Of a stretch of DNA of 39,294 nucleotides, positions 1-39,294 are shown one piece after another. Below the pieces are notes generated by a model. The model saw only the letters and a list, made by a program, of their open reading frames with translations, had not been told where the DNA came from and made no database searches. The DNA is taken from contig NZ_JQGL01000023.1 in NCBI RefSeq assembly GCF_000747095.1, forward strand, positions 1-39,294, written 5' to 3'. Both the position numbers and the translations under genes were made by a program. The DNA is from Sulfuricurvum sp. MLSB. GTDB taxonomy: Bacteria > Campylobacterota > Campylobacteria > Campylobacterales > Sulfurimonadaceae. Numbering within the stretch: the stretch's first letter is position 1; every line of letters starts with the position of its first letter.

Positions 1-52
1 CGTCCATACGGTTGTGGAAATCGACGGCGAAACAATGGTCAAAGAGAAATAA
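1..52 (+). CDS. 3' end of an unidentified protein
   Basis: An open frame enters from the left edge and stops with TAA at 50-52. The visible tail is VHTVVEIDGETMVKEK. It is too short to assign to a family. It converges on pstB, and the two stops are about 20 bp apart with a hairpin between them. That this frame is coding is inferred only from its being open and from the terminator placed just after its stop. Confidence 0.45.
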   Translation, partial: VHTVVEIDGETMVKEK

Positions 53-71
53 AAAAAGGGCGCTGCCCTTT
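50..71 (-). terminator. Rho-independent terminator of the pstCAB operon
   Basis: A perfect 7-bp stem, AAAGGGC (55-61) and GCCCTTT (65-71), encloses a 3-base loop. Read on the minus strand it is followed by a T run (complement of the A run at 50-57), directly after the pstB stop codon. It probably ends the pst transcript. On the plus strand no T run follows, so it is weaker for the incoming gene. Confidence 0.75.
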
Positions 72-72
72 A

Positions 73-858
<786 letters not shown>

Positions 859-861
859 AAA

Positions 862-1707
862 TTATTTCCTTTTCTTTCCGTAGAATAAGATCAGTCGTCC
901 CAGAATATTGAGTCCCAAAATGAACATCGAAAGGATGAATGCGGCGGCCCATCCAAGCTGCTGCCAGTCTTCGTACGGACTGATCGCATAGTTAAAAATC
1001 GTCACGGTCAATGAAGGCATCGCGGCGTTCAGATCGGTCGTGAAAAAGTTGTCATTGAACGAGGTAAAGAGCAGCGGTGCCGTTTCTCCTCCGACGCGGG
1101 CGATTCCCAGCAGCACTCCCGTCAAAATCCCTGCTTTGGCACCGCGGTAGACGACATCCATGATCACCTTGTATTTCGGTGCGCCGAGGGCAAATGCCGC
1201 TTCGCGCAGCGTGCCGGGCACCAGCTGGAGCATGTCATCGGTCGTGCGCAAAATGATCGGAATCATAATGATACCCAATGCGATCGCTCCCGCCCAGGCA
1301 CTGAAATGCCCCATCGGCATAACGACGACGGCATACACGAATGCCCCGATTACGATCGAGGGGGCCGACATCATGATGTCGCTGATATCGCGGATCGTAT
1401 GTGCCAGTTTGGAGTTTTTGCCGTATTCGCTGAGATACGTTCCCGCCATGATTCCCAGCGGAACACCGATCAGCGTGGCAAGGCCTACGAGGATCAGTTG
1501 CCCGACGAGGGCGTGCTTAAGACCGCTCTCTGCGTATCCCGGAGGCGCCCCTTCCATCGTGAAGATCGTGAGATTCAGGGCATTGATCCCGTTGCTGACC
1601 AGAATCCACAAAATCCAGAACAAAAAGCCCAGCGCGACAACGGCGCTCAGCGTCGAGAAGGATAACGCGATGCGGTTGATCAAAATCCGTTTTTGGGTTG
1701 AGGTCAT
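862..1707 (-). CDS. pstA: Phosphate ABC transporter permease PstA
   Basis: PstA is one of the two membrane subunits forming the phosphate channel. The 281-residue protein has an N-terminal membrane helix (about residues 12-37), further hydrophobic segments, and the cytoplasmic EAA-type coupling loop around REAAFALGAPKYKVIMDVV that contacts PstB. Its ATG overlaps the pstC stop in an ATGA (1704-1707), and pstB follows after three bases, which is typical translational coupling within pstCAB. No internal defect is visible. Transcription is expected from the Pho-type promoter upstream of pstC and possibly by read-through from phoU. Confidence 0.96.
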   Translation of the reverse strand: MTSTQKRILINRIALSFSTLSAVVALGFLFWILWILVSNGINALNLTIFTMEGAPPGYAESGLKHALVGQLILVGLATLIGVPLGIMAGTYLSEYGKNSKLAHTIRDISDIMMSAPSIVIGAFVYAVVVMPMGHFSAWAGAIALGIIMIPIILRTTDDMLQLVPGTLREAAFALGAPKYKVIMDVVYRGAKAGILTGVLLGIARVGGETAPLLFTSFNDNFFTTDLNAAMPSLTVTIFNYAISPYEDWQQLGWAAAFILSMFILGLNILGRLILFYGKKRK

Positions 1708-2505
1708 TGTCCTTTCCTCACTTTACGTAAAAAGTAGAATTTCGCGACGGCGATGACGACGAAACTCATGATCAGAAGCGTCAGTGCCAACCCGAAAAGG
1801 CTTGAGAAATAGAGTGACGAATCGGCTTCGGTGAATTCGTTGGCCAGCGTAACCGGAATGGACGTCGTCGGATCGAGAATCGAACTTGGGGTATGGTGGA
1901 CATTCCCCATCACGAATGTGACCGCCATCGTCTCCCCGATCGCCCGTCCCAGAGCCAGAATAAGCGAACCGATGATCCCCGCTTTGGCGTAAGGGATGAT
2001 GATGTCTTTGATGACGTCCCACTGCGTTCCGCCCAGCGCGTAGGCGGACTCTTTGAGAATATCGGGGGTGGTGTTCATCGCGTCGCGCGTCACGCAGCCC
2101 GATCCCCATGCCGCCGAAAAGGTCGCGGATGATGGGGACGAAGTAAAAAAGCCCCCACATACCGTAGATAACCGAAGGGATGGCGGCGAGGAGTTCGACG
2201 CTCACGCCGAAAAATCCTTTGATTTTGTCATGAGCAATTTCGCTGAGGAAAATAGCGACCCCGATCGCGACGGGGATGGCGATGAGCATCGCCAGAAACG
2301 TCGAAACGACCGAACCGAAGATGGCCGCGAAAGCTCCGAACTTGTCAACGTTGGGAGCCCACTCGTCTTTCGTGATGAAATCGAACCCGAAAGCGTTCAT
2401 CGCTTCGGTCGAATGCTCGAATAAGACGACAAAAATCCATGCGACGATGAAAAGGATCAGCAGTGCGCTGAAACGGGTCATGTTGTGAAAGATTCTATCG
2501 ATCAT
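1704..2505 (-). pseudogene. pstC: Phosphate permease pstC, disrupted by an internal frame-shifting deletion
   Basis: PstC is the partner permease of PstA. Translation from ATG 2503-2505 (SD AAGG at 2512-2515) gives about 137 good PstC residues ending FGGMGIGL, then nonsense. From about 2093 another frame resumes PstC with TRDAMNTTPDILKESAYALG, including the EAA loop and C-terminal helices, and ends at 1704. In PstC proteins the GIG and RDxM segments are separated by a membrane helix of the type LTAGIILAIMIIPFIAAV. Here about 17-19 residues are absent and the frame changes, so a deletion of some 50-56 bp (length 2 mod 3) fits better than a simple indel. As read, no functional PstC can be made. 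Assembly error is the main alternative. Confidence 0.88.
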
Positions 2506-2546
2506 ACATTGCCTTGCAAAGGGGATATCCCTGAAAAATGGAGGCA

Positions 2547-2580
2547 ATTGTATTACGCGATGATTACAACTTTGTTACGA
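2547..2580 (-). promoter_or_regulatory. Pho-box promoter of pstCAB
   Basis: On the minus strand: half-site TCGTAAC (2580-2574), 4 bp, half-site TTGTAAT (2569-2563), exactly 10 bp, then TACAAT (2552-2547) as -10. A further 11-bp-phased unit GCGTAAT (2558-2552) overlaps the -10. The layout matches the phoU, pstS and porin promoters. It lies 42 bp upstream of the pstC ATG and overlaps the last codons of cca. Binding by the PhoB-like regulator encoded at 5354-6043 is inferred. Confidence 0.8.
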
Positions 2581-3948
2581 GAGGTGCTCAGAGAGCCATT
2601 CAAGGGCTTCGGCGCGGGTCGTGATTTTACGGTGCAGCTGAGCTTCGAATGCGGCATTCAGGATAGGTGTGAACGCTTCGGAGGGTGTCATTCCGGCTTC
2701 GATTAAATCCCGACCCATCAGCAGCGGCTTGGGCGGAGCGAATAAAACCCCAAGCGTTTGGGCACGATTGCGCAGCCATTCTCCGGCATCAAAGGTTCCG
2801 GGGGTATCGCCGAGGAAAGCGCGGCCGAAAAAATCGGCTTCGGCGACGCGGATCATGTCGTCAATGCACACGTGCGTGCTCAGGCGGAGGATGGCACACT
2901 CGTCGGCATCGGCACGGTAGAGTTTGCGAGGCCATCCGTGATAGCGGACAAGAGGGAGTACCGCTTCGATCAGCGATTTGTCATCGGTTACGTTGAGCAG
3001 CCATGAGCGGGCAAGTTCCACCCCGACTTCGGCATGATGGGGCGCATTGAGTTTGCCGTTTTCGATAACGGTTGTCTGGGGCTTTCCGATGTCGTGCAGC
3101 AACACCGCCAACATCAAGATCAGATCCCGTTTGGCGTCACCGCTGCGTCGTGACGCCATGACGTCGACCGACATCAGGACATGCGTCCATACGTCCCCTT
3201 CGGGATGAGAAGCGTAATCCTGCGGCGTTGATTCGAGTTGGTCGAGCGGCGTAAAAAACGAAAGGCCTCCCATCTCTTTGAGCAATGTCAGGCCCAAAGA
3301 TGGGCGGAGGCTGAGGAGGAGCTTTCTGAGCTCTTCAAAAATCCGCTCTTTTGGGAGTTCATTCAATGCCCCTTGCGCAATCATGGTGCGGCACAGCCGC
3401 AAAAGCATTTCGTCGTATTCGAGTTCAAACCGGGCGGCAAACTGGATTGCACGGAGGACCCGAAGCGGGTCGTCGACAAACGTTTCGGGATCGACGCACG
3501 CAAGCCGCTTGCGTTCAAGATCCCCGATTCCGCCGTAGGGGTCCAGAAACGTGTGTGTTATGGGATCGTAACCGATCGCGTTGATCGTAAAATCACGCCG
3601 CCTCGCCGCCGCGGCGAAATCGATGTCGCTGTGCCACGAAACCTCAAAACCTTTGTGCCCGAATCCCCGTTTCGACTCGGTGCGGGGAGGAGAAAAATCG
3701 AGGTGGTAGCCTGCATACGAGAGTTTGAGAACCCCGAAACTTTTACCGACCAGATTGACGCGTCCGAACGGTTTCAAAAGTGCTTCCAGGGTTTCCAATG
3801 ACGTTACGCCGTAGAGTTCGATGTCGATATCGGGGTTTTGGTTTCGGGTGAAATGGTCGCGTACAAATCCTCCGACCAGAATCGGCTTGATCCCTGAGGC
3901 CCAAAGATGTTCGATCAATGAGGCAAGGGGAGGGGAAAGCGGGATCAT
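2575..3948 (-). CDS. cca: CCA tRNA nucleotidyltransferase / poly(A) polymerase family protein with HD domain
   Basis: This enzyme family adds or repairs the 3'-CCA of tRNAs using CTP and ATP. The 457-residue protein has the class II nucleotidyltransferase head with GGFVRD (about 26-31) and the metal-binding DxD in DIDIE (about 40-44), then RRDFTINAIGYDP and the RNA/nucleotide-binding neck. A C-terminal HD phosphohydrolase domain follows, with LLHDIGKP. Such HD-bearing forms are the bacterial multifunctional CCA type. Its ATG overlaps the stop of the upstream kinase by four bases (ATGA, 3945-3948), so it is probably co-translated with a phosphate sensor kinase. The one tRNA in this window already encodes its CCA, which suggests a repair role. 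Activity against poly(A) cannot be excluded. Confidence 0.9.
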   Translation of the reverse strand: MIPLSPPLASLIEHLWASGIKPILVGGFVRDHFTRNQNPDIDIELYGVTSLETLEALLKPFGRVNLVGKSFGVLKLSYAGYHLDFSPPRTESKRGFGHKGFEVSWHSDIDFAAAARRRDFTINAIGYDPITHTFLDPYGGIGDLERKRLACVDPETFVDDPLRVLRAIQFAARFELEYDEMLLRLCRTMIAQGALNELPKERIFEELRKLLLSLRPSLGLTLLKEMGGLSFFTPLDQLESTPQDYASHPEGDVWTHVLMSVDVMASRRSGDAKRDLILMLAVLLHDIGKPQTTVIENGKLNAPHHAEVGVELARSWLLNVTDDKSLIEAVLPLVRYHGWPRKLYRADADECAILRLSTHVCIDDMIRVAEADFFGRAFLGDTPGTFDAGEWLRNRAQTLGVLFAPPKPLLMGRDLIEAGMTPSEAFTPILNAAFEAQLHRKITTRAEALEWLSEHLS

Positions 3949-5360
3949 TTGCTTGGCTTTTTGGATTTTTCAACAAAGTTTTCGAGGGGAAAACTAAAAG
4001 TTGAGCCGATGCCGAGCGTGCTGTCGATGTTCAGTATAGTGTCGTGAAGTTTGAGAATGTAGCTGACGATAGAGAGTCCCAGCCCCATCGAATTGTCCCA
4101 TCGGTTTTTTTGGACACGGTAGAACTTGGACGTGATTTTGTCGAGTTCCGCCGGGGCGATCCCGATCCCTTTATCGTTCACCGAAATAGCGGTTTGGGTG
4201 AGCGAGAGGGTTACTTCCTCTTCGGAATATTTAAGGGCGTTGTCGATGAGGTTGGTGATGACGAGTTCGATCATTGTTTTATCGGCAAACACCGTTTTGG
4301 AAATACCGTTATAGACGATTTTTCGGTCAGGATATTTTGCCTGCAGAAGGGATACGATCTCGGCACATACTTCGCCTATGTCAAACGCGGAAGGTTTAAT
4401 CGAGAGATCGTTGTTTTCAAGTTTGACGGAAAGGGCGAGGCGGTCCAGCATCAGCGTCACCCTGTGGGTATTGGTAATGATTTTGTCCAGAAACTTTTCA
4501 CGGATTTTCGGATCGATTTCCGGATCGTCGTGCAGCGTTTCGGCGTATCCCATAATCGCGGCGATCGGGTTTTTGAATTCGTGGCTGATCGCCGAGAGGA
4601 TATCGTTTTGCTGTTTGTTGATCAGCCGCAGCTTCGCGGTGTGTTTGCGTTTTTGTTTGTCGCGGTTATGGAGCTTTTTGACCAGATTTTTCAGCATGAT
4701 CGAGATTTGTAGAAATTCGCGGAAATACTCGGGTTTGAGAACCGCTCTGTAGTTTTTGGCCGATATTTCGTCCAGATAGCGGGTGATCTGGACGATGTCG
4801 TAGCGCGCTTTTTTGGAGATGTTATAGGCGATTGCCAGTGCGATGATCGTCAGTATCGCAAACGCCGCAAAAAATTTGATCCATAACGCGTAAAAATGGT
4901 CCATAACGTTTTTGAGACTCATCGCGAGGCGGAGATAAAGGGTTTGATGTTTGTGGGTTGTTATTTTTTTGGCGATGTAGATGAAATCGGTTTTAAGGGT
5001 TTCGGAATACCGGACGGTCATACCGTAGGACGCGCTCATCGAATGCATCACTTCGATACGATTCAGATGATTTTCCATCGTTTTTTTGTCGGTATCGCTT
5101 TCGGCGATAACGGTGCCGTCCTCGGCGATGATCGTGACGCGGTAGCCTGTTTTTTTAGCCGTTTGAGCCGCCAAACGGTCGAAATTTCCGGTTTCGGAGA
5201 CGGGAACTTCCAATAATTCGATGCCCCGCAACAATTGGACTTTTCCGTCTTCGATGATCATTGATTTGAGGGTAAAAAAACTGATCAGCGAGGCGATGGC
5301 CAGTGCTGCGACAAAAAGGCCGAGGACATTGAGAAAAAAGAGTTGATGGATTTTCAGCAC
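3945..5360 (-). CDS. Sensor histidine kinase, PhoR-like
   Basis: This membrane kinase probably phosphorylates the adjacent response regulator when phosphate is scarce. It has 471 residues: membrane helix 1 at about 7-29, a periplasmic domain of about 125 residues, helix 2 at about 162-180, and a HAMP-like linker. The dimerisation/phosphoacceptor domain has His260 in SAISHEFKNP. The HATPase_c domain shows the N box (TNLIDNALKYS), G1 (DKGIGI) and G2 (MGLGLSIV). The start is GTG at 5358-5360, overlapping the regulator stop by 7 bp. The large periplasmic domain differs from the short one of E. coli PhoR. The phosphate role is inferred from position between phoU and pst and from the shared promoter motif. 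Confidence 0.88.
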   Translation of the reverse strand: MLKIHQLFFLNVLGLFVAALAIASLISFFTLKSMIIEDGKVQLLRGIELLEVPVSETGNFDRLAAQTAKKTGYRVTIIAEDGTVIAESDTDKKTMENHLNRIEVMHSMSASYGMTVRYSETLKTDFIYIAKKITTHKHQTLYLRLAMSLKNVMDHFYALWIKFFAAFAILTIIALAIAYNISKKARYDIVQITRYLDEISAKNYRAVLKPEYFREFLQISIMLKNLVKKLHNRDKQKRKHTAKLRLINKQQNDILSAISHEFKNPIAAIMGYAETLHDDPEIDPKIREKFLDKIITNTHRVTLMLDRLALSVKLENNDLSIKPSAFDIGEVCAEIVSLLQAKYPDRKIVYNGISKTVFADKTMIELVITNLIDNALKYSEEEVTLSLTQTAISVNDKGIGIAPAELDKITSKFYRVQKNRWDNSMGLGLSIVSYILKLHDTILNIDSTLGIGSTFSFPLENFVEKSKKPSK

Positions 5361-6043
5361 AGGGTGTATCCGACTCCTCGTACGGTTTTGATGTAATCTT
5401 TGGTTTTGTCAGGGTCTATTTTTTCTTTGAGACGGTTGATGGCGACATTGACGGTTCGCTCCTGATATATTTCGTCCCCGCTCCACACGTGTTCGAGGAG
5501 ATAATCGCGGTCTAACACGACATTTTGATTGGCAATCAGTGCGTGGAGAAGGTCGAATTCGAGCTTGGTCAGCTCAACGGGGGTCCCTTCGATGGTGAGG
5601 GTTCTGGCTGCCAGGTTGAGCGACATATCCCGGTACACGAGCGACCCTTCCATCGAGAGTTTTTTGGTGCGGCGCAAAATGGCGCGTACCCGAAGGACAA
5701 GCTCTTTCATGCTGAACGGCTTGGTGATGTAATCGTCTCCTCCCCGCTCAAACCCCTGCTCGATATCTTCATCTTTGTGCTTGGCACTGACAAAGATAAC
5801 GGGGGTCTGAACCCCTTTTTTGCGGAGCATGTCGACAAATTCGCTTCCTTCGGCACCGGGAAGATTGCGATCCATCAAAATCAGATCGACGTTCTCTTCT
5901 TCCAGTGCCTCCTGCACCCGTTTCGTATTCAGAAAACCGATGGTTTCGAATCCTTCTTTACCCAGATGGTACTCCATCAGCTCCAGAATATCCTGCTCAT
6001 CCTCGACGATCAGTATTAGTGCGTCCACGTACGGTTTCCTCAT
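5354..6043 (-). CDS. OmpR/PhoB-family response regulator
   Basis: The 229-residue regulator has a receiver domain with acidic residues Glu15/Asp16, phosphoacceptor Asp58, Ser86 and Lys108. It is followed by a winged-helix DNA-binding domain (about 135-229) with a recognition helix around QERTVNVAINRLKEKI. The start at ATG 6041-6043 is chosen because the receiver motif begins a few residues later and phoU stops four bases upstream; a longer frame starting inside phoU exists but is unlikely. It lies between phoU and a PhoR-like kinase, and Pho-box-like promoters surround it, so it is the best candidate for a PhoB-type activator acting on this locus. Direct binding is inferred. Confidence 0.9.
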   Translation of the reverse strand: MRKPYVDALILIVEDEQDILELMEYHLGKEGFETIGFLNTKRVQEALEEENVDLILMDRNLPGAEGSEFVDMLRKKGVQTPVIFVSAKHKDEDIEQGFERGGDDYITKPFSMKELVLRVRAILRRTKKLSMEGSLVYRDMSLNLAARTLTIEGTPVELTKLEFDLLHALIANQNVVLDRDYLLEHVWSGDEIYQERTVNVAINRLKEKIDPDKTKDYIKTVRGVGYTLC

Positions 6044-6047
6044 GGTG

Positions 6048-6719
6048 TTAGTTGTAAATATGCAGCTCTCCGCCTTTTTGTGCGTAGAGGAGCAGCGCAG
6101 CGATATTAACGGCACGATCACCCGAACGCTCGAGCTTGCGGAGCGTTCCGAGTACTTTGACGTATTCGACTGAAAGTTCGCCCGATTTGATGATAAGAGT
6201 CAAAAGCTCTTTTTCCATTATAGAAAAGAGATCGTCGTTTTTGGACTCTTCGACCATCACTTTACGGTACAGATCTTCGGCGTCACAGACTTCTTTGGCT
6301 TCCAAACACTCGTAAATGTATTGTAGCGCATTGAGCGTCGTTTTATGCAGCTGGATCATGGCACCGGTCAAAACGCTCAGATCGCACTCTCCGGCGCAGT
6401 GTTCCTGAAGACGGCGGGCGTATTTGCGCATGCCGTCTCCGATGCGGTCGAGCTCATTGGTCATTTTCAGATAGGCGACAAGCAAACGGAGTTCATCGGC
6501 TTCGGGGCCGAACAGTGCAAACGTTTTGATAATTTCATTATCGATTTTATTTGCATCGCTTTGGAGATTCTTCAGATGGATTCGCGCGCTTTCGTACAAT
6601 GCGGTATCGTGATTTTCAAACGCATGAAGGGTATCTTCGCTGGTGCGGATGATTTGCAGCAAAAGGGCTGAAATCATCGAGCGAATTTCACTGAGTTTGT
6701 TTTCATAGCGTGGTAACAT
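6048..6719 (-). CDS. phoU: Phosphate signalling regulator PhoU
   Basis: PhoU links the Pst transporter to the PhoR-type kinase and represses the Pho response when phosphate is plentiful. The 223-residue protein has two repeated helical-bundle PhoU domains, with the metal-site signature ELDRIGD in the first (about 88-94) and a matching KLERSGDRAVNIA near the C-terminus. The start ATG 6717-6719 is preceded by AAAGG at 6726-6730. It is first in the minus-strand cluster phoU, response regulator, kinase, cca, pstCAB and has its own Pho-box promoter, back to back with that of pstS. Length and motifs are complete. Confidence 0.94.
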   Translation of the reverse strand: MLPRYENKLSEIRSMISALLLQIIRTSEDTLHAFENHDTALYESARIHLKNLQSDANKIDNEIIKTFALFGPEADELRLLVAYLKMTNELDRIGDGMRKYARRLQEHCAGECDLSVLTGAMIQLHKTTLNALQYIYECLEAKEVCDAEDLYRKVMVEESKNDDLFSIMEKELLTLIIKSGELSVEYVKVLGTLRKLERSGDRAVNIAALLLYAQKGGELHIYN

Positions 6720-6749
6720 AACTAACCTTTGGACAGGAATTGGTGCGCG

Positions 6750-6783
6750 ATTGTAGCGCCCATTTATAACAGTGCGATTACAA
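6750..6783 (-). promoter_or_regulatory. Pho-box promoter of phoU operon
   Basis: Minus strand: TTGTAAT (6783-6777), CGCA, CTGTTAT (6772-6766), exactly 10 bp, TACAAT (6755-6750). Transcription would start near 6743, about 24 bp before the phoU ATG. The distal half-site forms an 8-bp inverted repeat (GATTACAA/TTGTAATC) with that of the divergent pstS promoter. This implies autoregulation of the PhoB-like regulator. Confidence 0.8.
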
Positions 6784-6795
6784 AGAGCCGGCAGC

Positions 6796-6829
6796 TTGTA
6801 ATCTTTTTGTTATCCGGCGGTTTTACAAT
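6796..6829 (+). promoter_or_regulatory. Pho-box promoter of pstS
   Basis: Plus strand: TTGTAAT (6796-6802), CTTT, TTGTTAT (6807-6813), exactly 10 bp, TACAAT (6824-6829). The 7-4-7 arrangement with 11-bp phasing is the geometry of an E. coli PhoB box replacing the -35. The predicted start is near 6836; the pstS SD AAGG is at 6847-6850. Confidence 0.82.
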
Positions 6830-6858
6830 GGCACCATCAAAACACCAAGGACATCAAG

Positions 6859-7860
6859 ATGCTAACGAAAGCTACCAAAGGTTTAGTCATCGCGGCCATC
6901 GCTGCGACTTCAATGATCGCTGCTGATAAAATCAACGGCGCAGGAGCGACATTCCCGGCTCCATGTTATTACGATTGGGCGTACAACTACCAAAAAGCGA
7001 CCAAAACGCGCGTCAACTATCAGTCTATCGGATCCGGCGGCGGTATCAAGCAGGTTTCAGAGCGTATCGTTGATTTCGGTGCTACGGATGCTCCGTTGAC
7101 GCCGAAAGAGCTTGATAAAGCCAAACTAACCCAATTCCCGGCCGTTATCGGTTCGATTGTCGTAGCGCATAACCTGCCGGGTGTTGCGGATGAAAAATTA
7201 AAACTCAAAAACAGTGTTGTTGCCGACATCTTCGCCGGCAAGATCACGATGTGGAATGATCCGGCCATCGCGGCGGACAATGCTGGGATCAACCTCCCTG
7301 CGCAAAAAATCATCGTAGCCCACCGTTCTGACGGATCGGGGACAACGCACGTTTTCACCGACTACCTGAGTGAGTCTTCTAAAATGTGGAAAAGCAAATT
7401 CGGTGTCGGTAAAGCGATCGGCTGGGCAACCGGCGTCGGCGGAAAAGGGAATGAGGGTGTGACCAATATCATCAAACAAACCCCGTATTCGATCGGTTAC
7501 ATCGAAAATGCCTACAAAGAGAAAAACAACCTCTCTGCCGCAACGCTCCAAAGCGCCAGCGGAAAATGGGTAAGCGCCCGTACGGCTACGTTCCAAAATG
7601 CGGTCAAACAGGCTAAATGGAGCAAAAAAGACCACTTTTTCAGCTCACTCGTTATGCAAGACGGCGATGCGACCTATCCGATCGTCGCGGCAACGTTCAT
7701 CCTGATGCCCAAAGAGAAAGCCGAAGTGAACGCCGAAGTGATCAAATTCTTTGACTATTCGTTCCGCAACGGCGACAAAGCGGCTGAAAAACTCGGCTAC
7801 ATCGCCCTTCCGGTCGAAACGACGAACCTTGTTCGCCAATACTGGGCGGAAACTAAATAA
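6859..7860 (+). CDS. pstS: Periplasmic phosphate-binding protein PstS
   Basis: PstS captures phosphate in the periplasm and delivers it to PstC/PstA. The 333-residue precursor has a signal peptide (positive N-terminus, hydrophobic core VIAAIAATSMIA, likely cleavage near residue 22), then the mature start DKINGAGATFPAP. Phosphate-contacting segments visible are SIGSGGG, DFGATDAPLTP and HRSDGSGTTHVFTDYL. The start at 6859 has SD AAGG eight bases upstream. Unlike the common pstSCAB order, pstS is detached from pstCAB and runs divergently from phoU, but it shares their Pho-box promoter layout. The gene appears intact. Confidence 0.96.
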   Translation: MLTKATKGLVIAAIAATSMIAADKINGAGATFPAPCYYDWAYNYQKATKTRVNYQSIGSGGGIKQVSERIVDFGATDAPLTPKELDKAKLTQFPAVIGSIVVAHNLPGVADEKLKLKNSVVADIFAGKITMWNDPAIAADNAGINLPAQKIIVAHRSDGSGTTHVFTDYLSESSKMWKSKFGVGKAIGWATGVGGKGNEGVTNIIKQTPYSIGYIENAYKEKNNLSAATLQSASGKWVSARTATFQNAVKQAKWSKKDHFFSSLVMQDGDATYPIVAATFILMPKEKAEVNAEVIKFFDYSFRNGDKAAEKLGYIALPVETTNLVRQYWAETK

Positions 7861-7886
7861 GCTTTCCCTGCTTCGCCTTTTCGGGC

Positions 7887-7925
7887 GGGCACCTCTAAAA
7901 GCATTCGGTGCCTTTAGAGGTGCCC
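7887..7925 (+). terminator. Strong hairpin after pstS
   Basis: A 13-bp perfect stem, GGGCACCTCTAAA (7887-7899) with TTTAGAGGTGCCC (7913-7925), encloses a 13-base loop, 27 bp after the pstS stop. There is no T run after it, so it may act as an attenuator or an RNA-stabilising 3' structure instead of a classical terminator. Such a structure would help keep pstS mRNA more abundant than the downstream porin. The rest of 7926-8028 shows nothing recognisable. Confidence 0.6.
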
Positions 7926-8028
7926 TAACACGGCCCATCCGTTTCATCTCTCCCTCTTCACAATCCTTAAGTTTTCAAGTCCGTCCTTGCGTATGCGTTC
8001 GGGCTTGGTTTTTTATCCATTTTCCTTC

Positions 8029-8078
8029 TCGTAATCGTCGTGTAATGTAACATTGGCGTAATCTGTTTTTTCTACAAT
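8029..8078 (+). promoter_or_regulatory. Pho-box promoter of the porin gene, two box copies
   Basis: Proximal box: ATGTAAC (8045-8051), ATTG, GCGTAAT (8056-8062), exactly 10 bp, TACAAT (8073-8078). A second box lies just upstream, TCGTAAT (8029-8035), CGTC, GTGTAAT (8040-8046), out of phase with the first by 16 bp and overlapping it by 2 bp. The predicted start is near 8085, ahead of the SD AGGAG at 8096-8100. Confidence 0.78.
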
Positions 8079-8109
8079 GACACTACAAAAAACATAGGAG
8101 TGATTCTTA

Positions 8110-9492
8110 ATGAAAAAAGTTGCATTATCAGCCCTTGCTGCGGCGATGATCAGTGGCGTTGCATCAGCGGATGCGTTGACCCTCTATAGTGATCCTAAAA
8201 CCGGGCAAGTGTTTACGACTCCGGGTGAAGGCCGTGTGGAGATGGGTGATTTCGTAAGTGCAAAAGAAGTTGATATGCAACTTCGCGAAATCGAATCAAA
8301 AGGGTCTGAATACCAAGACAAAATGTCTAAATATGTCAATGTAAAATCCAAAGCAAAAACGCTTGAATTCAGCGGAACGCATTACCTCGGATTTACAAGC
8401 GTGGATCCGTCGACAAAAGTCGATTCGGCAACCAGCAACTCAAACTATCAGGGGCGTTCGTCAGGATTTGAAATGCGCCGCAACTACGTACAGGTCAAAG
8501 GGTACTTCAACGATAAAGACTATTTTCGCGTGACTTTGGACGCCACAAAAGAATTGGCTTCCGATGCGGCGACCGGAGCCCAGAATAAAGGATACGCGGA
8601 CGTATTCGTCAAATACGCATACCTCTATTTGGATAAAGTGCTTCCGTACACGGGCGTAGAAATGGGTATCGTACACCGTCCGTGGATCGACTACGAAGAG
8701 CACAATGCATGGCATTACCGCGCATTCAATAAAGTCATGCTGGAAGAAAAAGGGACAGCCACCGAATCGGGTGTCGACCTTGTCAACTCGGCTGACTTCG
8801 GGATGAACTTCAAAACGCAGACCGACATGTTTAGTTCTGAAATCGGACTCTTCAACGGGGAAGGTTACCACGCGGACAAAGAAGCGGCCAACCAGGAAAA
8901 CTCAAGTCAGCTTTCGGTTGAGTGGCGTTTGACGGGGCATATTCTCGGCGACGGCACAAAAGTGGGTAAAAATGACCGTACAAAAGATACGTATGCCAAC
9001 ATTTCGACCTACGGTTTGATCTCGAACAATCATAAAGACAATGACGTTGATCTCGGCGGCGTCAACGACAAAAACGAATACGACCGCAGCTTTTACGGTA
9101 TCCATGCGGTGTACAACCAGCCTGAATTCCTGATTGCGGGTCAATACTTTACGGCGAAAGATAAAGCACGTACCGAAGATATCGCTACGTCATTCGATAA
9201 AAAAGATTACACGGGATGGTCGATCAATGCCGAATACCGCCCGATTCAGGACTGGACCGTTATCGGACGTTATGATAACTACGAAATCGAAACCGATCTG
9301 AATGGCGTTATGACGTCTAAAATCGAAGGTGACAAGATCATTGCCGGTTTGGCGTACAAATATAATAAGAATGTGAGCTTCATCGGTTCGGCGAAATTCA
9401 TTGACGAAGAAGATTCAAAAGTAGCTGCCAGATCAGGCGATACCGGCGAATCAAAAGATGTATACATGCTAACTACCGAAGTGAAATGGTAA
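8110..9492 (+). CDS. Outer-membrane porin, probably phosphate-selective (OprP/OprO type)
   Basis: The 460-residue protein has a clear signal peptide (MKKVALSALAAAMISGVASA), a short coiled segment (about 50-80), then a beta-rich domain with alternating aromatic strands. Features such as FEMRRNYVQVKGYFNDKDYFRVTLD and GWSINAEYRPIQDWTVIGRYD fit an OprO/OprP-like 16-strand barrel. The C-terminus ends in EVKW, close to the usual terminal aromatic residue of porins. The start has SD AGGAG nine bases upstream. Two Pho-box copies precede it and pstS lies just upstream, so uptake of phosphate or a related anion across the outer membrane is the likely role. Selectivity is inferred from context, not from identified binding residues. 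Confidence 0.82.
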   Translation: MKKVALSALAAAMISGVASADALTLYSDPKTGQVFTTPGEGRVEMGDFVSAKEVDMQLREIESKGSEYQDKMSKYVNVKSKAKTLEFSGTHYLGFTSVDPSTKVDSATSNSNYQGRSSGFEMRRNYVQVKGYFNDKDYFRVTLDATKELASDAATGAQNKGYADVFVKYAYLYLDKVLPYTGVEMGIVHRPWIDYEEHNAWHYRAFNKVMLEEKGTATESGVDLVNSADFGMNFKTQTDMFSSEIGLFNGEGYHADKEAANQENSSQLSVEWRLTGHILGDGTKVGKNDRTKDTYANISTYGLISNNHKDNDVDLGGVNDKNEYDRSFYGIHAVYNQPEFLIAGQYFTAKDKARTEDIATSFDKKDYTGWSINAEYRPIQDWTVIGRYDNYEIETDLNGVMTSKIEGDKIIAGLAYKYNKNVSFIGSAKFIDEEDSKVAARSGDTGESKDVYMLTTEVKW

Positions 9493-9521
9493 TTTCCTAA
9501 CGCTTTGTTCTTCTTCTCTTT

Positions 9522-9543
9522 TTTCCCCGCATGTGCGGGGAAA
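9522..9543. terminator. GC-rich hairpin after the porin gene
   Basis: CCCCGCA (9525-9531) pairs with TGCGGGG (9534-9540), extended by TTT/AAA. It follows the porin stop by 30 bp. The T run precedes the stem and none follows it on the plus strand, so termination efficiency is uncertain. Confidence 0.5.
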
Positions 9544-9551
9544 TTCCAATT

Positions 9552-9562
9552 TATGCTACAAT
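9552..9562 (+). promoter_or_regulatory. Extended -10 promoter of the small membrane protein gene
   Basis: TATGCTACAAT includes a TGn extension and a TACAAT hexamer, 28 bp before the ATG at 9591. The same TATGCTA core occurs before the cation ATPase and rpsU. No Pho box lies 10 bp upstream, so this looks like an ordinary vegetative promoter. Confidence 0.55.
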
Positions 9563-9590
9563 CTCCGAAACACACTTACGGACAACGCTC

Positions 9591-9980
9591 ATGCAAACAC
9601 CGCTGGTACTTACGCTTCTTGGATTATTGTTTTTACTTATCGCGCTGGTATTTATCTATGTCTGGGTAGGACGATCGCGCGACAGCAATGATTCCATAGA
9701 ACCCATCGAGACGTTTGAATCGCTAAGCGCGGTTATCCGCAAGCGCTCAGCAAGCCGTGCGGAACTTTACCGCGCAGTAGGGATGCTGTTGGAGAGCTTC
9801 GGGACCATCTCTCCTCATACGCTTCCGACCTATCAGAGTCTTATGCAATCGCTGTGCGTTCATCCCCGTGCCGACTCGAAAATCGTGTTGCGGTTTGAGA
9901 GAACGCTGCGTCAGATAAACCCGAAGTACGACAGCGAAATCGAGCACGCCCTGAGAGCAGGATTGGCTGCGCGGGGATAA
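9591..9980 (+). CDS. Small single-pass membrane protein of unknown function
   Basis: The 129-residue product is not recognised. It begins with one strong membrane helix (about residues 5-27, LVLTLLGLLFLLIALVFIYVWV). A charged, probably helical cytoplasmic domain follows, with Arg/Glu-rich segments such as ELYRAVGMLLESFG and VLRFERTLRQINP. The start is placed at ATG 9591 because the longer frame begins inside the hairpin following the porin gene and would put unlikely polar residues before the helix. The gene converges with the TonB-like gene, 8 bp apart. No catalytic motif is visible. Confidence 0.7.
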   Translation: MQTPLVLTLLGLLFLLIALVFIYVWVGRSRDSNDSIEPIETFESLSAVIRKRSASRAELYRAVGMLLESFGTISPHTLPTYQSLMQSLCVHPRADSKIVLRFERTLRQINPKYDSEIEHALRAGLAARG

Positions 9981-9988
9981 CAATCGCG

Positions 9989-10654
9989 TTAGCGGAGTTT
10001 GTAGCCGATCGGGACGGTGATCTGTACCGGTTTGGAAGGTTTTGGGAATTCGTCCGATGTGGCGAGGATGAGGTCGCGAGCGGCGTTGTCAAGCATCTCA
10101 AAGCCTGAACTTTGGATAACGGAGAGGGCACTGACCTCTTTGGAGGGATGGAGCGTAAAGGTGAGCTTTACTTCGCCCTGCTGTTTGAGACGCAGGGCAT
10201 TTTTGGGGTATTTGAGCCGCTCGGCCAAAATCGTACGAATTTGCCCCAGATTTTCTTCTTCATAGTTTTTTTCCGGCGGCGGAGCCGCTTTCACTTCTTT
10301 GCGTACAGGTTCCGCCGCGACCGCAGGCGGAGCCGCTTTTAGCGCGGGTGTCGACGGTGTAGGAACCGCAGGTGCCGCAACAGCGGCGGATTTGGTTTGG
10401 ACGGGCGAAGGACGCTCGGGCACTTTAGAGACGGCAAGAGGTTTTGGAGGCTGAGGCTGTGCCGCGGCCGGCGGTGCGGGAACCACAGGTGCGGGCTGCT
10501 CCGAGGCACTTTGGGGCAGGTACGTCCTGAGCGATACGGCAACGCGTTTTTCTGTGCTCGTAGTGGTTTTGAGAGTGTTGAATGTCCCCCACGCGATGGC
10601 AAGCACAAGAACGTGGAGTGAAAGGGACGCGCCGAGTGATCGAGAATAATGCAC
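9989..10654 (-). CDS. TonB-like energy transducer
   Basis: TonB proteins span the inner membrane and pass proton-motive energy to outer-membrane receptors. This 221-residue protein has the expected layout: one N-terminal helix (about 8-27), a long Pro/Ala-rich periplasmic spacer (about 50-125), and a C-terminal TonB_C domain with YPKNALRLKQQGEVKLTFTL and a final PIGYKL. The start is GTG at 10652-10654, six bases after the stop of the SurA-like gene, so the two form an operon. No exbB/exbD or TonB-dependent receptor is present in the window, so its partner is unknown. A TolA-like role is less likely given the TonB_C motif. Confidence 0.85.
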   Translation of the reverse strand: MHYSRSLGASLSLHVLVLAIAWGTFNTLKTTTSTEKRVAVSLRTYLPQSASEQPAPVVPAPPAAAQPQPPKPLAVSKVPERPSPVQTKSAAVAAPAVPTPSTPALKAAPPAVAAEPVRKEVKAAPPPEKNYEEENLGQIRTILAERLKYPKNALRLKQQGEVKLTFTLHPSKEVSALSVIQSSGFEMLDNAARDLILATSDEFPKPSKPVQITVPIGYKLR

Positions 10655-10660
10655 GGCGTC

Positions 10661-11191
10661 TTAGAGTTTTACTTCGACTTTGGATGCTGCGCGGAGCGAT
10701 TCCGTCGTTTTGTTCATCATTGCTTTGAACTTTTCGAGTTTGATAAAGTTAACGATATCCGCTTTTACTTTTTCGTACGGGAGTTTTTTCTCCCCTTGTT
10801 TCATCTTGTCGCCGTTGGCATCGTAAAACGCTTTGGCCTCTTTATCGGTTACCGTGATTTTGTTCATCTGCTGCTTCATCCACATATCGACGGCCAAATC
10901 GTCTTTGAGTGCCGCGTACTGCGCTTTAAATGCGGGAGTGCTTTGGATACCGCTTTTAATCACCTGATTTCTGATGAGGGCTTGATTGACAAGCTGATCG
11001 ACAACCTGACGTTTTGTTTTAGGATCGAGTTTGTTAAAGCTCATCCCGGGCATCACTTTGGAAACGAAGAGATTCGCATCGGCGGTTGTGATTGCTTTGC
11101 CGTTGACGGTAGCGAGCGTTGCAGGGGCTGCGAGCGCCAACGAAGCTGACAAGAACAAAGAGGCAAGAATTACGGACGGTTTGAACGGCAT
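10661..11191 (-). CDS. Periplasmic SurA/PpiC-N-like chaperone without a PPIase domain
   Basis: The 176-residue protein starts with a signal peptide (ILASLFLSASLALAAPA) and continues with a SurA-N type helical domain: VNGKAITTADANLFV, a long helix with KTKRQVVDQLVNQALIRNQ, and the terminal KVKADIVNFIKLEKFKAMM. PEB4/SurA relatives carry a parvulin PPIase domain between these halves. Here only about 25 residues (TVTDKEAKAFYDANGDKMK) occupy that position, so it is a chaperone-only or degenerate form. The start ATG 11189-11191 is supported by an upstream AAAAGGG. It is first in an operon with the TonB-like gene and may assist outer-membrane protein assembly. Confidence 0.75.
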   Translation of the reverse strand: MPFKPSVILASLFLSASLALAAPATLATVNGKAITTADANLFVSKVMPGMSFNKLDPKTKRQVVDQLVNQALIRNQVIKSGIQSTPAFKAQYAALKDDLAVDMWMKQQMNKITVTDKEAKAFYDANGDKMKQGEKKLPYEKVKADIVNFIKLEKFKAMMNKTTESLRAASKVEVKL

Positions 11192-11264
11192 GAAAACCCT
11201 TTTTGGATAATGATCTGTTATTATAGTGGGAGTTGCCTGCAAAAATATTAATATGAAAAACAAT

Positions 11265-11275
11265 TATGCTACGAT
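11265..11275 (+). promoter_or_regulatory. Extended -10 promoter very close to the ATPase start codon
   Basis: TATGCTACGAT lies only 6 bp upstream of the ATG at 11282. Transcription would begin at or next to the start codon, giving a leaderless or nearly leaderless mRNA. The only SD-like bases upstream (AGAAAG) fall inside this gap. Confidence 0.45.
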
Positions 11276-11281
11276 AGAAAG

Positions 11282-13864
11282 ATGAAAACACTTCGGCGCG
11301 AAGAGATTTTATCGGCATTGGAGACAACGGAAAACGGGTTGAGCGGCGCGGAAGCGGCCCAGAGACTTGTCGAAACGGGGCCGAATATACTGCCGAAGCT
11401 TTCCTCCCGTCCCTGGCAGTTCAAACTGCTTTTCCAATTTACCCATTTTTTCGCATTGCTGCTGTGGGTTGCCGCCGCGATCAGTTTTCTGGCGGCGTGG
11501 TTTGATCCTGCGTCCAATATGGGGTCTATCGGGTGGGCGATTGTCGTTGTCATCGTCTTGAACGGCGCATTCGGATTTTATCAGGAGTTTCGTACCGAGA
11601 AAAGTCTCGAAGCGCTTCGAAAAATTCTCCCTCTGAAAGTGACGGTCCGGCGCGGCGGCGTTGAACGAAGCGTTTTGGCCGAAGAGCTGGTATGCGGAGA
11701 TATCGTCGTGCTCAAAGAAGGCGACAAGGTTCCTGCCGATTTGTATGTGCTGAGCGCATTCGACGTATGGGTGAACGAGAGCACGCTGAGCGGAGAAAGC
11801 GAGATGGTATCCGTCGATAGCGTCGGAAGCGCTCATCCCAAAAGCATTCTGTATTCGGGAACGTATATCGTTAAAGGCGAAGCGGTCGGTGTGGTGTACG
11901 CAACCGGGAAAGCAAGCCGTTACGGCGGAATCGCAATGCTCACGCAGGAGGTGACACCCGGAATCGGGCATCTTCAAAAAGAGATCGCGCACATTTCCAA
12001 AGTCGTCGCGTTGATCTCTTTTGCCATTGCCCTCAGTTTTATCGTGATGGCGGGGGCGGGAGGATCGGATTTATGGAAAGCGTTTTTGTTTTCGCTCGGT
12101 GTTCTGGTCGCTATGATCCCGGAGGGGCTGTTGCCGACGGTGACGCTGGCATTGGCGTTCGGTGCTCGGCGGATGGCCTCGAAAGGGTTTTTGGTCAACG
12201 GCCTTTCCGTCATTGAAAATTTGGGGGCCGTCACGGTCATTGCGACGGATAAGACGTGGACAATCACCCAAAACTCAATGGAAGTCGCGGCTCTGCAGGA
12301 AGGGACGGACACGCCGGTGCCCGAACTCATCGACGCGATAGTGCTCTGCAACCGTGCCGATGCGGATCGCGGGGATGCTCTCGATCAGGCGCTTTTCCGG
12401 TTCGCGAGCCGCTACGTCGATCCCGAGATTCGCCGCTCACAGCGGCCGATGATACTTGAATATCCTTTTGACTATCACCTCAAACGGATGAGTACGGTCC
12501 ACCGGGAAGAGAGCGGATTTGTCGTTTTTTGCAAAGGGGCACCCGAGATTGTTTTGGGGCTGTGCGACAGGGACGGAGACGGCCAAAAAATGGGGACGGA
12601 CGAACGTGCGGAGTGGATGCGCAAACATGATGAGATGGCCGCGCAAGGGTACCGAATCATAGCACTCGCCCGCAAACGATGCGAGCGCGAGCCGACCTCC
12701 CGGAAGGAAGCGGAAGAGTCGTTGATATTTATTGATTTTGTTACCCTTGCAGATCCTTTGAGAGACGACATCGCCGATGCGGTCACCAAATGTCATCGGG
12801 CAGGAATCCGGTTGTTGCTGCTGACGGGGGATCATCCGATCACGGCGGGAGCGATCGGATTTCAGGCCGGGATCATTGCGTCGGCCGAGGACGTATTGAC
12901 CGGAGAGCACCTCGAGACGCTTCCCAAGGAGGGAATCAAGCGGCTATTGAAAAAAAATCATGCATTTGCGCGCGTCTCTCCCGAACAAAAGCTGATGATC
13001 GTGTCGCTGCTTGCAGAGATGGGAGAAACCGTTGCCGTCACCGGGGACGGGGTCAATGACGCCCCTTCCCTCAAAAAAGCCGATGTCGGAATCGCCATGG
13101 GTTCGGGAACCGATGTGGCCAAGCAATCCGCCGATGCGATACTGATCGATGACCATTTCGCAACGATTGTCAAAGGGATCGAAGAAGGAAGAACCGTGTA
13201 TGAAAACATCCGCCGCTTCATCACGTACATGCTCGCCAGCAATGTTCCCGAAGCGGTTCCCTACATTCTGTTTTTCTGGCTGGGGATCCCGCTTGCTCTG
13301 CCGGTTCCTCTGGTGCTGGCGATTGATTTGGGAACCGACATCCTTCCGGGGCTTGCTTTGGGGGCGGAACCGCCTCACAAGGGGTTGATGAACAAGGGGC
13401 CGCGCAGCCGTAAAGAGCCGATATTGACTTTTGGCGTGTATCTGCGGGCATTCGGATTTCTGGGGCTGCTTAGCGCGGTGTTGTCGATGGGCGTTTTCTT
13501 TCTTTATCTGTACGGGCACGGGTGGAACTGGGGTCAAGATCTTTCCTGGAACAATCCGCTGTATCTGCAGGCGACGACGCTGACATTTGCCGCGATCGTT
13601 TTCGCGCAAATAGGACACGGCCTCTCGTGCCGAAGCGAACGCGAATCGGTTCGGATGCTGGGATGGGGGAGCAATCCTTATTATTGGTGGGGCGTTTTCT
13701 CGGAGCTGGTGATCTTGGGGCTGATTATCGCTCTGCCGGTGCTGAGTGATATTTTCGGGACGGCTTTGTTTGAACCGGTTTATTGGGCGGGAGTCGTTGC
13801 GATCGTTCCGGCTGTGATTTTGGCCGAAGAGGGACGGAAAGCGTTGCTGCGTTACGGACGGTAA
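11282..13864 (+). CDS. P2-type cation-transporting ATPase with altered phosphorylation motif
   Basis: This 860-residue P-type ATPase has an N-terminal cation-ATPase domain, the actuator loop with LSGES (about 169-173), the M4 ion site PEGL (280-283), the nucleotide-binding KGAPE, and the hinge motifs TGDHP and TGDGVND. M5-M6 carry SNVPEAVPY and AIDLGTDILP. The M5-M6 pattern resembles Na+/K+-ATPase-like (P2C) pumps more than Ca2+ SERCA types, so Na+/K+ or related cation export is plausible. The invariant DKTGT reads DKTWT: Asp323 is present but Gly326 is Trp (codon TGG at 12257-12259, one base from GGG). Gly at this position is nearly universal, so the pump is probably inactive unless this base is a sequence error. 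The rest looks intact. Confidence 0.9.
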   Translation: MKTLRREEILSALETTENGLSGAEAAQRLVETGPNILPKLSSRPWQFKLLFQFTHFFALLLWVAAAISFLAAWFDPASNMGSIGWAIVVVIVLNGAFGFYQEFRTEKSLEALRKILPLKVTVRRGGVERSVLAEELVCGDIVVLKEGDKVPADLYVLSAFDVWVNESTLSGESEMVSVDSVGSAHPKSILYSGTYIVKGEAVGVVYATGKASRYGGIAMLTQEVTPGIGHLQKEIAHISKVVALISFAIALSFIVMAGAGGSDLWKAFLFSLGVLVAMIPEGLLPTVTLALAFGARRMASKGFLVNGLSVIENLGAVTVIATDKTWTITQNSMEVAALQEGTDTPVPELIDAIVLCNRADADRGDALDQALFRFASRYVDPEIRRSQRPMILEYPFDYHLKRMSTVHREESGFVVFCKGAPEIVLGLCDRDGDGQKMGTDERAEWMRKHDEMAAQGYRIIALARKRCEREPTSRKEAEESLIFIDFVTLADPLRDDIADAVTKCHRAGIRLLLLTGDHPITAGAIGFQAGIIASAEDVLTGEHLETLPKEGIKRLLKKNHAFARVSPEQKLMIVSLLAEMGETVAVTGDGVNDAPSLKKADVGIAMGSGTDVAKQSADAILIDDHFATIVKGIEEGRTVYENIRRFITYMLASNVPEAVPYILFFWLGIPLALPVPLVLAIDLGTDILPGLALGAEPPHKGLMNKGPRSRKEPILTFGVYLRAFGFLGLLSAVLSMGVFFLYLYGHGWNWGQDLSWNNPLYLQATTLTFAAIVFAQIGHGLSCRSERESVRMLGWGSNPYYWWGVFSELVILGLIIALPVLSDIFGTALFEPVYWAGVVAIVPAVILAEEGRKALLRYGR

Positions 13865-13915
13865 AACGGTTGATGTGAATAAAATAAGGGGTTGATGGTT
13901 AAATGTGGAAGCGAA

Positions 13916-13991
13916 TGGTGGACCCTAGCGGGATCGAACCGCTGACCTCGTCGCTGCCAGCGACGCGCTCTCCCAGCTGAGCTAAGGGCCC
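13916..13991 (-). tRNA. tRNA-Ala, anticodon GGC
   Basis: The 76-nt cloverleaf on the minus strand has acceptor GGGCCCT pairing with AGGGTCC (one G-U), a D arm GCTC/GAGC, anticodon stem CGTCG/CGACG with loop CTGGCAG (anticodon GGC, alanine GCC/GCU), T arm AGCGG/CCGCT with TTCGATC, discriminator A and encoded CCA. Confidence 0.97.
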
Positions 13992-14009
13992 AAAAGTTTT
14001 GGAACGGAA

Positions 14010-14038
14010 ATTATAGGGTGTGCGTCCGCAAATGTCAA
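14010..14038 (-). promoter_or_regulatory. Sigma-70 promoter of tRNA-Ala
   Basis: The minus strand shows TTGACA (14038-14033), a 17-bp spacer, and TATAAT (14015-14010). Both hexamers are perfect consensus at optimal spacing, 18 bp before the mature tRNA 5' end. This is the strongest vegetative promoter visible in the window. Confidence 0.88.
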
Positions 14039-14118
14039 GGGAACATCAAAAACGGATTTGCCGCCTAAAAGTAAACCGAAAAATAAAGTTTTAAGACGTT
14101 TGTGCCGATATACAAAAC

Positions 14119-14694
14119 ATGAAGAAACTAGCCCTTACAATCATTATCGGTGTTGCCGGCGTAGCGTTGAGCGCGGATGAATTTACGATTCAGACGATCA
14201 GTGCCAAAAAAGAGAACTCCATCACTCCCGCGTTTGAGAAAAAAGTAGAGAAAAGCGCGCTTGGAAGTGTCACGAAAAAAGAGGGGAGCTGTAATATTGT
14301 GACCGTCGGTCGGTACGACAGCGCTAAAAAAGCACGCGCCGATCTCGCCAAAGCGAAGAAAATCGCCAAGGATGCCTTTGTGCGTCCGGTCGTGCGGACG
14401 GTTCCGAAAGGATGTGAAGTCACCGTCGCCAAAACCGACGTGCAGCCAACCAAAGCGCAGGCCAACGTGACTGCCGTTGCCGCTAAAACGGAAGCGGCGG
14501 TCGAGAAGCCCAAAGAGGTTGCCGTAGCGGCTGAACAATCGCAAAAACGTGTCGAACCGTCAGTCGTCTGTCCGACAACCGTTATGCTCTATGATCGCAA
14601 TCTGGCGCGCAAAAGCGACATTCACGATGCGATCGAGTATTACAAAACCTCTCCGTACTACTCTTTTAAAGCGGTGGCGATGCAGCAGCGTTAG
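14119..14694 (+). CDS. Secreted or periplasmic protein, possibly SPOR-like
   Basis: The 191-residue product is not firmly recognised. It has a signal peptide (MKKLALTIIIGVAGVALSA) and a segment CNIVTVGRYDSAKKARADLAKAKK that resembles the strand-helix unit of SPOR domains, which bind denuded peptidoglycan. An Ala/Lys/Val-rich linker follows (about 110-150), then a conserved-looking C-terminal segment from SVVCPTTVMLYDRN to SPYYSFKAVAM. No good ribosome-binding site precedes ATG 14119, and a TATACA hexamer sits about five bases upstream, so a leaderless message is possible. Its stop overlaps that of the convergent gene by 4 bp. The function is unknown. Confidence 0.7.
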   Translation: MKKLALTIIIGVAGVALSADEFTIQTISAKKENSITPAFEKKVEKSALGSVTKKEGSCNIVTVGRYDSAKKARADLAKAKKIAKDAFVRPVVRTVPKGCEVTVAKTDVQPTKAQANVTAVAAKTEAAVEKPKEVAVAAEQSQKRVEPSVVCPTTVMLYDRNLARKSDIHDAIEYYKTSPYYSFKAVAMQQR

Positions 14695-15113
14695 GGCTCT
14701 TTGTTGATCGCGCTGTAGAGACAGTCGAGATCGACTCCGAACTGCTTTTTCGCTTTGGCGTGCAACGCTTCGAGCAACTCCAATGCGCTCTCCCCGTCGG
14801 CAGGGTAGCATACCGCAACAGCAGGGACGTTTGTTCCGAATGACGCATCAACCATGTTTTTGACGACGCCCGTTCCATAGCGGTCGGTGTAGGGCATGAC
14901 CACGAAGTAGGAGTGGTCGAAGTGGACCAGAGAATCGGATGTACGCAGCAAAGTGCTCAGCGTCGGTTCAACGGTTTCGGGGATGACCTGCGAAAAGTCA
15001 TAGAACATGACCGCAAAACTCTCCGACCGGTTTTCATTCAGCCTATCGGCAAGCCCGATGTTGAGCTCTACCAGCGCCGAAAAATCATAAAATGAAAACA
15101 TAACTCCCGCCAT
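14691..15113 (-). CDS. Degenerate GGDEF-like protein
   Basis: The 140-residue protein has no assigned function. The order of segments resembles a diguanylate cyclase fold: SFAVMFYDFSQV, then LLRTSDSLVHFDHSYFVVMPYT, then ALELLEALHAKAKK. The R-x-D...F-x-V-x-x-P pattern is typical of GGDEF domains, but the GG(D/E)EF signature itself is replaced by FDHSYF and the protein is shorter than the family. It is therefore unlikely to make cyclic di-GMP; it may be a structural remnant or a binding module. The start ATG 15111-15113 has SD AAGGAG just upstream. Confidence 0.65.
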   Translation of the reverse strand: MAGVMFSFYDFSALVELNIGLADRLNENRSESFAVMFYDFSQVIPETVEPTLSTLLRTSDSLVHFDHSYFVVMPYTDRYGTGVVKNMVDASFGTNVPAVAVCYPADGESALELLEALHAKAKKQFGVDLDCLYSAINKEP

Positions 15114-15162
15114 ACTGACTCCTTGAAAAAAATCTCCAAACAGTATAACGTAAAGTTGCGTT

Positions 15163-15852
15163 TTACATCGGCAAATCGATAAAGTAGGCCAAACCGTAAT
15201 AGACGCTGTAGAGGCCGTACAACAAAATGGCCAAAGCGGCGATCCGATTCATGGTCTGGCGGAAAGCGATCTCTTTGAAGAAGCTGACCGATTGCCCCAA
15301 CGCCAGAAGTGTCGGAACGGTGGCCAGGCCGAATGCGGCCATAATGAGCCCTCCCTCGACGATCGACGCCGATGCGGCCGCTTTGGCGGCGAAGAAAAAG
15401 ACGAATCCGCAGGGGAAAAAGCCGTTCATCACCCCAAGGGCGAAAAAACTGCCGATGCTTTTGCTTTTGATCAGGCGGGAAAAGAGGGTTTTAAAGAGGG
15501 TATTGGACGAAAAGCCCCTCTCCAGCGCATGGATCAGCGAAGAGAGGCCGAACATTCCCAACGCCGTAACGATCATGACGATTCCGGCGAAGATAAAGAG
15601 CGCGCCATGCATCTCCATGCTCAGGGCAAACAGCGATCCGATCGCGCCGAAAATCATCCCCAGAATCACGTAGGAGCTGACCCGTCCGATGTTGTAGGCT
15701 CCGTGCCGGACAAACTGCGCGGTCCGGCTCATTGACGCATCGATTTTCGTGGAGCTGTAAGCGACGATAAATCCGCCGCACATCCCGATGCAGTGGCCGA
15801 AACTGCCCGCAAACGCAATCGAGATAATCAGCCACCATTCGATACCGTTCAT
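15163..15852 (-). CDS. Sulfite exporter TauE/SafE-like (UreH/DsbD-like) membrane protein
   Basis: The 229-residue integral membrane protein has about six helices and the signature GHCIGMCGGF near residue 20, a Cys-containing motif typical of the UreH-like/DsbD_2 branch (often annotated as sulfite exporter TauE/SafE). Members near metal genes are linked with cytochrome oxidase copper supply or metal export; the divergent gene here encodes a periplasmic HMA protein, which favours a copper-related role. A second conserved stretch is MNGFFPCGFVFFF, again with a Cys, about two thirds along. The start is supported by AAAAGG eight bases upstream. The substrate is not shown by the sequence. Confidence 0.75.
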   Translation of the reverse strand: MNGIEWWLIISIAFAGSFGHCIGMCGGFIVAYSSTKIDASMSRTAQFVRHGAYNIGRVSSYVILGMIFGAIGSLFALSMEMHGALFIFAGIVMIVTALGMFGLSSLIHALERGFSSNTLFKTLFSRLIKSKSIGSFFALGVMNGFFPCGFVFFFAAKAAASASIVEGGLIMAAFGLATVPTLLALGQSVSFFKEIAFRQTMNRIAALAILLYGLYSVYYGLAYFIDLPM

Positions 15853-15898
15853 CCGTAAACCTTTTTATGAACATTATGGATTTTCTTTGTTACAAAAC

Positions 15899-15921
15899 CG
15901 TTAAGTTTAGTAAAATTAACG
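15899..15921. promoter_or_regulatory. Inverted repeat in the divergent SafE-like / HMA promoter region
   Basis: CGTTAA (15899-15904) and TTAACG (15916-15921) form a perfect 6-bp inverted repeat with an 11-bp AT-rich centre, in the 123 bp between two divergent genes that are probably metal related. It could be an operator for a metal-responsive regulator. No regulator gene is adjacent. Confidence 0.35.
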
Positions 15922-15975
15922 TTCTTTTAACAATCGTATGAAACAATAGCATGAAAACATTTAAAGGATACGCGA

Positions 15976-16239
15976 ATGAAAAAAGTTCTTCTTTCCCTTG
16001 TCGCACTGGCGGCTTTCTCTCAGGCCGACCAGCTGGTTAAACTCAATGTCAGCGGTATGACCTGCCCGGCGTGTGTGAAAAACGTCAAAGAATCACTCGG
16101 AGGGGTCAAGGGGGTCAAAGAGAGCAGCGTGTATCTCAAAGACGGACGTGCAGAAGTAAAAGCGGACGACTCGGCCAAACCCGAAGCGATGTGCGACGCG
16201 ATCAAACAGGCGGGTTACGGCTGTAAAGTCGCCAAATAA
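15976..16239 (+). CDS. Periplasmic heavy-metal-associated (HMA) domain protein
   Basis: This 87-residue protein resembles MerP/CopZ-type metal carriers. It has a signal peptide (MKKVLLSLVALAAFSQA) followed by a single HMA fold with the metal-binding MTCPACVKNV (Cys at about 32 and 35) and a C-terminal GYGCKV. The signal peptide places it in the periplasm, unlike cytoplasmic CopZ. AAAGGA precedes the start by eight bases. It is divergent from the SafE-like membrane gene with a palindrome between them, suggesting a shared copper (or mercury) function. No mer operon genes are present, so copper is the likelier ligand. Confidence 0.88.
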   Translation: MKKVLLSLVALAAFSQADQLVKLNVSGMTCPACVKNVKESLGGVKGVKESSVYLKDGRAEVKADDSAKPEAMCDAIKQAGYGCKVAK

Positions 16240-16240
16240 G

Positions 16241-17212
16241 TCAAATCATATACTTTTGGGCGTCATTGCGTCCGAGGTCGCTAACGGTCGTTAGCGGCAC
16301 ACCTCCGAAATCGAGCGTCTGCTCCCCTTCAAATCCCGCTTTGCAATAGGCCAGAATCAGTTTTGCCGCCAATGTTTTGTCGTTATCGGTTGCCGTTTCG
16401 GTAATCAGGGAGCGGGGGCCGATGAGCTCCGTGGTGACGTGGAGATATTTGGGGTTTTCGATTTCAGAAAGCTTTTCATTTTCTTCGGCATTGCGCCCGA
16501 TGATCAGCTTGGCTCCCTCCGGAAGCCGGAGTTGGCGGCCGTATTTGAGTGTCGGGATATCGGCAATCTCGAACGTGTCGTGCGCGATGAAATCGCGGAT
16601 TTTACGGGAAAAATGCTCGTCCGTAAGGAGGCATCCCCCTCCGGGAGCTTCGTAATCGGTTAGGCCGAATTGCTCTGCCAGTTCCATCTGGCGGTCGCGA
16701 TTACGCCCGACGATATTTTCAAGCTTTTCGCGATCGACCCAGCCGTTGGTTTCGGCTATGGTCGGTTCAAGCGATTTGGCGCTCATCGGGCGCAGCAGCA
16801 GCCCTCCGCAATTGCTCATATTAAGAACTTTGTCCAGCGATTCGCGGTTCTGGCTCATCGGGCGCTGTCCCAGCACCTCGCCGCTGATGAGAAAGCTTGC
16901 TCCCCACTCTTCCATAAGCCGTTTGGCTACCTCGAACATTTTGGCGTGGCAGTCGATACAGGGGTTGAAATGCTTGCCGTAGCCGTATTTCGGGGTGAAC
17001 AGCACTTCACGGATGTATTCGTCGCGGATATCGACGCTGCGAAACTCCGCTCCTACCTGCGCGCACATATTTTGCATGTGTGCCAGACGGTCTTTGGTCG
17101 ATCCGAATCCCGTGTTGATGTTGCAGGCGATCACCTCGATTCCCTGATCGATGATCAGTTTCATCGCGAGTGTCGAATCCAATCCCCCGCTGAAGAGTGC
17201 TATGGCTTTCAT
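16241..17212 (-). CDS. PP-loop ATPase, ThiI/MnmA-related, possible tRNA-modifying enzyme
   Basis: The 323-residue protein begins with an ATP pyrophosphatase PP-loop (FSGGLDST, residues 8-15), the hallmark of adenylating enzymes such as MnmA, ThiI and QueC. A conserved Cys pair follows in NPCIDCHAKMF (about 83-93), then GEVLGQRPMSQNR, and GGGCLLT, whose Cys could carry sulfur. It lacks a THUMP domain, so it is not full ThiI. The C-terminal third (LKYGRQLRLPEGAKLIIGRN onward) resembles a small RNA-related domain found in the same family. It follows dnaG after 10 bp with SD AAAGGA, so the two are co-transcribed. The substrate is unknown; tRNA sulfur modification is the favoured guess. Confidence 0.75.
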   Translation of the reverse strand: MKAIALFSGGLDSTLAMKLIIDQGIEVIACNINTGFGSTKDRLAHMQNMCAQVGAEFRSVDIRDEYIREVLFTPKYGYGKHFNPCIDCHAKMFEVAKRLMEEWGASFLISGEVLGQRPMSQNRESLDKVLNMSNCGGLLLRPMSAKSLEPTIAETNGWVDREKLENIVGRNRDRQMELAEQFGLTDYEAPGGGCLLTDEHFSRKIRDFIAHDTFEIADIPTLKYGRQLRLPEGAKLIIGRNAEENEKLSEIENPKYLHVTTELIGPRSLITETATDNDKTLAAKLILAYCKAGFEGEQTLDFGGVPLTTVSDLGRNDAQKYMI

Positions 17213-17222
17213 GTGTTTCCTT

Positions 17223-18866
17223 TTATCCCAGCGGTACCAGTTCCCCTTTTTTGAGGCGTCCGATTTTATCGCGGTATTGACGTATCAAATACGACTTTTG
17301 GTCGAATGATACCGAATTTTGGGTTGTGACTTTTTTGAGTTCCCGGTTGTAATGGGTTATTAAGAACGTTATAAGCTCCTGTTTCAACCCCTCGTCCCCT
17401 TCAAAAGAGCGGATTCGATCGTCCATCAGCAGGGCGCTGAGGCGAGGATCGTCCGTATTTCCCCGCAAGGCGGATTCGAATTCGTTGCCGTGGTATTGGA
17501 GCAATGTGGGATCGATGAAATCAAGAAGTGAATCGATGATATGGGGACGTTCCAAAAGGGTTTTGGTCAGACTCAGCTCCCAGACGTCGTGGTGGGAAAA
17601 ATTGATCGGTTGAGCGGCGGCGTTTTTCCCTTGGCCTATTCGGATCAGCGAAGGAGAAACCCCCAGCTTTGAGGCGAGATAGGGACGGTACTCTTCTTGC
17701 AGGAGAGGAGAGAGGGTTTTGAGAAAACCGACGGATTCGTGCAAGGCGGCTTCTTTGGCCTTGGGATCGCGCAGGTCGTAGAGGGCGATGGTTTCGGAGA
17801 TGACGAATTCGATAAAAGGGATCGGACGGCGCAGAAGGGCGCCGAGCTGTTCAATCTCGCCGTTTTTGACCATATCGGCGGGGTCCAGGCCCCCTTCGAA
17901 CAAGACCACCCCTCCGTCAAATCCGCTCGCACTGAGGAGTCTGGAGGCCTTGAGCGCCGCGGCCCTTCCCGCTTTGTCGCCGTCGTAGGCGAGCAGTATT
18001 TTCGGCTCTCCTTTGCGCAGCAGAGGAAGATGCTCCGCGGTCAGCGCCGTTCCCAGCGTCGCAACGGCATGGGTGAACCCCGCCTGATGGAGCATCACGA
18101 CGTCGAGGTATCCCTCGGTGACGATGATCTCGCGGCGGCGGAAGATCGTGTCTCGGGCGAGATGATAGGCGTACAGGAGGCGCGATTTATTGAACAATGC
18201 CGTCTGCGGGGAGTTGACGTATTTGGCCTGATGCCCCGTGATGGTCCGTCCTCCGAACCCGACGATGGCTCCGCTGGGCGAATGGATCGGAAAGGTGATC
18301 CGTTCGATAAATCGGGCAAAGAGCTTCCCGTCTTCCCCTTTTCCCAGCGCACCCTGCTCCAATGCTTCGGCCGTCGGGAGGCGCCGTTGTTCCAAAAAAC
18401 GGATCGTCTCATACGAAGCGGGGGCATAGCCGACGCCGAAGCGCTCGATGCTGGAAGCGTAAATGCCCCGTTCGTTCAGATACTCCTGCGCGGTGCGGTT
18501 TTGTTCGAAAAGTTTCTGGTACCACTCGTTGAGGGTCTCCAAGAGGTTGGAACGTTTTTTTTGAGAGCCGCCCTCGGTGTAGTGGAGGGTGAAGTTGGTT
18601 GAAGCCGCGAGTTTTTCGATGGCTTCGGGATAGTTGAGCTTTTCGTACTCCATGACGAATTTGATCGAATCTCCGTGCACTCCGCATCCGAAACAATGAT
18701 AGGTCTGACGTGCGGGATTGACGACGAAACTAGGGGACTTTTCATCGTGAAACGGGCACGGGGCTTTAAAGCTGGAGCCTGCACGTTTGAGTTCGACATA
18801 GGAACCGACGACATCAACGATGTCCAGACGCGCTTTGAGGGCATCTATGGAGTCTTGGGTAATCAT
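17223..18866 (-). CDS. dnaG: DNA primase DnaG
   Basis: DnaG makes RNA primers for chromosome replication. The 547-residue protein is slightly short, as usual in Campylobacterota. It starts with a CHC2 zinc ribbon (Cys37, His40, Cys58, Cys61 in CPFH...CFGC), followed by the catalytic core with GFGGRTI. The TOPRIM metal-binding sites are visible as TEGYLDV and AYDGDKAG. The divergent C-terminal region should contact DnaB. In many bacteria rpsU-dnaG-rpoD is one operon; here rpsU is next door but transcribed in the opposite direction from an 86-bp shared intergenic region, and dnaG is followed by a PP-loop gene. Confidence 0.96.
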   Translation of the reverse strand: MITQDSIDALKARLDIVDVVGSYVELKRAGSSFKAPCPFHDEKSPSFVVNPARQTYHCFGCGVHGDSIKFVMEYEKLNYPEAIEKLAASTNFTLHYTEGGSQKKRSNLLETLNEWYQKLFEQNRTAQEYLNERGIYASSIERFGVGYAPASYETIRFLEQRRLPTAEALEQGALGKGEDGKLFARFIERITFPIHSPSGAIVGFGGRTITGHQAKYVNSPQTALFNKSRLLYAYHLARDTIFRRREIIVTEGYLDVVMLHQAGFTHAVATLGTALTAEHLPLLRKGEPKILLAYDGDKAGRAAALKASRLLSASGFDGGVVLFEGGLDPADMVKNGEIEQLGALLRRPIPFIEFVISETIALYDLRDPKAKEAALHESVGFLKTLSPLLQEEYRPYLASKLGVSPSLIRIGQGKNAAAQPINFSHHDVWELSLTKTLLERPHIIDSLLDFIDPTLLQYHGNEFESALRGNTDDPRLSALLMDDRIRSFEGDEGLKQELITFLITHYNRELKKVTTQNSVSFDQKSYLIRQYRDKIGRLKKGELVPLG

Positions 18867-18904
18867 GAAACTATTTTAGCGTAATGGTGCTTTAGGTAAA
18901 TATT

Positions 18905-18915
18905 TATGCTATAAT
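18905..18915 (+). promoter_or_regulatory. Extended -10 promoter of rpsU
   Basis: TATGCTATAAT contains a perfect TATAAT (18910-18915) with a TGC extension, 37 bp upstream of the rpsU ATG. The downstream TTCGCG also follows the TATAAT before typA (38280). No clear -35 hexamer is needed with the extended -10. Confidence 0.7.
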
Positions 18916-18952
18916 TCGCGTTCAAAATTTTAAATAGAAAGTGGGTGATTGC

Positions 18953-19165
18953 ATGCCTGGTATTATCTTACGCCAAGATGATAACTTTGATGCCGCTTAC
19001 CGCCGTTTCAAGAAACAAACAGATCGTAATCTGGTTGTTACTGAAGCTCGTGCTCGCCGTAACCACGTTACCGAGACCGAAAAGCGCAAGCAGTTCAAAA
19101 TCAGCGCTCGCAAAAAGATGCTGAAACGTCTGTACATGATGCGACGTTACGAATCACGCCTGTAA
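18953..19165 (+). CDS. rpsU: 30S ribosomal protein S21
   Basis: S21 is a small basic protein of the 30S platform that supports mRNA selection during initiation. The 70 residues are typical in length, starting [20 protein letters not shown] and rich in Arg/Lys ([19 protein letters not shown]). ATG 18953 is chosen over an in-frame GTG four codons upstream because S21 proteins begin at MPG. The bases GGGTGA just upstream act as a modest SD. The gene has a strong extended -10 promoter and is followed by a stable hairpin, so it is probably monocistronic. Confidence 0.97.
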
Positions 19166-19193
19166 TTTCAAGCGCTTCGGCGCTTGGATTACA
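19161..19193 (+). terminator. Hairpin after rpsU
   Basis: The core stem CAAGCGC (19169-19175) and GCGCTTG (19180-19186) closes a TTCG tetraloop, flanked by TGTAAT/ATTACA that extend the stem. It overlaps the rpsU stop codon. Only a CT-rich tract follows, not a clear T run, so it may stabilise or terminate the short rpsU transcript. Confidence 0.65.
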
Positions 19194-19273
19194 CCTCTTC
19201 TCCTCCAAATAACCCTCCCTTTAAAAACCGTGTGTTACACTTGCGATACCAATTTACACGCAAGGCTCAATCC

Positions 19274-20437
19274 ATGCTCTTTAGCGCACCTCTTAAAAGC
19301 AATTCGAAAAAAATCATGTTGTTAGGCTCCGGCGAACTCGGTAAAGAGGTCGCTATCGAAGCACAGCGTTTGGGGATCGAAGTGATCGCCGTCGACCGTT
19401 ACGCACATGCTCCGGCACACCTCGTTGCCAATCGGTCCCATGTGGTGAACATGCAAGACAAAGAGGCGGTGCTCAAACTGATCCGCAAAGAGAAGCCCGA
19501 TTTCATTCTCCCTGAGATCGAAGCGATCAGCATCGATGCGCTCTTTGAAGCGGAAGCGGAAGGGTTTTGCGTTATCCCCAATGCCGAAGCGGTCAACAAA
19601 ACGATGAACCGCAAAAACATCCGTAAATTCGCCGCCGAGGATCTGGGGCTTAAAACAAGCCGTTACCATTTCGTTAGTACCTACGAGGCGCTGTGCGAAG
19701 CGGCCGAAGACGTCGGATTCCCGTGCGTCATCAAACCGGTCATGAGCTCTTCGGGACACGGACAAAGCATCGCCCGCACCCGCGAGGACCTTCCGGCTTC
19801 TTGGGAAATCGCCAAAGAGGCGCGCGGCGACGCAAGCGAGCTGATCGTCGAGGAGTTCGTCCGGTTTGACTACGAGATCACCCTTCTCACCGCCCGCAAC
19901 GGCAATGAAACGGTCTTCTGCGAACCGATCGGCCATATCCAGAAAGGGGGCGACTACGTTTTCAGCTGGCAGCCGATGGAGATGTCCAAAAAGGCCCTCA
20001 AGCGCTCTCAAAAAATTGCCAAAACGATCACTGACGGGCTGGGCGGCAAAGGGCTTTTCGGCGTCGAACTGTTCGTCAAAGGCGATGAGGTCTATTTCAG
20101 CGAAGTGAGTCCCCGCCCGCACGACACGGGGATGGTGACCCTCATCACCCAAAGCCAGAGCGAGTTTGCATTGCACGTACGCGCCGTACTGGGATTGCCT
20201 CTTGGGTTTACCTTCTACGGCGAAGGGGCGAGCGCGGCGTTCAAATCCGAAACCGAGTCGGAGCTTCCGGTGATCGATGTCGCCGACGAGCTTTTCGACG
20301 AAAAAACGTACGTGCGCGTATTCGGAAAACCCGAATCGCACGCAGGTCGCCGCATGGCGGTATTGCTCGTCCTGGACAAAGCGTCCAAAGCGCTCAAAAA
20401 AGCGAAGAAGCTGATCAAGAAAATCAAGGACGCGTAA
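19274..20437 (+). CDS. purT: Formate-dependent phosphoribosylglycinamide formyltransferase (GAR transformylase 2)
   Basis: PurT makes formyl-GAR from GAR, formate and ATP in purine synthesis without folate. From ATG 19274 the protein has 387 residues, close to E. coli PurT (392). The start is supported by SD AAGG at 19262-19265; a longer frame upstream begins inside the rpsU hairpin. It shows the ATP-grasp layout: N-terminal [20 protein letters not shown], the GAR-site ILPEIEAI, an ATP-binding lid with [15 protein letters not shown], and catalytic residues around [24 protein letters not shown]. It is followed after four bases by a dehydrogenase gene, likely co-transcribed. Confidence 0.95.
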
Positions 20438-20441
20438 GCGG

Positions 20442-21377
20442 ATGAAGATTGCAATACTGGATGCGCTAACGTACGGTGATACGTCGTTAGAGGTTTTTAA
20501 AACGCTCGGCGACGTCACCGTCTATCAAACGACGATTCCCGAAGAGACTGCGGAACGAGTCCGCGACGCCGAGGTGATCGTGACGAACAAGGCCGTGATT
20601 AATGACGCCGTGATGGAAGCCGCACCCGCACTCAAGCTTATCTGCGTCGCGGCGACGGGGATGAACAATATCGATCACGATGCGGCGGCACGGCGGGGGA
20701 TTACGGTCAAAAACGTCGCGGGATATTCGACGGATTCCGTTGTTCAGCACACGTTCAGCCTCCTTTTTTACCTGATGGGACATTCGCGCTATTACGACGA
20801 ATACGTCAAAGCGGGAGAGTGGCAGAAAGAGGCGGTATTCGCCCATATCGGACCGTCGTTTAGCGAACTGCGCGGGAAAAAATGGGGGATTATCGGGCTG
20901 GGCGAGATCGGGTGCAATGTCGCCCGTGTCGCGAAGGCTTTCGGGGCCGAGGTGTGGTATTACTCGACGTCGGGCAAAAACGTGAGCGAGGAGTTCGAGC
21001 AAACGACGCTCTCGCGTCTGGTCGAAAACAGCGATGTGATCTCGATCCATGCGCCGCTCAATGCCCAAACGCAGAACCTCATCTCCCATTCCGAACTGCT
21101 GCAGATGAAAGACGGGGCCGTTTTGCTGAATCTCGGGCGGGGCGGCATCGTCGATGAGGACGCGTTGTCGGTCATTATCGACGTCAAGCCGATCTACGTC
21201 GGACTGGATGTTTTGGCACAGGAACCGATGAAAAAATCCCATCCGCTCCTGAGCGTTCAGCACCCCGAACGCCTTTACCTGACGCCTCATATCGCATGGA
21301 CCTCACGCGAAGCGCGCGAACGTCTGATCGCGGCAACGGCCGAGAATATCCGTACCTTTTTAAAACAGCCGCAATAA
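20442..21377 (+). CDS. D-2-hydroxyacid dehydrogenase (glycerate/lactate dehydrogenase family)
   Basis: The 311-residue NAD-dependent dehydrogenase has the Rossmann motif GIIGLGEIG (about 149-157). It also has the catalytic Arg in LNLGRGGIVDE, Glu in LDVLAQEP and His in LTPHIAWTS, all in the order of the D-isomer-specific 2-hydroxyacid dehydrogenase family. The size and N-terminal ATGMNNID favour hydroxypyruvate/glycerate reductase (HprA-like) over SerA, which would carry an ACT domain. The substrate is not proven. It follows purT by four bases, and its last 18 bp overlap the convergent AEC transporter gene. Confidence 0.88.
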   Translation: MKIAILDALTYGDTSLEVFKTLGDVTVYQTTIPEETAERVRDAEVIVTNKAVINDAVMEAAPALKLICVAATGMNNIDHDAAARRGITVKNVAGYSTDSVVQHTFSLLFYLMGHSRYYDEYVKAGEWQKEAVFAHIGPSFSELRGKKWGIIGLGEIGCNVARVAKAFGAEVWYYSTSGKNVSEEFEQTTLSRLVENSDVISIHAPLNAQTQNLISHSELLQMKDGAVLLNLGRGGIVDEDALSVIIDVKPIYVGLDVLAQEPMKKSHPLLSVQHPERLYLTPHIAWTSREARERLIAATAENIRTFLKQPQ

Positions 21378-22265
21378 CGCCGGCAAAACGAGGGCAATCC
21401 CCAAAAACGCTACCGAGGTGAGAAACACCTGCACCGTCACGGTGCGGGGAGCGCAGTTGTACAGCGATGCGAGGTTGACGTTCGCAACGGCCAGCGGCAC
21501 TAACAGCTCCAAAAACAAAATCCCCTTGATCATCGGTTCCATCTCGACGTATTGCAAGACGATAAACGTCAGGAGCGGTATCAGAAGAAATTTGGTGCTT
21601 CCCACCCATGCGGTGAGGCGAAGATTGATTTCGGTCATTTTAATCCCGTAGAGATAAATCCCGAACAGCACCAGCTGCATCGTCATCGACGCATACGCTC
21701 CCATCATCAGCGTTTTGTCGACGGCGGGGCTGGGGACGTAATGGATCAGATTGAGAGCAATCGCGACAAGCGCCGCCCACAGGACCGGAAGCTTGAGGAT
21801 GTTCATGAGCGAACCGCGCACGCTGAATTCGCCGCGCGAATAGTAAAAGACCCCGACGGTATAGACGACAAAGACATTGACGAGATTGATCAGCGTCGTA
21901 TACGGCACGCTCTCTTCCCCGAATACGGCGATCCCCAGAGGTACGCCGAGATTTCCCGTGTTTCCGATCAGCGCGGCGACGGTCGCGATGGAGCGCTCTT
22001 TGGTGTCCGTGAACAGCATCCGAGCCAGCGGAATCATCAACAGCAGCGATAGAAGGGTGATTCCGAGATACAGCGTCGGAGCAAAGAGCAGTCCGGTATC
22101 GATGGGGCGTTTGAGCAATCCCCAGAAGGTCAGAAATATTTGCAGAAAATAAACGCTGATCAGTGTGATCGTACGGTCGTCTATTTTTTCTTTGAACGCC
22201 CATTTCGCCCCGAAACCGACGGCGATGAAAAGATAGATTCCGAGGATTGAGAACAGGGTTTGCAT
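21360..22265 (-). CDS. AEC family (auxin efflux carrier/malonate) transporter
   Basis: This 301-residue membrane protein has about ten hydrophobic helices in the two inverted halves typical of the auxin efflux carrier family, whose bacterial members export or import organic acids. A family-typical segment is LIGNTGNLGVPLGIAVFG (about residue 99), with the N-T/G-N-L-G-P pattern at a helix break. The second half has the matching LVPLAVANVNLASLYN. No partner enzyme is adjacent except the 2-hydroxyacid dehydrogenase, whose 3' end it overlaps by 18 bp. The substrate is unknown. Confidence 0.85.
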   Translation of the reverse strand: MQTLFSILGIYLFIAVGFGAKWAFKEKIDDRTITLISVYFLQIFLTFWGLLKRPIDTGLLFAPTLYLGITLLSLLLMIPLARMLFTDTKERSIATVAALIGNTGNLGVPLGIAVFGEESVPYTTLINLVNVFVVYTVGVFYYSRGEFSVRGSLMNILKLPVLWAALVAIALNLIHYVPSPAVDKTLMMGAYASMTMQLVLFGIYLYGIKMTEINLRLTAWVGSTKFLLIPLLTFIVLQYVEMEPMIKGILFLELLVPLAVANVNLASLYNCAPRTVTVQVFLTSVAFLGIALVLPALLRLF

Positions 22266-22325
22266 AGTTTATTTTATCCAAAAAATTAGTCAATCTTTTT
22301 GAGTCTCGGCTAACGGGTGTTCGGG

Positions 22326-22347
22326 TACAATCGCGGCAATAAGGAGT
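22326..22347 (+). promoter_or_regulatory. -10 and strong SD before the frdA-like gene
   Basis: TACAAT (22326-22331) is followed by AAGGAGT (22341-22347), seven bases before ATG 22354. The leader would be only about 15 nt. No Pho-type half-site lies 10 bp upstream of this TACAAT. Confidence 0.45.
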
Positions 22348-22353
22348 CAAACG

Positions 22354-23955
22354 ATGCCAAAAGTATTGATTATCGGCAGCGGCGGTGCAGGGTTGGTGAG
22401 TGCATTGTCGGCATTCGAAGCGGGCGCAGAGGTCGTCGTCGCTTCCAAAAGCCTGCCGACCCGTTCGCAGACCTCGATGGCGCAGGGGGGAATGAACGCC
22501 GTATTGGGCGAAGACGACAGCGTCGAGAAGCATATAGAGGATACGCTGCGCTCGTCTGCCGGTCTGGGAGAAGAGAGCCGGATCGCGTTCATGTGCGACA
22601 ACGCCGCGGATGCGGTGCGCTGGTGCAACGCGATCGGGCTGCCTTTCAGCCGCGACGAATCGGGCGAAATCGCCCGCCGCCGTCTGGGAGGCGCTTCGGC
22701 CGCGCGTGCCTGTTACGCGCAGGATTACACGGGGCTTAAACTTCTGCATACGCTGTACGATCAGTGCCTGAAAGCGGGGATAACGTTTAAAAACGAGCGG
22801 TTTTTACTGAATCTGATCGTCGATCCCGAATCGAACCGGGTGCTGGGAGCGACGTTTTTGCACATCGAGACAGGCGAAGTCGAAGAGATCCGTGCCGATG
22901 CGGTGATCCTCGCTACCGGCGGATACGGCAATATTTACGGCAAGCACTCGACGAACTCGGTTCAAGCGACGGGAGACGGATTGGCGGCGGCGGTACGTGC
23001 GGGGGCAAAACTGGCCGATATGGAGTTTATCCAGTTCCATCCGACGGCACTCAAGCGTTCCTCGATTTTGATCTCTGAGAGCGCTCGCGGTGCGGGTGGG
23101 TATCTCCTGAATGCGCAGAATGAGCGTTTTACCGACGAGTTGGCTCCGCGTGATGTGGTGGCACGGGCGATACACGACGAGCTGGCTGCAAGCGGCGCAG
23201 TGTATCTCGATATCCGCCATCTGGGAGAATCGTTTGTCGATCATGAGCTCCCCCAAGAGCGCAAGCTCGCCCAAATTTACGAGGGGATCGATCCGGTGCA
23301 CGAGCTGATCCCGATCAAGCCCGCCGCCCATTACAGCATGGGGGGAATCGAGGTGAATGAATCGTGCATGAGTTGCGTGCAGGGGCTTTTCGCCGTCGGC
23401 GAATGTGCCAACCACAAAACCCACGGAGCCAACCGTCTGGGAGGCAATTCACTCCTTGAACTGGTCGTTTATGGACGCGAATGCGGCAAAAATGCAAGTG
23501 AATACGGAACCCGGCATCCCGCTCCCGATTTGGAAAACACGCAGTTTGCGAAAGATCAAAACTTTGTCCGTGGCGTCATGTATTTCACCAATCAGATCGA
23601 CTTTTACCAAAAGCAGGAGATGCTGGCGAACATTTTCTACAATAACGTCGGGCTTGTGCGTGATGACATGGGGCTTAAGGCGGTGCTGGGGGCGATTCGC
23701 CAGATGCAAAAAGAACTCCCCTTTATGGGGCCGCGCGACAAGTCGAAAGTCTGCAATACCAATCTGGTCGAATTTATCGAGTTCGGAAACAAGGTCGAGC
23801 TGGCTGAAATCATTGTCGTCAGTGCGATCAGCCGCGTCGAGAGCCGCGGAGCGCATTACCGCATCGACGCCCCCGCGCGCAATGATCAGATGTTCGGAGC
23901 TCACACAATCACATGGAAAGAGGACGGGGTATTATGTGCCGATTTTATGCAATAG
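22354..23955 (+). CDS. Fumarate reductase/succinate dehydrogenase flavoprotein, non-covalent FAD type
   Basis: The 533-residue flavoprotein interconverts fumarate and succinate. It has the FAD-binding GSGGAGLVSAL (8-18), the capping domain, the substrate-site HPTALKR, the catalytic Arg in SARGAGGYLLN, AAHYSMGGI and THGANRLGGNSLLE, plus a C-terminal helical domain. The position of the histidine that binds FAD covalently in FrdA/SdhA (R-S-H) is RSQ here (Gln39), so FAD should be bound non-covalently, as in L-aspartate oxidase and thiol:fumarate reductase TfrA. There is no Tat signal, so it is cytoplasmic. The downstream iron-sulfur subunit argues against NadB. A role in a reductive TCA cycle is plausible for this lineage. 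Confidence 0.85.
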   Translation: MPKVLIIGSGGAGLVSALSAFEAGAEVVVASKSLPTRSQTSMAQGGMNAVLGEDDSVEKHIEDTLRSSAGLGEESRIAFMCDNAADAVRWCNAIGLPFSRDESGEIARRRLGGASAARACYAQDYTGLKLLHTLYDQCLKAGITFKNERFLLNLIVDPESNRVLGATFLHIETGEVEEIRADAVILATGGYGNIYGKHSTNSVQATGDGLAAAVRAGAKLADMEFIQFHPTALKRSSILISESARGAGGYLLNAQNERFTDELAPRDVVARAIHDELAASGAVYLDIRHLGESFVDHELPQERKLAQIYEGIDPVHELIPIKPAAHYSMGGIEVNESCMSCVQGLFAVGECANHKTHGANRLGGNSLLELVVYGRECGKNASEYGTRHPAPDLENTQFAKDQNFVRGVMYFTNQIDFYQKQEMLANIFYNNVGLVRDDMGLKAVLGAIRQMQKELPFMGPRDKSKVCNTNLVEFIEFGNKVELAEIIVVSAISRVESRGAHYRIDAPARNDQMFGAHTITWKEDGVLCADFMQ

Positions 23956-24017
23956 ACCAAAATATAGATGATGATTTTGAAGATGATGAAGAGAATGAGC
24001 GAGAATGGTGCGATTGA
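23934..24017 (+). CDS. Candidate 27-residue acidic small protein overlapping the frdA-like 3' end
   Basis: An ATG inside the last codons of the flavoprotein gene (other frame) has a good SD-like AAAGAGGA (23917-23924) nine bases upstream. It encodes a very acidic peptide starting MCRFYAIDQN, with a run of Asp/Glu and ending REWCD. The 3' half lies outside the flavoprotein gene. The overlap and SD suggest translational coupling. It resembles no family I recognise and could be chance. Confidence 0.35.
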   Translation: MCRFYAIDQNIDDDFEDDEENEREWCD

Positions 24018-24139
24018 AGTGTGAATATATAAGCGCGGTGTACTGCGCGTGGGCTTCCTGCCGAAGGAAACACAGCGTTAGCGTAGTCAATCGGGATTTT
24101 ATTCCGATGATGTATAAAATAAATGGTTGGTGTGACTGA
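24005..24139 (+). CDS. Candidate 44-residue small ORF coupled to the frdB-like start
   Basis: This frame starts at ATG 24005, overlaps the previous small ORF by 13 bp, and ends with TGA sharing its A with the ATG of the iron-sulfur subunit (TGATG, 24137-24141). The product has four cysteines (LKCEY, VYCAWASC and the terminal WCD). The iron-sulfur gene has no convincing SD, so translation through this ORF could supply ribosomes by re-initiation. No family is recognised. Its C-terminal WCD repeats that of the preceding small ORF, reflecting a 12-bp near-repeat. Confidence 0.35.
   Translation: MVRLKCEYISAVYCAWASCRRKHSVSVVNRDFIPMMYKINGWCD
24006..24139 (+). repeat. Near-direct repeat bracketing 122 bp between frdA-like and frdB-like genes
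   Basis: TGGTGCGATTGA (24006-24017) and TGGTGTGACTGA (24128-24139) match at 10 of 12 positions with a 122-bp offset. The interval contains several short potential hairpins (for example ATCGGGA/TTCCGAT around 24092-24110). If the interval is removed, the first small ORF would abut the frdB-like ATG directly, so an insertion or tandem duplication is possible. No terminal inverted repeats are seen. Confidence 0.4.
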
Positions 24140-24846
24140 TGACTATTTCAATACAACGTTCACATAACGGTGCACTACAATCCTATAACGTTGAGTTAGA
24201 GAATGTCACGTTGCTAAGTGTTTTGAATCACATTAAAACCAAAATCGACCCGACACTTACTTACGCGCATTCGTGCCGCAGCGGCGTGTGCGGAAGCTGC
24301 GCCGTACGGGTCAACGGGCGTGAAGTGCTGATGTGCGAATACAAGCCCAAGAGCGGCGATTGCGTGGAGCCGATCCGAAACGCCCGCGTCGTCCGCGATC
24401 TCGTCGTCGATTCGGGTCATGTGGAGCGCTTCAATCGCACAGGGAGCGCGTGGAGCGAAGGCTCGCGCGAAGAGAGCGTAAAGGCTGAAGAGATGGAGCG
24501 GATCGAGACGCAAAGCGACTGCATTCTTTGTGCGTCGTGCTACAGCGCCTGCCCGGTCTATGCGGTGAACCCTGACTTTATCGGCCCTTTCGCCCTCACG
24601 CGGGTGTGGCGCTACGTCAACGATCCCCGCGAGCAGGATGCGAGTGCCAAAATGGCCGCCGTCCAAACGAACGGCATCTGGGACTGTATGCTCTGCGGAG
24701 AGTGCGTTCCGGTGTGTCCGCAGGGGATCGCCCCCAAACAAGACATTACGATGCTGCGGACGAAAGCCTCCGTGATGGGGTACCAAGACCCGAATGCGGC
24801 AACCGCGTTCGGCGGCGGATTGGATTTCGGAAGCCCTGTGTTTTAG
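24139..24846 (+). CDS. Fumarate reductase/succinate dehydrogenase iron-sulfur subunit, TfrB/class-E-like
   Basis: The 235-residue subunit carries electrons to the flavoprotein. The N-terminal plant-type ferredoxin fold binds [2Fe-2S] through Cys46, 51, 54 and 66 (CRSGVCGSC...MC). The C-terminal domain has two complete CxxCxxCxxxCP motifs: Cys128/131/134/138 and Cys183/186/189/193. Classical SdhB/FrdB proteins lack the cysteine equivalent to Cys186 and so hold a [3Fe-4S] cluster; its presence here predicts a [4Fe-4S] centre, as in class-E SdhB, TfrB and HdrC proteins. No CCG domain is fused and no membrane anchor gene follows, so the electron donor is unknown. The start overlaps a small ORF stop and lacks a strong SD. 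Confidence 0.88.
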   Translation: MTISIQRSHNGALQSYNVELENVTLLSVLNHIKTKIDPTLTYAHSCRSGVCGSCAVRVNGREVLMCEYKPKSGDCVEPIRNARVVRDLVVDSGHVERFNRTGSAWSEGSREESVKAEEMERIETQSDCILCASCYSACPVYAVNPDFIGPFALTRVWRYVNDPREQDASAKMAAVQTNGIWDCMLCGECVPVCPQGIAPKQDITMLRTKASVMGYQDPNAATAFGGGLDFGSPVF

Positions 24847-24861
24847 GCAATGTTTGGATTG

Positions 24862-24870
24862 TGTTATACT
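24862..24870 (+). promoter_or_regulatory. Extended -10 promoter of yajQ
   Basis: TGTTATACT (TATACT at 24865-24870 with a TGn extension) lies 34 bp upstream of the yajQ ATG, in an AT-rich 58-bp gap after the frdB-like gene. AGGA about seven bases before the start serves as SD. Confidence 0.5.
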
Positions 24871-24904
24871 AATGTTATAAAAAATATTTTTTTAGGACAT
24901 TTGT

Positions 24905-25402
24905 ATGGCATCCGAACACTCTCTCGACATCTCTGCTAAAATCGATCTTCAGGCGTTCAAAGACGCGATAGCCCAAGCCGAAAAAGAGGTGATCGGCCGA
25001 TACGATTTCAAAGGGATCACCTACGAGATCACCTACCGTGAAAAAGAGAAACAGCTCATCCTCCTCGCCTCCAGCGACAACAAACTCGATGCCCTCAAGG
25101 ATATCGTCATCGGCCGTCTGATCAAGCGCGGCCTCTCCTCCAAAGCCCTGAGCGAACTGAAAACCGAAGACGCCAGCGGCGGAACCCGTAAAGCGACCTA
25201 CAAGGTTGTCGATACGATTGAAGCCAAAGAGGCGAAAAAGATCATGGCCGAGATCAAAAACATGAAAACGAAAGCGACCGCCGCGATCGAGGGGGAGCAT
25301 ATCCGCGTCAGATCCAAACAGATCGACGAGCTTCAAAAAATCATGGCGGCGATCAAAGCGATGGAGTGGGAAGCGCCTTTGGTGTTTGACAACTTCCGCT
25401 AA
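24905..25402 (+). CDS. yajQ: YajQ family nucleotide-binding protein
   Basis: YajQ proteins (UPF0234) bind nucleotides; members in other proteobacteria bind cyclic di-GMP and influence transcription. The 165-residue length is standard. Family landmarks are SLDISAKIDLQAFKDAI at the N-terminus, GRYDFKGI, LLASSDNKLDALKDI and a C-terminal VRSKQIDELQKIMAAIK ending LVFDNFR. It has its own likely promoter and is followed after 10 bp by an HTH/coiled-coil gene, so the two probably form an operon. Whether this member binds cyclic di-GMP is not evident from sequence. Confidence 0.94.
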   Translation: MASEHSLDISAKIDLQAFKDAIAQAEKEVIGRYDFKGITYEITYREKEKQLILLASSDNKLDALKDIVIGRLIKRGLSSKALSELKTEDASGGTRKATYKVVDTIEAKEAKKIMAEIKNMKTKATAAIEGEHIRVRSKQIDELQKIMAAIKAMEWEAPLVFDNFR

Positions 25403-25412
25403 TGGAGAACGA

Positions 25413-26018
25413 ATGAAAAAAATGACGATAGCCGAAGCTGCGGAACATTTCAAAGTCTCCAAAGAAGCGATTCACAACCGCATCCGCCGAGGAAGTCTTA
25501 ACTGCATCGTTGAAAACGGCGTGAAGTTTGTCGCCGTAGCGTCGGCCAAAGCATCCGAGTCCGAGGTGAGCGTCGAAGCCGACCGCTATACCCGATACAT
25601 CGAGCAGGAAAACGAACGGCTGCGCGACAAAGTCGACGTACTCGAAAAAGAGACCACCCGCCTGCGGGATCAGCGCGAGCAGATGCTGATCGACGAGCGG
25701 ATCAAAATCGAGCAGGTTTATAAAGAACGCGATGCCCAGCTGCGCAGCGTGCTGCACGTCGTAGCGACGAAGTTTCTATCGCACGCCAATGCCGATGAAG
25801 TGATGGAAGAGGCGATTAACGCCGATGTCGTCGACGTATCGGAAGAAGAGTGGATTTCGCTCAAGGCGTTTTTGAAACTCAAACGGATCAAAGATAAAGA
25901 GAAGAAAAAAATAAAGAGCCGTTTTGAAACGGCCGGCGGAACCGACGAACGCCTCAGCGTCCGCGAGGGGAAAATCTTCTTGAACCCTTCTCGGTTTGAC
26001 TATTCCGATCTGCTCTAA
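25413..26018 (+). CDS. Helix-turn-helix protein with coiled coil
   Basis: The 201-residue protein has an N-terminal DNA-binding HTH of the excisionase/MerR-like kind (TIAEAAEHFKVSKEAIHNRI, residues 4-23, followed by an Arg-rich RRGSL). A long coiled coil follows (about 60-115, EQENERLRDKVDVLEKETTRL and onward), then a C-terminal region unlike any family I know. ATG 25413 is preceded by GGAGA; an in-frame earlier start lies inside yajQ. It is probably a dimeric regulator or nucleoid-associated protein co-transcribed with yajQ. Its final 65 bp are also coding for the convergent helicase C-terminus. Confidence 0.75.
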   Translation: MKKMTIAEAAEHFKVSKEAIHNRIRRGSLNCIVENGVKFVAVASAKASESEVSVEADRYTRYIEQENERLRDKVDVLEKETTRLRDQREQMLIDERIKIEQVYKERDAQLRSVLHVVATKFLSHANADEVMEEAINADVVDVSEEEWISLKAFLKLKRIKDKEKKKIKSRFETAGGTDERLSVREGKIFLNPSRFDYSDLL

Positions 26019-28794
26019 CGCCCTGTTTGGCCCGGTTGAGGTTGTGAAAACAGCTTTGACAGATGCTAAACTCGCTCTGCGGAGGGAGCGGTTTTCCGCA
26101 CGTTTTGCAGCGGGGGACGAAATGGCTCTGTTGCAGCGAGTTTTCGATAAAACGGTTTAATTCCCCTCGGAACGAACGCGCTTTCTCCGCGTCGATAAAA
26201 TAATCTCCCAAACGATACGACAACCACAGATACAGACTGATCTCTTTGATCCGGTCTTCGGCTTCCTGAAGCTCTTCCATCGTGAACGCGTGGCTTCCCA
26301 GATGGCGGGGCGGTATATACGCGATAGGCTTTTTTTGCTCCAGCGCACGTACATAGCGCTCGAATGCCGCCATCACCAGCGGCGATGACGTCGAAAGGGG
26401 TGCCGTCGCGAGGGTATATTTGGTCCTCATATCGAGCTCGTATCGGTCGACGATCAACGAGGCCTCCTGCATCGATTCGAGGTTTGCGGCGCGGAATGGG
26501 CCTTCGAATTTCATGTTCTCGACAAAAAAAGCGACAATGGCTGACAGGGAGCGCTCTTCTAGGATATTCGAGACGAGCATGATGTGATCGAAGTTCGCCA
26601 TGACGTTGAACGGTATTTTGATCGGATCGGGCGCGCCGGTGAACAGCGGGGAAATCTTTTTGAGGATATCGGTACTGAGTGCGCCGACGTGTCCCTTTTC
26701 CGTGAGTCCGTAACGTCCCGAACGCCCGGCGATCTGCTGTACTTCGCTCGGAGTCAGGAGACGCTGATTTTGCCCGTCGAATTTGTCGGCTTTGGAGAAC
26801 AGCAGCGTCTTGATGGGCAAGTTGAGCCCCATGCTGATCGCATCGGTTGCGACGAGGATGTCGGTTTCGCCTTCGCGGAAACGGCGGGCCTCCTCGCGGC
26901 GCACTTCGGGGCTTAGATTGCCGTAGATGACGCTGGTGCGGTAGGTCTTGGAAAGCTGCTGTTTGAGCCGCAGGGCGTTGGCGCGGGTAAAGGCGATAAC
27001 GGCTGTTTTGGGCTCGATCGCATCGATCGGCGTCGGCGTTTTGAGGAGTTCGAGGGGATTTTTACGCTCAAACTCGATGATCTCCAGCGCCTCTCCCAGA
27101 TACTCCGCCAGCGCGACGACCGCTTCGCGGGCGTTTGGGGAACCCGTCATGATGACTGTTTTGGCGGGAGCGCCGATAATGGCGTTCGCCCAGGCCCATC
27201 CACGGTCGCGGTCGCCGATCATCTGTACTTCGTCGATAACGCAGCAATCCACCTCGACGTCGAAATTCAGCATCTCAATCGTGGAGCTGATGTGGGTCGC
27301 GTCCTCATCGATCAGCTGCTCTTCGCCGGTAATCAGCGAGGCATTGACGCCGTGATCGCGCAGGTCTTCGTACCCTTCCAGCGCCAGAAGCCGCAGGGGC
27401 GCAAGGTAGTAGCCTGTTCCCCCCGCTCGCAGATGCTCCATCGCTGTGTAGGTTTTGCCGCTGTTGGTAGGCCCGATGTGCAATACCAGTTTTCGGCGAA
27501 GAGAACGGGCGAGCGGGAAAAGGCTTTTAAAATCGCGCACGGTGCGGGCAAGCAGTTCCTGCCGTTGCCGTCGCAGCAGTTCCCCCGCGATGCGCTGATC
27601 AAAGGCGAAAAGGACCCGGCGGGAGGTTTTTGCGCTGATATGAAACGTCGGTCCCATGTACGGAACGAGCAGTTCGTAGACCATATCCCGAAGCCGCTCT
27701 TCTTCCAGCGCCAGAAGTTTTGAACGTTCGCGGCATTCGTCGATCAGGGTGCTGAGTTCGGAGAAAAAGTGTTTTTCTTCTTCTTCGCCGTGCGCGTCGA
27801 TGACGCTTTGCAGATCGATCGTTTCTTCGCGCCATATCCGGCGGGTGATGTCGCCGATTTCGAGTTGGACGTGCAGGGTGTGTTCGAGCGTTTTGGAACT
27901 CTGCGGAAGCGTCAGCGTTCGGGTGTATTCGATCAGCAGTTCATCTTGCGCATCCACAAACTCAAGCCCTTCGTAAGCCGAAGAGAGAATGCGTTTGAGT
28001 ATCTCCGGCGGGAGGGGAAAATCGGGATAGGCGGCCGAGGGGGGCGCGCTTTTGAGTGCGGTGACGATTTCGTCGCGGCCAAGATAGCGGTGGTTTTCCA
28101 GATTCAGCGAAGCGACAAACAGGTCGGTTTGTTCCTGTTTTTGAGCCGTTAGTGCCGATTTGAGCTCTTCGATCTCGGGGACAAGCGTTTCGGGCGATTC
28201 TTCGTGGAGTCGTTTGTTGTTCAGCGGAAGCGTTTTAAGGACGTGGATTTTGGTAAAGCTCTCCGAACCGAGCGTATAGCGGATGGGGGCGTAGTATTCG
28301 AGGGAATCGTCGTAATCGAATTTCCCCTCGAGCGCCTTTTCGAGCGTCTCGCGTTTGCGGAGATAGCGGATGTGCTCGAGTTTGGTCGCGATTTTCTCGG
28401 GGGTGATTTTGCGGCTGCGGACATCGATGAACGCGGCGTAGAGTTCCCGGCGCTCATCGGCATCAAGAGTGAACGCTTCGAGAAGTTCATCGATTTTTTC
28501 TTCCCGCTCGTGCGGTTTTTCTTTGGGCTTGGGATTGGGGTAGGTTTTTCCTTCGTGTTTGAAAAAATCGACAATCAGCACACGGTTGTCGCTCTCCCCT
28601 TCCGACCACAGGCGGCGGAAGCTCTTAACGAGTGTTGCTTTGTCGGTTGTTCCGTTGAAAATCCCCAGCGTATGGGCCAGCGCGATCAGTGTTTCGGTCG
28701 GGACGCGCTCAATCCCCTCATCAAATCCTTCGTCGCCGAAAAAATGGCGGATGGATTGATTGAGTTTGATCATTTTTTTCTTTTTCTTTGCCAT
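25954..28794 (-). CDS. SUV3-like DEAD/DEAH-box RNA helicase
   Basis: The 946-residue helicase resembles mitochondrial SUV3, an ATP-dependent RNA helicase working with RNA-degrading enzymes. Motif I is HIGPTNSGKTYTA, followed by YYLAPLRLLALEG (Ia), the DEVQ Walker B (motif II), TGSPNA (III), FTRANALRLKQQL, DAISMGLNLP (V) and QQIAGRSGRYG (VI). A zinc-ribbon-like pair CKTCG...CQSC lies near the C-terminus. A bacterial-specific N-terminal region of about 450 residues precedes the motor. The start is placed at ATG 28792-28794 (MAKKKKK); the frame extends 24 codons further without better support. The C-terminus overlaps the convergent HTH gene by 65 bp. Confidence 0.88.
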   Translation of the reverse strand: MAKKKKKMIKLNQSIRHFFGDEGFDEGIERVPTETLIALAHTLGIFNGTTDKATLVKSFRRLWSEGESDNRVLIVDFFKHEGKTYPNPKPKEKPHEREEKIDELLEAFTLDADERRELYAAFIDVRSRKITPEKIATKLEHIRYLRKRETLEKALEGKFDYDDSLEYYAPIRYTLGSESFTKIHVLKTLPLNNKRLHEESPETLVPEIEELKSALTAQKQEQTDLFVASLNLENHRYLGRDEIVTALKSAPPSAAYPDFPLPPEILKRILSSAYEGLEFVDAQDELLIEYTRTLTLPQSSKTLEHTLHVQLEIGDITRRIWREETIDLQSVIDAHGEEEEKHFFSELSTLIDECRERSKLLALEEERLRDMVYELLVPYMGPTFHISAKTSRRVLFAFDQRIAGELLRRQRQELLARTVRDFKSLFPLARSLRRKLVLHIGPTNSGKTYTAMEHLRAGGTGYYLAPLRLLALEGYEDLRDHGVNASLITGEEQLIDEDATHISSTIEMLNFDVEVDCCVIDEVQMIGDRDRGWAWANAIIGAPAKTVIMTGSPNAREAVVALAEYLGEALEIIEFERKNPLELLKTPTPIDAIEPKTAVIAFTRANALRLKQQLSKTYRTSVIYGNLSPEVRREEARRFREGETDILVATDAISMGLNLPIKTLLFSKADKFDGQNQRLLTPSEVQQIAGRSGRYGLTEKGHVGALSTDILKKISPLFTGAPDPIKIPFNVMANFDHIMLVSNILEERSLSAIVAFFVENMKFEGPFRAANLESMQEASLIVDRYELDMRTKYTLATAPLSTSSPLVMAAFERYVRALEQKKPIAYIPPRHLGSHAFTMEELQEAEDRIKEISLYLWLSYRLGDYFIDAEKARSFRGELNRFIENSLQQSHFVPRCKTCGKPLPPQSEFSICQSCFHNLNRAKQGVRADRNSQTEKGSRRFSPRGR

Positions 28795-28878
28795 ACTGAA
28801 AGTGTAGCCTAAATTTATAAGGCTAAAGCCTTTGTAACTTTGATAAACTTTCGCAAAATGATCCACAAAGGGACGGAA

Positions 28879-29187
28879 ATGGCCGATCTGAGCGCCGATG
28901 AATGGACGCAGGAAGAGTATCTGAAAAACAGACGCGAGCTAGAAGCGCAGGGGATCAGGGTGCTGCTGATCGATACGATCCTTAACCCCATCGATGGGAC
29001 CGAAACGGTTCTGTACAGCCCGCCGCTGCTCAAAAACGAGGCTCCCGGAAGCGTATTCGTATTTTACTGCGATACGGGAAAGTCGTCAAAGGAACGGCTG
29101 GGGGAATTTCGGGCCAAATTTCCGAACCACGTGTGCATCAGTCTTCGGGGAGGACGCGGATATTGGCGCAAGAATTTGAGGGTATAG
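28879..29187 (+). CDS. Small rhodanese-like protein
   Basis: The 102-residue protein resembles a rhodanese domain. The segment SVFVFYCDTGKSSKERL places Cys64 in a loop like the CxxGxRS active-site loop of sulfurtransferases, preceded by a hydrophobic strand and followed by a helix and FPNHVCISLRGGRGYW, which matches the usual C-terminal strand-G-G-W pattern. The position normally Arg is Lys68. ATG 28879 is selected over two in-frame ATGs upstream because AAAGGGACGG precedes it. It overlaps the DUF309 gene and heads a tight cluster with it and a nitroreductase. The sulfur acceptor is unknown. Confidence 0.75.
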   Translation: MADLSADEWTQEEYLKNRRELEAQGIRVLLIDTILNPIDGTETVLYSPPLLKNEAPGSVFVFYCDTGKSSKERLGEFRAKFPNHVCISLRGGRGYWRKNLRV

Positions 29188-29504
29188 CCGAGGCTCTGGG
29201 CGCGTTTGCGGTTTCGCTGCAGGAAGGGCGCTACTATGATGCCCACGAAGAGATAGAGAGGCTATGGTATCCGAGGCGTTTTGACGACGATGACGAGGTA
29301 CGGCTGTGGAAAGGGCTGATCAATGCGGCGGTTGCGTTCGAGTTGACGAGGCGGGGACGTCCGAAGCCCTCGGAGACAGCATGGAAGACCTATCTCAAAT
29401 ACCGTCCGCTGAATGACACCCTTGTTACCGTGCATAAAGAACTCTACGTTAGAATAATGAATCTTATTGAACGACAGCGAGGTAAATTATGTCCGAGTTC
29501 TTAG
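29163..29504 (+). CDS. DUF309 domain protein
   Basis: The product of about 113 residues carries the DUF309 signature YYDAHEEIERLWYP (about 24-37) and LINAAVAFELTRRG, all-helical with a conserved His-Glu pair that may bind a metal. The function of the family is not known. The start is probably TTG at 29163, since GGAGG (29149-29153) lies nine bases upstream; an in-frame GTG at 29133 is an alternative that would enlarge the overlap with the rhodanese-like gene. It overlaps the next gene by 16 bp, consistent with coupled translation. Confidence 0.78.
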   Translation: MAQEFEGIAEALGAFAVSLQEGRYYDAHEEIERLWYPRRFDDDDEVRLWKGLINAAVAFELTRRGRPKPSETAWKTYLKYRPLNDTLVTVHKELYVRIMNLIERQRGKLCPSS

Positions 29505-30109
29505 AAGCGATGGCGTTTCGGCACGCCTGTAAACGGTTTGATACGACGAAAAAGATCCCCGAAGATCAGTTCGAATCGATGCTGGAGGTGTGCCGTACCT
29601 CCCCCTCATCCTTCGGGATGGAGCCGTGGAGGCTCATCGTTGTGCGTAACGAAAACCTGCGCAAGGCGCTCAAGCCCTCCTGCTGGAACCAAAATCAGAT
29701 CACCGAGTGTTCGGAGCTGGTGATTTTTACGACGGATAACGACGTTGTCCGCAGCGGAACGCCGTACGTGCGCAAGATGTTCGAACGTCGCGGGCTTCCC
29801 GCCGAAGCGGTCGATATTTACATGGGCGTCTATAAAAACTATCTTGAACCGATCGAATCGGATGAATTGCTGTTGCAAAACTGGACGGCCAAGCAGTGCT
29901 ACATCGCCTGCGCCAACATGATGACCTACGCGGCGACGCTGAAAATCGACAGCTGTCCGATTGAAGGGTTTGACCGTGAGGAGGTCGAGGCGATCCTCGA
30001 TCTTGACGAAGAACGAAGCGTCGCGCTGATCTGTGCGTTCGGTTACCGCGTCAATCCTCAGAGCGAGCAAACACGGCTTCCGATCAATCAGATCATCGAA
30101 TACCGATAA
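29489..30109 (+). CDS. Nitroreductase-family NAD(P)H-dependent FMN oxidoreductase
   Basis: The 206-residue protein belongs to the nitroreductase fold, which uses FMN and NAD(P)H to reduce nitro compounds, quinones or similar substrates. Visible landmarks are the FMN-phosphate-binding RHACKRFDTTK (about 12-22), SPSSFGMEPWRLIVV, and the C-terminal ALICAFGYRV; a segment around CPIEGFDREEVEAIL is typical of the NfsB-like branch. It overlaps the DUF309 gene by 16 bp and is followed after 14 bp by mscS. The physiological substrate is not evident. Confidence 0.9.
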   Translation: MSEFLEAMAFRHACKRFDTTKKIPEDQFESMLEVCRTSPSSFGMEPWRLIVVRNENLRKALKPSCWNQNQITECSELVIFTTDNDVVRSGTPYVRKMFERRGLPAEAVDIYMGVYKNYLEPIESDELLLQNWTAKQCYIACANMMTYAATLKIDSCPIEGFDREEVEAILDLDEERSVALICAFGYRVNPQSEQTRLPINQIIEYR

Positions 30110-30123
30110 AAAAGGGATAGGCC

Positions 30124-30972
30124 ATGTTGCAAAAACTCGAACAGCATGCGGATAAGGTCGAATATTATACGGATTTGATAATCGGCTATGCGACCGAATA
30201 CGGACTGAAAATCCTCGGCGCTCTGGCCATCTTTTTTGTCGGTAAATGGATTATCCAAAAAATGGTGCTGCTGATGCGCCGGGCAATGGAACGCTCAAAC
30301 GTCGACGAGACGCTGATCAGTTTTGCCGGAAACGCGCTGAATGTTGCGCTGATGATCGCGTTGATCGTCGCCGCGGCGAGCAATCTGGGGATCAATACCA
30401 CCTCGTTCGTCGCCGTTTTCGGTGCGGCAGGTCTGGCCATCGGTCTGGCGCTTAAAGACACCCTCTCCAACGTCGGTGCGGCGGTATTGATCATCTTTTT
30501 CCGCCCGTTCAAGGTTGGCGATTTCATCGAAACGTCCGGCGTCATGGGGACGGTAAAAACGATCACCCTTTTTTCGACGACGCTGACGACGACCGACAAC
30601 CGCTCGATCATTATTCCCAACGGAGCCTTGATCGCCGGGAACATCATCAACTACACGGGCAATACGACACGGCGGATCGATATGGTGTTCGACATCGACT
30701 ACAAAGACGATCTGAAGCTCGCCAAAACGGTTATATTGGAGATTTTGCAGGCCCACCCCAAAGTCCTCAAAGAGCCTGAACCTCTGGTGGCCGTCGGTGC
30801 GCTGGCGCAGAATTCGGTACAGCTTCTTGCGCGTCCGTGGGTGAACGTCGACGATTACTGGGACACGATGTTTGAAGTGACCGAAGCGGTCAAAACAGCC
30901 TTTGACAGCAACCGTATTACCGTACCGTTCCCGCAGATGGTGACCCACGTCATACAAGAAGAGAAAAAATAA
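30124..30972 (+). CDS. mscS: Small-conductance mechanosensitive channel MscS
   Basis: MscS opens under membrane tension and releases solutes on hypo-osmotic shock. The 282-residue protein matches E. coli MscS (286) in size. It has an N-terminal region with two membrane helices, the pore-lining TM3 rich in Gly/Ala (FVAVFGAAGLAIGLALKDTLSNVGAAVLI, about 97-125), and the beta domain starting FRPFKVGDFIE with IPNGALIAGNIINYT. The C-terminal alpha-beta domain follows. ATG 30124 has a GGGATAGG upstream. It is last in the plus-strand cluster and ends three bases before the convergent MFS gene. Confidence 0.94.
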   Translation: MLQKLEQHADKVEYYTDLIIGYATEYGLKILGALAIFFVGKWIIQKMVLLMRRAMERSNVDETLISFAGNALNVALMIALIVAAASNLGINTTSFVAVFGAAGLAIGLALKDTLSNVGAAVLIIFFRPFKVGDFIETSGVMGTVKTITLFSTTLTTTDNRSIIIPNGALIAGNIINYTGNTTRRIDMVFDIDYKDDLKLAKTVILEILQAHPKVLKEPEPLVAVGALAQNSVQLLARPWVNVDDYWDTMFEVTEAVKTAFDSNRITVPFPQMVTHVIQEEKK

Positions 30973-30975
30973 CCC

Positions 30976-32073
30976 TTAGCGGCTTCGGGCGTACTGCGCA
31001 AAGCAAAGTGCCGCCGCCGTCGCCGCGATACTCCCTCCGACAAACAAGAATGCGGGGGTGTACTGATACAAAAAGCCTGCCCCGAGCGCCCCGACAAATC
31101 CCCCAAGACCGTACGATATCCCGAAGAAAAACTGCTGCGAGAGCCGTCGTGCGCTGTAGAGATGAAAGAGCAGCGCGATCGCCGAGGAGTGAAACAGGGC
31201 GAAACTGAAGGCGTGAAGCGTCTGGGACGCATAAAGCATCGGAACCGAAGCGGGAAAGAGGGCTACGATCATCCAGCGCAGAGCCGTTATGGCGGCGGTG
31301 ATCTGAAGAAGCCGCAAAAGATTGCCCCGCAGCAGCGGTCCTTGAAAGTAAAACATGACTATTTCGGCGATGACGCCGAAGCTCCAGAGCCACACCGTTG
31401 TCCCCAGCGTCACGCTGTGGTCGGTCGTATAGATCGTAAAAAAGTTGTAAAACGGTCCGAAACTCACCTGCATCAGGAAGAATCCCGCCCACAGCATCTG
31501 GTGATCCGTTATCGAGAATCGGCATCTCTCTTCGCCGCATTCGGAAGGCGGCTCATGCCGCTGCCGAATGCCGATCAGCGCCCCGAAGAGCAGCGTGATC
31601 GCTGCCGCGCCGATCAAAAAATAAATCCCCACGTACGGGCCGCTGAGGTATCGGACGAGCAGAAGCGAGACGGCGATAAATCCGACCGACCCAAACAGCC
31701 GGATACGGCCGTAGCGTTCTTTTCCGATGGTTTCCAAGGCGATCACTTCGATGTAGGGGAGCACCAGCGCAAGTCCGATCCCAAAGAGGATATTGACGAT
31801 CAGAAGGGGCCAGAAATGCTCCAAAGCGGGATAGAACCCCGCCGCCGAAGCGCCCATCAGAAAAAGCGCGGCAAAAAAGGTGCGCTGATCGAGACGGAAC
31901 CCCCGCAGAAACAAAAACGGCAGGACAAACCGCACCAGCGGTGCGGAAGCAAAGACGATCCCGATCTGCATCGGATCGTATCCGATTTGCGAGAGGATTT
32001 TCGGAACGAAGATGATGTGTACCCCGACCAGGGCGAAATAGACAAAATAAAACGAAGCGACTAACGAGGCCAC
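30976..32073 (-). CDS. Major facilitator superfamily transporter (MFS_1-like)
   Basis: The 365-residue protein has about eleven or twelve hydrophobic helices with MFS-type loops such as GKERYGRIRLFGSVGFIAVSLL (about 115-136), a pattern seen in the 3-phenylpropionate/nucleoside-permease-like branch. A shorter second loop GNLLRLLQITAAITALRWMIV resembles the same branch. The start is GTG at 32071-32073, one base after the RDD gene stop, so it is translated with that gene. The substrate cannot be deduced. Confidence 0.85.
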   Translation of the reverse strand: MASLVASFYFVYFALVGVHIIFVPKILSQIGYDPMQIGIVFASAPLVRFVLPFLFLRGFRLDQRTFFAALFLMGASAAGFYPALEHFWPLLIVNILFGIGLALVLPYIEVIALETIGKERYGRIRLFGSVGFIAVSLLLVRYLSGPYVGIYFLIGAAAITLLFGALIGIRQRHEPPSECGEERCRFSITDHQMLWAGFFLMQVSFGPFYNFFTIYTTDHSVTLGTTVWLWSFGVIAEIVMFYFQGPLLRGNLLRLLQITAAITALRWMIVALFPASVPMLYASQTLHAFSFALFHSSAIALLFHLYSARRLSQQFFFGISYGLGGFVGALGAGFLYQYTPAFLFVGGSIAATAAALCFAQYARSR

Positions 32074-32074
32074 G

Positions 32075-32581
32075 TCAGACGTCGCGGATGACGGCGGTGC
32101 CGCTTAATAGGTCGTGTAAAGCCCGTTTGTCTTTGCGGAACACCCCGACGAAAAAGCCGATGACCGATAGGAGAGAGAGGAAATAACCGATAAAACGGAG
32201 CGTTAGTTTCGCATAGGAAGCGGTTTGAAACGTCCGGGAGTCGACAACCCGGGTTCGGGCAAGCTTTTTCCCGGGCGTCTGGCCGCTGTAATGCCACAGT
32301 AGAACATACGTGAGCATGAACAACCCCATTTGGAGGATCGATGCAACCGGATCGGGAGGATTGGTGCGGGCTTTTGGATCGTGCACGAGGACATCCAGCC
32401 CGGTGGCCGTGTGCATCTGATCGTAGCCGAAAAAGGCGCTCACCAGCAGGGAAATAGGCAGGCCGATCATAAAAATATCGGTCATGAACCCTAGCGCGCG
32501 CGGCCAAAACGGAGCATACGCAATCTTAGGCTTGAGAGAATCGGAAGGGTGCTGTTTTTTCTTTAGGGTTTGCCGTCGCAT
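32075..32581 (-). CDS. RDD family membrane protein
   Basis: The protein of about 168 residues contains an RDD domain: the first helix with WPRALGFMTDIFMIGLPI, a second helix, and the closing motif GQTPGKKLARTRVVD before the third helix. RDD proteins are small inner-membrane proteins; some act as ion antiporters. ATG 32579-32581 is chosen; a longer frame exists but includes a TACAAT hexamer (32592-32587) that could be the promoter, which would leave an almost leaderless mRNA. It sits upstream of, and abuts, the MFS gene. The role is unknown. Confidence 0.8.
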   Translation of the reverse strand: MRRQTLKKKQHPSDSLKPKIAYAPFWPRALGFMTDIFMIGLPISLLVSAFFGYDQMHTATGLDVLVHDPKARTNPPDPVASILQMGLFMLTYVLLWHYSGQTPGKKLARTRVVDSRTFQTASYAKLTLRFIGYFLSLLSVIGFFVGVFRKDKRALHDLLSGTAVIRDV

Positions 32582-32665
32582 GCGCAATTGTAGCTTCTTG
32601 TAGTTTAAAACGCACCGGGGACGGATTAAAAACACGTGTTATTACTATTCGTTTACTAACTTGTT

Positions 32666-32725
32666 TCATAATGTCACTGATCCCGATTGACAGCAGCAAG
32701 TCAAAGAGGAGTTTTTTTCATTCAT
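32666..32725 (-). CDS. Candidate 19-residue leader peptide with strong SD
   Basis: Minus strand: AAGGAG (32737-32732) lies six bases before ATG 32725-32723, opening a 19-codon frame with three consecutive cysteines (LTCCCQSG) that stops at 32666, 84 bp before the RDD start codon. A second ATG four bases downstream opens a 6-codon frame in another phase. ACTCCT (32712-32707) can pair with AGGAGT (32736-32731), hiding the SD. A regulatory leader ORF is possible; conservation is unknown. Confidence 0.3.
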   Translation of the reverse strand: MNEKNSSLTCCCQSGSVTL

Positions 32726-32769
32726 CACTCACTCCTTAAGTTTCAAAGCACCTCGGTCTTAGGTGACCG
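32707..32769. other. Structured intergenic segment (SD-sequestering hairpin and possible pseudoknot)
   Basis: Within the 296-bp gap 32582-32877, the plus-strand segment 32749-32769 reads CACCT, CGGT, CTT, AGGTG, ACCG: two interleaved stems (CACCT/AGGTG and CGGT/ACCG) in H-type pseudoknot order on either strand. Next to it AGGAGT/ACTCCT (32707-32712 and 32731-32736) form a hairpin. No known riboswitch class is recognised. The remainder of the gap (32592-32665 and 32770-32816) shows nothing clear. Confidence 0.35.
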
Positions 32770-32816
32770 CGGGGCCTTCTTCCCTTTTATCCTCAATCCG
32801 TAGAGCAATAACAGCA

Positions 32817-32872
32817 ATAAAAAAATGAGAGAGCGGTTTACTCCCGCGTCGGACGCGAGAATAATCAAACCG
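32817..32872 (-). terminator. Rho-independent terminator of the flagellar hook operon
   Basis: On the minus strand, just after the flgE stop, an outer stem CGGTTT/AAACCG (32872-32867 with 32839-32834) encloses a GC-rich inner stem (CGCGTC/GACGCG). A seven-T run follows (A run at 32819-32825 on the plus strand). Confidence 0.75.
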
Positions 32873-32877
32873 TGTTA

Positions 32878-34719
32878 TTAACGTTTGAGGCCGATGAGAG
32901 TTTCGAGCAGGGTATCGGAAGTCGTAATCGTTTTACCGTTCGCCTGATACCCGCGCTGAATGATGATGAGCTGTGTGAGCGATTTGGACAAGTCGACGTT
33001 GGACGCTTCAAGAGCGGAAGACTGCATGAAACCGCGTCCCGCCGTTGCCGCCGTACCGATGATCGGATCACCCGAGTTGGCCGATTGCAGGTAAACGTTT
33101 CCGCCATCACTTACCAGACCTTCGTTATTTGAGAATTTGGCCATACCGATTTGGGCAAGCCCGAAAGAACGGCCGTTCGTGAAGCTCCCTACCAGCGTAC
33201 CGCTTTGGTCGATCCGGATACCGACAAGGTCACCGCCGGGATAACCGTCTTGGCTGATACCGCTCGTTCCCGAATCGTTGTCGAAACTGGTGATACCGTC
33301 GTATGCCCCGAGCGTTCCGAAATTGAGGTTGACCTGCTGGTTGGCGGCGGCACCGTTGTTCGGCGAGAAGTCGATGCTGGGGATGTTGAACGTCGAGAGG
33401 GCACCGTTGCTGTCAAACGTGATGATCCCCCCGTCCAAAATATTGAGGTTCGGCGCGACGGCCCCGCTCAACGATCCGGGAACCGGTACGGTGACGTTGT
33501 ATCTCCAGTCGGTGAATCCGGTTGTCGTATTGACCGAATCTTTACGGAAGTTGATGCTGACGGTATGTTTCCCCCCGAGTGAATCGTAAATATCGATACT
33601 GGTCGCATGGGTCGCCGTATTGATCGGCTGGGATTGCTTGACGGACGTTCCGACGGGCAGTGCGCCGGCCATGGTTGCAAACGCTTCGGTGAAGCGCGCG
33701 TTCTCGATCGTATTGGCATCCACGATCGGATCGATTTCGACGGACAGTGCGGCACCCGCAGTGTTGCGAAGGACAAATTTCCCCTGGTCGTTTACTTCGA
33801 CGGTGGAACCGGCCGAAGTAATCTGCGAGAACGTTTGCAAGGCGCCGCGCAGATCGGCGGCACTGTTGAAATAATAGGTATCGTTGGTGTTGAGCGGGAG
33901 CGCGCCTCCGGCAACAAGCCCGGCCGGAGGAGTCCCATTGGTGTATCGGAAATCACGAACGGTCGCCCCTCCGTCAAACGAAACGGTCATCCCCTGTCCG
34001 CCGCCGGCAAAAGTTGCCGCGCTCGCCGAAGAAAGCTGGAACGCTTCACCGCTGCCGTTGAACATGATCCCCATATCCTCGGCATCCGCCGCCGCCACGG
34101 TACGGCCATCGGCGGTTGTGATAACGCCGGTCGTGCTGATCTGGTAGGTCGGGCTGAACTGGTCTACGATGGCGCTGGAGCTGAGGTTGGCTTTAACGGT
34201 GATCTCGGTACTGGCAAACGCCGGAGTCGTAAGTCCCGAAGGGATCTGGATATTGGTGATCGGCGCGGTCGAATCGACCAGTCCGGTATCTTCATCCCGC
34301 AGCCATCCCTGGACGATAAAACCGTTGTTGTCGACGAAATTACCCGAAGCGTCGAATTTAAAGTCCCCCGCACGGGTGTATTTGTACGTGTTACCGCCAT
34401 CGGCCGAGACGATAAAGAAGCCGTCCCCCTGAATCGCGACGTCGGTATTTTTGTCGGTATTCTGGATCGAACCTTGGGAATGGATCCGGGTAATGGAGTT
34501 GACCGTTGTCCCCAGACCGATCTGGACGGCATTTTTACCGCCGAGGTCTCCCTGCGGAGCCGTCGCGATCTGATTGGTCTGAGCCAAAAGATCCGAAAAG
34601 TTTGCACGAGAGTATTTATACCCGATCGTGTTGACGTTGGCGATGTTGTTTGATTCAACGTCCATTGCAATCTGATGCGATTGCAGACCGGTAACACCTG
34701 AGAAAAGCGACTTCAGCAT
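32878..34719 (-). CDS. flgE: Flagellar hook protein FlgE
   Basis: FlgE polymerises into the hook joining rod and filament. The 613-residue protein starts MLKSLFSGVTGLQSHQIAMD, with the rod/hook N-terminal motif SNNIANVNTIGYK (about 28-40). The variable beta domains follow, and the C-terminal coiled-coil is LIIIQRGYQANGKTITTSDTLLETL. Campylobacterota hook proteins are larger than the E. coli FlgE (402), and this fits. ATG 34717-34719 has AAAGGA six bases upstream. It is last in the operon, with its own sigma-54 promoter and a terminator after it. It is the larger of two FlgE-type genes here and probably the main hook subunit. Confidence 0.94.
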   Translation of the reverse strand: MLKSLFSGVTGLQSHQIAMDVESNNIANVNTIGYKYSRANFSDLLAQTNQIATAPQGDLGGKNAVQIGLGTTVNSITRIHSQGSIQNTDKNTDVAIQGDGFFIVSADGGNTYKYTRAGDFKFDASGNFVDNNGFIVQGWLRDEDTGLVDSTAPITNIQIPSGLTTPAFASTEITVKANLSSSAIVDQFSPTYQISTTGVITTADGRTVAAADAEDMGIMFNGSGEAFQLSSASAATFAGGGQGMTVSFDGGATVRDFRYTNGTPPAGLVAGGALPLNTNDTYYFNSAADLRGALQTFSQITSAGSTVEVNDQGKFVLRNTAGAALSVEIDPIVDANTIENARFTEAFATMAGALPVGTSVKQSQPINTATHATSIDIYDSLGGKHTVSINFRKDSVNTTTGFTDWRYNVTVPVPGSLSGAVAPNLNILDGGIITFDSNGALSTFNIPSIDFSPNNGAAANQQVNLNFGTLGAYDGITSFDNDSGTSGISQDGYPGGDLVGIRIDQSGTLVGSFTNGRSFGLAQIGMAKFSNNEGLVSDGGNVYLQSANSGDPIIGTAATAGRGFMQSSALEASNVDLSKSLTQLIIIQRGYQANGKTITTSDTLLETLIGLKR

Positions 34720-34751
34720 GATATGTCCTTTATGACAAAGTAAAATAGCAA

Positions 34752-34768
34752 AGCAAAAAACGTGCCAA
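34752..34768 (-). promoter_or_regulatory. Sigma-54 promoter of flgE
   Basis: Minus strand: TTGGCACGTTTTTTGCTTTG has GG (34766-34765) and GC (34754-34753) separated by exactly 10 bp, a near-perfect -24/-12 element (TGGCAC-N5-TTGC). It overlaps the 3' end of the upstream hook-like gene. In this phylum hook genes are RpoN-dependent. Confidence 0.88.
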
Positions 34769-34769
34769 T

Positions 34770-36095
34770 TTATTTGCGCATCGACAGCGCTTTTTGGATC
34801 ATCTCGTCGACCGTCGTGATCGTTTTGGCATTGGCCTGATAGGCTCTTTGCATGATGATCATGTCGGTCAGCCCCGCATCCAGATGGACATTAGAATTTT
34901 CAAGCATCCCGCTGTAGACGGCCGATCCCGTGATGGCATTGCCGTCCGCATCGGTCCAGAACATCGGATTTCCGCTGTTGGAACTTTGGGTGAACAGGGT
35001 GTCGCCGGAGCGTTCGAGCCCCTGATCGTTTTGGAAATGATAGACGGCGACCCGTCCGATCGCGCTTTGGCGTCCGTTTGAAAATTCGGCGCTGATGACG
35101 CCGTTGATGTTGATTCCATATTTCGTGAGGACACCCCCCGTGCTGCCATCAGCGGAGGCGGTGCCTCTGAACTCGGCGCCGTTGATCGAAATAAGGCCGT
35201 CGAATCCCGTGCCGACATCGATGGCAACGGCCGCGCCGTCGTTATTGACGGAGGGGACGGTAAAACTGGAAAGCCTGCCTGACGCGTCGAAAATTGCCTG
35301 TCCGGCTTGGGTGTCATAGAGGGTAGAGCCGTCATTGGAGGTGACGGTAGCGACGACGTCCCACGCTATCCCCGTGGCCGGTTGCACGGCGCTTTGGGTA
35401 AACGTGAGTTTGAGACGATTGATGTCGTTTGCGGGGCTGATGACGTCGGCACTGATGGAACGGGTGACGTTGTCTCCCCCGAGGTTCCCGTTGAACTCCG
35501 CCCGCGTCGTCGGTTCGACCGGATAGGCCAGACGGGTGGGAAGTTCCAGCGGACCTTGCTGATTGACATCGGCGAAAGCGACGTCGTCAGCGGGATCGTT
35601 GATGAGGTAAGCACCCGTTTCGTTGTTTCCGTAGTCAAATCCGCCGTCATACGCATAGTTGCTCAGCATCGTTCCCGTCACGAAATACCCTTGCGCGGTT
35701 GTGAGACGGGCGACGGACGAGTTCACCTCTCCGGGCGTCTTTTGGAGCGTATCGAAGGTGAAATTTCCCGCACGGGTATAATAGGATTTATCCCCGGATA
35801 CGACGCCGAACCAGCCGTTCCCGCCGAGTGCGAGGTCGTTGAAGCGTTCGCTTCCGAGCAGCGAACCGTTTTGGGTCATCGTCGACGTCGCCTGAAGCCG
35901 CGAACCGACTCCGATGTCGTTGGCCGTAGGGGTTTTGCCCGCGCTGACGACGGCTTCGGAGAACAGATCGGCAAATTCGGAATTAACCCCCCGAAAACCG
36001 ACGGTATTGACGTTGGCAAGATTGTCTGAGAGGATGTCCATCCCGTACTGATGGCTCATTACCCCCGAAAGGCCGGTATAGTATGCTTGATTCAC
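34770..36095 (-). CDS. Second FlgE-type flagellar hook-basal body protein
   Basis: The 441-residue protein is a FlgE/FlgF-class axial protein. Its N-terminus MNQAYYTGLSGVMSHQYGMD with SDNLANVNTVGFRG carries the flg_bb_rod motif. The FlgE-like central domain includes GNGWFGVVSGDKSYYTRAGNF, and the C-terminus is LTDMIIMQRAYQANAKTITTVDEM. It lies between flgD and the larger flgE. Campylobacterota often have two flgE-type genes, and this smaller copy occupies the place of the fliK-flgD-flgE group. The start is GTG at 36093-36095 with AAGGAG upstream, within the end of flgD. It may be a hook subunit or a hook-cap-proximal adaptor. Confidence 0.9.
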   Translation of the reverse strand: MNQAYYTGLSGVMSHQYGMDILSDNLANVNTVGFRGVNSEFADLFSEAVVSAGKTPTANDIGVGSRLQATSTMTQNGSLLGSERFNDLALGGNGWFGVVSGDKSYYTRAGNFTFDTLQKTPGEVNSSVARLTTAQGYFVTGTMLSNYAYDGGFDYGNNETGAYLINDPADDVAFADVNQQGPLELPTRLAYPVEPTTRAEFNGNLGGDNVTRSISADVISPANDINRLKLTFTQSAVQPATGIAWDVVATVTSNDGSTLYDTQAGQAIFDASGRLSSFTVPSVNNDGAAVAIDVGTGFDGLISINGAEFRGTASADGSTGGVLTKYGININGVISAEFSNGRQSAIGRVAVYHFQNDQGLERSGDTLFTQSSNSGNPMFWTDADGNAITGSAVYSGMLENSNVHLDAGLTDMIIMQRAYQANAKTITTVDEMIQKALSMRK

Positions 36096-36105
36096 GATGA
36101 GCTCC

Positions 36106-36777
36106 TTAGCTTCCCGTCACTTCTTTGATGGTGCTGAAATCGACGTAATTGGAGCCGAGTTTGGCATAGGTTTTGCCCTCATCGAATTTGATCGATTCGA
36201 TAGGGTACAAGCCGATGCGGGTGGTAGCGGATGTTCCGTCTTCCTTCGTGTAGGTCGATTCGACGTAATAAACTCCCTCCTTCAGCTCCGCGCCGCTGTT
36301 GTTTTTGCCGTCCCAGGTGTACTTGGCGACTCCCGCATCGGTGGCGCCGATATCCATCGAGCGGAGGATTTTGCCGTTATTGTCAAGAATATTGACCTTT
36401 CCGCTTGTGACGTTAGACGGAAAATAGAGTTCGAAATCGACGTCTTCACCTTCGCTCAAAACGACCGCATTGCTTCCCGTATCGGCGATTTTTCCGATGG
36501 CGGCGATTCCGGAGTATTGCATGGATGAACTAAGCGCCGCCGCCAGCGTTTCAAGCGCTTTATTCGTGTTTTCAGTCGATTCGAGCGTCGCCAGCTGCGA
36601 TGTCTGGGTCAAAATCTTTTCGCTGTCCATCGGGGAAGTGGGGTCTTGGTATTTGAGCTCCAGCAGCAAAAGTTTGAGAAAGTCGTCTTTCCCCAGCACC
36701 CCTTTGGGGTTGGTCGTTGTCGTTGAAGCGGTTGCAGAAGAAGCACCTACTGTATTGCCGTATGCGTCGATAGCCAT
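36106..36777 (-). CDS. flgD: Flagellar hook assembly scaffold FlgD
   Basis: FlgD caps the growing hook and is discarded when the hook is complete. The 223-residue protein has the conserved N-terminal segment LGKDDFLKLLLLELKYQDPTSPMD (about 28-51) followed by QTSQLATLES, and the C-terminal FlgD Ig-like/Tudor domain including ILDNNGKILRSMDIG and YTWDGKNNSG. A very strong SD (AAGGAGGATATC) precedes ATG 36775-36777. It lies between fliK (15 bp upstream) and the FlgE-like gene (10 bp downstream) in one operon. Confidence 0.95.
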   Translation of the reverse strand: MAIDAYGNTVGASSATASTTTTNPKGVLGKDDFLKLLLLELKYQDPTSPMDSEKILTQTSQLATLESTENTNKALETLAAALSSSMQYSGIAAIGKIADTGSNAVVLSEGEDVDFELYFPSNVTSGKVNILDNNGKILRSMDIGATDAGVAKYTWDGKNNSGAELKEGVYYVESTYTKEDGTSATTRIGLYPIESIKFDEGKTYAKLGSNYVDFSTIKEVTGS

Positions 36778-36792
36778 GATATCCTCCTTGTA

Positions 36793-38141
36793 TTACGCGT
36801 AATGCGGAATAATGATTTCAAGAGCGCCTAGCTGCTCTTCGTTTAGTTCGAGTTCTTCGAACGACTCATACGCGCGGAACCGGTTTTGGGAGTGCTGTTG
36901 CTGCTCCTGCGGGTTGTGCTGATCGTTTCCGCCCATGAAATTCATCGTCGCGTTGGTGATCCCTTGATGGGCCAATTGCGCTTTGAGCTCGCCGGCATTG
37001 TGGGCTAAAAAGGCGACCGTCGTCGTATTGTTCGATTGGATATTGACGTGGACGTTGTTGCCGCGCTGTACCAGCGTTACTTCCACTTCTCCCAGTTTTT
37101 CGGGGTTGAGTTTCATTGTCAGGCGGGTGAACGGAGGCTTGTAGTTTTCGACGGCCTCTTTAAGATCGGTGGCGAAATGGCGCATGCTCTGCTGCGCCTC
37201 TTTGGATTTTACTTCAAACGAGTCGGCTTTCGGCGCATGCAGCGCTTTGGATGCTTCGCCCTCCGTTTTCAGATTTTTGCTCTCGTCCGCCGTGCCGGAA
37301 GAAGATCGGCTCTCGCCCTGAAGCAGGGCGATCAACCCGTCGTTTTTCGTCTGAGAGGATGCGTTTTGGGCAACGTCGGCTTTTTTCTCTTCCGTCGCTG
37401 GAGCTGTCGGTGCGGCATCGCGTTTATCGAGTCCCTGAAGCAGCGATTTCAGCGGCTGGTCGGTTGGCTTGGATTCGGCTGTCTTGCCCGATTCCGAGGT
37501 CGTTTCGGCATCGGGCGATTTGGCGGCGTTTTTCTCTTTGTTTTTCAGCTGGCTGATGAGCTGGGTAAGCGCTTCGGCGGGAGTCGGTTCTTCGGTATTT
37601 GTGACCGAAGGGAGTTTGGCCAGCGTTTTGGCCTCCAGCAGCGTTTTGGACAGCAGCTCCGGCGCAAGAGAAGGTTCCGGTTCGGTAATGATCGACGACA
37701 ACGTGATCGATTCGGGTTCAAGCCCCATTTTCTGGGCCATCTGGATCAGACCGATCAGACTTTTCGGAAGTGCTTCGGGCGCTTTTTCGTAGGCGGGGTT
37801 TTTGGCGGCAATCTCTTTTTTGAGGTACTCTTTCGCCTGATGGATGAGGCTCAGACTCCTCCGAACCGCGCAAAAGAGCCTGAAGCTGACCGATTCCGGC
37901 GTTTTTATCAACGCCTTTTTGGGAATCGAGGGAGCGGACTACGCCGTTTTTGGGATCGATAAGCGCTTTGAAGTCGGCAGGAAGGGTACCTGTCTTGTCG
38001 CCTGTTTTCGTCTGTGCGCCCAGTGACGACAACAGTTTGGAAAAGATACCGTCCTTTTTAGAATCGGCGGTTTTGGCATTTCCTCCGAGCAGGTCGATCA
38101 AAGAGGCGTTTGTTTTGGACTCTTTGCTTTCTATGATCATT
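36793..38141 (-). pseudogene. fliK: Flagellar hook-length control protein fliK, frameshifted
   Basis: FliK measures hook length and switches export specificity. From ATG 38139-38141 (SD AAGGA, spacing about 8) about 95 residues are read, ending QALLRGSEE. At about 37850-37868 the frame must shift to continue as SLSLIHQAKEYLKKEIAAKN and on to the Flg_hook C-terminal domain (KLNPEKLGEVEVTLVQRG, about 100 residues before the end). Together about 449 residues make a normal FliK with a low-complexity middle. The junction falls in the repeat GGAGGAG, so loss of two bases or gain of one would explain it. Sequencing error is possible; otherwise the strain should make abnormal hooks. Confidence 0.85.
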
Positions 38142-38195
38142 GAGTGATCCTTATTATATGCGCTCGCGGCACGCATTATTATATTTAGAATCAAT

Positions 38196-38214
38196 AAAGC
38201 AAAATGTATTCCAT
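38196..38214 (-). promoter_or_regulatory. Sigma-54 promoter of the fliK-flgD-flgE operon
   Basis: Minus strand: TGGAATACATTTTGCTTT, with GG (38212-38211) and GC (38200-38199) exactly 10 bp apart, matches the -24/-12 pattern. It lies about 57 bp before the fliK ATG and is distinct from the vegetative promoter of the divergent typA. Confidence 0.82.
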
Positions 38215-38279
38215 AAATAACAGGTGTAACCAAACGGCAACACTTTACTCCCTTAACATATCCTTAAAATAAAAAAAGA

Positions 38280-38285
38280 TATAAT
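38280..38285 (+). promoter_or_regulatory. -10 promoter element of typA
   Basis: A perfect TATAAT, followed by TTCGCG as in the rpsU promoter, lies 35 bp upstream of the typA GTG. The upstream region is A/T rich; no clear -35 at standard spacing is seen. Confidence 0.6.
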
Positions 38286-38320
38286 TCGCGAAAATCATTG
38301 CCTACCTACAAGGATATTCA

Positions 38321-39294
38321 GTGCAAAAAATTCGTAACATCGCCGTCATCGCGCACGTTGACCATGGTAAAACGACCCTAGTTGACGGATTGCTCAAGCA
38401 ATCCGGAACATTTGGCAGCCACGAGCAAGTCAACGAGAGAGCCATGGACTCTAACGCCCTTGAAAAAGAGCGCGGGATCACCATTCTTTCTAAAAATACC
38501 GCGATCCGCTACGGCGAATACAAAATCAACATCATCGACACTCCGGGCCACGCCGACTTCGGCGGTGAGGTTGAGCGTGTTTTGAAAATGGTTGACGGTG
38601 CCTTGTTGCTCGTCGATGCGTATGAAGGTGTTATGCCTCAGACGAAATTCGTCGTTAAAAAAATGCTCGGTCTGGGTATCAAACCGATCGTCGTTATTAA
38701 CAAGATCGATAAACCTTCCGCTGACCCTGAGCGTGTAGTAGACGAAGTATTCGACCTGTTCGTTGCGATGGATGCGACCGAAGATCAGCTCGATTTCCCG
38801 ATCATCTACGCTGCGGCGCGTGACGGTATCGCGAAAATGGATATGTCTGAGCCTGACGGTGACTTCACCTGCATGTTCAATACGATCCTTGAAAAAGTGC
38901 CTGAGCCGACCGGTGATGCGGAAAACTCGACTCAGTTGCAGGTTTTCACCCTCGACTACGACAACTACGTCGGTAAAATCGGTATTGCCCGTATCTTCAA
39001 CGGTAAAATTTCCAAAGGGGACAACATCCTCCTTGCAAAAGCCGACGGAGAGATGGTCAAAGGTAAAGTCAGCAAGCTGATCGGATTCATGGGGCTGAAC
39101 CGTATGGAGATTCAGACGGCAGAAGCGGGTGACATCGTTGCCGTTGCCGGTATCGAAACGGTAGACGTCGGGGACACCATCTGTGATCCTGCCAACCCGA
39201 TGCCGCTTGACCCGATGCACATCGAAGAGCCGACGTTGACCGTCGTATTCTCGGTCAACGACTCTCCGCTTGCAGGACAAGAGGGTAAACACGT
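38321..39294 (+). CDS. typA: Translational GTPase TypA/BipA (5' part)
   Basis: TypA/BipA is a ribosome-binding GTPase related to EF-G that helps ribosome assembly and stress responses. The window holds the first 324 codons. The start is GTG at 38321, with SD AAGGA nine bases upstream. G1 is AHVDHGKTT (10-18), the switch region carries ERGITI, G3 is [16 protein letters not shown]4 is NKID, and G5 includes YAAARDGIA. Domain II begins near [19 protein letters not shown]. The frame is open to the right edge, so the gene continues beyond it. It is divergent from the fliK operon. Confidence 0.95.

Follow-up and report, generated by a model that had tools for sequence, protein, structure and literature searches.

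The region examined here lies in a 39,294-nt stretch of DNA from a Campylobacterota bacterium (the window) and holds a set of phosphate genes whose promoters look strikingly alike. It raises the question of whether these promoters belong to one phosphate-starvation (Pho) regulon, how far such a regulon would reach beyond the window and which regulator would read its box.

Gene content of the locus

The gene order is pstB, pstA, pstC, a poly(A)-polymerase/cca-type nucleotidyltransferase gene, a histidine kinase gene, an OmpR-type response regulator gene, phoU, pstS and a putative porin gene. On the minus strand, pstB (73-858) and pstA (862-1707) were assigned from the Pfam families ABC_tran and BPD_transp_1, respectively, together with their operon position. 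The adjacent pstC (1704-2506, minus strand) is broken in the assembly: compared with the closest relative (G037), 50 bp are missing at about 2093-2106 on this strand, with the frame shifted and the gene split. The gap is either an assembly error or a genuinely broken pstC; if the loss is real, a permanently-on Pho response would be expected. Further along the minus strand are the genes for a membrane histidine kinase resembling PhoR/PnpS (3945-5360; Pfam domains, scores below the cut-offs), an OmpR/PhoB-family response regulator that is the presumed reader of the box (5354-6043; Pfam domains, see below) and PhoU (6048-6719; Pfam PhoU, with a TIGR02135 score below its cut-off). On the plus strand, pstS (6859-7860) encodes a phosphate-binding protein that scores above the TIGR00975 cut-off. 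The gene at 8110-9492 (plus strand) is called a putative outer-membrane porin gene because its product has a signal peptide and a C-terminal Trp; no relative of this product was found in Pfam, NCBIfam or the PDB, and its single-sequence AlphaFold model was uninformative (pLDDT 30).

Four promoters share a box of fixed geometry

Four promoters in the window carry the same arrangement, and all four sites proposed in a first-pass annotation of this DNA proved exact to the base. The pstC site (2547-2580, minus strand) reads TCGTAAC-aaag-TTGTAAT-catcgcgtaa-TACAAT. The site of the phoU-regulator-kinase operon (6750-6783, minus strand) reads TTGTAAT-cgca-CTGTTAT-aaatgggcgc-TACAAT, that of pstS (6796-6829, plus strand) TTGTAAT-cttt-TTGTTAT-ccggcggttt-TACAAT and that of the putative porin gene (8045-8078, plus strand) ATGTAAC-attg-GCGTAAT-ctgttttttc-TACAAT; these three are also supported by genus alignments. 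In each of the four, a 4-bp spacer separates two direct 7-bp half-sites, both with a GTWAY core, and TACAAT follows after exactly 10 bp. The porin promoter has an extra half-site pair, TCGTAAT-N4-GTGTAAT (8029-8046, plus strand; half-sites at 8029-8035 and 8040-8046), which is retained in 9 of the 13 aligned genus promoters and appeared as a two-mismatch match at 8031-8062 in the genome pattern scan. At pstC, the first half-site includes the stop codon of the gene upstream, and a third half-site, gcGTAAT, continues the 11-bp register and overlaps the -10 element; this third half-site is retained in the six genus pstC promoters inspected.

The window sites share three features with the PhoB-type Pho box, namely the direct 7-4-7 repeat, a final half-site that lies 10 bp before the -10 element in place of a -35 element, and a position ahead of pst or phosphate genes. 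Their core, GTAAY or GTTAY, departs from the TGTCA(T/C) core of that box, and a search with the E. coli-type half-site pattern (TGTCA(T/C) core, up to one mismatch) gave no match within the window. The pattern GTWAY-N6-GTWAY-N10-TAYAAT matched four times in the window and not once in 100 dinucleotide shuffles, a count that is circular because the motif was derived from these same four sites.

The motif marks phosphate genes beyond the window

GTWAY is a common word on its own, and TAYAAT a usual form of the -10 element; the likeness of the four promoters could accordingly be a coincidence of common AT-rich words ahead of ordinary -10 elements. We give this explanation practically no credence, as it is refuted by the spacing spectrum and the association with phosphate genes, and reversed-pattern controls also speak against it. 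First, the whole genome contains five exact matches, compared with one for the reversed-pattern control, and among 81 genomes of the family exact matches occur in 69, with 146 matches against 17 for the control (summed from the table). Second, when both gaps were left free (3-9 and 7-13, giving 49 combinations), gaps of 6 and 10 accounted for 46 of the 150 matches listed, and the other 48 combinations had a mean of 2.2 and a maximum of 7 among these listed matches. Third, the matches fall before phosphate genes. The fifth exact match of the genome immediately precedes a gene on contig C132 for a PiT phosphate transporter (PF01384, E 1e-103), and a whole-genome search for three half-sites without a -10 element gave zero-mismatch places only at pstC, at PiT (in two registers) and at the gene for the ornithine-lipid synthase OlsF on contig C46 (764 bits; cut-off 620). 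Among the same-genus genomes (n = 15), 37 of 39 exact matches precede porin, pstS, phoU, pstC or PiT genes. Two exact matches in genome G076 precede unrelated genes (a pseudopilin gene and a lepA-like gene) and are counted as false or unexplained. The three-half-site pattern is present in all 41 genus genomes examined with it (95 matches versus 5 for the control, summed), and of the 30 such loci inspected, 5 precede pstC, 16 olsF and 8 a PiT gene belonging to either of two dissimilar types, 29 in all.

The first-pass annotation had described a Pho regulon with a rigid box, had offered its motif as a means of finding the rest of the regulon, and was prepared to give up the reading if genome-wide matches were no more frequent before phosphate genes than elsewhere. 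The reading survives, because independent tests place the matches before phosphate genes: the spacing is rigid, PiT and olsF were found outside the window, and the matches in the genus are concentrated as described. The phoX, ugp and phosphonate targets that it had proposed were absent among the motif matches, and its count of four promoters was too low, as PiT and olsF bring the number in this genome to at least six.

Among one-mismatch matches, that before a CHAD gene on contig C16 was rejected as a member, its first half-site not being retained in relatives. The match on C88 has only a 26-codon reading frame downstream, and no member is claimed there. On C13, the whole-genome scan gave a one-mismatch match ahead of a sugar-nucleotide gene.

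Promoter layouts and the PiT array

In the genus alignments, the half-sites and the -10 element stand out as islands of conservation, and the spacers between them are fixed in length and variable in sequence. Two layouts occur. In the first (pstS, phoU and porin), the array stops 10 bp short of the -10 element. The olsF promoter has three clean half-sites, then an in-register degenerate fourth (GAAAT), 10 bp and TAnnAT; in the window's genome it reads ACGTAAT-acac-GTGTAAT-cgaa-ACGTAAT-acat-CTGAAAT-taacactata-TAGCAT, where we take TAnnAT, here TAGCAT, as the putative -10 element. In the second layout (pstC and PiT), an additional half-site, which is the fourth one in the PiT promoters, overlaps the -10 element. 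Over part of their length, the two types of PiT share about 28% identity, and similar four-half-site arrays precede both.

The half-site array of most PiT promoters in the genus directly adjoins a conserved AAAGAGA...GGCATAAT element. Another reading of the PiT boxes, and perhaps of the extra pstC half-site, is that they repress or tune transcription. An array lying over the -10 element, or just 3' of a constitutive promoter, would shut off the low-affinity transporter at low phosphate, and some pit genes are repressed by PhoB. The overlap of the fourth half-site with the -10 element is consistent with such a role, as is the abutting element, which would place the array at the start of its transcript. 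Meanwhile, the element is missing in the window's genome and in G037, the PiT gene at another Campylobacterota locus (L097) has the plain activator layout, box-N10-TATACT, and pstC shares the overlap, yet repressing pstC would make little sense. Because a conserved -10-like element abuts the PiT array in most genus members, we regard repression of PiT as possible, though less likely than activation.

As a separate observation, TCAAAGAGA...GGCATAAT lies directly 5' of the PiT array at ten loci and is common to the two dissimilar PiT types. This suggests either that the promoter was retained while the PiT gene was exchanged or that a second promoter is used by both types.

Distribution in the family and the order

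Most families of the order have this box ahead of pstS, and a TAnnAT-like hexamer usually follows at the distance seen in the window. Exact matches in the family's other genera precede pstC, pstS, phoU, porin relatives, PiT, regulator and DUF3450 genes, and some precede genes without an evident phosphate link. Outside the genus, G053 and G068 carry exact boxes at olsF, 34 and 35 bp ahead of the match, and others have half-site pairs. The single locus L097, from a distant relative, has 7-4-7-N10-TATACT ahead of three genes, namely an outer-membrane protein gene, the PiT gene and pstC, and a weaker form (TACCAT) ahead of a regulator copy.

Two further kinds of gene carry an exact box with its -10 element. 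In three genomes of other genera it precedes a DUF3450 gene; this family often adjoins TonB-ExbB systems, and the boxed genes may possibly serve energised phosphate uptake across the outer membrane. In three genomes of one genus of the family it precedes the gene of a soluble histidine-kinase-like protein, a possible added regulator in the regulon.

The response regulator

The window regulator is a 229-aa protein of the OmpR/PhoB family. It scores 193 bits with the PhoB equivalog model TIGR02154, below the cut-off of 296.2 bits, and in the tree it belongs to a separate clade (100/100, stem 1.33) outside the proteobacterial PhoB clade (100/96), with a deep branching order that is only moderately supported. 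As it lies below the PhoB cut-off and outside that clade, its specificity is predicted from genomic context and from four residues. In PhoB, the residues contacting bases are T194, V197, R201 and R219 (PMC3264566); by alignment, they correspond to T197, V200, R204 and R222 of the window regulator, which are near-invariant among 21 orthologs. The retention of these residues is in keeping with the TGTnAY core shared by the two boxes. The window regulator appears PhoB-like in its working, and is PhoB by descent only putatively.

Since 7-4-7 direct repeats are a general feature of the OmpR/PhoB family (PMC4832192), the boxes might be read by another member of the family and not by the neighbouring regulator. 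E. coli PhoB indeed matches the regulator on contig C145 marginally better than the window regulator (157 versus 151 bits). We consider reading by another regulator very unlikely: the regulators on C145 and C148 lie beside KdpD-like kinase genes, that on C145 also beside Trk-type potassium transport genes, whereas, in every genus member read over this stretch, the window regulator gene adjoins phoU and is divergently oriented to pstS. Furthermore, in another genus the regulator gene is itself preceded by an exact box. The neighbouring regulator is retained as the presumed reader. The C145 and C148 proteins are both KdpE-like response regulators, and their scores with the PhoB model are as high as that of the window regulator. 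A profile search of genome contigs with the regulator gave, among the matches listed, one Campylobacterota locus (L097, 54%) and unrelated OmpR-family regulators.

Proposed mechanism

With a probability of roughly 90%, we read these genes and promoters as the Pho regulon of a Campylobacterota bacterium that works as follows. Phosphate shortage would cause the kinase to phosphorylate the response regulator, which would then bind head-to-tail to 7-bp half-sites (nTGTWAY-like) spaced every 11 bp. The final half-site, which lies 10 bp ahead of a TAYAAT -10 element, would replace the -35 element, so that the regulator would recruit sigma70 RNA polymerase in the manner of E. coli PhoB. The predicted targets are pstS, the phoU-regulator-kinase operon (autoregulation), pstCAB, the porin-like gene, PiT on C132 and olsF on C46, the last for phosphate-free ornithine lipids. 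Directly observed are the sites themselves, how they are spaced and conserved, and that they lie ahead of the target genes; from these we infer that the window regulator binds the box, activates the promoters and induces them at low phosphate.

Comparison with known systems

In E. coli, the phoA promoter reads CTGTCAT-AAAG-TTGTCAC-GGCCGAGACT-TATAGT, with the same distance to the -10 element in phoB and pstS. The E. coli Pho box (CTGTCAT-N4-CTGTCAY) is like the window boxes in its 7-bp half-sites, 4-bp spacer, 10 bp to the -10 element (phoA, phoB and pstS) and TGTnAY core, and the PhoB/PhoR system is also alike in the base-contacting residues of the regulator and in the targeting of pst and regulator genes. 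Since phoA, phoB and pstS of E. coli share both the spacing and the -10 distance, these are classical features. The 7-4-7 match to the PhoB box pointed out in the first-pass annotation thus holds, and extends to the 10 bp before the -10 element, but its description of the box as sequence-distinct was overstated: the layout is the same, and a single core position is changed, position 5 being A or T in the window and C in E. coli (TGTCAY to TGTAAY/TGTTAY). The systems also differ in the regulator, which in the window belongs to a clade of its own and scores below the PhoB cut-off, and in the olsF and PiT boxes, which here have three or four half-sites.

Other systems resemble the window in part. 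The M. tuberculosis PhoP box consists of 7-bp repeats with a strict 4-bp spacer and is bound cooperatively, with assemblies that can reach trimers and tetramers where the repeats are longer (PMC4832192); it has the same strict spacing as the window box, with a different half-site (TCACAGC) and an unrelated regulon. In C. jejuni, the two-component phosphate system PhosS/PhosR controls pst genes (PMC9449129). The window system is likewise a phosphate two-component system with predicted pst control, in the same phylum. The PhosR box is reportedly GTTTC-N6-GTTTC, a direct repeat with an 11-bp period, and the four window sites do not read GTTTC, which would agree with the difference from PhosR proposed in the first-pass annotation. 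PhosS/PhosR is also said not to be autoregulated, in contrast to the phoU-regulator-kinase operon here, which carries a box. The bifunctional ornithine-lipid synthase OlsF of V. cholerae (VC0489) is under PhoB (PMC12186959); it belongs to a different phylum and regulator clade, and control of olsF here is predicted from three or four half-sites. A published Campylobacterota Pho box or olsF control was not found in the literature searched, which is no proof of absence.

On sequence evidence, the predicted regulon is a real, order-wide Campylobacterota Pho regulon, of a kind already known and as a variant of it. More tentatively, at somewhat under even odds, we propose a combination of three points: the regulator is no PhoB ortholog yet reads a PhoB-type box with the same promoter geometry, the regulon is conserved in the order with olsF included, and four-half-site PiT arrays could toggle between activation and repression by their position. 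For environmental Campylobacterota, the motif supplies a tested sequence rule for their response to phosphate starvation. It also predicts phosphate control of ornithine lipids, which reportedly make up 40% of the lipids of Sulfurimonas gotlandica and are not known to be tied to phosphate there (PMC9789136). Finally, in this locus a diverged regulator would have kept the promoter geometry of PhoB, a natural setting in which to study what determines the position of the box with respect to the -10 element.

A second motif

Another motif, TTAACAY-N3-TGTAACAY, shows a comparable 11-bp periodicity. It has four exact copies in the genome (C18:1316, C22:268, C22:4758 and C114:9205), two of which precede TonB-dependent receptor genes, and probably belongs to another OmpR-type regulator. 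Weaker sites of this motif occur elsewhere, including one in the window at 15873-15904 on the minus strand.
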